Below are positions 1-64,000 of a stretch of DNA of 64,000 bases, one piece after another; within the stretch, counting starts at the first letter, position 1, and each line of letters opens with the position of its first letter. The notes under the pieces were generated by a model. The model had not been told where the DNA came from. It searched no databases and worked only from the letters and a program-made list of their open reading frames with translations. The translations under genes and the position numbers were made by a program. Source of the DNA: Oscillospiraceae bacterium (GTDB lineage Bacteria > Bacillota > Clostridia > Oscillospirales > Ruminococcaceae); the NCBI GenBank assembly GCA_017550285.1, contig JAFZPP010000007.1:62001-126000 (forward strand). Reading direction: 5' to 3'.

Positions 1-1356
1 CAGCGTCGGAATGGCATCGCGCTCCGCCAGAACGGCTTTCAGTGCGAGCATCATGCGGGAGAGCTCACCGCCTGATGCGATCTGTGCAATGGGCTTCGGC
101 GGCTCGCCGGGATTGGCAGAGATCAGGAATTCTGCGTGATCCATGCCGTTCGGGGTCAGCTTGCCCTGCGTCAGCTCGACCGAGAGCTTCACGCGCGGCA
201 TATTGAGATATGCAAGCTCCTCGCCGACTCTGCGCGAGAATTCGTCCGCAAGTTCACGGCGGTATGCGGTCAGCTGCTTTGCGAGCTCCGTCACGCGGTG
301 AAGCCGCTCGGCGCGCTCCTCCGTCAGCTGACGGAGCTTATTGGAATCGGATTCAATCGCATTGATCTCCTCGATTGCATCGGCATAGATCTGCCGCAGA
401 CCGTCCGCATCGGTATGATAGCGCAGCGCCATGGAATTGACGGCGTTGCGGCGGTCATTGAGCTTTGCAAATTCGGCAGGGGAAAGCTGTCCTGCGGTAT
501 ATGCGCTGATTTCATCGGAGATATCACGCAGCTCGATATTGAGCGCTTTCAGGCGTTCACAGAGCGGCTCTGCATCGGATGAAGCGGAGGCAAGCCGGTT
601 GAGCTGATCGAGTGCCGCAGCGAGTGCATCGGAGAGATTCTCCTCGCCGTTGGTCAGCATCCGGCAGATGCCGCCTGCAAGCTCTGCGGTATCCTCCGCG
701 CGCGCTGCCGCATGATACTGTGCATCAAGCTGCACATCCTCCTGCGGCTGCGGATCAAGCTCGCCGATCTCCTCAATGGTTTGCTGTAATGTACGAAGGC
801 GCTGCATTTTCTCCTGCTCAGCCTTCTTGAGCTGATTGAGCGCTCTGGCACAGCTCTGGAGCTGCTGAAATTCATTTTTATAGGTCTCCGGCAGTGCGGT
901 ATTGCTGCCGAAACTGTCGAGCACCTCTAAGTGCCGCTCCGGACGCAGCAGAATCTGATTGTCATGCTGCCCGTGAATATTGACGAGTGTTTCACCGAGC
1001 GCACGCAGCAGCGCCGCAGGTGCAGATTTTCCGTTTACTCTGCCGATGCTGCCGCCGTCCGCGGAGATTTCGCGCGTCAGCAGCAGTTCGTCATCCTCCG
1101 TATCATATCCGTAATCTGCAAGCACAGCCTTCGTCTCCTCTTTGAGCGGGGAGAAAACGGCAGTAATGACGGCTTTTTTGCAGCCTGTCCGGACGAGATC
1201 CTTATTGGTACGCTGCCCGAGCACTGCCTGTATGCCGTGAATCAGAATGGATTTACCCGCACCGGTTTCGCCGGTAAAGGCATTGAATCCGTCTGTCAGC
1301 GGAATGACTGCGGATTCAATAACGGCAAGATTTTCGATAGAGAGTTCCTTTAGCAT
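1..1356 (-). CDS. recN: DNA repair protein RecN (partial, C-terminus outside window)
   Basis: SMC-like ATPase that acts at double-strand breaks in the cytoplasm. The minus-strand frame starts at the ATG ending at 1356 and stays open to base 1, giving 452 codons of a protein usually about 555 residues long, so roughly the last 100 residues lie outside. The N-terminus reads MLKELSIENLAVIESAVIP, typical of RecN, followed by the Walker A motif GETGAGKS near residue 30. The start lies 3 nt downstream of the argR stop, and argR-recN adjacency is common in Firmicutes, supporting co-transcription as the last visible gene of the asp23-recN run. No defect is seen in the visible part. Confidence 0.95.
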   Translation of the reverse strand, partial: MLKELSIENLAVIESAVIPLTDGFNAFTGETGAGKSILIHGIQAVLGQRTNKDLVRTGCKKAVITAVFSPLKEETKAVLADYGYDTEDDELLLTREISADGGSIGRVNGKSAPAALLRALGETLVNIHGQHDNQILLRPERHLEVLDSFGSNTALPETYKNEFQQLQSCARALNQLKKAEQEKMQRLRTLQQTIEEIGELDPQPQEDVQLDAQYHAAARAEDTAELAGGICRMLTNGEENLSDALAAALDQLNRLASASSDAEPLCERLKALNIELRDISDEISAYTAGQLSPAEFAKLNDRRNAVNSMALRYHTDADGLRQIYADAIEEINAIESDSNKLRQLTEERAERLHRVTELAKQLTAYRRELADEFSRRVGEELAYLNMPRVKLSVELTQGKLTPNGMDHAEFLISANPGEPPKPIAQIASGGELSRMMLALKAVLAERDAIPTL

Positions 1357-1359
1357 GGT

Positions 1360-1800
1360 TTACCCCCAGATTTGGGCTTCGAGCGCGGCGATGAGCTGCT
1401 TTGCGCTTGCCTCCGAGCGCGTCAGAATGAAGATTGTATCGTCACCAGCGATTGTGCCGACAATCTCAGGCAGCTGCATATGGTCGATCACGGCACATGC
1501 AGCCGGCGCAGAGCCGGCGTGGCAGGAGACGGAGACCATATTGACTGCGGAATCAATCCGGACGATCACATCCGCAAGCAGATTGGTCGGTGCAGCCGGT
1601 GCGACTGGTGCCTTCGCATAGCAGCTCGGTCCGGATGCCGTTTTGCGCTTGCGCAGCTTGAGCTGCCGGATATCTCTGGATATGGTTGCCTGCGTGACAG
1701 AAAAACCGTTCTCCTCCAGCAGATCGCGCAGCATCTCCTGCGTACTGATTTCATGTGTCTGAATCAGCTGTAAAATCATTTCATGTCTTGCATTAGCCAA
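1360..1800 (-). CDS. argR: Arginine repressor ArgR
   Basis: Hexameric arginine-responsive transcriptional regulator of 146 residues, the usual family length. The N-terminal winged helix carries the recognition segment around TQATISRDIRQL, and the C-terminal oligomerisation and arginine-binding domain has the family motif GTIAGDDTIF near residue 120. The start appears to be TTG at 1800, because an AAAGGAGAG ribosome site lies about 8 nt upstream and the next in-frame ATG would remove part of the first helix. It sits between nadK (49 nt gap) and recN (3 nt gap). This context is conserved in clostridia and does not itself say which arginine genes are controlled. Confidence 0.93.
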   Translation of the reverse strand: MANARHEMILQLIQTHEISTQEMLRDLLEENGFSVTQATISRDIRQLKLRKRKTASGPSCYAKAPVAPAAPTNLLADVIVRIDSAVNMVSVSCHAGSAPAACAVIDHMQLPEIVGTIAGDDTIFILTRSEASAKQLIAALEAQIWG

Positions 1801-1849
1801 CTGAATCGCTCTCCTTTATGTCTTGGCAGTATTCCGGTTGTTTTGTGAA

Positions 1850-2737
1850 TCATTCTGATCGTTTGAGCGGCTGCATCAGCTTGCCGTTCAGCGCATCGTA
1901 GAATGCATGTCCCTTGCAGTCCACAAACGGCATCACAAGCTCGGAGCAGGTGACCGTAAATGACTGCATATTGCGCAGAACTGCGTTTTTTTCGCCGTCT
2001 ACGAAGACGGACAGTCCGCCGCCGCCTGCGCCGCGGTAGGTGACGCAGATTTCACGGTGCGGTGCAAAGAGCATCGGTCTCGCAAAGAGCGAGTGCGGAC
2101 AGATCAGGTTCATTTCAATGAGGGATAAATCCGGCTCCATGACAGGTCCGCCCGCCGAGAGTGCATAGGCTGTGGAGCCGGTCGGAGTCGAAAAGATGAT
2201 GCCGTCCGCGCGGTAGACGCCGATTTCGTGTCCGTCAACAGCGACGGCAAAATCGCAGATTCTGCCGTTTGCGCGCGAGGCGTAGATATCGTTCAGTGCG
2301 TGAACCGGTGCTGCGGCATCGGCATCGGTCCGGATGCGCGTTTTCAGCATCATGCGCTTTGTGATCGCATACTCGCCGGTGCAGAGCCGGTCGAGCATAT
2401 CAATCTCATTTGCTTCAAATGCGGCAAGAAAACCAAGCGTGCCCGTATTGATGCCGACGATTTTTGCAGGATGCGTTTTCGTCCGGAGCGAATGTGCAAG
2501 ATTTTTCTCCGCACAGCGAAGAATCGTGCCGTCGCCGCCGATTGCGATTGCAAAATCCGCATCGGCAAACAGCGTATCATAAGGCAGAAACCGGATGTCC
2601 GGCACTGCGGAAAACGGCTCTGAAAGATGCGCCGGCATACAGAGCGCTGCACCGTTTCTGCGCAGTCTGTCACAGGCGAGAAGTGCCGTCTGGAAGGCTG
2701 CTTTTTTGGATAAATTCGGGTCAATCACACATTTCAT
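1850..2737 (-). CDS. nadK: NAD kinase
   Basis: Cytosolic ATP (or polyphosphate)-dependent NAD kinase that makes NADP. The 295 residues match the bacterial family length. Visible signatures are IAIGGDGTILRC (GGDG nucleotide site, residues ~65-76), NTGTLGFLA and the NDI segment near residue 147, then the TGSTAYALSAGGP motif that binds NAD. The ATG at 2737 overlaps the end of tlyA by 4 nt (ATGA-type coupling), so translation is probably coupled. The order tlyA-nadK-argR-recN is a familiar Firmicutes arrangement. Confidence 0.95.
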   Translation of the reverse strand: MKCVIDPNLSKKAAFQTALLACDRLRRNGAALCMPAHLSEPFSAVPDIRFLPYDTLFADADFAIAIGGDGTILRCAEKNLAHSLRTKTHPAKIVGINTGTLGFLAAFEANEIDMLDRLCTGEYAITKRMMLKTRIRTDADAAAPVHALNDIYASRANGRICDFAVAVDGHEIGVYRADGIIFSTPTGSTAYALSAGGPVMEPDLSLIEMNLICPHSLFARPMLFAPHREICVTYRGAGGGGLSVFVDGEKNAVLRNMQSFTVTCSELVMPFVDCKGHAFYDALNGKLMQPLKRSE

Positions 2738-3486
2738 AGATGTGCCTCATCGGGTGTCTGCCGCAGCTGTAAGTGCAGCAGGTATTCGGTGTTTCCGCTG
2801 CCGCCCTGAATCGGTGACGGGCAGTCATGCAGCGGAATGAATCCGTGCAGCGCGGCAAAATTGCGGATGTCACGCAGCACCTGCTGCCGGATCTTTTCAT
2901 CGCGCACAATGCCGTTTTTATTGAGTGCCTGTCTGCCTGCTTCAAACTGCGGCTTGACCAGCAGAACCGCCTGTGCGGAATCGGTCAGGAGCGCCGGAAG
3001 CAGCGGAATGATCTGTTTCAGAGAGATAAAGGATACATCGCAGGATGCAAATTCAGCAGGGAGTCCGTCCGAATCCGGCGGCAGATCGCGCAGGTCGGTG
3101 CCCTCGCGGACAATCACGCGCGGATCGCTGCGGAGCACATCTGCAAGCTGATCGTGTCCGACATCGACTGCGAGCACGGATGCAGCGCCGTTTTGCAGCA
3201 TGCAGTCCGTGAAGCCGCCGGTTGAAGCACCGATATCGAGACAGCGCAGTCCTTTGAGCGCAATCCTGAATTCCGCCAGCGCAAAGCTGAGCTTATAGCC
3301 GCCTCTGCCGACATAGGGGAGCGGCTGGGTCAGAACCAGCACATCGCTTTCACTGACCTGCCGTGATGCCTTCATGCAGACGATGCCGTTGACTGTGACA
3401 TTGCCTTCTGTGATAGAGGTTTGTGCGCGGTTGCGTGTTTCGCAGATACCGCGCTGAACGAGTGCTGCATCAAGACGGCTGCTCAT
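2734..3486 (-). CDS. tlyA: TlyA family rRNA 2'-O-methyltransferase
   Basis: S4-domain plus FtsJ/RrmJ-like SAM-dependent methyltransferase. TlyA family members 2'-O-methylate ribosomal RNA cytidines; whether this one modifies 16S, 23S or both cannot be told here. The S4 domain begins RLDAALVQRG and the SAM-binding motif is CLDIGASTGGFTDCML, followed by AVDVGHDQL and the SCDVSFISLKQI block. I start the gene at the ATG at 3486 (MSSRLDAAL, 250 residues) rather than at the longer upstream frame, because the family begins right at the S4 domain and the start then overlaps dxs by 17 nt, as usual in this operon. Confidence 0.92.
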   Translation of the reverse strand: MSSRLDAALVQRGICETRNRAQTSITEGNVTVNGIVCMKASRQVSESDVLVLTQPLPYVGRGGYKLSFALAEFRIALKGLRCLDIGASTGGFTDCMLQNGAASVLAVDVGHDQLADVLRSDPRVIVREGTDLRDLPPDSDGLPAEFASCDVSFISLKQIIPLLPALLTDSAQAVLLVKPQFEAGRQALNKNGIVRDEKIRQQVLRDIRNFAALHGFIPLHDCPSPIQGGSGNTEYLLHLQLRQTPDEAHL

Positions 3487-5380
3487 GCGCAAGCTCCTCC
3501 GCGCAGGCAAGCAGTGCATCCTCGCTGAGCCCGACACGCTTTAAGCATTCATTGACCGAGCCCTGCTGTACAAAACCGTCGATTGTGCGTGCTTTCCAGA
3601 TGCCGCGCCAGCCGGCGTTCATCAGCGCAGACGCAAATTTTTCCGCTATACCGCCTGCCTGATAGCCTTCCTCGATAAAGCAGATTTTCGGATACTGCTT
3701 TGCGATTTTGACGGCGTCTTCCGGAATCGGGAAGACAGTCGTCAGCTTGAGCAGACCGCAGGAAACGCCGCTGTTACGCATGTTCTCCATGACATGATAT
3801 GCGCGTTCGCTGATTTTTCCGTAGGAGACAAGCAGCATATCTGTTCCTTCGAGATGCATGAATGCGGTATCCGGCTGAATCGGGAAGCCTTCGGATTCCT
3901 TGCCTCTCGGATAGCGCAGTGCGACGAGTCCGTCATCCTCACAGACCGCCTTCCGCAGGCAGAGCTGCAATTCTGCATAACATGCAGGGCTGTAGATACG
4001 GATGCCGGGGATGACCGTCAGATAGGGGATATCGAAGATGCCCTGATGCGTTTCGCCGTCCTCGCCGACGATTCCGGCACGGTCCACGCCGAGTACCATA
4101 TGATAGCGTGCGATTGCGGCATCGTGAATGAGCTGGTCAAATGCACGCTGCAAAAATGTCGAATATACAGCAAAAACAGGCGTCATGCCCATGGAGGCGA
4201 GCGCCGCGCAGAACGTGACTGCATGCTGCTCTGCGATGCCGACATCATAAAAGCGGTTCGGATGTGCAGCATAGAAAAACTGCAAGCCGGTGCCGTATTT
4301 CATGGCAGCCGTGACCGCACAGATTTTGGTATCGCGCTTGCCGAGCTGTGTCAGCTCCTTGCCGAACACAGTCGAGAAGCATTCGTCAATCGAGAGCTCC
4401 GGATTTCCGGAATCCAGATCAATCCGGTCGATACCGTGATGCTCGCGCGGTACGCCGTGGTATTCGCCGGGATTCTCCTCCGCAGGCTTATAGCCCTTGC
4501 CCTTGGTCGTCTGGACATGGACGAGCACGGGTCTGCGGTAATCCTTTGCGACCTCGAGCACCTCGTCGAGTGCTTCGGAATCATGCCCGTCAACCGGTCC
4601 GAGATAGACAAAACCGAGATCCTCGAAAATCGTTGTCTGTACGATGTTTTTGCGCAGCTTGTCCTTTGCGGATTTCAGCTTGACCGCCATTTGGTCACCG
4701 ATTGCCGGTGCCTTCCGGATGACCGATTCAAGCTTCCATTTTGCGCGGACATAATCCGAGCTGCTGCGGATTTTCGTCAGATATTTTGCGATTGCGCCGA
4801 CATTTTTCGAGATCGCCTGATTGTTGTCATTGAGAATGACAACCAGATTCGAGCGCGATTTACCGGCGTTATTCAGTCCCTCATAGGCGAGACCGCCGGT
4901 CATGGCGCCGTCGCCGACGACTGCAATCGCATAATGATCGTGATCGCCGGAAATGCGCATTGCCTCCGCCATGCCGAAAGCCGCAGAGATTGCCGTGCTG
5001 CTGTGTCCGGTGATAAACGTATCATGTTCGGATTCCGAGGGCTTCGGGAATCCGGCGAGACCGTCCGCCTGCCGCAGCTTCGGGAGCGCATCGGCGCGTC
5101 CGGTCAGAATCTTGTGCACATATGCCTGATGCCCGACATCCCAGACGATCCGGTCCTTCGGGGAATCAAAATTGCGGTGCAGGGCAAGCGTCAGCTCGAC
5201 GACGCCGAGATTCGATGCGAGATGACCGCCCGTTTTGAGGACGGTTCCGATCAGCAGCGAACGAATCTCATCGCAGAGCGCACTGCATTGCGGATAGCTC
5301 AGATTTTTCAGATCTGAGGGCAGATCCAGCTCTGCCAGTCTGACAGCCTTCTGCACGCTGAATTGACGTTCTTTGTTCAT
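3470..5380 (-). CDS. dxs: 1-deoxy-D-xylulose-5-phosphate synthase
   Basis: First enzyme of the MEP isoprenoid pathway: condenses pyruvate and glyceraldehyde-3-phosphate using thiamine diphosphate. The 636 residues match the family. Seen in order: SNLGVVELTLALH, DVGHQAYVHKILTGR, GDGAMTGGLAYEGLNNAG (ThDP/Mg motif), the central DRAGIVGEDGETHQG transketolase pyrimidine-binding block, and a C-terminal transketolase domain. It follows xseB after 37 nt and overlaps tlyA. The pathway is continued in this window by ispD and ispF near 45.3-46.5 kb, so isoprenoid synthesis is of the MEP type. Confidence 0.97.
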   Translation of the reverse strand: MNKERQFSVQKAVRLAELDLPSDLKNLSYPQCSALCDEIRSLLIGTVLKTGGHLASNLGVVELTLALHRNFDSPKDRIVWDVGHQAYVHKILTGRADALPKLRQADGLAGFPKPSESEHDTFITGHSSTAISAAFGMAEAMRISGDHDHYAIAVVGDGAMTGGLAYEGLNNAGKSRSNLVVILNDNNQAISKNVGAIAKYLTKIRSSSDYVRAKWKLESVIRKAPAIGDQMAVKLKSAKDKLRKNIVQTTIFEDLGFVYLGPVDGHDSEALDEVLEVAKDYRRPVLVHVQTTKGKGYKPAEENPGEYHGVPREHHGIDRIDLDSGNPELSIDECFSTVFGKELTQLGKRDTKICAVTAAMKYGTGLQFFYAAHPNRFYDVGIAEQHAVTFCAALASMGMTPVFAVYSTFLQRAFDQLIHDAAIARYHMVLGVDRAGIVGEDGETHQGIFDIPYLTVIPGIRIYSPACYAELQLCLRKAVCEDDGLVALRYPRGKESEGFPIQPDTAFMHLEGTDMLLVSYGKISERAYHVMENMRNSGVSCGLLKLTTVFPIPEDAVKIAKQYPKICFIEEGYQAGGIAEKFASALMNAGWRGIWKARTIDGFVQQGSVNECLKRVGLSEDALLACAEELAHEQPS

Positions 5381-5417
5381 TCTATTCTCCGTACAACGAT
5401 GATGCTTCGCTGTGAAA

Positions 5418-5621
5418 TCAGGTTTCCGTTCCGTCAGGAGCAGGTTGCTGCTGATTGTATTCCGCGACAGTCAGCTTTGCCTGTTCCAGTTCTCTTTTGC
5501 AGTTTTCCGCGAGCTTTGCGCCTTCACCGTAGAGCTTGACGGCGTCTTCCAGTTCCAGTCCGCCGTCCTCCAGCTGCGCCGTAATCGCAAGGAGCTTCTG
5601 CATACTCTTTTCAAATTTCAT
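5418..5621 (-). CDS. xseB: Exodeoxyribonuclease VII small subunit
   Basis: Small helical subunit of exonuclease VII, 67 residues, the usual size. The sequence has the family pattern FEKSMQKLLAITAQLEDG followed by LELEDAVKLYGEGAKLAENC. Its ATG overlaps the xseA stop by 4 nt (ATGA), the usual xseA-xseB coupling. Confidence 0.93.
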   Translation of the reverse strand: MKFEKSMQKLLAITAQLEDGGLELEDAVKLYGEGAKLAENCKRELEQAKLTVAEYNQQQPAPDGTET

Positions 5622-6823
5622 TTCGGTTCTTCCTTTCGGATTTCCGTCACACGGGCAACGACCGTTCCGTTCGCAAGCCGCAGTGTGACTGTGTCGTCCG
5701 GATGCAGCGTATCTGCATCGCGCACGAGCTGATTGTCATGATAGACGAGCGCATAGCCGCGCTGTAAAATTGCAACGGGGCTGTATGCCTCAAGCCGCTC
5801 GCACTGCATGCTGAGCGCATTGTATTTTTCATGCAGCAGATGCTGAAATGCACGGTGCAGCTTGTCCGTGACGGTATCGAGCTGTGCCGAGAGCAGTTTC
5901 AGGCGCCCTTCCGGTGCAGAAACGGTCAGACGCTGCCGGATTTCAAGCAGTGCCTGTGATTTTTCATCGAGCAGATTCTGCATTGCGCGCCGCATGCGCT
6001 CTGCCTGTGATGTGACAGCATCCTTTAATGCGGCAGTCTCAGGGACGGCAAGCTCCGCTGCGGCGGAAGGCGTCGGGGCACGCAGATCGGCAACCTCATC
6101 GGCAATGCAGTGATCGGTTTCATGTCCGACGGCGCTGATGACCGGTACCGGTGAGAGAAAGACCGCGGCTGCAACTTCCTCGGATTGAAATGCGGACAAA
6201 TCTTCATTGGAACCGCCGCCGCGCCCCATGAGAATGAGATCGCAGCCGTCTGTTCCGGCAGTCCGCAGGGCTTCGGCGATTGAAGCAGGTGCTGCATCAC
6301 CCTGCACCAGTGCCGGATAGATGCAGACCGTGCCGACCGGATAGCGGCGTTCGAGAATTTGCAGCATATCATGCAGCGCGGCACCGCTTCGTGAGGTGAC
6401 GATGCCGATTTTCTGCGGCAGCACCGGAATCGGTCGCTTGCGTTCGGGCGCAAAATACCCGAGCTTTGCGAGCTTTTCGCGCCGCTGCTGCAAGGCGAGT
6501 GCCTGTGCGCCGACGCCGTCCGGCTGCATATCGGTAACATTGATCTGATAGGCACCGTCGCGCTCATAGAGCGTCACGCTGCCCTGTAAAATAACGTGCA
6601 TGCCGTTTTCCGGCTCGAAGGGAAGCCTGTCCGCATTGGAACGGAACATCACCGCCTTGACGGATGCCTCCTCATCGCGGATGCTGAAATAGCAGTGACC
6701 GGAACGGAAATTGCGCGTGAAATTGGCAAGCTCTCCGCGAACCAGAACCGTGCGGAGCTTCGGATCCTCCTGCAAGCGGAAGGCAACATAGCGATTGAGC
6801 TGGCTGACGCTCAGGATTGACAT
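5618..6823 (-). CDS. xseA: Exodeoxyribonuclease VII large subunit
   Basis: Catalytic subunit of exonuclease VII, a single-strand-specific exonuclease. The 401 residues cover an N-terminal OB fold (SVSQLNRYVAFRLQED, VRGELANF, GHCYFSIRDE) and the catalytic region with VTSRSGAALHDMLQILERRYP, LILMGRGGGSNEDL and the PVISAVGHETDHCIADEVAD block, then a coiled coil and the C-terminal ILQRGYALVY motif. The gene starts inside the end of the upstream tsaD-like gene (13 nt overlap) and is coupled to xseB. Confidence 0.96.
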   Translation of the reverse strand: MSILSVSQLNRYVAFRLQEDPKLRTVLVRGELANFTRNFRSGHCYFSIRDEEASVKAVMFRSNADRLPFEPENGMHVILQGSVTLYERDGAYQINVTDMQPDGVGAQALALQQRREKLAKLGYFAPERKRPIPVLPQKIGIVTSRSGAALHDMLQILERRYPVGTVCIYPALVQGDAAPASIAEALRTAGTDGCDLILMGRGGGSNEDLSAFQSEEVAAAVFLSPVPVISAVGHETDHCIADEVADLRAPTPSAAAELAVPETAALKDAVTSQAERMRRAMQNLLDEKSQALLEIRQRLTVSAPEGRLKLLSAQLDTVTDKLHRAFQHLLHEKYNALSMQCERLEAYSPVAILQRGYALVYHDNQLVRDADTLHPDDTVTLRLANGTVVARVTEIRKEEPK

Positions 6824-7767
6824 GACATCGCCCTCCTTGCCGCATAGACCGCAATGCCTGCGGCGTTATCACAGGAAAATTCCGGCGCAGCAAAAGCTGC
6901 CTGCACCGGCAGTGTGCGGAGCTGATTCTGAATCAGCTGATCGGACATGACGCCGCCTGCATAGAGCACTCTGCCGTGCTGTTCCGCGGCAGCCTTTGTC
7001 ATGGCGCGCAGAACGGCAGTGATTGAATTGAGGCAGTAGCGTGCGATATCCGCAGGCGCTTCACCGCGCTTCTGCATCTGTTCGCACTGATTCTGCAAGC
7101 CGGAAAGCGAACAGCAGCCGTCGCGCAGCTTTACCTGCATATGCGCCTGACTGTCACTCTGCATTGCAAGCTGTTCAAGTGCCTGTCCGCACGGAAAGCG
7201 CAGCCCGAGCATCAGTCCGACGCGGTCGATTGCCTGTCCCGCTTTCAGATCAAGCGAAGCGGCAACCGGTTCAATGCGCAGAATTTCCTCATGATCGGGA
7301 ATGCAGCGCACGAGGTCGGTTGTACCGCCGCTGACATGAAACGCAAGAAACTGCGGTGCATCCGGTTCGAGCCAAGAGAGACATCCTGCCGAATACAGTG
7401 CCGCGAGAATATGTCCGGTCTGATGCGAGGTTTCATAGAGCGGGATTCCGTGCGAGGCAGCAAGGATTTCCGCAGCGCCTCTGCCTGCGAGAAAGCAGGG
7501 CATATAGGAGCCCTCCTCCGGTCTCGGGGAGACAGAAACACCGATTGCATCGGGCTTTAAGGGGATACCGTCAAGCGCCTCTGCAAGCTGTATCATCATC
7601 TGCGGAAGCTGCCGCGTATGATGAAATACCGCATCGCTCTGCCGCAGACCTGCCTGTCCTTCTGCAACGGGAAGAAGCTGTTTCTTCTGAATGATCCTGT
7701 CCGTCTCCGTATCGTACCACGCACAGGAGGTCGTATAATTGCTGGTATCTATTCCGAGCAGCTTCAT
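6811..7767 (-). CDS. TsaD/Kae1-like ASKHA protein (TsaD paralogue type)
   Basis: A 318-residue protein of the Kae1/TsaD/YgjD fold (once called O-sialoglycoprotein endopeptidase). It begins MKLLGIDTSNYTTSCAWYD, the ASKHA phosphate-1 motif, and keeps an HxxxH metal pair (HQTGH, His115/His119) plus the FHVSGGTTDL block. Compared with genuine TsaD it has extra clostridial-type features (GLRQSDAVFHHTR) and is slightly short. I infer it is the clostridial TsaD-like paralogue rather than the main t6A enzyme, but this cannot be proven without seeing the rest of the genome. It overlaps nusB by 4 nt and xseA by 13 nt, so it is part of the housekeeping run. Confidence 0.75.
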   Translation of the reverse strand: MKLLGIDTSNYTTSCAWYDTETDRIIQKKQLLPVAEGQAGLRQSDAVFHHTRQLPQMMIQLAEALDGIPLKPDAIGVSVSPRPEEGSYMPCFLAGRGAAEILAASHGIPLYETSHQTGHILAALYSAGCLSWLEPDAPQFLAFHVSGGTTDLVRCIPDHEEILRIEPVAASLDLKAGQAIDRVGLMLGLRFPCGQALEQLAMQSDSQAHMQVKLRDGCCSLSGLQNQCEQMQKRGEAPADIARYCLNSITAVLRAMTKAAAEQHGRVLYAGGVMSDQLIQNQLRTLPVQAAFAAPEFSCDNAAGIAVYAARRAMSCQS

Positions 7768-8192
7768 GATTCAGCGGTTTCCGGTTTGGCAAGGTCTCTC
7801 GAATATGCGCCGAGCAGACCGTTGATAAACCGGACATCCTCCTCGTAATAGGAGTAGTTCTCCGCGAGCAGAATTGCCTCAGAGATCGCAGCATTCGTGG
7901 GCGTCAGCTCATCGTACCGGATTTCGTACATAGCAAGCCGGAGAATCGAGAGCGTCAGCTTGGGGATGCGCGTGACGCTGCGCTTGGGGCTGTATTTCTG
8001 GATGAGCGCATCCAGCTCGTCCTGATGCGCAAGCGTTCCGTCCACGAGTGCGCGGACGGCGTCATTGACGGTGATCTCGTCAATTTCCTCCGCAATCGCA
8101 TAGAGCGACTCGACCGGATCGTCGCGCATTGTGGTTTCAAACAGCAGCTTCATTGCGCTGTCGCGTATTTCACGTCTTGTGATATTCGGCAT
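7764..8192 (-). CDS. nusB: Transcription antitermination factor NusB
   Basis: RNA-binding antitermination factor of rRNA operons. Starting at the ATG at 8192 gives 142 residues beginning MPNITRREIRDSAMKLLFE, the normal NusB start; a longer frame upstream is not NusB-like. The core LDALIQKYSPKRSVTRIPKLTLSILRLA and the C-terminal TPTNAAISEAILLAENYS and RFINGLLGA blocks are typical. Its stop overlaps the next start by 4 nt, and asp23 lies 22 nt upstream, a very common clostridial pair. Confidence 0.95.
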   Translation of the reverse strand: MPNITRREIRDSAMKLLFETTMRDDPVESLYAIAEEIDEITVNDAVRALVDGTLAHQDELDALIQKYSPKRSVTRIPKLTLSILRLAMYEIRYDELTPTNAAISEAILLAENYSYYEEDVRFINGLLGAYSRDLAKPETAES

Positions 8193-8214
8193 GGTGCTTT
8201 CCTTTCCGGTGAAA

Positions 8215-8559
8215 TCAGTCTTCAAACATGATATCCGATGCAACGACATGCACCTTGGAGACAATGACGCCGGTCATGTTCTGGACATTTTCCTTGACCT
8301 TCTGCTGAACCTGCTCTGCGACATTGCTCAGACGGTAGCCGCTGAGCAGAACAAGGCGGATTGTGATTTCGACCATATCATTGACAACGGCAACGCTGAC
8401 AGGTGCAGCGGCAGGCATCAGGAACGAGCTCTGCAATTCAGCAAGCTCGGCAACACCCTCGGTTTCCTTTGCGGCGACACCGGCAATGGAGCGGATCACA
8501 TTTTCAGAGATTTTGACTTCACCGGCTGTTGTGGCTTTTTTCGGATAAGCATTGCTCAT
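8215..8559 (-). CDS. Asp23/Gls24 family envelope stress response protein
   Basis: Small alkaline-shock (Asp23/DUF322) family protein. From the ATG at 8559, which has an AAGGAGGA ribosome site 8 nt upstream, it is 114 residues: GEVKISENVIRSIAGVAAKETEGV is the family N-terminus and the rest alternates beta strands and a helix (EQVQQKVKENVQNMTGV). Homologues next to nusB are widespread in clostridia. It is the first gene of the asp23-recN run and has a plausible sigma-A promoter upstream. The biochemical role of the family is poorly defined; membrane or cell-envelope association is known for some members. Confidence 0.9.
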   Translation of the reverse strand: MSNAYPKKATTAGEVKISENVIRSIAGVAAKETEGVAELAELQSSFLMPAAAPVSVAVVNDMVEITIRLVLLSGYRLSNVAEQVQQKVKENVQNMTGVIVSKVHVVASDIMFED

Positions 8560-8644
8560 TTTTGTATCCTCCTTGGAATGAATCCTGTAATCAGGCGGAC
8601 GGCAGGAGCTGTGCCTGCCGACTGCCTGCAAATATACATCATAT

Positions 8645-8673
8645 ATTATACCATATTTTTTTTATTCGTACAA
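8645..8673 (-). promoter_or_regulatory. Putative sigma-A promoter of asp23-nusB-...-recN
   Basis: On the minus strand a TTGTAC -35 (8668-8673) is followed after 17 bases by a TATAAT -10 (8645-8650) preceded by TATGG. Transcription would start near 8638, about 80 nt before asp23. The leader contains a GC-rich inverted repeat around 8585-8620. Confidence 0.6.
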
Positions 8674-8758
8674 CCTTTTTTGAAAAAAAGCCGTCAAATC
8701 TTAAAAAATATTTTGGTTTTCCGGATGCCGGTTTTTGTATAATATCCGGAATCCCGCG

Positions 8759-9361
8759 TCATTCCGCCGGAACTGCATCCGCAGGCGTACCGGCAGCTAC
8801 CTCGAAGATGCGGATGCCTTCCGCCGGCACATCGGATTCCGCGAGGATAATCTCCTTGATTGCGGCAGCCTGTGCCGGATTAAGCCCGCTGCTTTCGACG
8901 ACAACCTTTGCAGAATTGCCGTCAAGATAGACAACACAGTCGCGGAAACCCTGCGAGAGGATCAGGCTTTCGATGACGCTTTCGCTCTGCACCTGACGGG
9001 AGATGCCGACCGCGTCGATTGCATTCGTGACCATTTCGTCATTGCTGAGATCGCCCCCGCCGATGATGCTTTGCAGCGTCTGGACGGCATAATCGCGGCT
9101 GGTCTGCTTTTCGAGACGCGCCTGTGCAAAGTAATCTGCCTGCGCAGGCGTTGCACTGACCATTTCTGCGGTGCCGTATTCGGCAAGATCGTCCGCTTCG
9201 GCAGCGGCATTCATGCCGGATGGTTCCGCAGTCAGATCGGCAGGCACCAGTCCGGTTCCGCCCGCGAGCACATAATTGAGATAGACCGCGGCACCGAGCA
9301 CGAGTGTCAGTCCGCTGAGGATGAGCTGCTTTCTTCCGATGATCATAGTAGGCTTTTTCAT
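8759..9361 (-). CDS. spoIIIAH: Stage III sporulation protein AH
   Basis: Mother-cell membrane protein that forms the SpoIIIAH-SpoIIQ channel between mother cell and forespore. The 200 residues start with a short cytoplasmic tail, a single membrane segment (LILSGLTLVLGAAVYLNYVLA, roughly residues 13-32) and a soluble YscJ/FliF-like domain containing ALQSIIGGGD and VESVIESLILSQGF-like blocks. It is the last gene of the spoIIIA operon, 14 nt after spoIIIAG. Length is slightly below the B. subtilis protein. I see no clear terminator with a T tract just after it. Confidence 0.92.
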   Translation of the reverse strand: MKKPTMIIGRKQLILSGLTLVLGAAVYLNYVLAGGTGLVPADLTAEPSGMNAAAEADDLAEYGTAEMVSATPAQADYFAQARLEKQTSRDYAVQTLQSIIGGGDLSNDEMVTNAIDAVGISRQVQSESVIESLILSQGFRDCVVYLDGNSAKVVVESSGLNPAQAAAIKEIILAESDVPAEGIRIFEVAAGTPADAVPAE

Positions 9362-9375
9362 GAATCATACTCCTT

Positions 9376-9933
9376 TCATTCAGCAGAGGATGCGGCTGCC
9401 TGCCCGACATAAATCTGCGTCGGTGAGATGCCGAGCAGCGCCGCAGCGGCGTTTGTGATGCGCTCCCGCACGGCTGCATGACCGCCGCCCGTGCAGAGAA
9501 TCGCAGCACCGCGCACAGCAGGATAGCGTGTCTCCGTCAGCAGCGCGGATTCACTGCCGTTTGACCTTGTGAGGACGGGCGCAGAGGATATCTGTGCGCT
9601 GTTTTCGCTGCGTGCGTCGCGGATTTCTTCGGCATAAACCTGTTCTGCGGAGCCTCCGACGGTAATCATGACCGTAACCGCCCCGACGCCCTCCATTTGC
9701 GAGAGCAGATTGGTCAGCCGTTCCTCGAGCAGCAGGCGGTATGCATCCGGATCGGATTCGGCGGCTGCGGCAGGCGGCGGTTCAGCGCGCTGCGCCTTAT
9801 TCTGACGCTTCGGCAGCAGTCCGGAGAGAAGAATCATTGCAACGCCTGCAATGCCGAGCAGAACGATCAGCCGGACGCGGTTTTCCTCGCGGAACAGTTC
9901 TCTGAGCTTATCCGTCAGCGGCATGCTGCGCAC
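9376..9933 (-). CDS. spoIIIAG: Stage III sporulation protein AG
   Basis: Component of the mother-cell to forespore feeding apparatus, predicted to form a ring in the outer forespore membrane. The 185 residues have an N-terminal membrane segment (LIVLLGIAGVAMILLSGLL) and the SpoIIIAG signature around LTNLLSQMEGVGAVTVMITV and YPAVRGAAILCTGGGHAAVRERI. It overlaps spoIIIAF by 26 nt; an internal ATG at residue 4 is an alternative start. Function is by family and operon context. Confidence 0.92.
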   Translation of the reverse strand: MRSMPLTDKLRELFREENRVRLIVLLGIAGVAMILLSGLLPKRQNKAQRAEPPPAAAAESDPDAYRLLLEERLTNLLSQMEGVGAVTVMITVGGSAEQVYAEEIRDARSENSAQISSAPVLTRSNGSESALLTETRYPAVRGAAILCTGGGHAAVRERITNAAAALLGISPTQIYVGQAAASSAE

Positions 9934-10435
9934 CTCCCTCCGTGATCATGACATCTGCGCCGAGCCATTCGCGCAGAAAGACGGTGCCGGTCAGCAGATT
10001 GCCCTCTGCCGTCACCTCATTGATAGATATGCACCCGTCCGGCTGAATATGCAGGCTGACATCCAGTACACGGCAGTTGACCTGTTTTTCGGTCAGTGCA
10101 CGGTTCAGCGCACGGCAGACGCTCTCTGCGACAGCCTGCTCCTGCATCTGTATTGCAGCCGCCTGCAAATCCGCAGACTGTATCTCTGCCGCAGTATCAT
10201 CCGGCACAAATCCGGAGAGATCGAGCTTTGCAAGCGGCGTCAGAATTGCCGTCATCATGAGAACGGCAGTCAGCAGCCTGATCTGCCGGTCAAATCGCTT
10301 TGCAGGCAGGAGCAGCTCGGCGATTGTCAGTCCGAATGCCGTGCAGCATGCACACAGCACCGCAGTATGCAGCGTTTCGATTGCGCATCCCTCCTCATCC
10401 GCCGAGCAGCAGCAGCACCGCCGCACTCGAGACAA
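9908..10435 (-). CDS. spoIIIAF: Stage III sporulation protein AF
   Basis: Small membrane component of the SpoIIIA complex: two hydrophobic helices near the N-terminus (TAVLCACCTAFGLTIAELLL and IRLLTAVLMMTAILTPL) followed by a soluble region. The start is uncertain. The only upstream in-frame ATG (10435) lies 41 nt inside spoIIIAE and has no clear ribosome site, while a good GGAGGG sequence near 10390 precedes the codons for AIETLHTAV, where no in-frame ATG exists; a non-ATG start there is plausible and would shorten the protein by about 18 residues. Context in the operon makes the identity sure even though the sequence is poorly conserved. Confidence 0.82.
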   Translation of the reverse strand: MSRVRRCCCCSADEEGCAIETLHTAVLCACCTAFGLTIAELLLPAKRFDRQIRLLTAVLMMTAILTPLAKLDLSGFVPDDTAAEIQSADLQAAAIQMQEQAVAESVCRALNRALTEKQVNCRVLDVSLHIQPDGCISINEVTAEGNLLTGTVFLREWLGADVMITEGGAQHAADG

Positions 10436-11522
10436 TCATCATGACCGCAAAGCAGACCAGAATTGCAAATGCTGCGGAAAGCAGCGCCTGTATATTCTGA
10501 TAGAGCCGGCAAAGCGGCTGTGTACCTGCCATTTCTGCGAAAATGCCGTTGATGCGAAAGATCAGGCGGTAGAGACACAGTGAGATCAGCGGTGGCAGAA
10601 TCAGCCAGAGAATCACAAGAATCCCGACCGCACCGACACCGTTCCGCAGAAGCCGGATACTGCCCTGTACCGTTCCGTATGCATCCGAGACGGCGCTCCC
10701 GACAATCGGAATCAGACCGGATGCCAGCAGCTTCACGGATTTTGATGCGAGTGAATCCGCAGCGGATGCGACAATACTGCGCACGGACAGCAGCGCTGCG
10801 AACATGGTCATCACAAAGCCGAGAATCCATGTGACCGCAGTCCGCAGACCGTTGACAAATCCGCCGAGCCGCAGTGACGGATTGACCGCGTCTGCAATCC
10901 CGAGTGCAGCGGACATTTGCAGGACCGGATACAGAATCCCGTGGAGCAGCTGCATGATGCCTTCTGTCAGAAACAGGACGCAGACCTGATAGGCGGTGCC
11001 GGATGCAATATGTCCGCCTGCGGCGATAAATGCACCGAAAACCGGAATAAAGCCTGTCATGAAGGTGTGTCCCTGATCGAGTGCCTGTGCCGTCCGGACG
11101 AGGAGATCGCAGAGCGGAGAGGCAGCCGTCCCGATACAAAGCAGCGAACAGAGCGCATCAAAAATCCGGCGCAGCGTACCGTCCGCTGCTGCATCTCCGA
11201 GATTGCCGAGCAGTGCGCAGAGCACGGTCAGCGTCAGCAGGACGCCGCAGAGCCGCAGCGGTGCGGATGCTTCCTGTGCTGCCTTCCGCAGCAGACTGTG
11301 CAGCAGTTCTTCGGGGGATAGCGCCAGCAGCGATTCCGGATTATCTGTTTCGCTGCCGATGCGGTCAAATTCCGTCTGTACATCCGAAGGAATCGCAATT
11401 TCCGCCGCAGCCTGTTCGAGTGCATTGGACGGTGTATCGCTGATCGCTGCACAGGTGCATCCGCAGAAGGTCAGCAGGATGCCGGCAGCGATTGCGATTG
11501 TCAGCCGAATGCCGATACACAT
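10395..11522 (-). CDS. spoIIIAE: Stage III sporulation protein AE
   Basis: Polytopic membrane protein of the SpoIIIA complex. The ATG at 11522 is preceded by GGAGGTG and gives 375 residues starting with a signal-like helix (MCIGIRLTIAIAAGILL). A longer open frame upstream (to 11699) only shadows spoIIIAD. The C-terminal two thirds contain about six to eight hydrophobic helices, with family motifs such as FMTGFIPVFGAF and ASGLIPIVGSAVSDAYGTVQ. It overlaps spoIIIAD by 22 nt and spoIIIAF by 41 nt. Confidence 0.94.
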   Translation of the reverse strand: MCIGIRLTIAIAAGILLTFCGCTCAAISDTPSNALEQAAAEIAIPSDVQTEFDRIGSETDNPESLLALSPEELLHSLLRKAAQEASAPLRLCGVLLTLTVLCALLGNLGDAAADGTLRRIFDALCSLLCIGTAASPLCDLLVRTAQALDQGHTFMTGFIPVFGAFIAAGGHIASGTAYQVCVLFLTEGIMQLLHGILYPVLQMSAALGIADAVNPSLRLGGFVNGLRTAVTWILGFVMTMFAALLSVRSIVASAADSLASKSVKLLASGLIPIVGSAVSDAYGTVQGSIRLLRNGVGAVGILVILWLILPPLISLCLYRLIFRINGIFAEMAGTQPLCRLYQNIQALLSAAFAILVCFAVMMIVSSAAVLLLLGG

Positions 11523-11908
11523 GACAGCACCTCCTGCAAGCGGTTGAGAAGCGGATGAAACATCGGAAGAATCAGCAGAATCAGCGCGATTTTTCCGCAT
11601 AGCATGACCGCAGAGGAAAGAGCGGATTCTCCTGCATCCGAGCAGACATCGGCAGCGAGCTGCGTGACACAGCAGATACCTGCGGCTTTTGCGATGCATG
11701 CAGTCTGCTCCGGTGAAAGTCCGCCTTTTTCCAGCAGACTGTCGATCTCATGAAAAACCGGCGTCATGGCAAGCACAGCGGCAGCCGTAATGCCGATGCC
11801 TGCAAGCAATGTCAGCAGCAGTGCCTGTTCCTCTGTATAGCGCCGGATGAGCTTGGCAATCAGTACGGCGGTGAGTGCCAGTCCTGCTGTGCGAAATACC
11901 GTCACCAT
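11501..11908 (-). CDS. spoIIIAD: Stage III sporulation protein AD
   Basis: SpoIIIAC/AD-family membrane protein of 135 residues with three to four hydrophobic helices, the usual size. The N-terminus MVTVFRTAGLALTAVLIAKL and the central ECGKIALILLILPMF-like helix fit the family; the loop containing EKGGLSPEQTACIAKAAGIC matches the SpoIIIAD pattern. It overlaps spoIIIAC by 7 nt. Confidence 0.92.
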   Translation of the reverse strand: MVTVFRTAGLALTAVLIAKLIRRYTEEQALLLTLLAGIGITAAAVLAMTPVFHEIDSLLEKGGLSPEQTACIAKAAGICCVTQLAADVCSDAGESALSSAVMLCGKIALILLILPMFHPLLNRLQEVLSCVSAFG

Positions 11909-12099
11909 AGCCCGAATACCGATTTGACCGTATCAAACAGTGACTGAATCTCCGAGATAATCAGCATCAGCACGACAATCAGTCCGGCGAGCGTTGTGAG
12001 CATAGCCTGCTCCTCGCGTTCCGCGCGTTTCAGCACCAGATTCAGAACCGCTACAATGATCCCGATGCCTGCGACCTTGAAGATCAGGTCGATGTCCAT
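11902..12099 (-). CDS. spoIIIAC: Stage III sporulation protein AC
   Basis: Very small (65 residues) membrane protein with two hydrophobic helices (IFKVAGIGIIVAVLNLVL and MLTTLAGLIVVLMLIISEI), the typical SpoIIIAC layout, followed by a short tail IQSLFDTVKSVFGLW. It is a paralogue of SpoIIIAD and overlaps its gene. Confidence 0.93.
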   Translation of the reverse strand: MDIDLIFKVAGIGIIVAVLNLVLKRAEREEQAMLTTLAGLIVVLMLIISEIQSLFDTVKSVFGLW

Positions 12100-12123
12100 G
12101 TTATCCGCTCCGTTTCCGAGTAT

Positions 12124-12615
12124 TTACAGCAATAGAATTGCAAGAAACAATGCACTGAGGATGCCCATGCTCCGGCAGAGTCCGCAATGCTTTGCAGCTG
12201 CATTCTCTGCATCCGCCTGCAATGCACCGAGCCGTTCAAGGCAGAGCTGCAAGGCGGCAAGCTGCCCGTCCAGCGCGGTACTGCCGAGTGTTTGTCCGAC
12301 GGTTTCCATGACCGCTGCCGTATCTTTCGTCAGTGCAGGATCATGCCGTACCGCATCAAGCCAGCACTGCGGAAAATTCTCCGGATTTCCGGCAGCCACC
12401 TGCAAGAATCTGAGTTCCGCGAATGCAGGCGTATCGGCAAGCATGCGCAGCAGATCGGCAGTCAGCGGCAGCGTGGCTTGCAGCGTCTGCATCATTGCGG
12501 TCAGCATCTGCCGGAGCAGCCGGAGCAGCTGAACCTGCTGTTCGAGCCTGCGTGCCGCTGCACATCCGGCGAGGAGTCCCGTACAGAGCAGCAGACCTGC
12601 GCCGAGCAGCTTCAT
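12124..12615 (-). CDS. spoIIIAB: Stage III sporulation protein AB
   Basis: Starts at ATG 12615 (overlapping the spoIIIAA stop by 4 nt), giving 163 residues: an N-terminal hydrophobic helix (MKLLGAGLLLCTGLLAGC), a helical soluble region with the conserved pattern RLEQQVQLLRLLRQML and LGSTALDGQLAALQLC, and a C-terminal membrane segment (SMGILSALFLAILLL). This topology, with structural similarity to secretion-system GspF proteins in the literature, is that of SpoIIIAB. The LLAGCAA stretch resembles a lipobox but the family is not known as a lipoprotein, so I do not call one. Confidence 0.9.
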   Translation of the reverse strand: MKLLGAGLLLCTGLLAGCAAARRLEQQVQLLRLLRQMLTAMMQTLQATLPLTADLLRMLADTPAFAELRFLQVAAGNPENFPQCWLDAVRHDPALTKDTAAVMETVGQTLGSTALDGQLAALQLCLERLGALQADAENAAAKHCGLCRSMGILSALFLAILLL

Positions 12616-13535
12616 CCGGCTGCGCTCCGGAGCGGTTCCGTCATCAGAACCTGTCCGCACTGGGCACCGCTGCCGAGCAGGACTGCATGCCGGAAGACGC
12701 CGGCATCCGTGAGCCGTCTGATCTGCGGACGCATCCGGAGCTCTGCGAGACTGCCTGCATGTGCCGATGCGATGATGCGAACGCCGGTGTGGAGCGATTG
12801 CAGCAGGATATCGGTTTCCGCTTCATTGCCGATTTCATCGCAGATCAGATACTCCGGCGACATCACGCGCACGGCGATCTCGATTGCTTCTGCCTTCGGG
12901 TACCCGTCGAATACATCGGTCTGTGCGCCGATCATAAACTGCGGAATCCCGTTCTGCACGGCAGCAAGCTCGCCGCGTTCGTCGAGGATGCTGACGCGGT
13001 GCCGGTCCCCGAGAAATCGTGCAATATCACGCAGAACCGTCGTTTTTCCGGATGCAGGTGCACCGGCAATCAGCAAGCCGCCGTTCATCGGACTGATTCT
13101 GCCGAGTAAGGATTCTGCGCAGCCGATGCGTTCCGAGGCAATGCGGATATTCAGCCCGCTGAGATTGCGGACTGTTTCGAGCTGATGATTCTGCATGACC
13201 GCCGTACCGCAGAGCCCGATGCGGCAGCCGCCCGCGATTATCACAAATCCCTGCCGGATCGCTGCCTGCCAGCTATGTACGGAATGTGCGCAGATACTTT
13301 GAAAACAGTTGTCAAGAATCTGTCGTGTGACGGTAATGCCTGCCTGATCCGGCGGCATTTCGCAGCCCTGCGCCGTGACCGTAAACGCATTGCAGCCGCG
13401 GATGATCTGCATCGGTCTGGCGAGCCGCAGCCGGATCTCGCGCAGTTCATCGGGATTCGGCAGTTTATCAAGCGGCTGCCGCAGAACGGGCGGCAGATAG
13501 GGGAGTACAGAACGGAATTTACTTGTGACTGTCAT
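12612..13535 (-). CDS. spoIIIAA: Stage III sporulation protein AA (secretion-type ATPase)
   Basis: AAA-type ATPase thought to power the SpoIIIA feeding channel. From ATG 13535, the first start consistent with the family, the protein is 307 residues; the frame is open further upstream to 13862 but that part is antisense to a different gene. Visible are DELREIRLRLARPMQI near the N-terminus, the Walker A AGAPASGKTTVLRD, the Walker B region VMSPEYLICDEIGNEAE and the SAHAGS motif. First gene of the operon; expression under a mother-cell sigma factor is expected from the family but I did not see a convincing SigE promoter. Confidence 0.95.
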   Translation of the reverse strand: MTVTSKFRSVLPYLPPVLRQPLDKLPNPDELREIRLRLARPMQIIRGCNAFTVTAQGCEMPPDQAGITVTRQILDNCFQSICAHSVHSWQAAIRQGFVIIAGGCRIGLCGTAVMQNHQLETVRNLSGLNIRIASERIGCAESLLGRISPMNGGLLIAGAPASGKTTVLRDIARFLGDRHRVSILDERGELAAVQNGIPQFMIGAQTDVFDGYPKAEAIEIAVRVMSPEYLICDEIGNEAETDILLQSLHTGVRIIASAHAGSLAELRMRPQIRRLTDAGVFRHAVLLGSGAQCGQVLMTEPLRSAAG

Positions 13536-13647
13536 GAGAGGAAACCGCCTTTCGCTTGTCTTGGTATATCCTATGCAGCGCGGACAGGTCTTAGAAGCAA
13601 AATGAAAAAATCCGCGAAACCGCCGCAGATGCGATGGTTTCACGGAT

Positions 13648-13679
13648 AAAAAAGACTGCATCCCGAAGAATGCAGTCTC
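13648..13679 (-). terminator. Rho-independent terminator after the zinc-ribbon gene
   Basis: An 8-bp perfect stem (GACTGCAT at 13654-13661 with ATGCAGTC at 13670-13677) is followed, on the minus strand, by a run of six T. It lies about 20 nt after the stop of the gene at 13699-14139. Confidence 0.8.
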
Positions 13680-13698
13680 GATTGAAATTATATTGCTT

Positions 13699-14139
13699 TT
13701 ATACACCGATATTGCCGGTGCTGTCGGCATTGAAGAACTGATTGCTGGTCTCGGTGTAGTAATCGTTCTCTTCGAGCGAGGTGAAATCCTCATCCTCCGG
13801 ATCGGGCAGACGGGCACCGCAGACGCCGCAGAAAATGTTTTTCTCGCTGTTTTCGGCATCACACTTCGGACACATTTTGTAGCCGCGCAGTGTGTTGAGC
13901 TCGAACTTCATCTTTTTGATGCGGCGGCGGCGTGCATCAATGTCATCGCAGAGCGCACGGAATACAGAAGGATCCTCGTCGGGATTCTTGTAGTATTTCT
14001 TGCCGAGATCTGCGAAAATCTCAACAATACGTTCCTCTTCATAGAGAATCTTGCGCTTGAGATTGCTGACTTCGGACACATTTGACGCTTTTTCGCTCAG
14101 TCCGCGTCCGACATCACTGACCTTATCAAAGATGCTCAT
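13699..14139 (-). CDS. Coiled-coil zinc-ribbon protein, function unknown
   Basis: A 146-residue cytosolic protein from ATG 14139. The first ~90 residues are predicted helical (MSIFDKVSDVGRGLSEKASN, KRKILYEEERIVEIFADLGK, ARRRRIKKMKFELNTLRGY), followed by a zinc ribbon of the CPKC-x11-CGVC type (CPKCDAENSEKNIFCGVC) and an acidic tail. The same architecture, FDK start, helical region with a GxKYY/F motif, then zinc ribbon, recurs in the gene at 44656-45273, so the two are paralogues. It has its own sigma-A promoter and terminator, i.e. a monocistronic unit. No function is known to me. Confidence 0.8.
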   Translation of the reverse strand: MSIFDKVSDVGRGLSEKASNVSEVSNLKRKILYEEERIVEIFADLGKKYYKNPDEDPSVFRALCDDIDARRRRIKKMKFELNTLRGYKMCPKCDAENSEKNIFCGVCGARLPDPEDEDFTSLEENDYYTETSNQFFNADSTGNIGV

Positions 14140-14239
14140 GTTACACACTCCAATCCGCGCGTAATCTCAGCATATATGCTGATTTCCGGCGATATGACGT
14201 ACAGATCCTGCAATCGGATCTGCCTGTTTCTGTAATATT

Positions 14240-14268
14240 ATTATACACAATCTGCCTAAGAATGTCAA
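14240..14268 (-). promoter_or_regulatory. Sigma-A promoter of the coiled-coil zinc-ribbon gene
   Basis: Minus-strand TTGACA (14263-14268), 17-base spacer, TATAAT (14240-14245): a consensus match. Transcription would start near 14233, about 95 nt before the ATG at 14139. Confidence 0.8.
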
Positions 14269-14332
14269 GTGTCTGCATCAGAATTCAGCAAATTTCAGCA
14301 TTTCGACGATGCGGCATTGCGGAATGAATCTA

Positions 14333-14767
14333 TCAGATGCAGTAGGCTTCCTCGGGGGTCAGAATTTCGATGCCCTTGCTGCGGAGTGCTTTGAGCGTTG
14401 TTTCAATATCATCCACACGGAAAACGGTATCTGCTCTGCCGGGAATGCGGTTGACAAATGCGTACATGTATTCGACATTGACCTCAGCCTCGGTGATTGC
14501 CTCGAGCACCTCAGCAACGCCGCCCGGACGGTCCGGAACCTTGACGCCGATGACCTCAGCAGTCTTATAGGTCCAGTCATTTTCCTTGAGGAGCTTTTCT
14601 GTCTCGGCGGGTTTGTTGACAATGACGCGCAGGATGCCGAAATCACGGGTATCTGCAAGGCTCAGCGTGCGCAGATCAATGCCTGCATCCGCGATCAGAC
14701 GGGTCAGCTCCGCGAGTTTGCCGGGCTGGTTTTCCACAAAGATTGAGATTTGCTTGATCGTATCCAT
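14333..14767 (-). CDS. Tandem ACT-domain protein
   Basis: A 144-residue protein made of two ACT domains: IKQISIFVENQPGKLAELTR at residues 4-23 starts the first, and VIGVKVPDRPGGVAEVLEAI near residue 72 starts the second. ACT domains bind amino acids; this two-ACT type is regularly encoded beside paaK and iorAB in anaerobes and probably senses an aromatic or branched-chain amino acid. It lies 30 nt after paaK and ends the operon. No enzyme domain is attached, so the regulated partner is inferred, not seen. Confidence 0.88.
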   Translation of the reverse strand: MDTIKQISIFVENQPGKLAELTRLIADAGIDLRTLSLADTRDFGILRVIVNKPAETEKLLKENDWTYKTAEVIGVKVPDRPGGVAEVLEAITEAEVNVEYMYAFVNRIPGRADTVFRVDDIETTLKALRSKGIEILTPEEAYCI

Positions 14768-14797
14768 GAATATCCTCCTTTTCTCGGTGTGCGCGGA

Positions 14798-16105
14798 TCA
14801 GTCGTGCAGCTTGCGGCGGTCGATGACGCGGACAGCCTTGCCCTCGCTGCGGGCAATGGTCTTCGGCGAAACAAGATGCATCTTCGGATTGATGCCGAGC
14901 ATGGTCTTCATCGCACCTGCAAGCTCTTTTTCCTTATCCTGAACGTCCTTCATCTTATCGGAGAACTGATCGGGATTCATTTCGACGCTGATATCAAGTG
15001 TATCGGTATTGTTCTTGCGGTCCACTTCGATCAGGTAGTTCGGGGAGTAGCCCTGTTCGATGAGGACGGTCTCGATCTGCGACGGAAATACATTGACGCC
15101 GCGGATAATCAGCATATCATCGCTTCTGCCCATCGGCTTTGCCATTTTGATGAGCGTTCTGCCGCAGGAGCATTTCTTGCGCGAGAGGACGCAGAGATCG
15201 CGTGTACGGTAACGCAGCAGCGGGAATGCTTCCTTTGTGATGCTGGTGAAGACCAGCTCGCCGACGGAACCCTCCGGCAGCACCTCGCCGGTTTCCGGAT
15301 CAATGATCTCCGGAATGAAGTGATCCTCATTGATATGCATACCGGACTGCTCCGAGCACTCAAATGCAACGCCGGGACCGGAGCTTTCGGTCAGACCGTA
15401 GATATCGAATGCCTTGATGCCGAGAGACTGCTCGATCGAACGGCGCATTTCCTCTGTCCACGGCTCTGCACCGAAGATACCTGCCTTGAGCTTGATATCA
15501 TCAGGCGTCAGTCCCATTTCATGCAGCGATTCGCCGAGATATGCCGCATAAGAAGGCGTGCAGCAGAGAATCGTTGCACCGAGATCGCGCATGAACTGAA
15601 TCTGGCGCTCCGTATTGCCCGAGGACATCGGCAGCGTCAGGCAGCCGACCTTATGCGAGCCGCCGTGCAAGCCCATACCGCCGGTGAACAGACCGTAGCC
15701 GTATGCAACCTGAACAACATCGTCCTCATTGCCGCCTGCTGCGGTAATGGCTCTTGCACAGCAGTCCTCCCAGAGATCGACGTCATGCTGCGTATAGAAC
15801 GCAACAACGCGCTTTCCGGTCGTGCCGCTGGTCGAGTGAATGCGCACGCAGTCCTTCATCGGAACTGCAAGCATGCCGGTCGGGTATGCTTCGCGCAGGT
15901 CTGCCTTTGAGAGAAACGGCAACTTGTGCAGATCGTCAACAGACTGGATATCATCCGGCTTGACGCCTTTTTTGTCCATGAGATCTCTGTAATAGGGGAC
16001 GTTTTCGTAGACATGCTGTACCTGCTTTACAAGGCGCTCATTCTGGAGCTTTCTCATGTCTTCGAGCGACATTGTTTCAATGTCCTCGTGCCAGTACTTT
16101 GCCAT
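14798..16105 (-). CDS. paaK: Phenylacetate-CoA ligase
   Basis: Adenylate-forming CoA ligase of 435 residues, the family length. Visible are the ATP loop HSTSGTTGKRVVAFYTQHD, the GAEPWTEEMRRSIEQ block, DIYGLTESSGPGVAFEC (adenylation core) and the C-terminal GRSDDMLIIRGVNVFPSQIE hinge. It activates phenylacetate or related aryl acids to CoA thioesters. Beside iorAB it can act with indolepyruvate:ferredoxin oxidoreductase either in aromatic amino acid breakdown or, in reverse, in making Phe/Trp from aryl acetates, a reaction known from rumen bacteria; the direction is inference. Confidence 0.93.
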   Translation of the reverse strand: MAKYWHEDIETMSLEDMRKLQNERLVKQVQHVYENVPYYRDLMDKKGVKPDDIQSVDDLHKLPFLSKADLREAYPTGMLAVPMKDCVRIHSTSGTTGKRVVAFYTQHDVDLWEDCCARAITAAGGNEDDVVQVAYGYGLFTGGMGLHGGSHKVGCLTLPMSSGNTERQIQFMRDLGATILCCTPSYAAYLGESLHEMGLTPDDIKLKAGIFGAEPWTEEMRRSIEQSLGIKAFDIYGLTESSGPGVAFECSEQSGMHINEDHFIPEIIDPETGEVLPEGSVGELVFTSITKEAFPLLRYRTRDLCVLSRKKCSCGRTLIKMAKPMGRSDDMLIIRGVNVFPSQIETVLIEQGYSPNYLIEVDRKNNTDTLDISVEMNPDQFSDKMKDVQDKEKELAGAMKTMLGINPKMHLVSPKTIARSEGKAVRVIDRRKLHD

Positions 16106-16180
16106 TGGAGTTCATTCCTTTCAAATAAAATGGATTGATGCAGGCTTTTCCGGATCCTTACATTCCGTTGCGGATTCTGT

Positions 16181-16756
16181 TTATTCAGCAGCTCTTCCGA
16201 GCGCAAATGCCTTGCGGTTCATCTCGATGAACTTTTCCGGCACGCACTGATTGAGTGCTTCCTGCCAGACGGATTCGTCAAAATCCATTTTCTTCGAGAC
16301 AACACCCATGAGTACAACATTGGATGCCTTTGCGCTGCCTGCCTGCTCCGCAAGGGAGAGTGCATCGACGGCGGTGACGTCAATGTTCATGGATTTGAGA
16401 TTCTCGATGATGCCCTGCGGATAGGATGCCGCACCGGTGATGACAGGCATCGGGTCGAGCGTCTGGGTCGAGGTGACGATCTTGCCGCCCTTTTTGAGAT
16501 AGCCTGCCCAGCGTGCCGCTTCGAGCAGCTCAAAGGAGATGATGACATCTGCCTCACCCTTCTCGACGGTCGGGGAGTAGACGGCATCGCCGTATTTGAC
16601 GTAGGTGACAACGGAGCCGCCGCGCTGCGACATGCCGTGCACCTCACTGACCTTGACGGCAAAGCCCTGCTGTAAGAGCACATTGCCGAGGATGCGGCTT
16701 GCGAGCAGGGAGCCCTGTCCGCCGACGCCGACGATCATAACAGATTTTGTTTCCAT
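16181..16756 (-). CDS. iorB: Indolepyruvate:ferredoxin oxidoreductase, beta subunit
   Basis: Gamma-domain-type subunit of a 2-oxoacid:ferredoxin oxidoreductase. The 191 residues start at ATG 16756 (AGAGG ribosome site 8 nt upstream) with VMIVGVGGQGSLLASRILGN, followed by EVHGMSQRGGSVVTYVKYG, both diagnostic of IorB. It works with IorA in converting aryl pyruvates and CoA to aryl-acetyl-CoA with reduced ferredoxin. A separate zinc-ribbon gene separates it from iorA. Confidence 0.94.
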   Translation of the reverse strand: METKSVMIVGVGGQGSLLASRILGNVLLQQGFAVKVSEVHGMSQRGGSVVTYVKYGDAVYSPTVEKGEADVIISFELLEAARWAGYLKKGGKIVTSTQTLDPMPVITGAASYPQGIIENLKSMNIDVTAVDALSLAEQAGSAKASNVVLMGVVSKKMDFDESVWQEALNQCVPEKFIEMNRKAFALGRAAE

Positions 16757-16779
16757 ATTCAATACCTCTTGCTTGTATT

Positions 16780-17322
16780 TCAGATTGTATCCATTTCCAC
16801 AGACTGCCTCTGCTGCGGTGTCTGCGGTGCCTGTACGGGCGGAGCCTCCTGCGGCTGCATCAGCCTCTGCGGACTGCCGCCGATGCCGTGAACAAGGAGC
16901 AGCCGCTTGAATCTGCGGCGGTATTCGCCCTCGAGCTGCTGCGTTGCGCGGACGGGAAACTCTGCGGCAAGCGTATTCATGATCGTTGTCACGGAGAATT
17001 CGGTTGCTTCGAGCGTTTCCGCCAGCTTTGCAGCCTTTTCAAAGCACTTGATCTGATCCTTCCGCTTGCTGAACGGCTGGAACATGTGCTCGATTTCCTC
17101 GTAGCTGCTTTTTTGTATTGAGTTGCCGTAATTGCAGGTGCCGCAGAGCAGATAATGCTCCAGTACGTCTGATGACAGCGGAATAAAATCCACATGCTTC
17201 TGTTTGACGCGCCTGCCGAGATACTGCTCGGTGAATTTCTGACAGTTCGGACACCAGTCAATGCCGATCATGAGATCCTTCTTGAGCTTTTCCTGTGTGC
17301 CCCAGTAAATCGGAATCATCAT
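16780..17322 (-). CDS. Zinc-ribbon protein between iorA and iorB
   Basis: From ATG 17322, which has an AGAGGGAA ribosome site, this is a 180-residue protein; the frame is open further upstream but into the end of iorA. The N-terminus IPIYWGTQEKLKKDLMIGID and the four cysteines CPNC and CGTC (about 40 residues apart) resemble the zinc-ribbon family whose members start with a FIxGWGT-like strand (PF17032-like). The middle is helical and the tail is Pro/Gln-rich (QPQEAPPVQAPQTPQQRQ). It is 17 nt from iorB and 97 nt from iorA. Whether it serves the oxidoreductase or is a passenger is unknown. Confidence 0.7.
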   Translation of the reverse strand: MMIPIYWGTQEKLKKDLMIGIDWCPNCQKFTEQYLGRRVKQKHVDFIPLSSDVLEHYLLCGTCNYGNSIQKSSYEEIEHMFQPFSKRKDQIKCFEKAAKLAETLEATEFSVTTIMNTLAAEFPVRATQQLEGEYRRRFKRLLLVHGIGGSPQRLMQPQEAPPVQAPQTPQQRQSVEMDTI

Positions 17323-17419
17323 AACTGTTCCCTCTTTATTATCATGAATCTTGCAGTTTACAAGATTAAAGTATGCAGCTGATACTGCGGATGATTCGGT
17401 TTGCGATTCCGCAGGGATA

Positions 17420-19147
17420 TTATTTCCCGATTGCGCCGAACTTGCAGAGCTCCTCGCAGATGCCGCAGCCGACACACTGCGTATGGTCGATGCATGCCTT
17501 GCCGTCCTTCATAGAGATTGCCGGACAGCCGAGCTTTAAGCACATTTTGCAGCTCTTGCACTTGTCGGTATCGACATGCAGCGGCGGATTGTGCTTGACA
17601 TATTTGAGCAGTGCGCAGGGACGGCGGCTGATAATGACAGAAGGCTCATTGACAGCCAGCTCCTCGGTGATTGCCTGCTCCATTTCGGAGAGCTTATAGG
17701 GGTCTGCAACTCTGACGCGCTTGATGCCGATTGCATGGCAGAGCGCTTCGAGATCGACCGCGGCAGCCGGATCACCTTTGAGGTTCTTGCCGGTTGTCGG
17801 GTTCTGCTGATGACCGGTCATGCCGGTGATCGAGTTATCAAGGATGATGACAGTGGAATTCGATGCATTGTATGCGACATTGACCAGCGAATTCAGACCG
17901 GTGTGCATAAAGGTCGAGTCACCGATGACCGCGACGGTCTTGTTCTGGGACTGCTCGCCGAGCACCTTGTTGAAGCCGTGCAGGCAGGAGACAGAGGAGC
18001 CCATGCAGATCGTCCAGTCAATGGATTCCAGCGGCTTTGCAGCGCCGAGCGTATAACAGCCGATATCGCCGGAAACAGTGATCTTGTGCTTTGCCAGCGT
18101 ATAGAATACGCCTCTGTGCGGACATCCTGCACACATGACCGGCGGACGGATCGGCAGCTGCTCCGGATACGGCGTGACCGCAGGGGTTGTGCCGAGCAGC
18201 TTCTCCGCAATAATGACCTGATTCAGCTCACCGATGCAGCCGAAGATTTCCTTGCCCTTGCAGTCGATGCCGAGCGCCTTGGCATGCTGCTCGAGGATGC
18301 CGTCCAGCTCCTCGATAATGTAAACGGTCTTGCACTTTGCGGCAAAATCAAGGAACAGCTTGTCCGGCAGCGGATTTGTCATGCCGAGCTTGAGATAGTT
18401 GACTTTATCGCCGAGTGCATCCTTTGCATACTGATAGGATGCGCCGCAGGTGATGACGCCGATTTCGGAGCCGTTGTCCTCGATCTTGTTGATCGGCGCG
18501 GTTTCCGCGTATGCGATCAGCTTTTTGGTGCGCTCCTCGACGACAACGTGACGGTTCTTTGCATTTGCCGGAACCATGACGTACTTCTGCGGATTCTTGG
18601 TATAGGGCTTGAGTTCCTTCTCCTGACGGGGCAGCTGCTCCACAGCACTCTGGGAGTGTGCCACTCTGGTTGCGGTACGGATCAGCACCGGCGTATCGAA
18701 TTCCTCGGAGAGCTCATAGCCGAGCATTGCAAAATCCTTGCACTCCTGCGAATCGGAAGGCTCGAGCATCGGTACCTTGGAGGCGATTGCGTGATGACGG
18801 GAATCCTGCTCATTCTGCGAGGAATGCATGCCGGGATCGTCTGCCACGGCGATGACCAGACCGCCGTTGACACCGGTATATGCAGCAGTGTAAAGCGGGT
18901 CGGCAGCCACATTCAGACCGACATGCTTCATCGCGGCAAATGCTCTTGCACCGGCAAAGGATGCGCCCAGAGCAGATTCGACAGCGACCTTTTCATTCGG
19001 TGCCCATTCTGCATAGACTTCGTCGTACTTTGCAATCGTCTCGGTGATCTCGGTGGAAGGAGTGCCGGGATAGCTGGATGCAAACCGGCAGCCTGCCTCA
19101 TAGAGACCTCTGGCGAATGCTTCGTTTCCAAGCATCAGTTTTTTCAT
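17420..19147 (-). CDS. iorA: Indolepyruvate:ferredoxin oxidoreductase, alpha subunit
   Basis: Large catalytic subunit, 575 residues. The N-terminal pyruvate-flavodoxin-oxidoreductase domain has the MLGNEAFARGLYEAG start and SSYPGTPSTEI; the ThDP domain has GDIGCYTLGA, MGSSVSCLHGFNK and GDSTFMHTGLNSL with NNSxTG-like DNSITGMTGHQ; the C-terminus has two ferredoxin clusters (CKSCKMCLKLGC and CVGCGICEELC). These are exactly the IorA domains. It transfers electrons from aryl pyruvate oxidation to ferredoxin, or runs in reverse with reduced ferredoxin. It lies 37 nt downstream of the lipoprotein gene. Confidence 0.96.
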   Translation of the reverse strand: MKKLMLGNEAFARGLYEAGCRFASSYPGTPSTEITETIAKYDEVYAEWAPNEKVAVESALGASFAGARAFAAMKHVGLNVAADPLYTAAYTGVNGGLVIAVADDPGMHSSQNEQDSRHHAIASKVPMLEPSDSQECKDFAMLGYELSEEFDTPVLIRTATRVAHSQSAVEQLPRQEKELKPYTKNPQKYVMVPANAKNRHVVVEERTKKLIAYAETAPINKIEDNGSEIGVITCGASYQYAKDALGDKVNYLKLGMTNPLPDKLFLDFAAKCKTVYIIEELDGILEQHAKALGIDCKGKEIFGCIGELNQVIIAEKLLGTTPAVTPYPEQLPIRPPVMCAGCPHRGVFYTLAKHKITVSGDIGCYTLGAAKPLESIDWTICMGSSVSCLHGFNKVLGEQSQNKTVAVIGDSTFMHTGLNSLVNVAYNASNSTVIILDNSITGMTGHQQNPTTGKNLKGDPAAAVDLEALCHAIGIKRVRVADPYKLSEMEQAITEELAVNEPSVIISRRPCALLKYVKHNPPLHVDTDKCKSCKMCLKLGCPAISMKDGKACIDHTQCVGCGICEELCKFGAIGK

Positions 19148-19184
19148 GTGTATTCTCCTTTATTCGGCTCTGTTGCAGAACCGT

Positions 19185-19808
19185 TTATGATACGGGTTGA
19201 TAAGATACGTGCCAGCATTCCAGACCGTCCTCGCCTTCCTCCGGCGTGCGGACACTGTCGATCTGAACATAGGAATGAATGACCGCATCGGGCGACAATG
19301 TGCCGTCGTCAAAGAGATTGGTTTTCTCGGTCATCAGTTCCTGTTCGCTGATATGGAATGCATAGGTTTTGCCGACGGTCAGCTGTTCGCAGAGCTCCGG
19401 CGAAAGAATCATAAAGAACGGGACATCCTGAAAGAGCTGCAAGACCGCAGCGCGTTCCGTTGTGTAATCGGATACATAATCCGGCATCAGTGCACGGACG
19501 GTCGCAGTAAACCAGCCCTCCGCCGTAACTGTCGCATAAGGGGATGCTTCATCTGCATCCGCCGGAAGGACAGACGGCTCTGTAACCGGCTGTTTGATAT
19601 CCGCAGCCGGTGCATCGGTCTGCACGGCAGCGAATTCGGTTTCCGGCGCAGCCGTTTCCGTTGATACGGTTTCCGGCGTTTCCTGTACGGAAGACTGCGT
19701 TTCTGCGGCAGGCGGATCATCGGCGGAAGAAGTGCTATGCTGTCCGGCACATGCGGTGAGGAGCAGGCAGGAGAGCAGGATTGCAGGGATGGATGTGCTA
19801 TGTTTCAT
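19185..19808 (-). CDS. Putative lipoprotein, unknown function
   Basis: From ATG 19808 (overlapping the HAD gene end by 11 nt) a 207-residue protein with a lipoprotein signal peptide: MKHSTSIPAILLSCLLLTAC with lipobox LTAC at residues 17-20. A Ser/Thr/Glu/Pro-rich low-complexity linker (~residues 22-95) leads to a C-terminal domain of about 105 residues (EGWFTATVRALMPDYVSD ... YVQIDSVRTPEEGEDG) that looks like an OB-type or similar beta fold. No family was recognised. It is exported and anchored outside the membrane. Its place in the operon beside iorA gives no functional clue. Confidence 0.75.
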   Translation of the reverse strand: MKHSTSIPAILLSCLLLTACAGQHSTSSADDPPAAETQSSVQETPETVSTETAAPETEFAAVQTDAPAADIKQPVTEPSVLPADADEASPYATVTAEGWFTATVRALMPDYVSDYTTERAAVLQLFQDVPFFMILSPELCEQLTVGKTYAFHISEQELMTEKTNLFDDGTLSPDAVIHSYVQIDSVRTPEEGEDGLECWHVSYQPVS

Positions 19809-20643
19809 GCTGTCCTCCGTTCCAGTTCGATTGCAGATATTGCGCGACGGCGTTTTCGGTGTTTCTGCCGATGACGCAGTCGGCAAGTGCTTTGAGATCA
19901 TCCGCTGCATTTCCGACTGCGATTCTGACATCGCATGCACGGAACAGCGGCAGATCATTGAGATTATCGCCGAAGCCGACAACGGTTTTTGCACCTGTCA
20001 GGGCTTTCAGCTTCTGAATGCCGTGATATTTCGATGCTTCCGGCGCCGATACCTCCAGATACCAGATATCCGGTTCGTAGACATCGCGGTAATATGCAAT
20101 CGAAATGCCGCCGACGGCTTGCAGTGCCGCATAAACCGGTTCGAGCTTCTCCTTCGGTGCATTCAGCGAGAGATAAACCGGATTCCGGTCAGCCAGTTCA
20201 GGGAGCGTTTTCACCTGATCGAAGGGCTTGTCGTAGCGTTCGCGGCGTTCGCCGTAATACCGCTGCATATGCGGCGTTGTCAGCGCGGTATAGCAGCAGC
20301 GCAGATGATCCTCCGGCACACAGAAGACAAAACCGTTGAAGCCGTGCGCCGCATAGATTGCGAGCACCTGCAAATATGCTTCCGGCGCGATTGCCGCCGC
20401 AGAGACAATGCGGTCACTGACCGGATCATGCAGCACGGCGCCGTTTTGCAGGATCAGCGGCAGCCGGAAGGGCAGCCCGTGCAGGATCGGCATAACGGAA
20501 AAGCTCGTGCGTGCAGTCGCACAGGTCAGCGGGAGTCCCTGCTCCAGCAGCGCCCTGAGAATTGCCCTGCTTTCATCAGAAACCGTGACATCCGGCTGTA
20601 AAAGCGTGCCGTCGAGATCGGTCACATATAGGATATCATTCAC
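19798..20643 (-). CDS. HAD-superfamily (Cof-type, class IIB) phosphatase
   Basis: A 281-residue Cof/YidA-type phosphatase. Motif I is VTDLDGTLLQPD, motif II CATARTSF, and the last motif GFGDNLNDLPLF with AVGNAADDLKALADC; the cap in between is the IIB type. The most likely start is the GTG at 20643, which has a GGAG site 7 nt upstream; an ATG at 20664 lacks one. The gene overlaps the end of the upstream glycosidase-like gene by 8 nt. Such enzymes dephosphorylate sugar phosphates or nucleotide cofactors; the substrate here cannot be read from sequence. Confidence 0.85.
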   Translation of the reverse strand: MNDILYVTDLDGTLLQPDVTVSDESRAILRALLEQGLPLTCATARTSFSVMPILHGLPFRLPLILQNGAVLHDPVSDRIVSAAAIAPEAYLQVLAIYAAHGFNGFVFCVPEDHLRCCYTALTTPHMQRYYGERRERYDKPFDQVKTLPELADRNPVYLSLNAPKEKLEPVYAALQAVGGISIAYYRDVYEPDIWYLEVSAPEASKYHGIQKLKALTGAKTVVGFGDNLNDLPLFRACDVRIAVGNAADDLKALADCVIGRNTENAVAQYLQSNWNGGQHET

Positions 20644-22081
20644 GGGCAGGCTCCACGGGTGCATAGGCGATGCGGAGCTGCGGCAGCTTCGTGATTGTTG
20701 TATAGCTGTTCATCAGTCCGTCCGGCAGATCGAGATCGTTCATGCCGGATGCAGGCGGCGCAAAGAGTTTCAGCGTCAGCTCTGCGGGCGCGGTGATGTG
20801 CTTGCCGTAGAAGGCGGGCATCAGGTCGAGATAATCGGTTTCCGGCGCCTTATAGAACCATTTGCCGTTGCATTCGATCATGTAATTATTTTTGTCATCA
20901 TCGAACCGCAGCTCGAAGAAATGCGGATCGGCTTTGATCTGTACTTTGAGCGCCAGTCCCTCCGCATCATCGGCATTGCCCCAGCGGAGCGTGACAGGCA
21001 GCGATGCTTCGCCGCATTCGATGATCTCCGGCAGGAACAGCGGATCGTTGATCCATTGCTTAAAAGTATCCATGACAGGCTGCGGGATGCCGTTTTCCGG
21101 ATGATTCGGGTCCTCGGTTTCGAGTCCGAGTCTGCCTCTGTCGCGGAACTGGTAGAAGTTGATGCCGGTCAGCCAGTTTTCCGGATCCTCTTTCACGAGC
21201 CGGAAGAAGCCGTCTACCATATCGCACTGTTCATACGGCCCCGTGACGTCGCCGTCCGCGTTGAATTCACTCATGACCATGGGCTTTGTCTGTCCGCCGT
21301 TTAATTCGGTGAAGCGGCGGAAGGAGCGCTTGGTGAGATCATAGACATCCTTGTAGCTGTGCCGGTTATGGGAGATGCCGCCCTTTTCGGCGATATCATA
21401 CGGCCAGCCCCAGTGCAGTGCCATGTACTTATCGACCGACCAGATATCGGCTGCCGGAACGGTGCAGGCGAATTCCTCCTCCTTGACCATTTCGTCGGAT
21501 TCGGGTTCCTCGATGCCGCCGATGCAGATGATCGTCTGGACATTCGGCGCATGGCTGCGGATGATCTCGCAGGCGCGGACAAAGAACTGTGCGATTTCGG
21601 TATAGCCTGCGCGCTTGTTGAATGCAAACCAGTCGCCGGTTGCCTCGTGATTGATGCGCAGGAGCACTCTGCCGTAGGGCTTTAAGTCCTCTGCGATTGC
21701 AACGAGATGTTCATCGGGAACATTCGGGTCAATGACAAGTGTCAGCGTGACATCCTGCCCGTGACGGCGGATATCCTGCATCTGCCGGAATACTTCGCCG
21801 TCACGGCTGCCGTTCAGACCGCCGGTGTACGGGAAATAATCCTCATAGGGCGTATCCCACTGGTTTGCCATTTCCTTCCCGGCAAAGGCGTCCTGTGCGC
21901 GCATGGGGAAGGTTTCGTCCAGCGGATAATAGCAGTACATCAGATTGACGGAGCGCATCGGTCTGCCGAGTGCGTGCAGGATATAATCCTGCGGGACATA
22001 TTCGCCGCGTTCGCTTCCGTCCGTCAGATCGGCAGCGCAGCGTGCAGGTCCCATATGGATGCGGTAGATCGGAAAATTCAT
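20636..22081 (-). CDS. GH26-like TIM-barrel protein (putative glycosidase), cytosolic
   Basis: A 481-residue protein with no signal peptide. The segment LLRINHEATGDWFAFNKR (residues 140-157) resembles the acid/base strand of GH26 (typically HExxGxWFxW, candidate Glu146), and KPMVMSEFNADG (Glu272) fits a clan GH-A nucleophile strand. The barrel is followed by a C-terminal beta-rich part from about residue 370. I infer a clan GH-A glycoside hydrolase related to GH26, but it is divergent and lies after pncB in an operon with no other sugar genes, so activity is unproven. It starts 27 nt after pncB. Confidence 0.6.
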   Translation of the reverse strand: MNFPIYRIHMGPARCAADLTDGSERGEYVPQDYILHALGRPMRSVNLMYCYYPLDETFPMRAQDAFAGKEMANQWDTPYEDYFPYTGGLNGSRDGEVFRQMQDIRRHGQDVTLTLVIDPNVPDEHLVAIAEDLKPYGRVLLRINHEATGDWFAFNKRAGYTEIAQFFVRACEIIRSHAPNVQTIICIGGIEEPESDEMVKEEEFACTVPAADIWSVDKYMALHWGWPYDIAEKGGISHNRHSYKDVYDLTKRSFRRFTELNGGQTKPMVMSEFNADGDVTGPYEQCDMVDGFFRLVKEDPENWLTGINFYQFRDRGRLGLETEDPNHPENGIPQPVMDTFKQWINDPLFLPEIIECGEASLPVTLRWGNADDAEGLALKVQIKADPHFFELRFDDDKNNYMIECNGKWFYKAPETDYLDLMPAFYGKHITAPAELTLKLFAPPASGMNDLDLPDGLMNSYTTITKLPQLRIAYAPVEPARE

Positions 22082-22108
22082 CTGGATAATCCTTTCCTTC
22101 GGTCATTA

Positions 22109-23590
22109 TTATTCCGCAAAGTAGCGGTCAAGCATTTCGCGCTTGAGCTTCCAGAGCGGTTCAGAGAGGTCTACATAATATGCATGGGGATTCTCGAAGC
22201 GTTTGACTTCATCCCAGATCGTGTCGAGCTGTTCTTTGCAGTAGGTGCGCATGGTCTCAATCGAGGGCGATTCGTAGACGCATCTGCCCTTTTCAAAGAC
22301 CGGCACATGCAGCTTCACTGCACGGAAATCGGTCAGTGTCTTGCGCTTATATGTGAATTCCGGATCGAAGATCACATAGGGCTGCGTATCGTCGATGACC
22401 TCATCCGCAAGCGTGATGACATCGGCAATCGCCATGCCGGTCTCGTTATCAAAGAGACGCCATGGCGTTTTGAAGCCGGGGTTCGTGATCTTGGATGCGT
22501 TTTCGGAGAGCTTGATGCGCGGCGTCAGGACATCGGGTGCTTCCTTCGAGCCTGCGGCGGCGAGCTTATAGACACCGCCGAAGACCGGCTCGGAGCGTGA
22601 GGTCACAAGCCGTTCGCCGACGCCGAAGCTGTCGATCTGTGCGCCCTGTACGAGCAGATCGCGGATCAGATATTCATCGAGCGAATTGGATGCGATGATC
22701 TTGACCTCGGGCAGACCTGCCTCATCAAGCATGATGCGTGCCTTTTTCGAGAGATATGCAATATCGCCGCTGTCGATGCGGATGCCCTGCGGCGTATGAC
22801 CGGCGGCCTTCAGCTCCTTGAATACAGTGATTGCATTCGGAACGCCGGATTTCAGTACATGGAAGGTATCGACGAGCAGCGTGCAGGCATCCGGATAGAC
22901 CTTTGCATAGGCGCGGAAGGCATCGAGCTCGGTCGGGAAGAGCTGAATCCAGCTGTGCGCCATGGTGCCGAGCGCCGGAACGCCGAATTCCCTGTCACAG
23001 ATCGCACAAGCCGTACCGGCTGCACCGGCGATATAGGCTGCTCTTGCGCCGTAGAGTGCGCCGTCGCTGCCCTGTGCTCTGCGCGAGCCGAATTCCATGA
23101 CGGGTCTGCCGTCGGCTGCGCGGACGATGCGGTTTGCCTTGGTCGCAATCAGCGACTGATGATTGATCATCAGCAGCAGCATGGTCTCAATGAACTGCGC
23201 CTGCATTGCCGGACCGCGGACGGTCAGCAGCGGCTCATACGGAAAGATCGGCGTACCCTCGGGGATTGCCCAGACATCGCAGGCGAAGGTGAAGTCTGCG
23301 AGATACTTTAGAAAATCCTCTGAGAAAATGTGCTTTTCGCGCAGATACGCAATATCCGAATCCGTGAAATGCAGATTTTTCAGATATTCGACTGCCTGCT
23401 CGAGACCTGCCATAATCGCATAGCCGCCGTGATCGGGCACCTTGCGGAAGAACAGATCAAAACAGGCGGTGACATTGCCGAGCCCGTTTTCGAGAAAACC
23501 GTTTGCCATTGTCAGCTCGTAAAAATCGACGAGCATCGTCAGATTTCTGGCGGCAAACATGGAAGACTGTTCGCTTTGCACAGTGTTCAT
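22109..23590 (-). CDS. pncB: Nicotinate phosphoribosyltransferase
   Basis: Makes nicotinate mononucleotide from nicotinate and PRPP in NAD salvage. The 493 residues match the long bacterial form. Typical blocks: LTMLVDFYELTMANGFLENG at residues 17-36, EFGSRRAQGSDGALYGARAA, GTMAHSWIQLFPTELDAFRA, and LRIDSGDIAYLSKKARIML-like GIRIDSGDIAYLS, with IIASNSLDEYLI. With NAD kinase in the same window it gives two steps of pyridine nucleotide supply. It is the first gene after a clear sigma-A promoter and has a ~110 nt structured leader. Confidence 0.95.
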   Translation of the reverse strand: MNTVQSEQSSMFAARNLTMLVDFYELTMANGFLENGLGNVTACFDLFFRKVPDHGGYAIMAGLEQAVEYLKNLHFTDSDIAYLREKHIFSEDFLKYLADFTFACDVWAIPEGTPIFPYEPLLTVRGPAMQAQFIETMLLLMINHQSLIATKANRIVRAADGRPVMEFGSRRAQGSDGALYGARAAYIAGAAGTACAICDREFGVPALGTMAHSWIQLFPTELDAFRAYAKVYPDACTLLVDTFHVLKSGVPNAITVFKELKAAGHTPQGIRIDSGDIAYLSKKARIMLDEAGLPEVKIIASNSLDEYLIRDLLVQGAQIDSFGVGERLVTSRSEPVFGGVYKLAAAGSKEAPDVLTPRIKLSENASKITNPGFKTPWRLFDNETGMAIADVITLADEVIDDTQPYVIFDPEFTYKRKTLTDFRAVKLHVPVFEKGRCVYESPSIETMRTYCKEQLDTIWDEVKRFENPHAYYVDLSEPLWKLKREMLDRYFAE

Positions 23591-23704
23591 AAATCTGATA
23601 CCTCTTTCCTGACCGGAACAAAATATCTGCCTGCTCTGGGCAGACAGTCACCGGTTCGCGCGGATTTGCGGCATGCCGGAGAAATCGCGCTTTTATCCTT
23701 ATAT

Positions 23705-23733
23705 ATTTTACTACAAAAACACTGATTCGTCAA
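23705..23733 (-). promoter_or_regulatory. Sigma-A promoter of the pncB operon
   Basis: Minus-strand TTGACG (23728-23733), 17-base spacer, TAAAAT (23705-23710). The start would be near 23698, leaving about 108 nt of leader before the pncB ATG, including a 6-bp hairpin TCTGCC/GGCAGA. Confidence 0.7.
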
Positions 23734-23781
23734 GTGGTTCCTGAAATTTGCGGCACCCTGCGTGAAAAACGGCAGGAACGC

Positions 23782-23810
23782 TTGCATTTTATCGCAATAT
23801 ATGGTAAAAT
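23782..23810 (+). promoter_or_regulatory. Sigma-A promoter of the P-loop kinase gene
   Basis: TTGCAT (23782-23787), 17-base spacer, TAAAAT (23805-23810), about 33 nt before the start codon of the gene at 23843. It is divergent from the pncB promoter. Confidence 0.65.
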
Positions 23811-23842
23811 ACATATGATAAACTGAATGAGAGGAGCAATGG

Positions 23843-24628
23843 ATGAATTATTTTGCAGAAGGCTTGCAGGGCAGCGGCAAAAGCACGCTTGTCCGGAATA
23901 TAGAAAAACATTGCAGCGGCTGTACGGTATTTCGTGAGGGAGATTATAATCCGGCAGAGCTTGCATGGTGTGCCTATACGGATGAACGGCAATACCGTGA
24001 TATAACGGAACGGTATCCGAAGCTGCTTGCGCAGATTGAAGCAAATACATTTGCAGAGGATGACCGCAGGATTATCTGCTATACGAAAATCAGAACGGAT
24101 GACGATGCGTTTTATCAAGACCTTGAGTCTTATGAAATCTATAACGGCAGAATTCCGTTTTCGGAATTCCGTTCGGTGATTCTCCGGCGCTTTGCAAATC
24201 TGCACGGTGACAATATGGTCTTTGAATGTGCGCTGTTTCAGAATATCATCGAGGATATGATCCTGTTCCGGAATGCATCCGATGCAGATATCATTGATTT
24301 CTACCGGCAGATTCGCCGCGTGCTGGAAGGCAGGGCATTCCGCATCCTCTATCTGAAAACGGAAAATGTGCGCAATACGATAGATGCTGTGCGGAAGGAG
24401 CGCGTGGACGAAAAGGGCGAAGAGGTGTGGTTCCGGATGCTGTGCGGCTTTTTTGATGAATCGCCTTATGCAAAGGCAAACCGTGTCAGCGGAGCAGATG
24501 CACTGATTGCGCATCTTGCGCACCGGCAGGAGCTGGAGCTGCAAATCTGCCGCGGGCTGTTCCCGGGGCAGTATACAGTGCTCAGTTCAAAAGCGTATAC
24601 CGATGCGGAGCTCGCCGCTGCACTGTAA
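23843..24628 (+). CDS. P-loop small-molecule kinase-like protein, substrate unknown
   Basis: A 261-residue protein that starts with a strand and Walker A, FAEGLQGSGKSTLVRNIEKH, at residues 4-23. A Walker-B-like strand NMVFECALFQNIIEDM (residues ~132-147) and a lid-like region with basic residues fit the nucleoside/thymidylate-kinase class of P-loop kinases. ATG 23843 has GAGGAG 6 nt upstream; an overlapping ATG at 23839 is followed at once by a stop. It has its own promoter and precedes ahcY by 58 nt, so it may be co-transcribed with the SAH cluster. I do not recognise a named family and the substrate is unknown. Confidence 0.75.
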   Translation: MNYFAEGLQGSGKSTLVRNIEKHCSGCTVFREGDYNPAELAWCAYTDERQYRDITERYPKLLAQIEANTFAEDDRRIICYTKIRTDDDAFYQDLESYEIYNGRIPFSEFRSVILRRFANLHGDNMVFECALFQNIIEDMILFRNASDADIIDFYRQIRRVLEGRAFRILYLKTENVRNTIDAVRKERVDEKGEEVWFRMLCGFFDESPYAKANRVSGADALIAHLAHRQELELQICRGLFPGQYTVLSSKAYTDAELAAAL

Positions 24629-24686
24629 CGGGCGATGCATGGCACAGAATCAACCGGTCAATCTAAATCATAAGGAGAAATGAACA

Positions 24687-25931
24687 ATGAACAGTGAAAT
24701 CCGCGATCTGTCGCTCTGGGAGAGCGGCGAACAGAAAATCGCATGGGTCAAAGGAAATATGCCGCTGCTGCGGAGCATCGAGGAGGAATTTGCGCGGACA
24801 AAGCCGTTTGCAGGAAAGCGTATCGCGCTCTCAATTCATCTCGAGGCGAAAACCGCATATCTCTGCCGTGTCATGGCGGCAGGCGGCGCCGAGATGTATA
24901 TTACGGGTTCAAATCCCTTATCAACGCAGGATGATGTTGCCGCTGCGCTTGTTCATGGAGGACTGAATGTCTTTGCATGGCACGGCACAACGCCCGAGGA
25001 ATATGACGCGCATACACGCCGCGTAATTGAGGCACAGCCGCATTTCATCATTGATGACGGCGGTGATCTTGTCACGCTGATTCACAAGGAATATCCGCAG
25101 TATCTGGAAAATGTAATCGGCGGCTGCGAGGAGACGACAACCGGTATTCTGCGCCTGAAAGCCATGGCGTCCGCCGGTGAGCTGAAATTCCCGATGATGC
25201 TCGTCAACGATGCAGACTGCAAGCATCTGTTTGACAACCGCTATGGCACCGGACAGTCTGTCTGGGACGGCATCAACCGCACGACGAATCTGATTGTCGC
25301 GGGAAAGACAGTCGTCATCGCCGGCTATGGCTGGTGCGGCAAGGGTGCGGCGATGCGTGCAAAGGGACTCGGCGCAAAGGTCATCGTCACCGAGGTAGAT
25401 CCGGTCAAGGCAATCGAGGCGGTCATGGACGGCTTTACCGTCATGAAAATGGAGGATGCGGCGAAGGCCGGTGATTTCTTCGTCACGGTCACAGGCTGCA
25501 ATCATGTCATTACGGAAAAGAGCTTCCTCAATATGCATGAGGGCGCAATTCTCTGCAATGCCGGACATTTTGACGTCGAGGTCGATATGGCGGGACTCCG
25601 GAAGCTCGCGGTCAAGTCGTTTGAGGCACGCAATAATATTATGGGTTATACGCTGCCGAACGGCGTGACGATCTATGTGATCGCAGAAGGCAGACTGGTC
25701 AATCTCGCAGCCGGTGACGGACATCCGGCAGAGATCATGGATATGAGCTTTGCAATTCAGGCACTCAGTGCGGAGTGGCTGATGCAGAACCGCGGCAGTG
25801 TGACAGATATGCTGAACAATGTGCCGCGTGCAGTCGATGAAGCCGTCGCACGCAGAAAGCTGCAAAGCATGGATATCGAGATCGACACGCTGACAGAGGA
25901 ACAGCGCATCTATCTCTACGGTGCGCAATGA
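24687..25931 (+). CDS. ahcY: S-adenosylhomocysteine hydrolase
   Basis: NAD-dependent reversible hydrolysis of S-adenosylhomocysteine to homocysteine and adenosine. The 414 residues match the bacterial form without the ~40-residue insertion. Seen: SNPLSTQDDVAAAL, the substrate/NAD region NRYGTGQSVWDGI, GYGWCGKGAAMRAKGLGAKV (Rossmann NAD site), NAGHFDVEVD, and the tail TEEQRIYLYGAQ. With the nearby PNP and MTA/SAH deaminase genes it makes a methyl-cycle salvage cluster. ATG 24687 has AAGGAG 9 nt upstream. Confidence 0.95.
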   Translation: MNSEIRDLSLWESGEQKIAWVKGNMPLLRSIEEEFARTKPFAGKRIALSIHLEAKTAYLCRVMAAGGAEMYITGSNPLSTQDDVAAALVHGGLNVFAWHGTTPEEYDAHTRRVIEAQPHFIIDDGGDLVTLIHKEYPQYLENVIGGCEETTTGILRLKAMASAGELKFPMMLVNDADCKHLFDNRYGTGQSVWDGINRTTNLIVAGKTVVIAGYGWCGKGAAMRAKGLGAKVIVTEVDPVKAIEAVMDGFTVMKMEDAAKAGDFFVTVTGCNHVITEKSFLNMHEGAILCNAGHFDVEVDMAGLRKLAVKSFEARNNIMGYTLPNGVTIYVIAEGRLVNLAAGDGHPAEIMDMSFAIQALSAEWLMQNRGSVTDMLNNVPRAVDEAVARRKLQSMDIEIDTLTEEQRIYLYGAQ

Positions 25932-25965
25932 TATCCGATTGACACAGTAAAAAGGAGGTTTTCTT

Positions 25966-26538
25966 ATGAGCGAAGCAGCAAATGCACTTGCAGATTTCCT
26001 GACGAAAATGGATCAGAAGCTGGACGCGCTGGACGGCAAGGTCGAGCGCTATTCCGCCTACATGGTCAAAAAACTGAATGAAACATCCGATACGCTTGCC
26101 AATATGCAGACGGCGCAGCTTAAGCTGATGACGGAGAGCCTAGATACCATGGGCAGCCAGATCAGCGCTATGGAGCGGCAGATCGGCGCATATCTCTCGC
26201 CGGATACAACCAATGAAGCCGTGATTGCCAAGCTGAACGAAACCTCTGATGCCTTGCAGCATACGATGGAGCGCAGCATCAATCTGATTGCCTACCACGG
26301 AGACAGACTCCAGAGGAGACTGTCGGAGAGTGTGCAGCAGATCGAGAACGGCTTGCAGGAGCACAGTGCTGTATTTGAAAAGCCGGATGCCGTGCCGGAG
26401 CAGCTGCATGCAGTACCGGAGAAGCCGGAGGGCTCGTTTGAGAATCCGGATGTCGCAGTCTTTGAAAATCCGGAAGCGCAGTATATCACACCGCCGGATG
26501 TGCCGGTCGAGAATCCGGAGCCGGTGATCAGAACATGA
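25966..26538 (+). CDS. Coiled-coil protein, unknown function
   Basis: A 190-residue protein with AAAAGGAGG just upstream of ATG 25966. Residues ~10-115 form long amphipathic helices (FLTKMDQKLDALDGKVERYS, MQTAQLKLMTESLDTMGSQI). The C-terminal ~65 residues are a low-complexity stretch of short Pro-containing repeats of the form FE(K/N)P(D/E) (EKPDAVPEQLHAVPEKPEG, FENPDVAVFENPEAQYI). No known domain or signal peptide is visible. It lies between ahcY and PNP in the same direction with short gaps, so it is co-transcribed, but nothing shows a role in SAH metabolism. Confidence 0.65.
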   Translation: MSEAANALADFLTKMDQKLDALDGKVERYSAYMVKKLNETSDTLANMQTAQLKLMTESLDTMGSQISAMERQIGAYLSPDTTNEAVIAKLNETSDALQHTMERSINLIAYHGDRLQRRLSESVQQIENGLQEHSAVFEKPDAVPEQLHAVPEKPEGSFENPDVAVFENPEAQYITPPDVPVENPEPVIRT

Positions 26539-26561
26539 ACAGAAAGGAAGGTGCCGGAGAT

Positions 26562-27392
26562 ATGACGGTACAGGAGCAGCTGGATGCATGCTTTGCATTT
26601 GTTAAGGAGCGGATCAGCTTTCAGCCGGAGATCGCGCTGGTGCTCGGCTCGGGACTCGGCGGATTCGCAGATAAAATTGAAGTGAAAGAGACATTGCCCT
26701 ATGCGGAGATTCCGGGATTTCCGGTCTCGACGGTTGCAGGCCATGCCGGACGGTTTGTATTCGGATATTGTGACGGCGTACCGGTCGCGGTGATGCAGGG
26801 CAGAGTGCATATGTATGAGGGCTATACGCCGCAGGAGGCGGTTCTGCCGATCCGTCTGCTGCATATGCTCGGTGCAAAGGTGCTGTTCCTGACGAACGCG
26901 GCAGGCGGCATCCAGCCCGGGATGCACGCGGGAGAATTCATGCTGATCACCGATCAGATTTCGACTTTCGTGCCCTCGCCGCTGCGCGGGCAGAATCTTG
27001 ATGCGCTCGGTGTGCGGTTCCCTGATATGAGCGAGGTTTACAGCAGACGCCTGAATCAGATCATCCGGAAAATTGCGGTCAATGCGGAGATTCCGCTGAA
27101 AGAAGGCGTTTATATCCAGACTGCGGGTCCTGCATACGAATCGCCGGCAGAGATCCGGATGTTCCGGATGCTCGGTGCGGATGCAGTCGGCATGAGCACG
27201 GCGATTGAAGCAATCGCGGCACGGCACTGCGGCATGGAAATCTGCGGCGTATCGTGCATCAGCAATCTGGCTGCGGGCATCTCGCCGCATCCGCTGACGC
27301 ATGAGGAGGTCAAGGAGGCAGGCGACAAGGCTGCACCGCAGTTTGAGCAGCTTGTCCGGCAGGCACTGACGGAGATTCATAAGATCATCTGA
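26562..27392 (+). CDS. Purine nucleoside phosphorylase
   Basis: Trimeric-type PNP that splits inosine/guanosine to base and ribose-1-phosphate. From ATG 26562 (GGAAGG-type ribosome site upstream) it is 276 residues, family length; an in-frame ATG at 26535 is an alternative. Motifs: ALVLGSGLGGFADKI, GHAGRFVFGYCDGVPV, MQGRVHMYEGYTPQEA, FLTNAAGGIQPGMHAGEFML, TAGPAYESPAEIRMFRMLGA and VSCISNLAAGISPHPLTHEE. It follows ahcY and precedes the MTA/SAH deaminase gene, giving adenosine/inosine salvage after SAH cleavage. Confidence 0.93.
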   Translation: MTVQEQLDACFAFVKERISFQPEIALVLGSGLGGFADKIEVKETLPYAEIPGFPVSTVAGHAGRFVFGYCDGVPVAVMQGRVHMYEGYTPQEAVLPIRLLHMLGAKVLFLTNAAGGIQPGMHAGEFMLITDQISTFVPSPLRGQNLDALGVRFPDMSEVYSRRLNQIIRKIAVNAEIPLKEGVYIQTAGPAYESPAEIRMFRMLGADAVGMSTAIEAIAARHCGMEICGVSCISNLAAGISPHPLTHEEVKEAGDKAAPQFEQLVRQALTEIHKII

Positions 27393-27420
27393 CAGAATTT
27401 ACGGCAAAGGAGGCGGATCC

Positions 27421-28032
27421 ATGGGCAAAAACAGCAAGGGCGAAAAAACGCTCCGGCAGATACAGCACTGGGAAAAGAAGCATCTGCGGAGTCATACGAA
27501 GGTGAACTATGCCCTGACAGTCGATCTGCTGAAAAACAACGGAATGGACACAGACTTCCGACGCTATATCCTGACGAAGGAATACACCTTTGTATCGGAT
27601 TCCGCGCGGACCTTCTCGCTCGGCAATTTCGGCGAGACGGTCAAGGGCTGGATTCGCAGGTGTGTACAGGAGATTGATATTTTCCATGAGCGGCAGGCGA
27701 TGCGCGGCAAGCTCTCCAAAACGCAGAAAGCCGATACGCTGTTTGATCAGATGGAGCAGGTCTTTTATGATTTGATGGCGCAGTTTCTGCATGCGGTCAG
27801 CTTTTTCCAGTATGACCGCATCGGAAACCCGACCTACCGTGAATACGACGGCGGGCAGATTACCCGTATCTTAGACCGCGGGCAGCAGCTTCTGGATTAT
27901 TACGGCTCCTATCTGACCATGCAGGGCGCGGCGGCATTTGCAGAGCCGTTTGATGAGATCGGCAGCATTCAGGTTGCCGTTGAGGCGATGCAGGAAGCGC
28001 TGCGGCAGGCTGACAGCTCCGACAGTCTGTAA
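27421..28032 (+). CDS. Conserved hypothetical protein in the SAH cluster
   Basis: A 203-residue, mostly helical, charged protein with AAAGGAGG upstream of ATG 27421. It has an N-terminal basic segment (MGKNSKGEKTLRQIQHWEKK) and an aromatic-rich middle (LHAVSFFQYDRIGNPTYREY). No membrane segment, signal peptide or known motif. It is between PNP and the MTA/SAH deaminase gene with gaps of about 30 nt, so in the same transcript. Function unknown. Confidence 0.65.
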   Translation: MGKNSKGEKTLRQIQHWEKKHLRSHTKVNYALTVDLLKNNGMDTDFRRYILTKEYTFVSDSARTFSLGNFGETVKGWIRRCVQEIDIFHERQAMRGKLSKTQKADTLFDQMEQVFYDLMAQFLHAVSFFQYDRIGNPTYREYDGGQITRILDRGQQLLDYYGSYLTMQGAAAFAEPFDEIGSIQVAVEAMQEALRQADSSDSL

Positions 28033-28062
28033 TCCGGCAATATCGAAAGAAGGTACCACAGA

Positions 28063-29331
28063 ATGATTCGTTTTTATCATGCAAATATTATGACAATGGC
28101 AGAGGATTGTGCCGTGCAGCGCGGTGAGCTCTGGACAGACGGTGATCGGATCTGCTATATCGGTGAAACGCCTGCGGAGCTGCCCGCATTCGAGCGGGAG
28201 ATCGACGTCAAATGGAATCTGCTGATGCCGAGCTTCAAGAATGCGCATACGCATTCTGCAATGACCTTTCTGCGCTCCTTTGCAGAGGATGTACCGCTGC
28301 AAACATGGCTCTTTGAGAAGGTCTTTCCCTATGAGGACAGGCTGACGGCGGAGGATGTCTATGCCTTTGACCGCCTTGCGAATCTCGAATATATCGCATC
28401 CGGTACGACGGCATTCTTTGATATGTATTTTTATCCGGACAGCACCGTGCAGGCGGCGATTGAATGCGGACTGCGCGGCGTGCTCTGCGGCAGCATCAAC
28501 GGCTCTGCAAAGGATGTCGAACGCCTGAACGATCAGTTCCAGAAGTTCCGGAATATCCATCCGCGCATCGGCTACCGGCTCGGCTTCCACGCGGAATACA
28601 CGAGCGATGAGAGCCTGCACCGCGGTGTTGCGGAGCTGGCACATGCAGAAAAGCAGCCGGTTTATACGCATATCAGCGAGACAAAGACTGAGCACGAGGA
28701 ATGCATCGCACGGCACGGCGCAACGCCTGCGCAGTATTTTGAGTCAATCGGACTCTGGGAATACGGCGGCGGCGGATTCCACGGCGTCTGGTTTGACGAA
28801 GCGGACCGCGCGGTTTACAAGCGTAACGGGCTCTGGCTGGTTTCCTGTCCTGCATCGAATGCAAAGCTGGCAAGCGGCATTGCACCGCTGAAAGAGGCGC
28901 TTTCCGAGGGCGTAAATGTCGCGCTCGGTACAGACGGCGCCGCATCAAACAATGCGCTCGACATGTTCCGTGAGATGTATCTCGGTGCGGTCTTGCAGAA
29001 GCTGCGGCATATGGATGCGGCGGCGATTCCGGCTGCGGCAATGCTCCGTGCAGCGACGGTCGGCTCTGCACGCGCCATGGGTCTGCATGACTGCGATATT
29101 CTGGCAGAGGGCAAGCAGGCGGACTTGATCGAGATCAATCTGCACGCGCCGAATTTGCAGCCGACGCACCATATTCCGGAGAGCCTTGTGCTCAACGGCG
29201 ACCGCAGCAATGTCATGCTGACGATGTGTGCCGGAAAAATTCTCTATGAAAACGGCGAATACTTCATCGGCGCATCGCCGGAGGAGATTCTTGCCGATAC
29301 CGCAAGCCGCATTGACCGGCTGACCGGCTGA
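28063..29331 (+). CDS. mtaD: 5'-methylthioadenosine/S-adenosylhomocysteine deaminase (MtaD-like amidohydrolase)
   Basis: Metal-dependent amidohydrolase of 422 residues. Metal ligands are in HxH (NAHTHSAMTFLRSFAED), the GFHAEYTSD block, THISETKTEHEECI (His) and LGTDGAASNNALDMFREM (Asp). This signature set is that of the MTA/SAH/adenosine deaminase family, which deaminates 5'-methylthioadenosine, SAH or adenosine to inosine forms. With AhcY and PNP in the same cluster the adenosine released can go to inosine and then hypoxanthine. Guanine or other chlorohydrolase-type activity cannot be excluded from sequence. Confidence 0.85.
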   Translation: MIRFYHANIMTMAEDCAVQRGELWTDGDRICYIGETPAELPAFEREIDVKWNLLMPSFKNAHTHSAMTFLRSFAEDVPLQTWLFEKVFPYEDRLTAEDVYAFDRLANLEYIASGTTAFFDMYFYPDSTVQAAIECGLRGVLCGSINGSAKDVERLNDQFQKFRNIHPRIGYRLGFHAEYTSDESLHRGVAELAHAEKQPVYTHISETKTEHEECIARHGATPAQYFESIGLWEYGGGGFHGVWFDEADRAVYKRNGLWLVSCPASNAKLASGIAPLKEALSEGVNVALGTDGAASNNALDMFREMYLGAVLQKLRHMDAAAIPAAAMLRAATVGSARAMGLHDCDILAEGKQADLIEINLHAPNLQPTHHIPESLVLNGDRSNVMLTMCAGKILYENGEYFIGASPEEILADTASRIDRLTG

Positions 29332-29340
29332 TTCATAACA

Positions 29341-29379
29341 AAAACCGCGGAATCAAAGGCGATTCCGCGGTTTTTTTGT
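29341..29379. terminator. Bidirectional terminator between the SAH cluster and trx
   Basis: A 14-bp stem (AAAACCGCGGAATC / GATTCCGCGGTTTT, 29341-29374) with a T run on the plus side and an A run on the left, so it can stop the SAH cluster (+) and the trx unit (-). The core CCGCGGAATC is reused in another terminator at 51177. Confidence 0.85.
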
Positions 29380-29389
29380 GATGAAAAGC

Positions 29390-29704
29390 TCAGAGCCCGA
29401 GACGCTGTGCGAGTGCTTCAAGCGGCATTGCACCGACGGTTTTCTTTGTGACCTTGCCGTCCTCAAAGAGCAGGAATGCCGGAATGCTGTCGATCCCGAA
29501 CTGTACCGCAGGTTCCTGTGCCGCATCGACATTGACCTTGACGACCTTGAGATCGGGATATTTCTCGTCAAGCTGCTCGAGTACCGGTGCCATCATCATG
29601 CACGGACCGCACCATGATGCCCAGAAATCGACGAGCACTTTGCCCTTTGCGTCCAGCACCTCCGGCTGAAAATCCGCAGCGTTTTCAATATGAACGATTG
29701 CCAT
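29390..29704 (-). CDS. trxA: Thioredoxin
   Basis: A 104-residue thioredoxin with the active-site motif WASWCGPCMMMAP and conserved GIDSIPAFLLFEDGKVTKKT. Cytosolic disulfide reductant. It lies 14 nt downstream of the FTR-like gene, so the two are a unit; the FTR-like protein is the likely electron donor in this organism, by context. RBS AAGGAGGA precedes the ATG at 29704. Confidence 0.95.
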   Translation of the reverse strand: MAIVHIENAADFQPEVLDAKGKVLVDFWASWCGPCMMMAPVLEQLDEKYPDLKVVKVNVDAAQEPAVQFGIDSIPAFLLFEDGKVTKKTVGAMPLEALAQRLGL

Positions 29705-29718
29705 AGCTAGAATCCTCC

Positions 29719-29916
29719 TTATTTTTCCTTATAATACAGCCTGCAATGGCAGTAGCCTTCAAATTCCGGATCGGCGATCTGATCGCGGAATTCCTGACAC
29801 ATGCATCGGTTTTCCTCGGTGCGCTGCAGCCGGCAGGGACAGTAGCCTTCCTTTTTGAGCAGTCCCTCGCGGATGCGCGCAACGACCTGTTCGTCTTCAT
29901 TAAAACGTATTTTCAT
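29719..29916 (-). CDS. Ferredoxin:thioredoxin reductase catalytic-chain-like protein
   Basis: A 65-residue protein with three Cys-x-Cys pairs: CPC at residues 26-28, CMC at 38-40 and CHC at 56-58. In the FTR catalytic chain these hold a [4Fe-4S] cluster and an active-site disulfide. The order CPC...CxC...GxCHCRLY is the same, but spacings differ from the plant/cyanobacterial enzyme and the protein is shorter. I infer a clostridial ferredoxin-dependent thioredoxin reductase catalytic subunit. It is directly followed by thioredoxin, supporting this. A variable (accessory) subunit gene is not visible. Confidence 0.8.
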   Translation of the reverse strand: MKIRFNEDEQVVARIREGLLKKEGYCPCRLQRTEENRCMCQEFRDQIADPEFEGYCHCRLYYKEK

Positions 29917-29978
29917 ACTTTCACGCTCCTGATTTTTGATATATAGGGAGTATACCCGTGGGAATTGCTGATAAACCT

Positions 29979-30007
29979 ATTTTATCATGTTTTTTGTCGG
30001 GTGTCAA
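29979..30007 (-). promoter_or_regulatory. Sigma-A promoter of the FTR-like/thioredoxin unit
   Basis: Minus-strand TTGACA (30002-30007), 17-base spacer, TAAAAT (29979-29984). Start near 29972, about 55 nt before the FTR-like ATG. Divergent from the asd promoter. Confidence 0.75.
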
Positions 30008-30079
30008 GCAATTTCACTAACTGTTCACGATATAAACACAGATGTATCTGATAAAAAGACAAATTTTCAAAATTGGGTA

Positions 30080-30108
30080 TTGACAAATCAGATGCAATAT
30101 GATAGAAT
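30080..30108 (+). promoter_or_regulatory. Sigma-A promoter of the lysine operon
   Basis: TTGACA (30080-30085), 17-base spacer, TAGAAT (30103-30108). Transcription would start near 30115, just at the 5' end of the lysine aptamer. Confidence 0.8.
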
Positions 30109-30114
30109 AAAAGC

Positions 30115-30275
30115 ACGGACAGAGGCGCGGGCTTGATGAGTCCTGCCGGATGAAGGTGCCGAACCTGAGATCGCAAGATCGGATTCCGACAGAAAAGGCA
30201 AGACCGCCGAAGCATTCCGATACGGCATCGGAGCTGCTGGGCGCGTACCGAACAGGTGCGTGACTGTCACACGGC
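30115..30275 (+). ncRNA. Lysine riboswitch aptamer (L box)
   Basis: The leader of asd contains the signatures of the lysine aptamer in order: AGAGGCGCGGGC near 30120, then a GCCGAAGC segment near 30209, GCTGGGCG at 30236 and the closing GTGACTGTCAC at about 30260-30270. It is followed by a terminator at 30378 and then by asd-dapA-dapB, the lysine/diaminopimelate branch, exactly the genes this riboswitch controls. Exact ends of P1 are estimated. High lysine is expected to allow terminator formation; the mechanism is inferred from the family. Confidence 0.9.
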
Positions 30276-30377
30276 GTTCAGATACGAATGCTTTGTGGAG
30301 TGCTGACCGGGTTTTCGTATTCTTCCGGTTCTCGAATGCAGATACCGCAGAATGCAATCCGTTCAACCTGCTCAATG

Positions 30378-30403
30378 TCCGCCATATCGTGGCGGATTTT
30401 TTT
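30378..30403 (+). terminator. Attenuator terminator of the lysine riboswitch
   Basis: A 7-bp stem (TCCGCCA/TGGCGGA) with loop TATCG and seven T, 66 nt before the asd start and about 100 nt after the aptamer: an intrinsic terminator in the right place for the riboswitch expression platform. Confidence 0.85.
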
Positions 30404-30468
30404 CTGCCTCAAGGCTATGTCTGTGCGGCGGACCGTACAGACCAACATCAGAAACGGAGGACTTATTT

Positions 30469-31551
30469 ATGAAAGAATTTCGAGTCGGCATCATCGGTGC
30501 AACGGGTATGGTCGGTCAGCGCTTTGCGCTGCTGCTCGCAGATCATCCGTGGTTTAAGGTGACTGTTATGGCAGCATCCTCGCGCTCGGCAGGCAAGACC
30601 TACCGTGAAGCGGTCGGTGCACGCTGGGCATTCAAGGATCAGCCGATGCCTGAGCAGTTTGCGGACCTTGTGATCTATGATGCAGGCGAGGATATCGAGA
30701 AGATCGCATCGCAGGTCGATTTCTGCTTCTGCGCAGTCGATATGAAGAAGGATGCGCTCCGCGCACTCGAGGAGGCATATGCAAAGGCAGAGTGCCCGAT
30801 TGTCTCCAACAACTCTGCACACCGCTTTACGCCGGATGTCCCGATGATTATTCCGGAGCTTAATCCGGAGCATCTCGAGATCATTGCTTCTCAGAAGAAG
30901 CGTCTCGGCACGAAGCGCGGCTTTATCGCAGTCAAGTCCAACTGCTCGATTCAGAGCTATGTTCCGGCACTGCATCCGCTGCGCAAGTTCGGCATCAAGC
31001 AGGTGCTTGCTTGTACCTATCAGGCAATCTCCGGCGCCGGCAAGACCTTTGAGCGCTGGCCGGAAATGATCGACAACCTCATTCCGTATATCGGCGGTGA
31101 GGAGGAGAAATCCGAGCAGGAGCCGCTGAAAATCTGGGGCACGATTGAAAACGGCGAGATCGTTAAGGCAAAGAGCCCGCTGATTACGACGCAGTGCCTG
31201 CGCGTTCCGGTTTCGGACGGTCATACGGCTGCTGTATTCGTCAAGTTTGAGAATAAGCCGAGCGAGGAAGAAATCAAGGCGGCATGGGCAGAGTACAAGG
31301 GCATTCCGCAGGAGCTTGCGCTGCCGCATGCACCGAAGCAGTTCCTCAACTATTTCGAGGAGCCGGACCGTCCGCAGGCAAAGCTCGACAGAAATCTCGA
31401 GGGCGGCATGGCAATCTCCGTCGGCAGACTGCGTGAGGATACGCTCTTCGATTACAAGTTTGTCTGCCTTTCCCACAATACGCTGCGCGGTGCAGCAGGC
31501 GGTGCGGTTGAACTCGCAGAGCTGCTGGCTGCAAAGGGCTATTTTGACTGA
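30469..31551 (+). CDS. asd: Aspartate-semialdehyde dehydrogenase
   Basis: NADPH-dependent second enzyme of the aspartate family pathway. From ATG 30469 it is 360 residues; the frame stays open upstream through the riboswitch leader but only as a chance reading. GIIGATGMVGQRFALLLADH is the Rossmann start, KSNCSIQSYVPALHPLRKF holds the catalytic Cys, and QAISGAGKTFERWPEM, SEQEPLKIWGT and RVPVSDGHTAAV follow. These motifs are of the archaeal/fungal-type ASADH class. First gene of the lysine-riboswitch operon. Confidence 0.95.
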   Translation: MKEFRVGIIGATGMVGQRFALLLADHPWFKVTVMAASSRSAGKTYREAVGARWAFKDQPMPEQFADLVIYDAGEDIEKIASQVDFCFCAVDMKKDALRALEEAYAKAECPIVSNNSAHRFTPDVPMIIPELNPEHLEIIASQKKRLGTKRGFIAVKSNCSIQSYVPALHPLRKFGIKQVLACTYQAISGAGKTFERWPEMIDNLIPYIGGEEEKSEQEPLKIWGTIENGEIVKAKSPLITTQCLRVPVSDGHTAAVFVKFENKPSEEEIKAAWAEYKGIPQELALPHAPKQFLNYFEEPDRPQAKLDRNLEGGMAISVGRLREDTLFDYKFVCLSHNTLRGAAGGAVELAELLAAKGYFD

Positions 31552-31584
31552 TTCACTGAAAAACTTGGATAAGGGGGTGTGCGG

Positions 31585-32187
31585 ATGCGGCATGTATTTG
31601 TCTGCCCGATGAACGATACGATTGAGATTGCGGGCATAGAGGTCTACAGTGATCTCAAGGTCTACGGCGGCATCACGTTTGATACCTATACGCCGCAGGA
31701 GCCGCCCGTTTATCCGTTTGTTCCGGCATATTTCCAGTCCTATAATCATCAGCGCGGACCGCTCAGGAGCTTCCTGCGCGAGCATACCTATGGCTTGAAG
31801 CCGCGAAATTATCTGCTGGCGCTGCATGATGACGCAACCGATCTTGAAGCACATGCACTCAGCGAGCTGCTGATTGCATGCGGCGCGAAGGAAACACTCA
31901 TGGAATACAGAGCGTTTCTGCTGTCCTCTGCGGAGCAGTTTATTGCCGTGACCGGCTCGAAACGGGCTGTGACTGTCACGATGGTAATGAATGACCGCGA
32001 TGAGACCGAGCGCATCTTTATTCCGGTAAATGAAGCCGGATTTGATTCGGTTATGGACGCGATTCATGCGCTTGATCCCGACGAGGTACTGCCGGTTTAC
32101 CGGTTCGGGGCAGGGGAGGCACTCAATATGATCGGCAATCCGGTGCATGCCGGAGATGTTGTCCGGAACTTTGTCAAAATGCTTTGA
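31585..32187 (+). CDS. Unknown protein in the lysine operon
   Basis: Start ATG 31585 is chosen because AAGGGGG lies 7 nt before it; a GTG at 31579 is too close. The 200-residue product begins MRHVFVCPMNDTIEIAGIEV, has no membrane segment or signal peptide, and I recognise no family. It lies 33 nt after asd and before another unknown gene and dapA, all under lysine control, so a link with lysine, diaminopimelate or cell-wall supply is possible but only inferred. Confidence 0.6.
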   Translation: MRHVFVCPMNDTIEIAGIEVYSDLKVYGGITFDTYTPQEPPVYPFVPAYFQSYNHQRGPLRSFLREHTYGLKPRNYLLALHDDATDLEAHALSELLIACGAKETLMEYRAFLLSSAEQFIAVTGSKRAVTVTMVMNDRDETERIFIPVNEAGFDSVMDAIHALDPDEVLPVYRFGAGEALNMIGNPVHAGDVVRNFVKML

Positions 32188-32217
32188 TCTGCAATATATT
32201 ACAGACAGGGGGCGTGT

Positions 32218-32616
32218 GTGTTGAAGCTGACGGAAAGTCTGCTGCGTGTCAGTACAGACGGGAAACCGGAACAGATTCCCGTTACGCCGGGCAGTGTGAC
32301 ATATGCACTGCTTGCCGATCTTCTGCATACGGATGTAACCGAACGTCTGCGCGTGTCGCGGATGCCGGAACTGCCGGATGCAGGGGATTCCGTGCTGTGC
32401 TTTGTGATTGATGCGCGCGGCGGTGACCGTTCACTGCCTGCCAATACGACCGGCACCTGTCTCTATCATACCGGATGCCCGATCTACGGCGATCTGATCT
32501 TTGTGCTCTGTGCACAGGACAGTGATTCCGCCGCGGTTTCCGGCTTTGATGCAAAGCAGTATGCGCAGCTCCTTGCATGGCTGCAAACGGATTTTGCTGC
32601 GTTTCTGCATGAATAA
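32218..32616 (+). CDS. Small unknown protein in the lysine operon (DUF3846-like?)
   Basis: A 132-residue protein starting at GTG 32218 or TTG 32221, with CAGGGGGCG as ribosome site. The C-terminal half contains SLPANTTGTCLYHTGCPIYG followed by DLIFVLC, which faintly resembles the PxN...G...G-D-x-I pattern of DUF3846 proteins; this is weak. No signal or membrane segment. It lies 24 nt before dapA. Function unknown. Confidence 0.5.
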   Translation: MLKLTESLLRVSTDGKPEQIPVTPGSVTYALLADLLHTDVTERLRVSRMPELPDAGDSVLCFVIDARGGDRSLPANTTGTCLYHTGCPIYGDLIFVLCAQDSDSAAVSGFDAKQYAQLLAWLQTDFAAFLHE

Positions 32617-32640
32617 CTGATTCAGAAAGGATGATATAGA

Positions 32641-33531
32641 ATGAAGCCTGTGATTTTTACCGGTGCAGCTGTTGCACTTGTGACACCGTTCAAGGCGGAC
32701 GGTTCCGTGAACTATGAAGAACTCGCAAGACTGATCGACTTCCAGATTGAAAACGGCACCGACGCGCTTGTTATTGCCGGTACGACCGGTGAAAGCTCGA
32801 CGCTCTCCGAAAAGGAGCATATTGATGTGATCAAGTTCTCCGTTGAGCATACAAAGCACCGCGTTCCGGTCATTGCCGGTACGGGAAGCAATGCGACGGA
32901 GACTGCCGTGATGCTCTCGAAGGAAGCAGAGGAAGCCGGTGCGGATGCACTGCTGCTCGTCACGCCGTACTACAACAAGACCTCGCAGCGCGGTCTGTAT
33001 GTTCACTATAAGACGATTGCAGACAGCGTCAAGCTGCCGATCATCCTCTACAATGTACCGTCGCGTACCGGTCTGAACATTGATGTTGAGACTGCTGCAA
33101 AGCTGGCGGAGATCGACAATATCGTCGCAATGAAGGATGCGGTCGGCAATATCACCTATACCGCAAATCTGATCGAGCGCTGCGGCGGCAAGCTGACCGT
33201 TTACAGCGGCAATGACGATCAGATCGTCCCGATGATGAGCCTCGGTGCAAAGGGCGTGATCTCTGTGCTCTCGAATGTTGCTCCGAAGGAAACGCATGAC
33301 ATGACCGCAGCAGCACTTGCAGGCGATTACAAGACCGCAGCGGCACTCCAGCTCAAGTATCTCAAGCTGATTCATGCGCTGTTCATTGAGACCAATCCGA
33401 TTCCGGTCAAGGAAGCTGTCAATCAAATGGGCTTTGCAGCAGGTGCATGTCGTCTGCCGCTCTATGAAATGGCAGATGAGACCAAGGCTGTGCTCGTTGC
33501 AGAAATGAAGAAGCAGGGCTTGCTGGGCTAA
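32641..33531 (+). CDS. dapA: 4-hydroxy-tetrahydrodipicolinate synthase
   Basis: Condenses pyruvate with aspartate semialdehyde in lysine/diaminopimelate synthesis. The 296 residues match the family: VALVTPFKADGSVNYEELAR, GTTGESSTLSEKEH, VTPYYNKTSQRGLYVHYKTI, LPIILYNVPSRTG and the Schiff-base lysine in NIVAMKDAVGN. The ATG at 32641 follows a GAAAGGATGATATAGA leader. Supplied with substrate by Asd in the same operon and followed by dapB. Confidence 0.97.
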   Translation: MKPVIFTGAAVALVTPFKADGSVNYEELARLIDFQIENGTDALVIAGTTGESSTLSEKEHIDVIKFSVEHTKHRVPVIAGTGSNATETAVMLSKEAEEAGADALLLVTPYYNKTSQRGLYVHYKTIADSVKLPIILYNVPSRTGLNIDVETAAKLAEIDNIVAMKDAVGNITYTANLIERCGGKLTVYSGNDDQIVPMMSLGAKGVISVLSNVAPKETHDMTAAALAGDYKTAAALQLKYLKLIHALFIETNPIPVKEAVNQMGFAAGACRLPLYEMADETKAVLVAEMKKQGLLG

Positions 33532-33545
33532 GATTCAGAACAAAG

Positions 33546-33578
33546 CAATGCCGTCTGAGCTGTATTCAGGCGGCATTG
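33546..33578 (+). other. 13-bp hairpin between dapA and dapB without T tract
   Basis: CAATGCCGTCTGA (33546-33558) pairs with TCAGGCGGCATTG (33566-33578), 13 bp with one G-T pair, loop GCTGTAT. No T run follows, so it is not a standard terminator; it could mark an mRNA end, an attenuating structure or a processing site. It is 30 nt before dapB. Confidence 0.6.
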
Positions 33579-33608
33579 TGCATATGATATCAGAAAGGAA
33601 TGAAAAAC

Positions 33609-34367
33609 ATGATTCAAATTGCAGTCAGCGGCGTGTCCGGTCATATGGGCAGAACGCTGGTCAGCAGCATTGCGGATCGTACCGACTGCGCAATCTGCTG
33701 CGGCATTGATATCCGCACCGATGCAGGATTTATGTTTCCGGTTTACGACAGTCCCTCGAAGATGATCGAGAAGCCGGATGTTATTATTGATTACAGTCAC
33801 CCGAACAGCCTGAACGGTCTGCTTGAATACGCGCAGGCAACCGGTACGCCGGTCGTTCTCGCAACAACTGGCTATTCCGAGGAGCAGCTTGCCCAGATTC
33901 GCAGTGCGGCGGAGCATGTGGCACTGTTTTCCTCATTCAATATGTCGATCGGTATTCAGCTTCTGATTGCGCTCTCGAAGAAGGCGGCTGCCGTGCTCGG
34001 CAATCAGTTTGATGTGGAGATCATCGAGAAGCATCACAATCAGAAGATCGACGCACCGTCCGGTACAGCGCTGATGCTGGCAAATTCGCTTTGTGCGGAG
34101 TATGATCCGCCGAAGCACACAGTCTATGACCGCCACAGCGTCCGTAAGAAGCGCGAGATTACCGAGATCGGCATGCACTCGATCCGCGGCGGCACGATTG
34201 TCGGCGAGCATGAGGTGCTCTTCGCCGGTCCGGATGAGTGCATCTCGCTCAAGCATACGGCATCCTCGAAGCGCGTCTTTGCAGAGGGCTCCGTCAATGC
34301 GGCAATCTTCCTTGTCGGAAAAGCGCCGAAGCTCTATGATATGACCGATCTGCTCGACGAGGCATAA
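33609..34367 (+). CDS. dapB: 4-hydroxy-tetrahydrodipicolinate reductase
   Basis: NAD(P)H-dependent reductase following DapA. From ATG 33609 it is 252 residues; an in-frame ATG at 33600 sits only one base after the GAAAGGA site and is less likely. Motifs: IQIAVSGVSGHMGRTLVSSI with GxxGxMG for the cofactor, the loop VVLATTGYSEEQL, EIIEKHHNQKIDAPSGTALM (substrate HHxxKxDAPSGTA) and GEHEVLFAGPDECISLKHTA. Last gene of the operon, followed by a strong terminator. Confidence 0.96.
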   Translation: MIQIAVSGVSGHMGRTLVSSIADRTDCAICCGIDIRTDAGFMFPVYDSPSKMIEKPDVIIDYSHPNSLNGLLEYAQATGTPVVLATTGYSEEQLAQIRSAAEHVALFSSFNMSIGIQLLIALSKKAAAVLGNQFDVEIIEKHHNQKIDAPSGTALMLANSLCAEYDPPKHTVYDRHSVRKKREITEIGMHSIRGGTIVGEHEVLFAGPDECISLKHTASSKRVFAEGSVNAAIFLVGKAPKLYDMTDLLDEA

Positions 34368-34375
34368 TACATCAG

Positions 34376-34412
34376 AACGCTCCGTATACGGCGATGTATA
34401 CGGAGCGTTTTC
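34376..34412 (+). terminator. Terminator of the lysine operon
   Basis: A 14-bp perfect stem AACGCTCCGTATAC / GTATACGGAGCGTT (34376-34409) with loop GGCGAT and a short T run. Confidence 0.85.
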
Positions 34413-34421
34413 GTATAAAAA

Positions 34422-34456
34422 GAAAAGCCGGACAGCGTCATTCTGTCCGGCTTTCG
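34422..34456 (-). terminator. Terminator of the SPFH-type gene
   Basis: A 12-bp stem AAAGCCGGACAG / CTGTCCGGCTTT (34424-34454) whose minus-strand end is followed by T-rich sequence; it is 15 nt after the stop of the gene at 34470-35810. Confidence 0.75.
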
Positions 34457-34469
34457 TATTCAGATGAGA

Positions 34470-35810
34470 TTACTGTACGTCGTTATCGTCAAAGATATCG
34501 CCGCACTCCGGGCAGAATTTCGGCGGATTCTTCGGATCCTCCGGCTGCCAGCCGCACTTGTCGCACTTATAGAGCGGTGCATCTGCCGGCTTCTTGCTGC
34601 CGCAGTTCTGGCAGAATTTGCCCATGTTGACCGTACCGCAGGAGCAGGTCCAGCCTTCTGCCGGAGCCGGCTGCGGAGAACCGCAGTTCATGCAGAACTT
34701 GCCGGTATTGGACGTGCCGCAGGAGCAGGTCCAAGTGTTGGCTGCCGGTGCTGCCGGAGCAGGAGCCGGTGCCGGTGCGGGAGCCGGCTGCTGCATCTGC
34801 TGCTGCTGCTGACCCATAGCGAAGAGCTGAGAAGCGTTCATGCCGCCCATTCCCTGTGCCATGCCCATGCCCATGAAGGCATTGACTGCGCCGCTTGTAT
34901 TCTTTGCAGCATCCTGCATTGCCTGTGCCTGTGCACCGACAAGCGTTGCTGCTGCCATGTTCGGATCGCGATTGATTGCAGCGCGCTGTGCCTGCTTGAT
35001 CATGTCCTCGTCTTCCTTCGGAATGGTGACGGAGTTGATCGTGATCTTGGTCAGCGTGATGCCGCGGTTCTCGGACCACTCCTCGCGCAGTGCATTGATC
35101 ATTGCATCGCGCAGCTCGTTGGTATGACCCGGCAGTGCGCTGTAGCGGATGCCCTGCTCGGAGATGACAGCGAATGCCGGCTGCAAAGCAGTCAGGAACT
35201 CACTTCTCATCATATCTTCGAGGTTGTTGTCGGAGAAGCGGAAGGTTTCGGTCACATTGCCTGCGACCTTGCTGTAGAACAGGATCGGGTCGGTGACAGT
35301 GAACTGATACATACCGTTGCAGCGGACGGAGACGTCAACATCGAGACCGATGTTGTGATCCACGACGCGGAACGGGATCGGATTCTGGGTGCCGAATCTG
35401 CATCCCATGATATCCTTCGTATTGAAGTAATAGACGCGCTGATCCTTACCGGTATCGCCGCCCATTGCGAAACGTCTGCCGAAGGTCTTGAAGCTCTCAA
35501 GAATGCCCTTGCCGAGTTTGCCGGAGAAGACGCTCGGCTCGGTACCGATATCGTATTTATATTCGCCGGGCTCTGCGCAGATTTCCATGATTCTGCCCTG
35601 CTCGACAATGATCATGCACTGACCGTCAGCAACTGCAACGATGCTTCCGTTTGTAATGATGTTATCATCGCCCTTGTTGTTGCCCTTGGTACGCTTGTGT
35701 CCCTTTGTCATCAGTACATCGCTCGGAAGCGATTCGCAGTAGAAATATTCAAGCCACTGATCCTTCAGTGTGCTGCTTCCTGCCTGCAATGCTGCTGCAA
35801 TCAATCCCAT
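34470..35810 (-). CDS. SPFH-domain / virion-core-like protein with zinc ribbons
   Basis: A 446-residue cytosolic protein. Residues ~1-280 belong to the SPFH/virion-core (YdjI/YdfR-like) family: a start MGLIAAALQAGSSTLKDQWL, an internal GSIVAVADGQCMIIVEQGRI and a C-terminal helical region REEWSENRGITLTKITINSV with KEDEDMIKQAQRAAINRD. Then a Gly/Met-rich stretch, a long Ala-Pro linker (APAPAPAPAAPAA), and a tail with three zinc-binding parts: CSCGTSNTGKFCMNCG, CSCGTVNMGKFCQNCG and a rubredoxin-like YKCDKCGWQP...FCPECGD. Own promoter and terminator. Role probably membrane-associated organising; not known. Confidence 0.85.
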   Translation of the reverse strand: MGLIAAALQAGSSTLKDQWLEYFYCESLPSDVLMTKGHKRTKGNNKGDDNIITNGSIVAVADGQCMIIVEQGRIMEICAEPGEYKYDIGTEPSVFSGKLGKGILESFKTFGRRFAMGGDTGKDQRVYYFNTKDIMGCRFGTQNPIPFRVVDHNIGLDVDVSVRCNGMYQFTVTDPILFYSKVAGNVTETFRFSDNNLEDMMRSEFLTALQPAFAVISEQGIRYSALPGHTNELRDAMINALREEWSENRGITLTKITINSVTIPKEDEDMIKQAQRAAINRDPNMAAATLVGAQAQAMQDAAKNTSGAVNAFMGMGMAQGMGGMNASQLFAMGQQQQQMQQPAPAPAPAPAPAAPAANTWTCSCGTSNTGKFCMNCGSPQPAPAEGWTCSCGTVNMGKFCQNCGSKKPADAPLYKCDKCGWQPEDPKNPPKFCPECGDIFDDNDVQ

Positions 35811-35924
35811 AGTAAAAACTCCTTTCAGTCCCGCGGCATGATGTCCGCATTTGATGCACAGTATTCTGCGCTGACATGCATACAGACGGCAGATATGCCG
35901 GAAAATACACTGTACGCTTTCATT

Positions 35925-35953
35925 ATTATACCATATTTTGCGTTGGATTGCAA
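35925..35953 (-). promoter_or_regulatory. Sigma-A promoter of the SPFH-type gene
   Basis: Minus-strand TTGCAA (35948-35953), 17-base spacer, TATAAT (35925-35930) with TATGG before the -10. Start near 35918, about 108 nt before the ATG. Confidence 0.7.
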
Positions 35954-36040
35954 TGATAAATGAGTGAAATTCACATATGAGCAGTCCCCAATTTTTTTCA
36001 ACAGATTTGTATAAGTTGCACTATCATCGCAGATGCAAAA

Positions 36041-36074
36041 AAACACCGGCTCACAGAGAACCGGTGTTTTTTGT
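36041..36074 (-). terminator. Terminator of the DUF5684-like gene
   Basis: AAACACCGG / CCGGTGTTT stem (36041-36069) with an A run on the left, i.e. T run on the minus strand, 8-10 nt after the stop at 36080. Confidence 0.8.
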
Positions 36075-36079
36075 CTGCA

Positions 36080-36469
36080 TTATTGCGGTCCGAGATAATC
36101 GGCATTGCCGAATGCCAGAATGAGGTACGCAATCGGCGCAAACAACAGCATCAGGATGAAGAAACCGACACCCTTGCCGAACGCTGCACACATCTTGTAC
36201 GACAGGATCAGAGCGATTACGATGTTGACGAGCGGTACAAACATCAGAACCGTCATCAGGACAGGATTGGTATCCCAGAACAGCTTGATTTCAGTGTAGA
36301 TGTTGTAGATCGGAATCAGGCATTTCCAGCCTGCTTCACCGGCCTTCGTAAAGATCTTCCATGTAGCAACGATTGCAACTACGCAAATCACGATCATTGT
36401 GATGTAATATGCAGCTGCAAAACCTGCGGGCATTTCAGCAGTGGTAGTTGTGCTGTAGTCAAAATTCAT
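36080..36469 (-). CDS. DUF5684-like integral membrane protein
   Basis: A 129-residue membrane protein with about three to four hydrophobic segments: YYITMIVICVVAIVATWKIF, LMTVLMFVPLVNIVIALIL and VGFFILMLLFAPIAYLILAF. The GWKCLIPIYNIY motif and the PLVNIV segment resemble the DUF5684 family. Function unknown; inner membrane. It is monocistronic between its own promoter and terminator and close to the unrelated SPFH-type gene. Confidence 0.75.
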   Translation of the reverse strand: MNFDYSTTTTAEMPAGFAAAYYITMIVICVVAIVATWKIFTKAGEAGWKCLIPIYNIYTEIKLFWDTNPVLMTVLMFVPLVNIVIALILSYKMCAAFGKGVGFFILMLLFAPIAYLILAFGNADYLGPQ

Positions 36470-36531
36470 AGAGACTCACCTCCTTTGTCACGATCTGGAT
36501 GTTAAAAACAATGTTGTTAAATCATGTCTAT

Positions 36532-36560
36532 ATTATAGAACATATTATGACAGTTGTCAA
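36532..36560 (-). promoter_or_regulatory. Sigma-A promoter of the DUF5684-like gene
   Basis: Minus-strand TTGACA (36555-36560), 17-base spacer, TATAAT (36532-36537). Confidence 0.8.
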
Positions 36561-36811
36561 TTATTTTTCGATATGTTTTGATGAAATTATAATAAATATG
36601 ACGAAAATGGCTGAAAATATGTGAACTATCAATAATAGTCCGACAAAAATACTGCGCATGCTGCATGTATTTTATTCATGCAGACCATGCCTGCCCGTAT
36701 GATCAAAAACCGTTTGACCGGCTTGCTTTTTTTTGCGGTTTATGGTATAATAATAGCTGTGAAAAGCGCTGCGGCGCCGATACGAAGTTATATTACAAAG
36801 GAGAATGTATC
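36561..36811. promoter_or_regulatory. Divergent region with thrH promoter and an inverted repeat
   Basis: AT-rich spacer between the DUF5684-like gene and thrH. It holds a plus-strand promoter TTGCTT (36723-36728), 17-base spacer, TATAAT (36746-36751), and, further upstream, an inverted repeat CTGCATG / CATGCAG (36661-36667, 36677-36683) that could be an operator. AAAGGAGA lies before the thrH start. Nothing else seen. Confidence 0.6.
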
Positions 36812-37414
36812 ATGTATATTACCTGTCTGGATCTGGAAGGTGTCCTCGTGCCTGAAATCTGGATTGCCTTTGCAGAGGCAAGCGGCATTCCGGAGCTGAA
36901 AAAAACCACGCGCGACGAGCCGGATTACGATAAACTGATGAAATACCGTCTTGCGATCCTCAAGGAGCACGGTCTGGGACTGAAGGAGATTCAGGCGACG
37001 ATTGCAAAGATCGAGCCGATGGAGGGCGCAAGAGAGTTCCTTGATGCCCTGCGCGAGATCGGTCAGGTCATCATCATCAGCGATACCTTCTCGCAGTTTG
37101 CGACGCCGCTGATGAAGAAGCTCGGCTGGCCGACGATCTTTTGCAATTCGCTTGAAGTCGCGGAGGACGGCACAATCACCGGCTTCAAGATGCGCTGCGA
37201 AAAATCCAAGCTGACAACCGTCAAGGCACTCCAGTCAATCGGTTTCGAGACGATTGCAAGCGGTGACAGCTTCAATGACCTCGGCATGATCGAGGCGAGC
37301 AAGGCAGGCTTCCTCTTCCGTTCGACTGAACAGATCAAAAAGGATTATCCGCAGTATCCGGCATATGAGACCTATGACGAGCTGCTCGCTGCAATCAAAA
37401 AGGCTATGGTATAA
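36812..37414 (+). CDS. thrH: Phosphoserine phosphatase / homoserine phosphotransferase (ThrH-like)
   Basis: A 200-residue HAD phosphatase of the ThrH type, bifunctional in characterised members. Motif I CLDLEGVLVPEIW (Asp and the following Glu), motif II IIISDTFSQF, and the motif FETIASGDSFNDLGMIEASK with the nearby lysine FKMRCEKSKL. From ATG 36812 the protein starts MYITCLDLEGVLV, the family N-terminus; the longer open frame upstream crosses the promoter. Serine or threonine biosynthesis; which activity dominates here is not evident. Confidence 0.9.
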   Translation: MYITCLDLEGVLVPEIWIAFAEASGIPELKKTTRDEPDYDKLMKYRLAILKEHGLGLKEIQATIAKIEPMEGAREFLDALREIGQVIIISDTFSQFATPLMKKLGWPTIFCNSLEVAEDGTITGFKMRCEKSKLTTVKALQSIGFETIASGDSFNDLGMIEASKAGFLFRSTEQIKKDYPQYPAYETYDELLAAIKKAMV

Positions 37415-37439
37415 AATTTAAGCAGAATCGTGAATCAGA

Positions 37440-37480
37440 CCCGACCTGTGTCTTCGGATGCCGGTCGGGCTGTTCTTTTG
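37440..37480 (+). terminator. Terminator after thrH
   Basis: CCCGACC (37440-37446) pairs with GGTCGGG (37463-37469), an inner TC-TTCG-GA tetraloop stem adds stability, tail CTGTTCTTTT. Confidence 0.65.
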
Positions 37481-37537
37481 CATCTTGGTGAACTGCGCAA
37501 TCCGGCACGGTTTTTTGTGCAGATTTTCACTATCCCC

Positions 37538-37566
37538 TTGACACTACTGACTTTTTGTGCTATACT
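37538..37566 (+). promoter_or_regulatory. Sigma-A promoter of the PBP1-GGDEF-AraC regulator gene
   Basis: TTGACA (37538-37543), 17-base spacer, TATACT (37561-37566), about 42 nt before the ATG at 37608. Confidence 0.75.
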
Positions 37567-37607
37567 ATTGTTGAATTGTATCTTCACTATCGAGAGGGGA
37601 GATTTAT

Positions 37608-39842
37608 ATGGCAAAGCGACTTTTAATCGGTGTCATTGTCTGTGAGACGGAACAGCTGATGCAGCGCCGCCTGATCAAGGGCATCACGGCGCAGGGCTAT
37701 GCACTGGACATGGATATCGCCGTATTTTCATGTATTACAAATATTCGGGAAATGACGCCCTATCAGAAGGCAGAATTCAATCTGTTCAACTATATGCATC
37801 TGCCTTCGTTTGACGGAATCCTGTATCTGCGTGACTCGTTCCACTGCGAGGAGGAGAAGCTGGTTCTCGATGCGCTTTTGCAGGAGCAGAAAATTCCGGT
37901 TCTCGTGCTGGATGACGATACGAGTCCGTTCCCGTATCTGATGATGGACGACCGTACCGGCTTTGCTGCAATCACATCGCACCTGATTCAGAAGCACGGA
38001 CTGACCGATCTGCTCTGCTTTACCGGCACCAGGGGACATTATACCGCAGAGCAGCGTGTGCTCGGCTTCCGTGACGCGATGGAGGCGGCGCATCTGCCTG
38101 TGACCGATGATATGATTCTCTACGGTGATTACTGGCACGATGCTGCAAGAGCACTTGCGCAGGAGCTGATTGACGGCAAGCGCAGACTGCCGCAGGGCGT
38201 CGTCTGCGGCAATGACCCGATGGCGATGGCACTCTGTCACGGCTTGATCGGCAACGGCATCCGCATTCCCGAGGATGTGATGATTACAGGCTATGATGCC
38301 TCACTGACCGAGACACGCAGCATGATTCCGCTGACAAGCTATGTCAGAAAGAATTTCCTGCTCGGCGCACAGGGCGTTGCAAAGCTGTATCAGATGATGA
38401 CCGGCGAGAGCTGTACGCTGACCGAGGCGGAGCGCGTGGAGGTCATTACGGGCGACAGCTGTTCCTGCGGCGTGGATGTGGACTATCTCAAGCATCAGAT
38501 TCGCGTCGAGGAGACGCAGGAGAGCTTCCGCACCATGTTCCGCACGAGCAATATGAGCAGTAATCTGACCAGCAAACAGACGCTTGACGAATGCATGACC
38601 GAAATCCGCAAGCATATCTATCTCATCCGCGATGTACAGGAGTTTTTTATCTGCCTGTGCGAGGACTGGGAGGGCGGCGGCGCGCTCGAGAATCCGGCGG
38701 AATACCGGCGCGAGGGCTATCCGAAGCATATGCTCTTAAAGCTCTTTGACGAGCCGGGCGGCGGTGTTGTGACTAAGCCCTTCCAGACAAGCAAAATGCT
38801 CCCGCGTCTGCATGAGGAGCGCGAGAAGCCTGCCTGCTATTTCTTCTCACCGCTGCATCATGACGACCGTGTATTCGGCATTGCGGCACTGAGCTTCGGC
38901 GAGCGGCTTGATACCTACGATCAGGTTTATTGCGAGTGGATTTCCGTAATCAATATTGCGCTGGAATTCGTCCGCATGCAGACCTATCTCAAGCGCTTCA
39001 ATAACCGCATCTATCTCTCGTCGATCCGCGATTCGCTGACGGGTCTTTATAACTACGAAGGCTACCGCAAATTCTCGCGCGAATGCTTTGAAGCAGCGAA
39101 GAATGAGCACCGCCGCTTCCTGCTGCTCTATGCGAGCTTTGATTCGCTGCGGCAGGTCAATGAGACCTACGGGCATTCCGAGGGCGACAGCGCCGTTACG
39201 GTGCTTGCCAATGCGATGAACAACAGCTGCACGACCTATGAACGCTGTGCACGCATTGAAGATGCGGAGTTTTCGATCATGGGCTATCAGGATTACGAGG
39301 AAGACGCCTGCCAGCGCATGATGTATGCGATTTCGGGCTATCTCGAACACTATAACCAGAGCTCCTTGAAGCCCTATAAGCTGTCGGCGAGCTTCGGCTA
39401 TTTCTGTGACTATATTGCACCGAATACAACACTTGAGGAGATTACGGCAATGGTCACGGCAAGGCTTGAGGAGAGCCGTGCGACGCGCCAGAATGAGAAG
39501 GCATCGCCCTATTACCGTGAGTTTGTCAATCTGCGCGAGCGAATCTACAGCAATCCGCAGGAGGACTGGAGCATTGATTCGATGTGCCGCGATCTGATTC
39601 TGAGCCGCGGTTATTTCCAGAAGCTCTATACGCGCTGCTTCGGCATCAGCTTTACGCAGGATGTCATCAACAGCCGCATTGAGCTTTCCAAGCGCCTGCT
39701 CTCAAGCACCGATTACAGCATCGCCTATATCGCAGATCAGAGCGGATACAGCAATTATGTCCACTTTATGCATCAGTTCAAAAAGATCGTCGGCATCACC
39801 CCGACCGAGTACCGCAAGCGCAAGCGGCAGACAGAGGACTGA
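37608..39842 (+). CDS. PBP1 (LacI-like) - degenerate GGDEF - AraC HTH fusion regulator
   Basis: A 744-residue cytosolic protein. Residues 1-~285 are a periplasmic-binding-type I effector domain as in LacI/GalR sensors (RRLIKGITAQGYALDMDIAV, GVVCGNDPMAMALCHGLIGN, DVMITGYDASLTE), but with no N-terminal LacI HTH. Residues ~300-470 are a linker/GAF-like region. Residues ~472-625 are a GGDEF domain beginning IRDSLTGLYNYEGY, whose signature is RIEDAEFSI (551-555 EDAEF) instead of GG(D/E)EF, so cyclase activity is unlikely. Residues ~645-740 are an AraC HTH (SIDSMCRDLILSRGYFQKLY, DYSIAYIADQSGYSNYVHFM). It has its own promoter and terminator. Probable sugar-responsive regulator; ligand and targets unknown. 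Confidence 0.9.
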   Translation: MAKRLLIGVIVCETEQLMQRRLIKGITAQGYALDMDIAVFSCITNIREMTPYQKAEFNLFNYMHLPSFDGILYLRDSFHCEEEKLVLDALLQEQKIPVLVLDDDTSPFPYLMMDDRTGFAAITSHLIQKHGLTDLLCFTGTRGHYTAEQRVLGFRDAMEAAHLPVTDDMILYGDYWHDAARALAQELIDGKRRLPQGVVCGNDPMAMALCHGLIGNGIRIPEDVMITGYDASLTETRSMIPLTSYVRKNFLLGAQGVAKLYQMMTGESCTLTEAERVEVITGDSCSCGVDVDYLKHQIRVEETQESFRTMFRTSNMSSNLTSKQTLDECMTEIRKHIYLIRDVQEFFICLCEDWEGGGALENPAEYRREGYPKHMLLKLFDEPGGGVVTKPFQTSKMLPRLHEEREKPACYFFSPLHHDDRVFGIAALSFGERLDTYDQVYCEWISVINIALEFVRMQTYLKRFNNRIYLSSIRDSLTGLYNYEGYRKFSRECFEAAKNEHRRFLLLYASFDSLRQVNETYGHSEGDSAVTVLANAMNNSCTTYERCARIEDAEFSIMGYQDYEEDACQRMMYAISGYLEHYNQSSLKPYKLSASFGYFCDYIAPNTTLEEITAMVTARLEESRATRQNEKASPYYREFVNLRERIYSNPQEDWSIDSMCRDLILSRGYFQKLYTRCFGISFTQDVINSRIELSKRLLSSTDYSIAYIADQSGYSNYVHFMHQFKKIVGITPTEYRKRKRQTED

Positions 39843-39846
39843 ACAC

Positions 39847-39882
39847 AAAAAGACTGCATCGGAAACCGGGGCAGTCTTTTTG
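39847..39882 (+). terminator. Terminator after the fusion regulator
   Basis: AAAAAGACTGC / GCAGTCTTTTT stem (39847-39881) directly after the stop, T run at the 3' end. Confidence 0.8.
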
Positions 39883-39927
39883 ATCGGACAGAGAAGTTTT
39901 CGCGGTGCCGGCTTCATATTCTGCTGC

Positions 39928-39956
39928 TTGATTTTTTTGCCCTGATATGATATCAT
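39928..39956 (+). promoter_or_regulatory. Sigma-A promoter of the DNA glycosylase gene
   Basis: TTGATT (39928-39933), 17-base spacer, TATCAT (39951-39956), 22 nt before the ATG. Confidence 0.55.
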
Positions 39957-39978
39957 AGATGCGAAAGGTCGTGGTGCA

Positions 39979-40461
39979 ATGTCAGCAATTCAACATCCGT
40001 TTCCGCCGCTCTATGATGCGCAGTCGGAGATTCTGATTCTCGGCAGCTTTCCCTCAGTCAAATCGAGAGAGCAGCAGTTCTTCTACGGACATCCGCAAAA
40101 CCGTTTCTGGCGTGTGACGGCAGCCGTTTGCGGCGATGAGATTCCTGTGACGGTTGCGGAAAAGCGTGCATTCCTGCTGCGGCATCACATTGCGCTGTGG
40201 GATGTGATCGCGTCCTGTGAGATCACGGGCAGCTCCGACAGCAGCATCCGCAATGTTGTCCCGAATGACCTGACGCCGATTCTTGCGGCAGCCGATATCC
40301 GGCAGATTTATGTCAACGGCGGCACCGCAGCAAAGTATTATGACCGTTGTCAGAAGCCGGTGCTGCACAGGGATGCCATACGCCTGCCCTCGACCTCGCC
40401 GGCAAATGCGGCATGGAGCCTTGATCGTCTGATCGGCGCATGGACGCAGATCAGGTTATAA
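39979..40461 (+). CDS. DNA-deoxyinosine (hypoxanthine-DNA) glycosylase, UDG superfamily
   Basis: A 160-residue UDG-superfamily enzyme with the motif LGSFPSVKSREQQFFYGHPQ then NRFW (motif 1 with Asn and Phe-Trp), DVIASCEITGSSDSSI and the C-terminal motif LPSTSPANA. This combination is that of family 6 (HDG) glycosylases, which remove deoxyinosine. No signal or extra domain. Independent promoter, shared terminator with hemW downstream. Confidence 0.85.
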   Translation: MSAIQHPFPPLYDAQSEILILGSFPSVKSREQQFFYGHPQNRFWRVTAAVCGDEIPVTVAEKRAFLLRHHIALWDVIASCEITGSSDSSIRNVVPNDLTPILAAADIRQIYVNGGTAAKYYDRCQKPVLHRDAIRLPSTSPANAAWSLDRLIGAWTQIRL

Positions 40462-40465
40462 ACAA

Positions 40466-40515
40466 ACCGCCGCCCGATACAGCGCAGAAGCGTTGATCGG
40501 GCGGCGGTATTTTTC
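40466..40515. terminator. Convergent terminator between the DNA glycosylase and hemW
   Basis: A 13-bp perfect stem ACCGCCGCCCGAT / ATCGGGCGGCGGT (40466-40508) followed by ATTTTT on the plus strand; the left side gives T on the minus strand more weakly. Confidence 0.8.
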
Positions 40516-41597
40516 TAATCATCGAGTAATTGTGTCAGTACCGCATTGGAGACAAGAAAGCCTTCCGGCGTCATGCGCAGCGTTTTGCCGTCCGATTCCA
40601 GATACTGCGGGATCAGCGGCTTTGCACGGCGCATCAGGCGGAAACGGCTTTCGGGGACACTGTCCATGCAGATGCCCTCTGCCATGCGCAGTCCGAGCAT
40701 GATGCGCTCGGATTCGCTCTCTGCATGCGGTTCGGTGACCGTCTGTATTTGTGCCGGTGCGGCACAGAATGCCTCCAGATCGCGGCTGACGGCATAGCGT
40801 ACACCGCCGTAACATGAATGCGCTGCCGGTCCGATGCCGTAATAGGGCTCCAGCCGCCAGTATTTGCAGTTGTGGCGGCTTTCCGCGCCTGCCCGCGCAA
40901 AATTTGATATCTCATAATGATGAAAACCGGCTGCGGTCAGGTTCTCATGCATCTGCATATAGCGGTCGGCTTCTGCCTCATCATCCAGCAGTGCAGGCGG
41001 ATGTGCGGCATATGGTGTCTGCGGCTCAATTTTGAGCATATATGCGGAAATATGCGAAACGGGCAATGCCGCCGCCGTTTCCAGTTCATGCGCCCACAGA
41101 GCTTCACTTTGCTGTTTCAGTCCGAGCATCAGGTCGATTGACAGATTTGCAAAGCCTGCATCCGCGGCGCGCAGAACGGCGTTAAGTCCCTGCTGCGGCG
41201 TATGCTTTCGCCCGAGGATGCCGAGAATCTCAGCGTCGAGGGACTGGATGCCGAGCGAGAGCCGGTTGATGCCGGCACTGCGCCATGCTGCGAGCCGGTC
41301 TGCGGTCGCTGTCAGGGGATTTGCTTCGAGTGTGATCTCGGCATCTTCGCTGAGCTGACAGCGCTGCCGGAGCGTATCCAGCATCCGTGCAATCAGATCA
41401 GCAGGCAGCAGCGAGGGCGTTCCGCCGCCGAAATAGACCGTATCTGCATCGAGCCCCATAGTCAATGCGCTGAGATTGCGGCAGACGGCGTCTGCATAGC
41501 GCTGCACGGTCTCCGCGGAATACCGCACCGAATAGAAATCGCAGTAGGGGCATTTGGTCGCACAGAACGGCACATGGATATAGATTCCGGCGCTCAT
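40515..41597 (-). CDS. hemW: Radical SAM heme chaperone HemW (coproporphyrinogen oxidase-like)
   Basis: A 360-residue radical SAM protein. The CxxxCxxC motif is in IYIHVPFCATKCPYCDFYSV, and TVYFGGGTPSLL, EANPLT, GINRLSLGIQSLD and the C-terminal SRHNCKYW block with ISNFARAG identify HemW. Once called HemN-like, it is now viewed as a heme chaperone. Its start overlaps the zinc-ribbon membrane gene stop by 4 nt; lepA lies further upstream, and lepA-hemW proximity is common in Firmicutes. Confidence 0.93.
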   Translation of the reverse strand: MSAGIYIHVPFCATKCPYCDFYSVRYSAETVQRYADAVCRNLSALTMGLDADTVYFGGGTPSLLPADLIARMLDTLRQRCQLSEDAEITLEANPLTATADRLAAWRSAGINRLSLGIQSLDAEILGILGRKHTPQQGLNAVLRAADAGFANLSIDLMLGLKQQSEALWAHELETAAALPVSHISAYMLKIEPQTPYAAHPPALLDDEAEADRYMQMHENLTAAGFHHYEISNFARAGAESRHNCKYWRLEPYYGIGPAAHSCYGGVRYAVSRDLEAFCAAPAQIQTVTEPHAESESERIMLGLRMAEGICMDSVPESRFRLMRRAKPLIPQYLESDGKTLRMTPEGFLVSNAVLTQLLDD

Positions 41598-41914
41598 TCG
41601 CGCTTGATTGCTTCGGTGAGCCTGCCGATGAACATATCGAACAGGAAACCCAGCACGAACGCTGCAATCAGCGGTACAACGCCGAACAGCAGCACCTGCT
41701 TTTTATTGCCCGGCTCATGCGCAAAATAGACAATGATAATCATAACGAACGCCGCGAACCGCAGCACGGAGTTTACAATCAGCGACAGCTTGCCGTTGAC
41801 GCAGCGCACGCCGCATGCAGGGCATGGCTTGCCGGAACTGCTCATGCCGCCGCAGAGTGCTTTCTGCAAGGGTGTAAAGGTCTTTTTTCCGCAGTGCGGA
41901 CAGGTGTATTTCAT
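41594..41914 (-). CDS. Zinc-ribbon membrane protein between lepA and hemW
   Basis: A 106-residue protein from ATG 41914 (GGAG about 9 nt upstream): an N-terminal zinc ribbon, YTCPHCGKKTFTPLQKALCG and KPCPACGVRC, then two hydrophobic segments (LRFAAFVMIIIVYFAH and VLLFGVVPLIAAFVLGFLFD). Unknown function; membrane located with the ribbon presumably cytosolic. It overlaps hemW by 4 nt, so it is translated in the same unit. Confidence 0.75.
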   Translation of the reverse strand: MKYTCPHCGKKTFTPLQKALCGGMSSSGKPCPACGVRCVNGKLSLIVNSVLRFAAFVMIIIVYFAHEPGNKKQVLLFGVVPLIAAFVLGFLFDMFIGRLTEAIKRE

Positions 41915-42054
41915 GGGAATCATCTCCGGAATCAATTTGATTGAGAAATTGCAGTACGCCGATGATATGCAGACCGTGCATATATATCAGGCGGAAGCTG
42001 TCAATATGCGAATATTCTATGAAGGAAAAACGTCCTCCTGCTTTCCTTGTGCAG

Positions 42055-43860
42055 TTAATCTTCGTCGTATTTGAGCACTGCCATGAATGCCTCGGACGGT
42101 ACCTCGACCGAGCCGAGCTGACGCATACGCTTTTTGCCTTCCTTCTGCTTCTCGAGCAGCTTCTTTTTACGGGTGATATCGCCGCCGTAGCACTTGGCAA
42201 GGACGTCCTTGCGCAGTGCCTTGACCGTCTCGCGTGCGATGATCTTGCCGCCGATCGCCGCCTGAATCGGTACTTCAAACAACTGCCGCGGGATATTCTC
42301 CTTCAGCTTCTCTGCAATCTTTCTTGCACGCGGATATGCCTTTGTATCATGCACGATAAATGACAGTGCATCGACGATTTCGCCGTTGAGCATGAAATCG
42401 AGCTTCACGAGCTTCGATGCCGTATAGCCGTCGAGCTCATAATCAAGTGATGCATAGCCTCTGGTACGGGATTTGAGTGCGTCAAAGAAATCGTAGATGA
42501 TCTCATTGAGCGGCAGCGTATAGTGCATCTCAACGCGCACATCGTCAAGATACTGCATGTCTTTGAAAATGCCGCGGCGCTCCTGACACAGGTCCATGAT
42601 GCCGCCGACATACTCCTTCGGTGCAAGAATCGACGCCTTGACAATCGGCTCCTCTGCATTCGCAATGTTGGCAGGGTTGGGATAGTTCGAGGGATTGTCG
42701 ATCATGAGCACCTCGCCGTTTGTCAGCGTGACGCGGTAGATAACCGAGGGTGCGGTTGTGACAAGATCAAGGTCATATTCACGCTCCAGACGCTCCTGAA
42801 TGATCTCCATGTGCAGCAGACCGAGGAATCCGCAGCGGAAGCCAAAGCCCAGTGCAACCGATGTTTCCGGCTCGAAGGTCAGGGCAGCATCATTGAGCTG
42901 GAGCTTTTCAAGGGCGTCGCGCAGGTCATTGTAATGCGCACCGTCAGCAGGATAGATACCCGAGAAGACCATGGGACTGACCTTGCGGTAGCCGGGCAGG
43001 GGTTCTGTGCAGGGATTCTCCGCGAGTGTGACCGTATCGCCGACGCGCGTATCGCCGATGCTCTTGATCGAGGCGGTCAGGTAGCCGACCTCACCGGCAC
43101 GCAGAATGCCCTTGTTGATGTGCTCTGTTGCGCTCATGACGCCTGCCTCGACGATCTGAAATTCTGCGCCGGTTGCCATAAGTCTGATGCGGTCTCCGGT
43201 TCTGACAGTGCCTTCCTTGATGCGGACATAGATGATAACGCCCTTGTAAGAATCGTAATAGCTGTCGAAAATGAGCGCCTGCAAGGGGGCGCTTTCATCG
43301 CCCTCCGGTGCGGGGATATCGCTGACGATGCGCTCGAGCACCTCCTCAATATTCGTGCCCATTTTTGCCGAGACGCGAGGTGCATCAAGGCAGGGGATGC
43401 CGATGACATTCTCGACCTCCTGTGCAACGCGGTCAGGCTCGGCAGAGGGTAGGTCGATCTTATTGATGACCGGTACGATCTCGAGATCAGCCTCGACGGC
43501 GAGATAGGTGTTGGCGAGCGTCTGCGCCTCAATGCCCTGCGAAGCGTCAATGATCAGGATTGCGCCCTCGCATGCGGCAAGCGACCGGCTGACTTCATAA
43601 TTGAAGTCAACGTGACCGGGCGTGTCGATCAGATTGAAGCGATAGGTTTCGCCGTCTTTTGCGGTATAATCGAGCGCAACGGCACGCGCTTTGATCGTGA
43701 TGCCGCGTTCACGCTCAATATCCATATTATCGAGCAGCTGTTCCTCCATATCGCGGCTGGCGACGGCACAGGTCTTTTCGAGGATGCGGTCTGCGAGTGT
43801 CGATTTGCCGTGGTCGATATGGGCAATGATGCTGAAATTGCGAATGTTGCGGTTTGCCAA
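42055..43860 (-). CDS. lepA: Elongation factor 4 (LepA)
   Basis: GTPase that back-translocates ribosomes. The best start is TTG 43860: a GGAGGT site lies 6 nt upstream and the product then begins [20 protein letters not shown] after the start residue, family-like, 601 residues. A further upstream ATG is in frame but is not needed. Motifs: [17 protein letters not shown] (P-loop), the switch region around [43 protein letters not shown], and the LepA C-terminal domain with the tail [20 protein letters not shown]. Confidence 0.96.
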
Positions 43861-43894
43861 TGGAATACCTCCGTTCATGATTGCATTCAAAAAC

Positions 43895-43923
43895 ATTATA
43901 CCATATTATTGCAAAAAAAGCAA
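43895..43923 (-). promoter_or_regulatory. Sigma-A promoter of lepA
   Basis: Minus-strand TTGCTT (43918-43923), 17-base spacer, TATAAT (43895-43900), preceded by TATGG. About 28 nt of leader before the TTG start. Confidence 0.7.
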
Positions 43924-44178
43924 GCTGAGAGAAGCCGCTTTTCATTGAAGAAAAAGGAGGAAGGAGAAAGGAGCGCATTCGGACTGATTTGCAAATGTAC
44001 ATCCTGAGAGCTTTAGATCAATGCCAGCGGGTGCTCCTCGCCTTTAGATCAGAGGAAGAAGCGCTGCGCTGCAAAAATAAAACCGTTTCCGTCGAGGAAT
44101 GTCGAAAACGGTTGACACGATCACAGACGAGTGATATGATAAAATGAATCATAAGCGACGGAAAGGGATGCAGAAAAC
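43924..44178 (+). promoter_or_regulatory. Upstream region and promoter of the Spo0A-C-like gene, with a 0A-box-like site
   Basis: The 317-nt spacer between lepA and the Spo0A-C-like gene. It holds a purine-rich run (43948-43976), the direct repeat CTTTAGATCA (44011-44020 and 44042-44051), an inverted repeat AACCGTTT / AAACGGTT (44081-44088, 44106-44113), the 0A-box core TGTCGAA (44100-44106), and a promoter TTGACA (44112-44117), 17-base spacer, TATGAT (44135-44140). The 0A-like core ends 5 nt before the -35. Confidence 0.6.
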
Positions 44179-44511
44179 ATGAAGCAAGAAAAGGATGGGA
44201 CTGCGAATCGTGAAGCGGCAGTGCGTGTGTTTCTGGAGGAGCATGAGCTCCTTGCGGACTGTCTCGGCTTTCAGATGCTGGTAAAGGTGATCGTCAAGGC
44301 GGATGCAATGCCCGAAAAGCCGCTGATGCAAATTTGTGCGCTCGTTGCTGCGGAGGAGAATTGCTCTGCGCAGGACATTTACCGCAGTATCCGCAGCGCT
44401 GTTTTGTCTGCATGGGAGTGCTGCGCACTGGACAGCCGCATGAATCCGGAGGAATTTGTCACATACGCCGTAAACTGGCTCAGAAATGCTCCGGACACTT
44501 ACTGGACTTAA
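44179..44511 (+). CDS. Stand-alone Spo0A C-terminal-type DNA-binding protein
   Basis: A 110-residue protein that matches the C-terminal (sigma-A-contacting, HTH) domain of Spo0A rather than a full response regulator. Visible are the GFQMLVKVIVKADAMPEKPL helix pair, ICALVAAEENCSAQDIYRSI and RSAVLSAWECC, in the same order as in Spo0A. No receiver (phospho-acceptor Asp) domain is present. A TGTCGAA element and sigma-A promoter precede it. I infer a DNA-binding regulator; what it controls is unknown. It could be a decayed gene copy, but the reading frame is intact. Confidence 0.75.
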   Translation: MKQEKDGTANREAAVRVFLEEHELLADCLGFQMLVKVIVKADAMPEKPLMQICALVAAEENCSAQDIYRSIRSAVLSAWECCALDSRMNPEEFVTYAVNWLRNAPDTYWT

Positions 44512-44580
44512 TCCGCAGGAGCAGAATCTGTCTGCGGCTGTGCTGCTGATTTTTTATCTCCTGTTTTCCGCGCTGCATAG

Positions 44581-44609
44581 TTGACAAAAGCACAGGGATA
44601 TGCTATAAT
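44581..44609 (+). promoter_or_regulatory. Sigma-A promoter of the zinc-ribbon-ispD-ispF unit
   Basis: TTGACA (44581-44586), 17-base spacer, TATAAT (44604-44609): consensus. Start near 44616, 40 nt before the ATG at 44656. Confidence 0.85.
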
Positions 44610-44655
44610 GTCGGTAAGCGCCGATGCGGCGTAATTGCGAAGGAGGAACCGAATT

Positions 44656-45273
44656 ATGGCAATCGAATTTTTTGACAAACTGACCGCTTCTGTATCCAGA
44701 ACAGCAAAGCAGGTTTCCGACAATGCAAAGACCCTCGCGGATAAAAACCGGATCCGCAAGGATATTGCGGCGTTCGAGAATGAGCTGCGCAACCGCTACC
44801 GCGATATCGGTGAGAAATACTTTACGGAAACATGCGATAACCCTGCACCGGATTATGCAGAGATGTTTACGGCGATCAATGAGCTCAAGGCAAGTCTTGA
44901 GGCAAAGCAGCACGAGCTGGAGGCACTGGAAGGCTCCGTTGCGTGTCCGGAGTGCGGCAGACCGATTATGATCGGCTCGAAATTCTGCCCGAACTGCGGC
45001 GCTTCGGCTCCGGCGGTACAGGCTCCTGCACAGGCTCCGGCAGCGGTTCAGCCGATCTGCCAGTTCTGCGGACAGGCACTCGCTCCGGATGCGCTTTTCT
45101 GCGCTGCATGCGGCAATAAGGTTCCTGAGCAGCCTGCTCAGCCCGCTGCACCCGTTACGCCCGAAGCACCGGCACAGCCCGTGCAGAATGTCTGCCCGAA
45201 CTGCGGCGAAGTGCTGAGCGCGGATGCGCTGTTCTGCGCAGTCTGCGGTACCAAGGCACCCGGCGTTGACTGA
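44656..45273 (+). CDS. Coiled-coil protein with three zinc ribbons
   Basis: A 205-residue cytosolic protein with AAGGAGGA before ATG 44656. Residues ~1-95 are helical (MAIEFFDKLTASVSRTAKQV, AAFENELRNRYRDIGEKYFT); then three CxxC-x10-CxxC ribbons follow, CPECGRPIMIGSKFCPNCG, CQFCGQALAPDALFCAACG and CPNCGEVLSADALFCAVCG, separated by Ala-Pro linkers. The helical part is a paralogue of the gene at 13699-14139. The stop is followed 3 nt later by the ispD ATG, so it leads the ispD-ispF unit, but no link to isoprenoid synthesis is visible. Confidence 0.8.
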   Translation: MAIEFFDKLTASVSRTAKQVSDNAKTLADKNRIRKDIAAFENELRNRYRDIGEKYFTETCDNPAPDYAEMFTAINELKASLEAKQHELEALEGSVACPECGRPIMIGSKFCPNCGASAPAVQAPAQAPAAVQPICQFCGQALAPDALFCAACGNKVPEQPAQPAAPVTPEAPAQPVQNVCPNCGEVLSADALFCAVCGTKAPGVD

Positions 45274-45276
45274 TTG

Positions 45277-45996
45277 ATGCCGATGAAACGAAAAGATACT
45301 GCTGCCATTCTGGTCTGCGCCGGAAACGCGACCAGAATGGGCGGCATCCATAAGATCCTGCATTCTCTCGGGGATACAACGGTTCTGCATCAAGTGCTCC
45401 GCAGCTTTTGCCAATGCGAAAGTATTGCGGGGCTTGTTGTTATCTGCCGGAAGCAGGATATCGACGAATTCCAGCGCTCCATTGCGGAGATTGAGGATGA
45501 ACTGCATCAGCCCGTCACGGTGACCGCAGGCGGAGAGACCCGTCAGCAGAGCGTGCAGAACGGCGTCAGCGCGCTGCCGTTTGATGCAGCGTATATTGCA
45601 GTCCATGACGGCGCAAGACCGCTGATCCGTCCTGCCGATATCGAGCATGTGATTGCAGATGCGCGCATTTCAGGTGCAGCGACGCTCGGCGTGCCGGTCA
45701 AGGATACGATCAAACTCGTGCAGGACGGCATCATCAAAGAAACGCCGGAGCGCGCACTGCTCTGGCAGACACAGACGCCGCAGGTATTCCGGCTCAATCT
45801 GTACCGTCAGGCGATGCAGCTTGCAGCGGAGCAGGGGAAGGATTATACCGATGACTGTCAGCTTATGGAGGCGCTCGGCGTGCCTGTCACGATGACCGAG
45901 GGCGCCTACAGCAATATCAAGCTGACAACACCCGATGATTTTGCAGTCGCTGAGGCACTGCTCAGGTTGAATGAGGAGGAAGAATCCAATGGCTGA
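45277..45996 (+). CDS. ispD: 2-C-methyl-D-erythritol 4-phosphate cytidylyltransferase
   Basis: Third step of the MEP isoprenoid pathway: forms CDP-ME from MEP and CTP. The ~239 residues contain [20 protein letters not shown] (nucleotide loop), [41 protein letters not shown] and [14 protein letters not shown]. The start is ATG 45277 or 45283; no strong separate ribosome site exists, consistent with coupling to the upstream gene. It overlaps ispF by 8 nt. Confidence 0.93.
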
Positions 45997-46477
45997 TTTT
46001 CGCATCGGTCACGGCTATGACGTACACCGGCTGACTGAAAACCGCAAGCTGATTATCGGCGGCGTCGAGATTCCGCACCGGCTCGGACTGCTCGGACATT
46101 CGGATGCGGACGTACTGACGCATGCTGTCATGGATGCCATGCTCGGCGCACTGGCACTCGGTGATATCGGCAAGCATTTCCCTGACAGCGATCCGCAGTA
46201 TGCGGGCGCGGACAGCATTGCACTGCTGCGGCATGTCACGGCGCTGATTCGCAGAGAGGGCTGGATACTGGGCAATCTCGATGCGACGATTCTTGCACAG
46301 GCTCCGAAAATGGCGCCGCATATCATGCAGATGCGTATGAATCTCAGCGAGGCAATCGGCTGTGATGTTTCGCAGGTCAGTGTCAAGGCGACGACCGAGG
46401 AACGTCTCGGCTTTACCGGCAGTGAGGAGGGCATCGCAGCGCATTGCGTTTGCCTTTTATGCAAATCAGAAATGTGA
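45989..46477 (+). CDS. ispF: 2-C-methyl-D-erythritol 2,4-cyclodiphosphate synthase
   Basis: Fifth MEP-pathway enzyme. From ATG 45989 the product is 162 residues and begins [20 protein letters not shown], the family start with the zinc-binding [23 protein letters not shown] and [13 protein letters not shown] give further metal ligands, and [20 protein letters not shown] is the C-terminal motif. It overlaps ispD and ends with a strong terminator. Together with dxs (3.5-5.4 kb) three MEP enzymes are in this window. Confidence 0.95.
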
Positions 46478-46493
46478 AATTACGAAATATGAT

Positions 46494-46529
46494 ACAGAGC
46501 ACGGGACTGTCCTGTGCTCTGTTTTTTTG
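46494..46529 (+). terminator. Terminator after ispF
   Basis: ACAGAGCACGGGA / TCCTGTGCTCTGT, 13-bp stem with one G-T pair, three-base loop and seven T. Confidence 0.88.
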
Positions 46530-46742
46530 CTGTATGCAAAATTGTGTGCTGACGGATGATAACAATGAACTATCTGTGTGGTGGGCTTTATAAATGCTTT
46601 ATGCTTTCTTTATTCCATTTATCCTTATATATAAATCGTGCGCGCAAGCGCACACCGCAACTCCTCACTCCTCGCTTCTAACTCAAAATACTTCCTCCTT
46701 CTTCCCTTCTCCTTCCTCCTTTCTCCCGCTGAACGCCGTACC
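46530..46742. other. Non-coding spacer with a pyrimidine-rich tract
   Basis: AT-rich spacer. It contains a small GC-rich inverted repeat GTGCGC-GCAA-GCGCAC near 46638-46653 and a long C/T-rich tract (about 46687-46734). The reverse complement of the tract shares the 16-mer AAAGGAGGAAGGAGAA with the purine run at 43948-43976. No gene is supported. Confidence 0.5.
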
Positions 46743-46771
46743 TTGCTTTTGACGTTAAAATATGGTATAAT
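46743..46771 (+). promoter_or_regulatory. Sigma-A promoter of the EamA transporter gene
   Basis: TTGCTT (46743-46748), 17-base spacer, TATAAT (46766-46771) with TATGG before the -10, 22 nt before the ATG at 46794. Confidence 0.65.
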
Positions 46772-46793
46772 GGTTCAGGAAAGAAGGCATAAC

Positions 46794-47735
46794 ATGAAGC
46801 AAAATCAACTCCTGACGAATCTCTGGGTCGTTGCCGGACTGGCGCTGTTCAGCTGTGCGCTCTGGGGCAGTGCGTTTGCGGCGGTCAAGACGGGCTATGC
46901 TGTGCTCGGACTCGCCGCCGATGACTGGGCATCGCAGCTCTGGTTCGGCGGCATCCGATTTGCTGTTGCAGGGCTTATGGTGCTGCTGTTCGGCAGTCTG
47001 ACGGCGCGCAAACCGCTCCTGCCGCAGCGGCGGACGATTCCGAAAATCGGCATCATCAGCCTGTTCCAGACGATTCTGCAATATTTCTGCTATTATATCG
47101 GGCTGGCACATACGAGCGGCGTCAGAGCTGCTGTGCTGGTCGGAACGAATGTATTTACGGCGATTCTGATTGCTGCCGGCATTCATATGGAGAAGCTGAC
47201 GGCACGCAAGCTGACCGGTTCGCTGATCGGCTTTGCAGGGCTTGTGGCGATCAATTTCAGCGGACTGCGCGGCGGTTCGGGCTTCCGGTTCCTCGGCGAC
47301 GGCATGATTCTGCTCTGTACCGTCGCAAGCGGCTGTTCCTCGGTCTGCATGAAAAAATACGCAGCCGATGAGAACCCTGTACTGCTGAGCGGCTGGCAGT
47401 TTCTGTTCGGCGGCATTGTGCTTGCACTGATCGGCTTTGCAGGCGGCGGCAGGCTGCATCATGTGACGCCGGAGGCGGTGCTGCTGATGTTGTATCTTGC
47501 GTTTGTATCGGCTGCGGCATACTCGGTCTGGGCGCTGCTGCTGAAAGCCAATCCGGTCTCGCGTGTTGCCGTTTTCGGCTTTACGAATCCGGTATTCGGC
47601 GTATTGATTTCGGCAATCGTGCTGCATGAGCGCAGCCAGATCAACGGCAGCTTTGTGCTGGCACTGCTGCTTGTCTGTATCGGAATTGTGACGGTCAATC
47701 TGTCACCGCATCAGCTGCCGCAGGCGGATGAGTAG
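46794..47735 (+). CDS. EamA/DMT-family transporter
   Basis: A 313-residue polytopic membrane protein with about ten hydrophobic segments and two EamA repeats. The first repeat begins VVAGLALFSCALWGSAFAAV, and WFGGIRFAVAGLMVLLFGSL, LFQTILQYFCYYIGL and LAFVSAAAYSVWALLLKANP follow, typical of drug/metabolite transporters. From ATG 46794 with a GAAAGAAGG site. The transported substrate is not readable; metabolite or amino acid export is typical. No cognate regulator is adjacent. Confidence 0.9.
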   Translation: MKQNQLLTNLWVVAGLALFSCALWGSAFAAVKTGYAVLGLAADDWASQLWFGGIRFAVAGLMVLLFGSLTARKPLLPQRRTIPKIGIISLFQTILQYFCYYIGLAHTSGVRAAVLVGTNVFTAILIAAGIHMEKLTARKLTGSLIGFAGLVAINFSGLRGGSGFRFLGDGMILLCTVASGCSSVCMKKYAADENPVLLSGWQFLFGGIVLALIGFAGGGRLHHVTPEAVLLMLYLAFVSAAAYSVWALLLKANPVSRVAVFGFTNPVFGVLISAIVLHERSQINGSFVLALLLVCIGIVTVNLSPHQLPQADE

Positions 47736-47798
47736 AAAGCGCGGCAGTGACGTTTCCGTTCTCATCTCAGAAGTACGGCAAATAAAAGGAGGCATTCT

Positions 47799-48734
47799 AT
47801 GAGCACATTGAAAGAGGTCGCGGCGAAGCTGCTTGCCTGTGAAGATGTCTGCATTGTATATCATATCCGTCCGGACGGCGACTGTATCGGCTCGGCATAT
47901 GCGCTGGCGACGGCATTGCAGGCAGCAGGAATCCGATGCGCCGTGACCGGACGCGACCCTGTGCCGGCATCGTTCCGTTATCTGACGGATGCATTTCAGC
48001 CGAATCAGCTCCGTGAACCGGTTTATCTCTCGCTTGATACCTCGTCGCCGAAGCGCACGGGTCCGTATGAGCATCAGCATTTCACATTCTGCATCGACCA
48101 CCACAACGGCAATACGGTCGTTGCAGACTATAAATACGTTGAGCCGGACTGCGGTGCATGCAGTGAGATTATTTACAAGCTGCTGCTTGAAATGCAGCTG
48201 CCTGTGACGCCGTATATCGCAAATTTGCTGTATACGGCACTTGTGACGGATACGCTCTGTTTCCGTACAAGCGATACGGATGCGCAGACCTTCCGGACGG
48301 CTGCCGCGCTTGCCGACTGCGGTGCAGATATTTCCGGCATCGGCAAGGGACATATGCTGTATAAATCAAAGGGACGGATGCAGGTTGAGGATGCACTGCG
48401 CCGCAGCTTCCGCAGTTCCTGTGATGAGCGGCTGCTGACCGGCGTGCTGATGCTGTCCGATCTGGCTGCGGCAGGCATGGATGACAGTGATCTGGAAGGC
48501 ATCAATGCGTATGTGGAGCAGGTTGCGGAGATGCAGATCGGTGTCACGCTGCGTGAGCTCCCTGACGGCAGAACGCGCTGCTCGGTGCATACCAAGGGCG
48601 ATATCAGTGCGCATGAGATTTGTCAGCGCTTCGGCGGCGGCGGGCATCTGCATGCGGCAGGCTGCGAGATCGACGCGGCACCTGCGCAGGCACGCGAACT
48701 CGTCGAGCGCGTCTGCAAGGAATATCTGAAATAA
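47799..48734 (+). CDS. nrnA: DHH-family bifunctional oligoribonuclease/PAP phosphatase (NrnA-like)
   Basis: A 311-residue DHH/DHHA1 protein. Motifs: VYHIRPDGDCIGSAYALATA (motif I and II residues), CIDHHNGNTVVADY (the DHH), and GGGGHLHAAGCEIDAAP in DHHA1. It degrades nanoRNA and pAp in relatives. AAAGGAGG precedes ATG 47799. It lies 63 nt after the EamA gene in the same direction and ends at a long hairpin. Some DHH proteins hydrolyse pGpG or c-di-AMP instead; length and motifs favour NrnA. Confidence 0.9.
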   Translation: MSTLKEVAAKLLACEDVCIVYHIRPDGDCIGSAYALATALQAAGIRCAVTGRDPVPASFRYLTDAFQPNQLREPVYLSLDTSSPKRTGPYEHQHFTFCIDHHNGNTVVADYKYVEPDCGACSEIIYKLLLEMQLPVTPYIANLLYTALVTDTLCFRTSDTDAQTFRTAAALADCGADISGIGKGHMLYKSKGRMQVEDALRRSFRSSCDERLLTGVLMLSDLAAAGMDDSDLEGINAYVEQVAEMQIGVTLRELPDGRTRCSVHTKGDISAHEICQRFGGGGHLHAAGCEIDAAPAQARELVERVCKEYLK

Positions 48735-48736
48735 TA

Positions 48737-48776
48737 CAAGCTGACTGCATTACGGAGGCGTAATGCAGTCAGCTTG
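48737..48776. terminator. Long stem-loop between nrnA and the GH5 gene
   Basis: An 18-bp perfect stem CAAGCTGACTGCATTACG / CGTAATGCAGTCAGCTTG (48737-48776) with loop GAGG, between two converging genes. No strong T run on either side, so terminator activity is likely but not certain. Confidence 0.6.
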
Positions 48777-48786
48777 CTTCATAGGG

Positions 48787-50202
48787 TTATTTGAGAATTT
48801 CACGTTTCAGGAGCGACAGATCAGCCGCATTGATATGACCGTTTCCGTCGAGGTCCGCCGCCTGCGGGACAGATGCTTCGCTTGTCATCAGATACTTTGT
48901 CAGCATGACGGCATCAGCGATTGTTACAGCTTTGTCGCCGTTGAGATCGCCCATCAGGGGCTTTTCAGGCTCTGTTGTGACCGTTGTCGTGGTTGTCGTT
49001 TCGGTTCCCGTTGTGGTCGTGGTTGTCGGCTGCGTCTCGGCAGGCTTGAATTCCTTGCCGGCGATTGCAAACAGATTCTTTTGCAGTTCTCTGTCCACGA
49101 GCTGGAATTCTTCACGGTCATAGTGCCCGCCGGGCGTAGACCACAGAACCGGACAATGCCCGCGCTTATAGGCTTCTTCGCAGACCGATGTGATAAAGCG
49201 GCGGACGGATTCCGGCTCTTTATTCTTGGTCGGGCAGCCGTATTCGCCGATGATGACCGGAATGCCTTTATCTGTGAAATGGGTCTTCATCATATCCATT
49301 TCGCTGCGCAGGGAGGCATAATCCTGATCGCTGCCCCATGTCGGGGTCGCCTTGCCCCAGTCGGCATCCTCCTCGAGAATTGCGAATCCGGCAGGGGAGT
49401 AATAGTGCACCGAGATTGCCATGCGGTTTGCAGGGTCATTCGGCATCTTGAAATACGGATCGCAGGTGCGGTCGATACCGGTGTTATAGCCGGAAATCAG
49501 CAGATGACGCTTCGGATTGTTGCCGCCGGTGCCGCGCACGACATCGACGAATGCCTGATTGATCTCATTACAGAGCGCATAGGATTCTGCCTTGCCTTCT
49601 GTTCCGCCCCACGGATTCCAGATTTTCTCCCAGCCGAGCTCCTCATTCTGACATTCAAACATGAGATAATCGCTGTAATTCTGAAAGCTCTCCGCGATTT
49701 GTGTCCACATCCGCTTAAAGCGCTTCATGCTCTCATCCTTGTTGTCCGGAAATTCATTGACCCAGCCCATATCCCAGTGGATGTTGATGATTGCATACAT
49801 GCCGCTGCCGATTGTCCAGTCTACAATCTGATGAATGCGTTCGTCCAGCTCTGCGTTGATTGTATAGGTACCGTCCTTGACCATGAGGTTCGACCATGCG
49901 ACAGGAATGCGCAGTACGCCGAAGCCCTCTTTCGCAATGCCCTCGATCATCTCCTTTGAGACGAGCGGGCTGCCCCACGATTTTTCGTAATCAGCGACGC
50001 ATTTGCCGTTGACCCAGTCACCGCAGGCTTCCATTGTGTTGCCGAGGTTGATGCCGATGCCCATGTCATGCACCAGATCCATTGTTGAAATATCACGCAT
50101 CGTTCCGACGGGTGATTCCGCAGCGGCACAGCTTCCTGCCGGAAGTGCAGAAAACAAAAGTACAGCTGCTGAGAATAAAGCACATATCCGTTTACTCAGC
50201 AT
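48787..50202 (-). CDS. Secreted GH5 endoglucanase-type enzyme with type I dockerin
   Basis: A 471-residue secreted enzyme: signal peptide ~1-27 (MLSKRICALFSAAVLLFSAL with A-rich cleavage), GH5 catalytic domain ~40-365 with MGIGINLGNTMEACGDWVN, RIPVAWSNLM, acid/base Glu187 in MFECQNEELGW and nucleophile Glu320 in IPVIIGEYGCP, a Thr-rich linker (~390-413) and a type I dockerin (~417-471) with the two duplicated Ca-binding segments GDLNGDKAVTIADAVMLTKY and DLDGNGHINAADLSLLKREI. A cellulosomal cellulase or hemicellulase; the substrate is likely cellulose or mixed-linkage glucan but GH5 is broad. Divergent AraC gene upstream. Confidence 0.93.
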   Translation of the reverse strand: MLSKRICALFSAAVLLFSALPAGSCAAAESPVGTMRDISTMDLVHDMGIGINLGNTMEACGDWVNGKCVADYEKSWGSPLVSKEMIEGIAKEGFGVLRIPVAWSNLMVKDGTYTINAELDERIHQIVDWTIGSGMYAIINIHWDMGWVNEFPDNKDESMKRFKRMWTQIAESFQNYSDYLMFECQNEELGWEKIWNPWGGTEGKAESYALCNEINQAFVDVVRGTGGNNPKRHLLISGYNTGIDRTCDPYFKMPNDPANRMAISVHYYSPAGFAILEEDADWGKATPTWGSDQDYASLRSEMDMMKTHFTDKGIPVIIGEYGCPTKNKEPESVRRFITSVCEEAYKRGHCPVLWSTPGGHYDREEFQLVDRELQKNLFAIAGKEFKPAETQPTTTTTTGTETTTTTTVTTEPEKPLMGDLNGDKAVTIADAVMLTKYLMTSEASVPQAADLDGNGHINAADLSLLKREILK

Positions 50203-50235
50203 GATGAATTCCCCCTTACTGTTTTATTTATGTTC

Positions 50236-50241
50236 ATTATA
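50236..50241 (-). promoter_or_regulatory. Possible -10 box of the GH5 gene
   Basis: TATAAT on the minus strand about 34 nt before the start codon. No good -35 is visible at the expected distance, which would fit a promoter needing an activator, for example the divergent AraC-type regulator. Weak evidence. Confidence 0.4.
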
Positions 50242-50316
50242 ACATGGAAAAGCAGAAAAGAAAATAACATATCATGCACGGATTACATACGTTTTCAGCA
50301 AATTTGAAATAAGGTA

Positions 50317-50345
50317 TTGCATTTTCTGCAAGGTTATGTTACAAT
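50317..50345 (+). promoter_or_regulatory. Sigma-A promoter of the AraC-type gene
   Basis: TTGCAT (50317-50322), 17-base spacer, TACAAT (50340-50345), 33 nt before the ATG at 50378; GGAGGTG ribosome site. Confidence 0.65.
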
Positions 50346-50377
50346 AAAGATAAATAACAGATTACGGAGGTGCAGCA

Positions 50378-51169
50378 ATGGATATTTATAGTATCGGATA
50401 TCACCACGCGCATGACAGGGATTTTGTGATTGACCGTCCGAACGGCATCAGCCCGAGCTGGCTGTTTCTGCTGTTTCATGCGGAATGTGAGGTAAAGATC
50501 GGCAAGGAAATTCGGAGCGTTCCGAAGAATTCCGTCCTGATCTATACAGACGGCACTCCGCAGTATTACCGTGCATGCAATGACTACTATATGGATGACT
50601 GGTTTCATTTTACGGTCGATCCGGCGGACCGCAAGCTGTTTCGGGAGCTGGATATTCCGCTGAACCGTCCGTTTCCGATCGGCGGTGCACCGGAATGCTC
50701 TGAGATCATTCGCGCGATGACCTATGAATTCTACAATTCAAAGGATTATCATTATGACATTTCGCTGCTTTATTTACAGATGATGCTGTTTCATCTGAGC
50801 CGCGATGTCCATACCAAGCCGCAGACGACTGCGATGAAGGCGAGCGCGAAATATGACCGCCTTGTTTCGATGCGCTGGCAGATTCAGCATGCGCCGGAGT
50901 TGATCGGCACGGTGCAGGAGCTGGCGGAATCCTATGCAATGAGCATATCTTCCTTGCAGCACAGCTACAAATCTCTGTTCGGCGTAAGCATCACGGCGGA
51001 TATCTCGGAATCGAGAGTGAACCGCGCCAAGAGCCTGCTCTCAACCTCGACAATGCCGCTCCGGCAGATTGCAGAGCAGTGCGGCTATCACAGCGAATTT
51101 CACCTGATGCGTCAGTTCAAGGAGCAGACCGGTATGACCCCCTCGGAATACCGCAATTTCTGTAAATAA
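50378..51169 (+). CDS. AraC-family transcriptional regulator
   Basis: A 263-residue regulator. The N-terminal part (~1-160) is a cupin-like effector domain (SWLFLLFHAECEVKIGKEIR, DDWFHFTVDPADRKLFRELD); the C-terminal part has two HTH motifs, VQELAESYAMSISSLQHSYK and MPLRQIAEQCGYHSEFHLMR, ending in FKEQTGMTPSEYR. Divergent to the dockerin-GH5 gene with a 175-nt spacer, so it probably controls that gene in response to a sugar; this is context inference. Confidence 0.9.
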   Translation: MDIYSIGYHHAHDRDFVIDRPNGISPSWLFLLFHAECEVKIGKEIRSVPKNSVLIYTDGTPQYYRACNDYYMDDWFHFTVDPADRKLFRELDIPLNRPFPIGGAPECSEIIRAMTYEFYNSKDYHYDISLLYLQMMLFHLSRDVHTKPQTTAMKASAKYDRLVSMRWQIQHAPELIGTVQELAESYAMSISSLQHSYKSLFGVSITADISESRVNRAKSLLSTSTMPLRQIAEQCGYHSEFHLMRQFKEQTGMTPSEYRNFCK

Positions 51170-51170
51170 T

Positions 51171-51218
51171 AAAAATACCGCGGAATCATTGCAGATGCTT
51201 TGATTCCGCGGTTCTTTT
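51171..51218. terminator. Convergent terminator between AraC-type gene and hydrogenase gene
   Basis: ACCGCGGAATCA / TGATTCCGCGGT, 12-bp stem (51177-51212), T-rich on the plus side and A-rich on the left, so it can serve both strands. The stem core equals that of the terminator at 29341. Confidence 0.8.
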
Positions 51219-51227
51219 CATGTGATT

Positions 51228-52862
51228 TTACGAATCGGTGTCCTGATTGAGGAAACCTGTGAGCTTTTCGATTGCGGCAGAGATTTTCTGCGTTGCGCCC
51301 TGCGTGTCAAATACATTCTTATTGAATGCACCGAGTGCGGACATCGTCGTTTCGAGGATGCCGGTCAGCTGCTTGACACTGCCCTCGTCCATGACGGGGT
51401 TATTGTTGCAGAATACGATGATATTGCGCAGCAGCTCATTGACCATGTTCGTGCGCTCGCCGGTCGAATCCGCGGTTTTATTGATCTCGGCAACATCATT
51501 CTGAATCTCCGAGACTGCGATGCGGAGCTCAGTCGTGAACTGACGGAAGTCTGCATTGCCGCCGCCGCCGTTTTCCATTGCAGTCTTTGCGTGGTAGAGG
51601 CAGTTTTCAGGCATATTCAGTCCGCGGAAGATCGCCGTCGCCATTTCGCGGCAGGTTTTATAACCGCAGGCTGCGCAGTCGAGAGTGCGTTCCTTGTCGC
51701 TGGTCTTGTCCATAGAGGCAAAAATCGGCTCAAGCTGTGCGTCGCTCGGAACAAGGCTCGGTTTTGTTGCCTTGTAGCTGCGCAGGAAATCGCTGATTTT
51801 CAGCTCCTCGTCGAAGCGGCGGAAGAGCTTATCCTCACTGTTCCGGAATACGCCGCCGGTTGTCTTTCTGCGTGCACGCGCCTCGTCCTCGATGTCATGC
51901 ATGGTGCGGAAGACTTCAAAGCAGCTCTGGTCAGAATCAGACGCAGGACCCATATTGCAGCCGTATTCGCAGGAGAGAACGTCGAAAATGTGGGGCTGCT
52001 TCTGCTCCGGCATTTTGGCGTACATATCCAGCTCGCGGTAGACCTTCTGGACACCGTCCGAAACGGAGATTCTGAGATCCGGTGCATGCTCGAGCAGATT
52101 GTCGCGCATACCGCCCGGGCGGCAGTAGATCGAGCCGAGTTCGCCCTGAATATCATCAAATTTATAGGAATAATCCTCGACGGGATTCGATGCGATGCGG
52201 ATATCGTTGCGGTCGAAATATTCCATGAGGCGGCGATAAGTGATGCTGAAATCGACCAGACCTGTCTCTGCAAATTCGGTTTTCTTCGAGATACATGCAG
52301 AGAGAACTGCAATCGGGTTGTCGCGCCGCTGATATTCTTTGACATAGATCACGCTGCACGAAACAGGGGAGTGGAACGGCGAAAGATTCGTCAGCAGCTT
52401 CGGCTGATACAGCTCGATGTACTTGACAACCGCAGAGCACGGCTGCGTAATAAAGTTATTGAGCTGACCGTTTTCGAGTGCACGGAGATGCGCCCATGTG
52501 CAGATATCCGCGCCGAATGATGCGTCATAGACGCTGCATCCTTTGCTGCGGAACCAGTCGAGGATACCCTTCCACTTGGTCGGGTAACATGCCTTGATTT
52601 CCGGCGTGACCATGACGATCAGTTTCTGATCGCGGTGAATCGCGTTCATTGCGTCTTCGGTATCGTCAATATAGTCTCTTGCACCGTGCTTACATGCGCG
52701 GATACATTCTCCGCAGGCAATACAGCGCTCCGGATCGACACGGGTAATGTATTTGCCGCTGCCGATCTTCTGCGTAATATTCGCTTCCGGTGCAGGACAG
52801 GAACGGATGCAGGCATTGCAGCCGACGCATTTTTCAGGCTTTACAATAATAATCTCATTCAT
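51228..52862 (-). CDS. Putative sensory [FeFe]-hydrogenase
   Basis: A 544-residue protein. Two [4Fe-4S] ferredoxin motifs (CVGCNACIRSCP at 12-23 and CIACGECIRACKHG at 47-60) are followed by an H-cluster-type domain whose cysteines lie in TQPCSAVVKY (Cys142), LSACISKKTEF (Cys190) and LSCEYGCNMGPAS (Cys298, Cys302), variants of the catalytic-hydrogenase signatures. A further Fe-S motif CAACGYKTC plus Cys421 follows, then a coiled-coil tail (IAVSEIQNDVAEINKTADST) but no PAS domain. This is the arrangement of sensory or atypical [FeFe]-hydrogenases, so H2 or redox sensing is inferred rather than bulk H2 production. It lies 48 nt after the DivIVA-like gene. Confidence 0.85.
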   Translation of the reverse strand: MNEIIIVKPEKCVGCNACIRSCPAPEANITQKIGSGKYITRVDPERCIACGECIRACKHGARDYIDDTEDAMNAIHRDQKLIVMVTPEIKACYPTKWKGILDWFRSKGCSVYDASFGADICTWAHLRALENGQLNNFITQPCSAVVKYIELYQPKLLTNLSPFHSPVSCSVIYVKEYQRRDNPIAVLSACISKKTEFAETGLVDFSITYRRLMEYFDRNDIRIASNPVEDYSYKFDDIQGELGSIYCRPGGMRDNLLEHAPDLRISVSDGVQKVYRELDMYAKMPEQKQPHIFDVLSCEYGCNMGPASDSDQSCFEVFRTMHDIEDEARARRKTTGGVFRNSEDKLFRRFDEELKISDFLRSYKATKPSLVPSDAQLEPIFASMDKTSDKERTLDCAACGYKTCREMATAIFRGLNMPENCLYHAKTAMENGGGGNADFRQFTTELRIAVSEIQNDVAEINKTADSTGERTNMVNELLRNIIVFCNNNPVMDEGSVKQLTGILETTMSALGAFNKNVFDTQGATQKISAAIEKLTGFLNQDTDS

Positions 52863-52910
52863 CTTATCTTACTCCTCTATATAAATGATCAATCATGTTT
52901 TATCTTTATA

Positions 52911-53978
52911 TTACGACCTGCCGTCTGCGATTGCATCGGCTTGTGCTGCAAGAGCGGCGAGATTGGAAACTGTATGATTTGCCGGTTTGGATGCCTGCGT
53001 ATTCTGCTGCGGCGGTTCAAATCCCATTCCCGCGATTGCATTTGCCATCTGCTGCAATTTAGCAAGCTCTGCGCTGCGCTGTGCTTCCGGAGAAATCTCT
53101 TCGGCGTCGGCAGCGGGCGGGGCAATCTCTTCATGCGGCACCGGCTTGATTTCAGGCGGAGGCGGCAGCTGCGGCTGGACGACCTCCGGCGCACGGAATA
53201 CGGGTGTACCGCCGGAACGGAGAATCTGATCTGTGCTGCTGAGAATCTGCGCAGTATTGCTGACTGCCTGCATATTCTGCCTGTGCATCTGATCAAATGC
53301 CTGCTGGATTGTCTGCAACTGTGCGGAGAGCTTTTCGACATCTCCGAGCAGATATGCACGCAGATTGCCGGATGCGACCTCGATTTCCGCGCTGCGATTC
53401 TGCGCATCTGCAATAATCTTCGCGCTCTGAACCTCTGCATCATAAATGATTTTCTTTGCGCTGTTATTTGCATCTTCCACGATGTTCTCGGCAAGCATGC
53501 GGCTGTTTTCTTCCACTTTCGCTGCATCCTTTTCCGCAGTATGGATGATATTGCGCGCTTTTTCCTCAACCTCGGCAATCGCGGCATGTGCCGGCTTTTT
53601 ATCAGTGTCTGCCTCGTAGGCGGAGAGTTTCATGTCTCTTTCATGGAGCTTGTCACGCAGCGAAATGATCTTGTTTTTCAGTGTCTCGATTTCCTGATCC
53701 TTCTGTGAAAGCTCTGCTCCGGCTGACTGGAGCTTTTCAGTGAGCGTGACCTCTTTTGCTTGCAAATCGGTCAATTTCGTGCGGTGTTCTTCAAGCATTT
53801 GCTGTAGAGATTCAAATTCACTGCCGCCGCTCTGAAGCGTCTCGATCAGCTTCTTGCTGTCGGCAAGCTCATTTTGCAGACCGAAAATCTGTGCACTGAG
53901 CTGTTCAAATCTTGCTTCGACACCGGCGCGGTCATATCCGCCGAACGGAACCGTTTTCATAAATCTTGATTCAGACAT
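52911..53978 (-). CDS. DivIVA-like coiled-coil protein
   Basis: A 355-residue cytosolic protein. The N-terminus VPFGGYDRAGVEARFEQLSA resembles the DivIVA/GpsB-type start, followed by coiled coil (~30-120, LQQMLEEHRTKLTDLQAKEV), a second helical part rich in Ala/Glu (EKARNIIHTAEKDAAKVEEN, ~140-250), and a Pro-rich linker (QPQLPPPPEIKPVPHEEI) before a helical C-terminus. No enzyme domain. It is the first gene of a two-gene unit with the hydrogenase; whether they work together is unknown. Confidence 0.75.
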   Translation of the reverse strand: MSESRFMKTVPFGGYDRAGVEARFEQLSAQIFGLQNELADSKKLIETLQSGGSEFESLQQMLEEHRTKLTDLQAKEVTLTEKLQSAGAELSQKDQEIETLKNKIISLRDKLHERDMKLSAYEADTDKKPAHAAIAEVEEKARNIIHTAEKDAAKVEENSRMLAENIVEDANNSAKKIIYDAEVQSAKIIADAQNRSAEIEVASGNLRAYLLGDVEKLSAQLQTIQQAFDQMHRQNMQAVSNTAQILSSTDQILRSGGTPVFRAPEVVQPQLPPPPEIKPVPHEEIAPPAADAEEISPEAQRSAELAKLQQMANAIAGMGFEPPQQNTQASKPANHTVSNLAALAAQADAIADGRS

Positions 53979-54108
53979 GCCCTGTTTCCTCCTGTTGCAG
54001 ATAATTGAGACAAAAAAACAGTACTGTTTCGCAGTAGCCTGTTGTACGTATAAATCCGGATAAATTATCCGAATTGTATTGATTTTCTGTATTTTCTTTT
54101 ATATAGTT

Positions 54109-54137
54109 ATTATACAACAGAATTCATGAAAAGTCAA
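54109..54137 (-). promoter_or_regulatory. Sigma-A promoter of the DivIVA-like/hydrogenase unit
   Basis: Minus-strand TTGACT (54132-54137), 17-base spacer, TATAAT (54109-54114). Start near 54102, about 124 nt before the DivIVA-like ATG. Confidence 0.75.
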
Positions 54138-54253
54138 TAGAACTTCACAGGATTTCCATATCTTTTTTATGGTTTTATACATTTGATGCCAAAACAGCCG
54201 GATATCGTGTGTATTTTTGCAAGATTGTACAATTCCCGCTTGCGTACAGGTAT

Positions 54254-54289
54254 AAAAAGAGCTGCTGCACATACCATGCAGCAGCTCTG
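54254..54289 (-). terminator. Terminator of the binding-protein/GGDEF unit
   Basis: AGAGCTGCTGCA / TGCAGCAGCTCT, 12-bp stem (54258-54288) followed on the minus strand by T; 27 nt after the stop at 54316. Confidence 0.85.
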
Positions 54290-54315
54290 AAATATGAACG
54301 TATTTGCGCAGAAAA

Positions 54316-55548
54316 TCAGATGTTCATAACCTGGAAGATCTGTCCGCCGCCTGCACGCTTTGCATTACGGAGGACGTTATCCATTTTCACCAGCAGCGAG
54401 TTGACGTTCAGGCAGTCACCTGCGAGGTAGTGATAGGTACTGCCGGAGACGGTCAGCTGAACTGTCAGGTTCAGAATCGTGTACGGGCTGGTCATGACAT
54501 TGACGATGTTTTCGACGAGGCGGATGACCTGCGTATCAGATACGGTTCTCTTGAAGACGAAGCAGAACTCGTTACCGGTGATGTTGTAGATATCCGCGAA
54601 CTGATCGAATTCTTCACGCAGACGCTCTGCCATTTGTGCCAGATATTCGTCGCCGAAATCATAGCCGTAGGTATCGTTGATACTGCGGAAGTTGTCAAGG
54701 TCGAAGACCGCGATGTTGAACTGCTCGGTGGAAAGGCGTTCGCCGATATCCTGCTCCAGCGCGTAACGGTTCTTCAGACCGGTCAGAATGTTGGAGACCG
54801 CGATGTCTTCCATCTTCTCACGGGAACGCATGAGCTTCGAGGATGCATCCGCGAACTGTGCGCTCTTGCGGCTGATTTCCTCGCTTGCACGCTTGTTGTA
54901 TCTTGCAGCCAGGAAAACCGCGATTTCACCGATGATAAGGATCGCTGCCAGAACGGCAAGGATCAGGTACATGTTGCGCGCAGCGTCATCGGTACGCTTG
55001 TTCGCGTCTGAGGTAGCAATCGAAATCGAGGAAACCATCATTTCCGCGGCAGCCGTCTGAAGCGGAGCGATCTCCTGCTCGTAAACGTCCTTCAGAGAAT
55101 TCTGGAATTCTTCGATTTTGGAGTCGTCACCGGTTTTGAGGATCGCGGTCAGCTCATCGTTATACTCGTTCATCTTGACTGCATATGCATCCAGATAAGC
55201 ACGCGCATGACGGAAACGTCTGACAGCCAGCTCATTGTGCACACCGACTTTTTCATATGCATCCATCTTCGCCTGGCAGGCAGGGAGGATGGTGGTGATT
55301 GCCGTCATATGACCCTTGGTGCTTCCGATGCCGGCGATCATGTCGCTCAGCTCATTGTTTGCCTGACTGAGCATATTGTTCGCACTGTTGATCAGGTTGA
55401 TCTCAGAAGATGTGTTTTTGAATGTGCGGTGTGCAGCTGCGTAGTTGAAGTAAAGGAGGGTCATGTTCAGCGTCATGATAACCGCCAGTGCAATCGCAAT
55501 GACGATATAACCGAAGCTGCGGAAATCTGTATTATTCTGTTTAGCCAT
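54316..55548 (-). CDS. Membrane GGDEF-domain protein with degenerate active site
   Basis: A 410-residue inner-membrane protein: TM1 ~13-34 (IVIAIALAVIMTLNMTLLYF), an extracellular four-helix-type sensor ~35-190, TM2 ~193-214 (YLILAVLAAILIIGEIAVFL), a coiled coil and a GGDEF domain ~245-410. The domain keeps NILTGLKNRYALEQDI and FDLDNFRSINDTYGYDFGDEY but the signature is ITGNEFCFVF (TGNEF at 324-328) instead of GG(D/E)EF. Loss of both glycines' pattern makes diguanylate cyclase activity doubtful; a GTP-binding sensor or scaffold role is possible. It follows the repeat-containing binding lipoprotein by 17 nt, so they probably form a sensing pair. Confidence 0.88.
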   Translation of the reverse strand: MAKQNNTDFRSFGYIVIAIALAVIMTLNMTLLYFNYAAAHRTFKNTSSEINLINSANNMLSQANNELSDMIAGIGSTKGHMTAITTILPACQAKMDAYEKVGVHNELAVRRFRHARAYLDAYAVKMNEYNDELTAILKTGDDSKIEEFQNSLKDVYEQEIAPLQTAAAEMMVSSISIATSDANKRTDDAARNMYLILAVLAAILIIGEIAVFLAARYNKRASEEISRKSAQFADASSKLMRSREKMEDIAVSNILTGLKNRYALEQDIGERLSTEQFNIAVFDLDNFRSINDTYGYDFGDEYLAQMAERLREEFDQFADIYNITGNEFCFVFKRTVSDTQVIRLVENIVNVMTSPYTILNLTVQLTVSGSTYHYLAGDCLNVNSLLVKMDNVLRNAKRAGGGQIFQVMNI

Positions 55549-55565
55549 TTTCGTATTCTCCTCCC

Positions 55566-57818
55566 TTATTTTCTGGTGTATCCGGCAGGATCCAGCAGCA
55601 GCTTGATTTCATTGGAGTTGAGATTGCTGAGTGTGACATAAGCTGCGCCGGTATCAATGGTACGGCCGACATTATCATTGGAAAGGAGTCTACCGGAGTA
55701 GTAAACGCCGAGGTAGCCCATGTTGTAGGGGTTCTGAACGATCAGACCGGTCAGGGTACCGTTCTTCAGATAGGTCTGTTCGGTCTCATTGGCATTGTAG
55801 CCGATAATTGCGACCTTGCCGACCATATTGGCTTCTGCAACAGCCTCGCAGGCGCCGATTGTCGAGCGCTCACTGGTTGTAAAGATAACCTTGATATTAT
55901 GGTTTGTATCGTTGCTGAGAAGCTGGAGAACCTGCTGCTTTGCAACATCGGATTCACCCTTGCAGTTCAGAACAGTCTGAATCGGCTCGATTTTCTCCGT
56001 GCTGACATTTTTGGTTGTACTGGTGCCCTCACCGGTTGCATTCAGAATCGCCTGAACAGCAGTGGATGCTGCGAGGGAGGAATCACCGCCGTTCGGACCG
56101 GCAGCCTGACCGGCAGCCTGTGCAGCGATACTCGGATCGGTGATGCCCATTTCGATACAGGTGGTGGCAGCGGCATTTGCAGCAGCCTGTGCGATACCTG
56201 CCGGAGGCGCACCCTGTGCAGCAGCGGTTCTTGCAGCAGCCTGTGCTGCCTTTGCAACCTCTTCCGGAATCTCGGCACTGCCGCTCTCCTGTGTATTTCC
56301 GCCCTGTTGCGTATCTCCGCCTGCCTTGAGTGTGCCGTCTTCGATTGCCTTGGAGACAGCTTCAGCAGCAGCTGCGCCGGCAGCCTGTGCATCGCCGCCG
56401 TTCATGCCGGCAGCCTGACCGGCAGCCTGACCTGCTACACCGGGATCAGCGATGCCGTTCTCGATTGCAGCCTGTGCAGCGGCATTTGCGGCAGCCTCAG
56501 CGATTGCGGCTGCAGGTGCACCGTTTTCCTTTGCGGATTTTGCAGCAGCCTGCGCAGCATCAGAAACGACCTGCGGATCTGCCTCAGCAGCGGTGGTGTT
56601 GTCCTGCTGCGGCGTTTCCTGCTGCTGACCCGTTGCTTTTTGAACGATTGCAAGCGCTGTCTGCGATGCAGCCTGAGAGTCACCGCCGTACATACCGGCT
56701 GCCTGACCTGCCGCTCGCGCTGCGATACCGGGATTTGAGCCTGCGTCGATTGCAGCCTGTGCAGCGGCGTTTGCAGCAGCCTCAGCGATTGCAGCCGCAG
56801 GTGCACCGTTATCCTTTGCAGCTTTTGCAGCAGCCTGTGCAGCTTCATCAACAGAATCGACAGAAACGACTGTTTCTTCTGTCTTCTCTTCCTTCTTTTC
56901 GCCTGTCATGATCTCACGGACAAGCTGTGCAGCTCGTTCACCGTTACCGCCGTTTGCACTTGCGGCAAGCTCTGCGGCTTTTGCCGTGGTTTCAACATCC
57001 ACACCTGCACTCGATGCACCGGCGGCTGCTGCATTTGCAACTGCCTGTGCGATATCATCCGGAGATGCACCGCCCTGCGATGAGATATAAGCTGCGGATT
57101 TTGCCGGATTCAGAACGGCAGGCGGCAGACCGCTGTCTTCGCCGAGACCCTGCATTTCCTCCAGCTTCTGCTGTGCTTCAGCCTGTCTCTGTGCGTTATA
57201 CTCCGTCAGTGCCTTTGCACGGACAAGGCTTTCGAGCGTACTCTGGAAGCCGCTCAGTCTGTCCTGTGCGGAGAGCGCCGTATCGGAATCTGTGACGACG
57301 ATTGCCTTGTCATCATACATATTATTAAAGAATTCAAATGCATGACGCGCTGCGATTGAGCCGCTGGAGACGTTGCTTGTACCGATGTAGGTACGGCGGC
57401 CGGTGAACGTGGTATCCGCATCAATCGCAAGAACCTCGATGCCTGCCTGTACGGCAGCCTGCAAATCGTCATTCAGTGCATCCGGATCGTTCGGAGCGAT
57501 AACGATTGATTTTGCGCCGTCATTGATTGCCTCGCGGATCAGCTTGCGCTGTGTGTCAATATCAGTGATCTGCTCTGCGGTCTTGTAAATGACCTCGTAG
57601 CCGAGCTCTTCACCTGCTTCCATGGCACCCTGCTTGACATAATCCCAGAACTCAAGTCCCTTCGACGAGCCGATGACGTAGACACGGGCGCCCGTTAAGT
57701 CTACAGCACCGTTCGCCGCTCCGTCAATCAGACCGCAGCCGGTTGAAGAAAGACAGACAGCGAGTGCAAGACTGCAAAGAGCCGTTCTGGCGAGTGGGGT
57801 CCTGCTCTTCTTTTTCAT
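55566..57818 (-). CDS. Sugar-binding-type lipoprotein with inserted Ala-rich repeat domain
   Basis: A 750-residue lipoprotein (signal peptide with lipobox SSTGC, Cys28) of the periplasmic-binding-protein type I (RbsB-like) family. The N-terminal lobe (residues ~43-205: VYVIGSSKGLEFWDYVKQGA, IREAINDGAKSIVIAPNDPD, GIEVLAIDADTTFTGRRTYI) and C-terminal lobe (~608-745: LNCKGESDVAKQQVLQLLSN, KVIFTTSERSTIGACEAVAE, VAIIGYNANETEQTYLKNGT) are split by about 380 extra residues (~225-605) made of four repeats of ~75-80 residues rich in Ala/Gly (see repeat entry). It is followed 17 nt later by a membrane GGDEF gene; no ABC transporter genes are near, so signalling rather than import is inferred. Confidence 0.88.
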   Translation of the reverse strand: MKKKSRTPLARTALCSLALAVCLSSTGCGLIDGAANGAVDLTGARVYVIGSSKGLEFWDYVKQGAMEAGEELGYEVIYKTAEQITDIDTQRKLIREAINDGAKSIVIAPNDPDALNDDLQAAVQAGIEVLAIDADTTFTGRRTYIGTSNVSSGSIAARHAFEFFNNMYDDKAIVVTDSDTALSAQDRLSGFQSTLESLVRAKALTEYNAQRQAEAQQKLEEMQGLGEDSGLPPAVLNPAKSAAYISSQGGASPDDIAQAVANAAAAGASSAGVDVETTAKAAELAASANGGNGERAAQLVREIMTGEKKEEKTEETVVSVDSVDEAAQAAAKAAKDNGAPAAAIAEAAANAAAQAAIDAGSNPGIAARAAGQAAGMYGGDSQAASQTALAIVQKATGQQQETPQQDNTTAAEADPQVVSDAAQAAAKSAKENGAPAAAIAEAAANAAAQAAIENGIADPGVAGQAAGQAAGMNGGDAQAAGAAAAEAVSKAIEDGTLKAGGDTQQGGNTQESGSAEIPEEVAKAAQAAARTAAAQGAPPAGIAQAAANAAATTCIEMGITDPSIAAQAAGQAAGPNGGDSSLAASTAVQAILNATGEGTSTTKNVSTEKIEPIQTVLNCKGESDVAKQQVLQLLSNDTNHNIKVIFTTSERSTIGACEAVAEANMVGKVAIIGYNANETEQTYLKNGTLTGLIVQNPYNMGYLGVYYSGRLLSNDNVGRTIDTGAAYVTLSNLNSNEIKLLLDPAGYTRK
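56004..57146 (-). repeat. Four tandem Ala/Gly-rich protein repeats inserted in the binding lipoprotein
   Basis: Codes for residues ~225-605. Unit 0 (~233-305, most divergent), unit 1 (~322-397), unit 2 (~415-495) and unit 3 (~518-596) share the pattern QGAxPxxIAxAxANAAA, then DPxIAxxAxGQAAGxxGGD and a helix ending in VQK/ILNATG. Units 1 and 2 are also close at DNA level, pointing to recent duplication. Linkers between units are Gln/Thr/Gly-rich (GQQQETPQQDNTTAAEADPQ, DTQQGGNTQESGSAEI). Confidence 0.85.
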
Positions 57819-57918
57819 TTAACTTTCCTCCTGTAAATGAATATCAGATGAACCTTTTATGAATCAGCGGTCTGCTTTTGGAAGCACCTCCGCTGTAGTC
57901 ATTCACTTAATATTATAT

Positions 57919-57947
57919 ATAATAGCACATTTGCGAAAAAATTTCAA
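57919..57947 (-). promoter_or_regulatory. Sigma-A promoter of the binding-lipoprotein/GGDEF unit
   Basis: Minus-strand TTGAAA (57942-57947), 17-base spacer, TATTAT (57919-57924). Start near 57912; the ~95-nt leader contains an AGCGG/CCGCT hairpin (about 57865-57895). Confidence 0.65.
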
Positions 57948-58158
57948 GGTATTTTATTTTATACACAAAACAATTTTAATCTATCAGATTTAGCAATATT
58001 GCACAAATGCAAAGTGAAACAATACAAAAAAATATTTTGACTGACGTTCCGAAAAGCTACGAAATTCCAGAAAAAACAGCTCTTTCTGTTTTAGAAACCG
58101 CAAATGACAATGCACCTGCTTTTTTAAGCGGATACGGCAAATATGATATATCTCTTAC
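57948..58158. other. AT-rich spacer between divergent units
   Basis: Between the lipoprotein unit (minus) and the kinase operon (plus). Low GC with AT runs; apart from the two promoters nothing coding or structured is convincing. Confidence 0.6.
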
Positions 58159-58187
58159 TTGACAATCGGAAAAAAACATGGTATAAT
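58159..58187 (+). promoter_or_regulatory. Sigma-A promoter of the LRR-kinase-vWA-PP2C operon
   Basis: TTGACA (58159-58164), 17-base spacer, TATAAT (58182-58187): exact consensus. The ~85-nt leader holds a CCGGAA / TTCCGG hairpin (58202-58238) with an inner GCGT/ACGC stem. AGGAGAG precedes the first ATG. Confidence 0.88.
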
Positions 58188-58279
58188 GACAACGTGATAA
58201 ACCGGAAGGGGCGTATTATACCCTGACGCACATTCCGGCAGACAACAGTTATACAGAATGAAATTCAGGAGAGTTGACT

Positions 58280-59332
58280 ATGCAGTGTGAGAAATGCCGT
58301 GCCGAACTCCCTCCGAACAGCATTTCCTGTCCGGAGTGCGGCGCACCTGCCCTCCAGACGATCGAGGGCTTCGATAATACCCAGCATATTCAGCTGCAGT
58401 TGAAGAATATGTTTAAGGAATATTCATACAAGCTGTTTCTCAGATATGAGGGCAGCCTGATGTTCCACGAAAAACGCTTCACTGCGCTGCTGAATGATTT
58501 CATTGCAGAATATGATAAGGAACGCAAGCTGCTGCGCGGTATGGTTGAGGACGGAATCCTCGGCGTGCTGCTTTCCGAGCAGTCGAACCGCGATATGGCA
58601 ATCACAAAAGCCAGAAGCATCATGCTCGGCGAGAAATTCCTTTCCGAGAATGCTGCGGAGTTTGTCCTTGCAAGCCTGACCTATATGCTCGGCTGGCCCT
58701 ATGATTCGCCGATGCGTGTGCCGGAGAAGACCGAAGAGGATGAGGCGCCGCAGGGCAGGGTACGACCTGTCAGCGTCAACGACAATGTTTTCAGCCGTGC
58801 TGCGGCAAATAAGTTCCGTGTTTTTTCGAGAAACGTGGTTATTCCCGACGGCTGCACCAAGATCGAGGAATTCAGCTTCGACGGCTTCGGCAATCTGCGC
58901 TCCGTGCAGCTGCCTGATTCGCTGCTTGCAATCGGTGAGTATGCATTCTCCAACTGCAAGCATCTGCGCCTGATTGAGCTGCCTTCTTCGCTGCGCCTGA
59001 TCGGTCAGGCGGCGTTTACGCAGTGTGAGAAGCTCGTCCGCATTGATCTGCCGTCCGGCATCATGGAAATCGCAGACAGCACGTTTTCGTTCTGCCGGAG
59101 CCTTGAGGTCGTTGAGATTCCGGATACGGTCAGCAGCATCGGTGAGCAGGCGTTTGCAGGCTGCGAGATGCTCCGCAAGCTGACGCTTCCCGACAGCATT
59201 AAGTTCATTGATAAGAACGCTTTTGCGTATTGCCCGCGCCTGACGATTGTCTGTGTGGAGAATTCGTATGTATACAAATACTGTCTCAGCAATGCAATTC
59301 CGGTCGAGACCTACCGCCCCGGCTCGCGCTGA
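58280..59332 (+). CDS. Zinc-ribbon + leucine-rich-repeat (BspA-type) protein
   Basis: A 350-residue cytosolic protein (no signal peptide) from ATG 58280. A zinc ribbon opens it (CEKCRAELPPNSISCPECG, residues 3-21), then a helical middle (FKEYSYKLFLRYEGSLMFHE, ~45-145), then about five LRR_5 units of the pattern LPDSLLAIGEYAFSNCKHLR / LPSSLRLIGQAAFTQCEKLV / IPDTVSSIGEQAFAGCEMLR. LRR_5 domains are usually on secreted surface proteins; an intracellular form with a zinc ribbon beside a kinase suggests a protein-interaction role. First gene of the operon. Confidence 0.85.
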   Translation: MQCEKCRAELPPNSISCPECGAPALQTIEGFDNTQHIQLQLKNMFKEYSYKLFLRYEGSLMFHEKRFTALLNDFIAEYDKERKLLRGMVEDGILGVLLSEQSNRDMAITKARSIMLGEKFLSENAAEFVLASLTYMLGWPYDSPMRVPEKTEEDEAPQGRVRPVSVNDNVFSRAAANKFRVFSRNVVIPDGCTKIEEFSFDGFGNLRSVQLPDSLLAIGEYAFSNCKHLRLIELPSSLRLIGQAAFTQCEKLVRIDLPSGIMEIADSTFSFCRSLEVVEIPDTVSSIGEQAFAGCEMLRKLTLPDSIKFIDKNAFAYCPRLTIVCVENSYVYKYCLSNAIPVETYRPGSR

Positions 59333-59388
59333 GCGGCAGATCGCAGGATTGCGGTTGAACTGATTTCAATATAGGAGGACAGATTCAC

Positions 59389-60732
59389 ATGGTTGAGCTT
59401 TCGATCGGTCAGGAAGTCGAAATGGAATACGGCGGAAAGGCTGAGGTTCTCGGTGTGATCGGCGGCGGCGGACAGGGTACTGTCTACGTTGTACGTTATA
59501 ACGGAATGAAATGGGCGCTCAAGTGGTATGATATTGATAAGATGAAGAACCCCAAGGCATTCCGCAAGAATATCCAGAATAACATCAGTGACGGTCCGCC
59601 GAGCAACAAATTCCTGTGGCCGAAATATCTGACGAAGGAAACTGCCGACGGTACCTTCGGTTATCTGATGGAACTGAAGCCGGAGAGCTTCGATTCCTTT
59701 GTGGATATCCTCAATACATATAAGCTGTCCGTCAACCCGCTGACCGGACGTTCCACGAAAACACCGGTCCGCTTCACCAGTCTCTATGCGATGGTGACGG
59801 CGGTTATCAATATTGTCAATGCCTTCCGGCAGCTTCACCGCGCCGGCAAGAGCTATCAGGACCTGAACGACGGCGGCTTCTTCATCAATATGGATACCGG
59901 CGCCGTGCTCGTCTGCGACTGTGATAACATCGCGCCGGACGGCAGCAACTTCGGCATCGGCGGCAAGCCCGGCTATATGGCGCCGGAGGTTGTCCGCGGC
60001 GTTGCAAAGCCGAATGTTCAGACGGATAAATATTCGCTGGCAGTCGTGCTTTTCAAGCTGCTGTTCCGCGGTGATCCGATGGAGGGCGAAAAGGTTGTCA
60101 GAGATGTCTGCCTGACCGAATCCTCCGAGCTCAAGCATTACGGTCAGAATGCCGTGTTCATCTATGATCCGGACAACGCAAGCAACCGTCCTGTCCGCGG
60201 CATACATGACAATGTCATCAAGTTCTGGCGGATTTATCCCGATTATGTCAAGGAGGCGTTTATCCGCTCCTTCACGCTCGGTATTTCCGATCCGAATAAG
60301 CGTATTATTGAGAATGAATGGCAGAAAATCTTTATCCGCCTGCGCTCTGAGATCATTCAGTGCAGCTGCGGCAGAACGAATTTCTGCTCGACCTTCAAGC
60401 AGCCGGATTCCAAGTCGTTCAAGTGCCCGCAGTGCGGAACAATCTTTGAGACGCTGAAATTCAGCAACCGCAAGAACCGTATGCCGCTGTATCTCGGCTG
60501 CGTTTTCTACGAATGCGAGATTGATCCGGACTCCGAGGACTTCCAGACGATTGCCGGAGAGCTTGTCGAGAACCGCCTGAAACCCGGCGTGCTCGGCTTC
60601 AAGAATATGTCCAGCAAAACATGGAGCGTCAAAATGCCGGACGGTGACTTCTACGACATTCCGCCGGGAAAGGGCTTCCCTGTCTGGCAGGGACTCGTAA
60701 TCAATTTCGGTGATGTAACAGCATCGCTGTGA
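59389..60732 (+). CDS. Ser/Thr protein-kinase-like protein with C-terminal zinc ribbon
   Basis: A 447-residue cytosolic protein. The kinase core is residues ~15-310: Gly loop VIGGGGQGTVYVVR, Lys45 in KWALKWYDI, catalytic loop SYQDLNDGGFFIN (Asp158; the usual HRD and the Mg-ligand Asn are altered), VLVCDCDNIAP with Asp177 (DFG position), and GGKPGYMAPEVV. A zinc ribbon follows (CSCG at 325-328 and CPQCG at 346-350), then a beta-rich C-terminal domain. This altered kinase plus zinc ribbon is the type found with TerY-like vWA and PP2C proteins. Activity is likely but the unusual catalytic loop needs testing. Confidence 0.88.
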   Translation: MVELSIGQEVEMEYGGKAEVLGVIGGGGQGTVYVVRYNGMKWALKWYDIDKMKNPKAFRKNIQNNISDGPPSNKFLWPKYLTKETADGTFGYLMELKPESFDSFVDILNTYKLSVNPLTGRSTKTPVRFTSLYAMVTAVINIVNAFRQLHRAGKSYQDLNDGGFFINMDTGAVLVCDCDNIAPDGSNFGIGGKPGYMAPEVVRGVAKPNVQTDKYSLAVVLFKLLFRGDPMEGEKVVRDVCLTESSELKHYGQNAVFIYDPDNASNRPVRGIHDNVIKFWRIYPDYVKEAFIRSFTLGISDPNKRIIENEWQKIFIRLRSEIIQCSCGRTNFCSTFKQPDSKSFKCPQCGTIFETLKFSNRKNRMPLYLGCVFYECEIDPDSEDFQTIAGELVENRLKPGVLGFKNMSSKTWSVKMPDGDFYDIPPGKGFPVWQGLVINFGDVTASL

Positions 60733-60776
60733 TGCTATGCTATAGATTTGCATATCATGAAAGGGAGATCTGAGTT

Positions 60777-61799
60777 ATGAGCAATGAAAAGAAAGCTGCT
60801 TCCGCTGCGGAGACCTCTGCACAGGCAAAGGCAAAGGCAATCGAGGAAGCTGCTGCAAATCTGATGAAATCCGCTGCCGGCGCAGCTGCAAAGCCGGCAG
60901 AATCCGCATCTGCTGCCTTACAGGGACTGGCGGCTGCGGCAGATCAGACTGCTGAGACAGCGAAGAAATCTGCAAAGGATGCTGTTCAGGAGGCAAAGGC
61001 TGCTTCCAAGAATATCGCTTCTGCTGCGGATGATCTGCTCGATTTTGATGATGACGATCCGCTGAGCGCGACCAGCGTCTCGAAGAAGAGCCTTGTTATC
61101 TTCTTCCTGATCGACACCTCGCGCAGTATGGTCGGCAAAAAGATCGGTGAGCTCAATACCGTTATGGAGGAGCTGATTCCGGAGATCCGCAGAGTCGGCG
61201 AGGCAGATACCGACGTCAAGGTCGCTGTTCTGACCTTCGGTACGCAGGTTCGCTGGATGTACACCGAGCCGATCCTGATTGAGGACTTTGAATGGTCCCG
61301 TCTGCGCGCAGACGGCGTGACCAATATGGGTGAAGCATTCCGTGAGCTGTCTGCAAGAATGTCCCGCAACAGCTTCCTGAATTCGCCGTCGCTTTCGTTT
61401 GCGCCGGTTATCTTCCTGATGACGGACGGCTATCCGTCTGACGATTACAAGGAAGCGCTTGAGGAGCTCAAGCAGAACAGCTGGTATAAGTACGGTCTGA
61501 AAGCAGCTCTGGGCATCGGCAGCGAAGCAAACGATGAAATGCTTGAGGAGTTTACCGGTTCCAAGGATACGGTTGTGCATGCGTATTCCGGCGGTCAGCT
61601 CGCGCAGATGATCAAGATTATTGCTGTTACCTCCGCACAGATCGGCAGTAAGAGTATGACGCTGTCTGACGACGTCAACCACGAGCTGAATGAGGAAGAG
61701 GTCCGTGCTGCAAAGCAGAAGCTGCTCGGTCAGCAGATTCAGGATTCGATGACGAATCTCGGCGATGCAGATGCGATCTCCCTTGATACGGGCTGGTAA
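60777..61799 (+). CDS. TerY-like von Willebrand factor A domain protein
   Basis: A 340-residue cytosolic protein with an Ala/Lys-rich helical N-terminus (~1-90, AASAAETSAQAKAKAIEEAA) and a vWA domain (~105-300). The MIDAS motif is complete: FFLIDTSRSMVG (DxSxS at 113-117), GVTNMGEAFRELS (Thr) and FLMTDGYPSDDYKEAL (Asp). TerY-type vWA proteins with this arrangement accompany a kinase and PP2C. Position 44 nt after the kinase gene and 53 nt before the PP2C gene gives the same operon order. The N-terminal Ala-rich part is unusual. Confidence 0.88.
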   Translation: MSNEKKAASAAETSAQAKAKAIEEAAANLMKSAAGAAAKPAESASAALQGLAAAADQTAETAKKSAKDAVQEAKAASKNIASAADDLLDFDDDDPLSATSVSKKSLVIFFLIDTSRSMVGKKIGELNTVMEELIPEIRRVGEADTDVKVAVLTFGTQVRWMYTEPILIEDFEWSRLRADGVTNMGEAFRELSARMSRNSFLNSPSLSFAPVIFLMTDGYPSDDYKEALEELKQNSWYKYGLKAALGIGSEANDEMLEEFTGSKDTVVHAYSGGQLAQMIKIIAVTSAQIGSKSMTLSDDVNHELNEEEVRAAKQKLLGQQIQDSMTNLGDADAISLDTGW

Positions 61800-61852
61800 T
61801 TCTGTACTTCGGCGTTATTTCTCTGAATTAAGATATAAGGAGGATTGTTGCG

Positions 61853-62764
61853 ATGTTCGGCGGTTTCAGCCATTCTGTAATCGGCGCAAGCCATGAAACC
61901 AGCGGACTGGTCTGTCAGGATCATTCGGCATACGAGGTAAATGAATACTATTCCGTTGCCGCAATCGCTGACGGTCACGGCAGCAAGAAGTATTTCAGAA
62001 GTCATTTCGGTTCCCAGTTTGCTGTGGAAGCGGCACTTGAAACGATTCGTGCATTTTATAAAGATCCGGAACAGTTTGAGCAGACATTTCCTGCAAATCA
62101 CAAACTGATTCTGAAGAATATGAAAAAGCAGATCATTGCAAACTGGAATACACGGGTGCAGGAGCATCTTGCCGGCAATCCGGTTCGGCTTGCGGAATCA
62201 CAGAAATTTACAAAGGAAGAATTTAAGGAAATTCCGCAGGAATCTTATTACGGTACGACTCTGGTTGTTGCGGTCTGCGGACGCGGGTTTCAGTTCGGGC
62301 TGCAAATCGGCGACGGCAGCCTTGTAGCACTTTTTGAAGACGGCGAGCCGGTTATGCCCATGGTGTACGATGAATCTGCGCCTGCCAATATGACAGCATC
62401 TATGTGCAACAGCAATGCCGCTTCGATGTTCAACAGCTTTTATATCGAAGGCAAAAAGGCGATTGCAATGTATGCTTCCTCTGACGGACTGTATACGTCC
62501 TTCAGCAATGAGGACGATTTTCTGGAATACCATCTGATTATTACGAGTCAGCTCGATAATCTGGATGTATTTGCGCAGTCTGTCAAGAAAAATCTGACCA
62601 AGCGTTCACATTTCGGCACAGAGGATGATATCTCCCTTGCATGCATCTGTGACATGGAACTGCTTGGCGAAAAGGCAGAAATGCTCAAGGCGAAGGTTGC
62701 CGACATGAAAGCACATGCCAAAGAACGGAAGGCGGCACGTCTTGCAGCTCTGAAAAATACGTAA
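61853..62764 (+). CDS. PP2C-family protein phosphatase
   Basis: A 303-residue metal-dependent Ser/Thr phosphatase. Motifs: VIGASHETSGLVCQDHSAYE, AAIADGHGSKKYFRSHFGSQ (metal-binding DGHG), YGTTLVVAVC, GLQIGDGSLVALFEDGEPV, MYASSDGLYTSF and DDISLACICDME near the end. The SHxTSGxxCQD opening is the one seen in PP2C members of TerY-type triads. It presumably reverses phosphorylation by the kinase two genes upstream. Third member of the triad here. Confidence 0.9.
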   Translation: MFGGFSHSVIGASHETSGLVCQDHSAYEVNEYYSVAAIADGHGSKKYFRSHFGSQFAVEAALETIRAFYKDPEQFEQTFPANHKLILKNMKKQIIANWNTRVQEHLAGNPVRLAESQKFTKEEFKEIPQESYYGTTLVVAVCGRGFQFGLQIGDGSLVALFEDGEPVMPMVYDESAPANMTASMCNSNAASMFNSFYIEGKKAIAMYASSDGLYTSFSNEDDFLEYHLIITSQLDNLDVFAQSVKKNLTKRSHFGTEDDISLACICDMELLGEKAEMLKAKVADMKAHAKERKAARLAALKNT

Positions 62765-62806
62765 CTGTGATGTTTTGATTTTATCTGAGGAAGGAAATGA
62801 ATTGGA

Positions 62807-63907
62807 ATGGAAATGAATGAACTTCTTGGTCTCGCGCGCAGATACGCTGCCTCTGTCAAGGAGAAATTTCCGGAATTTGCATCACTGACAGATGATATAT
62901 CGGTGACGCTGATTCAGACAGCACGCGGCGAAATTCTGTCCGGTGTGACAGGCATCGGTTTTGACAACGGAACAGCCGTGATTGAAGACTCTGCATTGCA
63001 GGTGCTTCATGTGCTTTCCGGTCATCAGATCGCTGTCAGCTTTGTGACAGTGAAGGTCTCAGACGGGTCAGTTGCGGAGCAGACGGAGAAAGCCATGGAT
63101 TTGCTTGTCTCGGCAAATGCAAGCAACGCGGCATGTCTTGTCGCTGTTTCTGAATCAGAGATTAAGCCGGCTTCCGAGCTGACATCTCTGACCTCGGATG
63201 TTGTAAACGATTTTATGAGCGGATTCGATGATGCGGAATCTGCTCCGGCTCACGAAAAGAAAACAGGTTCTGCCACGAATCAGTTTGTGGAGGGCCTCCA
63301 GATTGATGAAAATAATCCGTTCTTTGACGGTTCCAGTGCGCCCGGTGAGGTGAAGACGCTGGATGCGGAGGCAAAGCCTGCTTCGGGTCAGTATCCGGGC
63401 TTCGGCGGTCAGGCTGCCGGCTATCCGCAGCAGGGCGGCTATCCTCAGCAGGGCGGTTACCCGATGCAGGGCGGCTATCCGCAGCAGGGCGGCTACCCGA
63501 TGCAGGGCGGCTATCCGATGCAGGGCGGTTATCCCATGCAGGGCGGCTATCCGATGCAGGGCGGCTATCCCATGCAGGGCGGTTATCCGCAGCAGGGCGG
63601 CTACCCGATGCAGGGCGGTTATCCGCAGCAGAGCTTTGTCCCGCAGCAGCAAATGGGCGTTGTATCGCAGTCCGTGCATGCTGTCCATGCGGTTCAGCAG
63701 AGCTCGATGGTTTCGCAGTCGCTCGGCGGCTCGAACGGCGGTGCTTACCGTAAGCGTTTGAACAGCTTCCTTGATGATACGGAAGCGGCGGCTGCCGATG
63801 CGGCAGAAGAGCTCGCAACCGGTCTCTCCAAGGAGGAAATGCTCAAGAACGCAAAGCAGCGCAAAAAGGTTGCGAAAAACAACTTCAATTACAAAAAAGG
63901 CGTATAA
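62807..63907 (+). CDS. Repeat-tailed protein with cytidine-deaminase-like N-terminus
   Basis: A 366-residue protein. Residues ~1-140 ([50 protein letters not shown]) vaguely resemble the cytidine-deaminase fold, but the HAE and PCxxC zinc motifs are absent, so it would be inactive; this is tentative. Then an acidic linker, a run of 12 GGYPxQ hexapeptides (~205-278), and a basic C-terminus with [20 protein letters not shown]. Start ATG 62807 or 62813. Last gene of the operon, followed by a terminator. Function unknown; the sticky repeat tail could drive assembly. Confidence 0.75.
63412..63632 (+). repeat. 18-bp in-frame tandem repeat coding GGYPxQ
   Basis: Twelve units of about 18 bp (CAGGGCGGCTATCCGATG-like) coding GYP(M/Q)QG. 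Units 5-9 are all the M variant and nearly identical, so the array may vary in copy number by slippage. It is inside the last gene of the operon. Confidence 0.9.
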
Positions 63908-63910
63908 TTA

Positions 63911-63950
63911 AAATCCCTTCTTCGTTTTGCACGGAGAAGGGATTTCTTTG
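63911..63950 (+). terminator. Terminator of the LRR-kinase-vWA-PP2C operon
   Basis: AAATCCCTTCT / AGAAGGGATTT, 11-bp stem (63911-63945) followed by CTTTG; 3 nt after the last stop. Confidence 0.8.
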
Positions 63951-64000
63951 CTTTGTCCGGAATGGGTGGCGAATAAAAGAAAGCCGTGCAGGTTGTTCCC

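Follow-up and report, generated by a model that had tools for sequence, protein, structure and literature searches.

Binding proteins act on cyclases, kinases and chemoreceptors generally, according to the available part of PMC9602780. One such example is XylFII–LytS of Clostridium beijerinckii, in which a type I binding protein acts on a four-helix membrane receptor; in the available part of PMC9769921, XylFII binds the four-helix domain of LytS, and the GlnH–GlnX pair is described as comparable. Another is NspS–MbaA of Vibrio cholerae and Sinorhizobium meliloti, where a binding protein steers a membrane GGDEF protein (PMC9993111, available part). The locus described here lies in a window of 64,000 nucleotides, the whole stretch of DNA that was analysed, and belongs to a Ruminococcus-like gut bacterium. 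Its lipoprotein has the fold, the lipobox and the Pfam match in common with ABC-importer type I sugar-binding proteins (RbsB, 4rxt, 4wut), yet differs from them by an insert of ~390 residues in the C-lobe, and its surroundings form a signalling locus instead, with no transporter among the seven neighbours scanned. The likeness to XylFII–LytS, as far as that source describes it, lies in a type I binding protein that would likewise act on a four-helix membrane receptor, and XylFII chains are among both the sequence and the fold matches of the lipoprotein. The two systems differ in that the LytS output is a histidine kinase, whereas a degenerate GGDEF domain is found here, and in that the solved XylFII chains are of ordinary length (306-316 residues) and the present lipoprotein carries the insert. 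NspS–MbaA combines a PotD-like binding protein with a GGDEF-EAL receptor, and the available part of its source describes no such insert. By analogy, the lipoprotein–receptor pair would fit XylFII–LytS-like signalling, in which a binding protein acts through a four-helix receptor. A literature search for a described case of the insert found none, and the available part of PMC9540692 contains nothing on the lipoprotein gene.

The lipoprotein gene and the parts of its product that belong to the ordinary binding domain are the following:

55566..57818, (-) strand: binding lipoprotein, one open frame of 750 codons (750 aa), type I, RbsB-like, Peripla_BP_4
57735..57818, (-) strand: lipoprotein signal peptide, residues 1-28, with lipobox STGC and Cys28, read from the sequence
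57417..57686, (-) strand: first segment of the N-lobe, residues 45-134, from AlphaFold2 (AF2) secondary structure and homology to 4rxt/4wut
57219..57392, (-) strand: first part of the C-lobe, residues 143-200, ahead of the insert, from 4rxt/4wut homology and AF2
55734..55982, (-) strand: second part of the C-lobe, residues 613-695, behind the insert, from 4rxt/4wut homology and AF2

The lipoprotein has a two-part Peripla_BP_4 match (E 6.3e-40; 137.8 bits, cut-off 35.1), and this match, together with Cys28 of the lipobox, which is nearly invariant in 82 aligned rows, bears out an earlier view of the protein as lipid-anchored and RbsB-like. The best solved relatives by sequence are 4rxt and 4wut, which cover residues 46-212 and then 638-744, or parts thereof. 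The full-length AF2 model, built with 82 rows, has a mean pLDDT of 87 and a pTM of 0.65. In Foldseek it aligns with 4rxt as a two-lobed alpha/beta fold (E 4.3e-11), and for both 4rxt and 4wut the TM reaches 0.91 over the target, with alignments of 705-706 columns for targets of 290-295 residues. This value suggests that the binding-protein fold is intact despite its interruption. With the full-length lipoprotein as query, the own genome yields a single match at E <= 0.001, the gene itself.

In linear sequence, the insert (residues 216-606) lies between the two binding-domain stretches, and the preliminary description placed it exactly between the N- and C-lobes, at the hinge, where it could change lobe opening and ligand response. 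The predicted topology puts it elsewhere. In the AF2 model, the N-lobe strands are 45-50, 75-80, 104-107 and 128-132, with a return to this lobe near 691-728, and the C-lobe strands are 143-146 and 171-176 ahead of the insert and 613-618, 642-647 and 669-674 behind it; the assignment of strands to lobes and the lobe limits follow RbsB topology. The insert comes after strand 171-176, is flanked by helix 182-224 and strand 613-618, and begins ~75 residues beyond the first lobe crossing (~134-142). As modelled, it is a helix-to-strand loop within the C-lobe and not a hinge element. A hinge insertion, which the split of the domain in linear sequence would favour, is contradicted by this predicted topology and by the Foldseek alignment to 4rxt/4wut, and its probability is close to negligible; an altered ligand response by that route is therefore unlikely. 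The other role suggested in the preliminary description, contacts at the cell surface or between proteins, stays plausible. In the type I fold, helix-to-strand loops lie at the pole distant from the cleft, and the lipid-bearing N-terminus enters the first N-lobe strand at the other pole. Because the fold topology places such loops opposite the anchored end, the insert would point outward, at the C-lobe pole away from both cleft and lipid anchor.

The insert itself is made up of a helical extension of the lobe and four Ala-rich units of ~75 residues each:

57147..57218, (-) strand: stalk, lobe helix 182-200 extended to residue 224 (AF2 helix 182-224, block-mean pLDDT 86-92)
56898..57116, (-) strand: Ala-rich unit 1, residues 235-307 (AF2 helices 233-248, 253-271, 275-288, 293-305)
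56628..56861, (-) strand: Ala-rich unit 2, residues 320-397 (AF2 helices 320-336, 341-359, 363-376, 381-396)
56334..56579, (-) strand: Ala-rich unit 3, residues 414-495 (also modelled alone, pLDDT 97.3)
56031..56270, (-) strand: Ala-rich unit 4, residues 517-596 (dN/dS 0.16 against the nearest relative)

The repeat insert reported in the preliminary description is thus present as four units in the protein and as repeats in the DNA, where a 107-nt family (3 copies, 69-100%) and a 75-nt family (3 copies, 61-100%) occur. A unit model, itself built in part from these four units, recovers all of them at E 2.7e-26 to 1.5e-22. The full model predicts four helices per unit, in line with the helical character proposed before (block-mean pLDDT 81-95), and linkers of low confidence at residues 312-317, 400-411, 500-514 and 597-604 (pLDDT < 50). 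Modelled alone with 11 aligned units, unit 3 reaches its pLDDT of 97.3 with a pTM of 0.86 and helices at 2-18, 23-40, 46-59 and 64-81. The structure prediction proposed earlier for the insert hence yields four-helix bundles, and the units are predicted to be compact, Ala-packed beads on flexible linkers. Short helices packed through Ala and Gly in repeated bundles may pack together, and the number of units is variable, so beads that self-associate by swapping helices between molecules and thereby cluster the receptor have been considered; unit 3 alone is predicted as a closed bundle, which argues against such swapping, and this explanation is highly unlikely.

The units resemble no described domain in the libraries searched, as the novel consensus claimed for them would have it. 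A Pfam scan of six units gave a best E of 0.034, under the cut-off, and NCBIfam, searched with the whole protein at E <= 1, returned only binding-protein models and none for the units. There was no significant match for the units in a PDB sequence search (best E 0.58) or in Foldseek against PDB folds (best E 2.4) and viral folds (best E 1.2). Designed helical repeat proteins (6xr2, DHR54, DHR64) were among the best but insignificant fold hits (E 2.4 to 8.6), with a TM over the bead unit of at most 0.51. In 11 rows, 15 unit columns are invariant or nearly invariant, every one of them Ala or Gly, and the 391 residues of the insert include 122 Ala, 43 Gly and 2 Tyr, with Phe, Trp and His at zero. 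Because the conserved columns are all Ala or Gly and the aromatic residues are only two Tyr, no conserved binding site is apparent in the unit sequences.

The distribution of the units is very narrow. In the genus, the lipoprotein gene is present in 15 of 30 genomes and Ala units in 4 of these 15: this gene has four, two relatives have three apiece, and one is visible in a relative cut at a contig end; the nearest relative (L002/L031) ends inside the insert at its contig end. The nearest orthologues therefore do carry the insert, two of them complete and one contig-cut. The remaining 11 genomes have 14-123 residues at the insert site and no Ala units, and 10 of these inserts are, by reading, P/G/Q-rich repeats. 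Regular P/G/Q peptide repeats are seen in the same loop in other species (L006:1393-2946, L012:688-2214, L008:763-2217), for example GGPPADAQQGNA in L006. In a second genus, represented by R. flavefaciens MC2020 (L038), 82 of 120 genomes match the L038 protein, and in 5 of the 120 the insert site holds shorter units, singly or in pairs (61-68 residues as cut), so that the repeat number, which it had been proposed to check, varies.

A profile comparison of the two unit families gives a score of 36.6 and 91.8% probability over 41 columns, corresponding to the first two helices, against 16.5 for the best of 100 column shuffles and 12.7 for the reversed control. A model from which L038 was left out gives the isolated L038 unit 21.5 bits, where 2000 shuffles reach at most 7.4. 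Against homology, this model also scores a pyruvate kinase at 16.7 bits, and in whole-ORF scans it leaves the L038 gene unreported both under default filters and with filters off (L124/L131), and L126-L128 likewise. On these comparisons, the unit families of the two genera are probably homologous, and convergence was judged unlikely from the profile comparison against shuffles. In broader draws of genomes, which overlap and include the own genome, genomes with a unit match at E <= 0.001 number 1 of 394 for the order, 2 of 396 for the family and 1 of 398 for the phylum, every such match being confined to the lipoprotein gene. The profile search suggested at the outset thus returns this gene only at that threshold. 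Outside it there are four weak matches: in G003 a frame of 306 aa that no Pfam model matches (E 0.0455), in G027 one of 51 aa (E 0.00877), in G1279 a broken one (E 0.00138) and in G1266 a pyruvate kinase (E 0.00859), the last rejected as a chance match. This adds a small helical domain of very narrow range, unmatched in the libraries searched. A mobile or phage module was also considered and rejected, as unit 3 had no tblastn match among phages and plasmids; a viral contig scan for the unit gave 74 pattern matches and no relative. An assembly artefact is unlikely, because intact frames in other genomes carry the same units and unit 4 is under selection.

The insert site is a length hotspot. 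Equivalents of residues 201-612 comprise 4-412 residues (median 23) in 82 rows, including the cut L002, and the long versions are mostly P/G/Q repeats. In a tree of the lobes only (81 rows, L002 left out), the three complete Ala-unit genes form one clade (100/99), which adjoins five genes with P/G/Q repeats (8 rows, 100/92; 13 rows, 100/97), and L038 with two kin that have other chains forms a separate clade (100/100). The first units of the three Ala-unit genes are 51-75% alike, and the last unit here is closest to the last unit of L003 (65%), whereas the last unit of L004 is 64% identical to unit 3 here and 57% to unit 4. Within the present gene, unit 1 stands furthest apart, at 36-42% to units 2-4. 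A recent duplication had been suggested for units 1 and 2; in coding order it is instead units 2 and 3 that are closest to each other (69% at the amino-acid level), and since their dS of 0.73 is about twice the C-lobe dS of 0.36 between this gene and its nearest relative, the copy is old.

Unit 4 is under purifying selection, with a dN/dS of 0.164 against L002 and no indels, compared with 0.113 for the C-lobe. In comparisons with L003 and L004, dN/dS is 0.20-0.47 for units in which 73 codons or more are aligned, while the C-lobe has 0.12 and 0.27 and the N-lobe 0.08 and 0.26, respectively; two poorly aligned units (16 and 27 codons; dN/dS 0.69 and 0.93) were set aside, and dS is high throughout these comparisons (0.77 to 3.8). 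As these unit values mostly exceed that of the C-lobe, most of the insert evolves faster than the C-lobe, yet more slowly than the neutral rate. Such rates bear on the view that a permissive distant loop gathers functionless repeats through replication slippage and recombination, with the Ala units as one product. The wide range of lengths, the different repeats among close kin, the higher dN/dS of most units and an inter-unit linker that changes fast, with QAQQGG repeats in L002 against a different linker here, are all compatible with it. The closeness of unit 4 to the C-lobe in dN/dS, the correspondence in order of the three units of L003 and L004 (75, 66 and 59%) and the similar units of a second genus run counter to it, and functionless gain is considered unlikely. 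Comparably low in probability is a specific binding module for plant fibre, peptidoglycan or a partner protein, which would couple contact with sensing. Purifying selection on unit 4, the high predicted confidence of the unit 3 fold, the presence of 1-4 repeated, probably homologous units in two genera and the lipoprotein nature of the gene product speak for this module, but the all-Ala/Gly conserved columns look like core packing, the aromatic residues amount to two Tyr, and most gene-holding genomes of the genus (11 of 15) do without the units.

The gene directly downstream encodes the presumed signalling partner:

54316..55548, (-) strand: membrane protein with degenerate GGDEF domain, from profile scan and neighbour survey
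54565..54585, (-) strand: motif NITGNEF, replacing the GG(D/E)EF signature, from an alignment of relatives

By eye, the partner has an outer domain of ~160 residues between two membrane helices. The D/E position of GGDEF is needed for cyclase activity. In the partner it falls within TGNEF, and 54 of 57 relatives have N there, so that the GG(D/E)EF signature of a diguanylate cyclase is absent; the 57 were selected by their match to the GGDEF part of the window (46 of 52 listed neighbours and 11 from further searched loci). Judged by these sequences, the partners form a putative receptor family whose GGDEF domain is degenerate and whose genes pair with that of a binding lipoprotein. The own genome has 26 GGDEF places, 12 of which show GGDEF or GGEEF by motif search, and no PilZ was found in it. 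A 4HB_MCP_1 match occurs in 17 of the 57 partners; the partner in the window has none and matches TarH weakly (E 0.019, residues 194-250). More distant kin, L066:3924-8100, has as neighbour a 4HB_MCP_1 protein (E 1.1e-28) with no GGDEF match, and a GGDEF-EAL gene lies upstream.

The pairing of lipoprotein and partner genes is well supported. Of 93 distinct binding-protein ORFs, 68 are followed immediately downstream by a GGDEF-like or sensor-like gene; three of these (L046, L066 and L074) were matched by little more than the sensor part. The remaining 25 comprise eight that open a tandem pair, with the GGDEF- or sensor-like neighbour after the second copy, one (L085) overlooked by the script, two at contig ends, seven whose 388-393-aa neighbour lacks a cyclase match, and seven with no partner within reach (L057, L070, L083, L090, L097, L100 and L104). 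These last seven count against the docking reading. All these counts depend on the ORF adjacency rules of the script, and many of the loci are metagenome assemblies. Tandem binding-protein genes before a GGDEF gene, as in L039, L040, L041, L047, L048, L052, L060 and L081, may form a two-input sensor. Five other frames of the own genome (638, 641, 648, 659 and 660 aa) have type I binding-domain and GGDEF matches, both over the cut-off and assigned to one frame by shared contig, neighbourhood and frame length. The two domains appear to be fused in these frames, which supports a functional link between them. A 744-aa frame at 37608-39842, (+) strand, with a GGDEF match, a type I binding match under the cut-off and, by eye, an AraC-like tail, is perhaps also a fused sensor.

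These observations are consistent with a ligand-sensing lipoprotein that docks on the adjacent receptor and carries the insert as an outward spacer or contact arm, a reading to which a little under an even chance is given. The lipid-anchored lipoprotein would signal rather than transport, binding a probably sugar-like ligand between its two lobes. In the loaded state it may dock on a presumed outer four-helix domain of the adjacent membrane protein, which would relay the signal to the degenerate GGDEF domain inside the cell. The helical stalk of the C-lobe would present the four independent beads outward, clear of the hinge, where they may serve in the wall layer as a spacer or contact arm, keeping distance, aiding solubility or making weak or avid contacts with wall or proteins. 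Relatives would fill the spacer job with P/G/Q-rich repeats.

Evidence for the role of the arm comes from the lengths of the paired proteins. In 68 pairs, at least one gene being counted twice (L004/L017), the partner frame before the catalytic part comprises 223-272 residues, counted from the open-frame start, while the insert ranges from none to 391. Since partner length is steady while the insert varies so widely, the insert is unlikely to serve for docking. Insert and partner length do correlate weakly (Spearman 0.29, p 0.015; rows uncorrected for kinship), so that some co-variation may exist, which counts against this reading. A spacer or contact arm is the preferred explanation, at a little under even odds, ahead of a specific binding module, of neutral gain where the loop is permissive, and of self-association. 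The mostly different repeats that relatives carry at this distant C-lobe loop likewise make the beads likelier a spacer or contact arm than part of a ligand switch. A point against the spacer is that selection on the units is also compatible with a specific binding role. If the insert is functional, it bears on how surface sensors of these gut bacteria sit in the wall. A bolder extension holds that the loop is a fixed, fast-changing display site at which species swap repeat modules as a species-specific surface arm, the beads being a new domain family; this is decidedly unlikely, and if true the arm would set which wall polymers, neighbours or phages the sensor meets.

Upstream of the lipoprotein gene lies a divergent cluster:

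58274-62764, (+) strand: LRR/zinc-ribbon, kinase-like, VWA and PP2C genes, from profile scan

The kinase-like protein has a weak C-terminal zinc-ribbon match. Among seven neighbouring genes scanned (51228-62764: FeS, coiled-coil, GGDEF, LRR, kinase, VWA and PP2C), no permease or ATPase was found. Of 48 loci that span 11.5 kb or more, drawn from 76 contig loci with the binding protein, 28 have kinase, VWA and PP2C together. We take this cluster to resemble the TerY-P triad, and a literature search for the TerY triad gave no match. The locus can be described as a conserved sensor locus of lipoprotein and degenerate-GGDEF receptor, often accompanied by kinase, VWA and PP2C, in which one sensor loop changes wholesale between species. 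In two related genes (L059:3582-4739 and L067:5947-7104), a GGPPEG stretch stands soon after the lipobox and not in the loop. Elsewhere in the window, 48787-50202 on the (-) strand encodes what is, by eye, a secreted glycoside-hydrolase-like protein with a dockerin-like tail.
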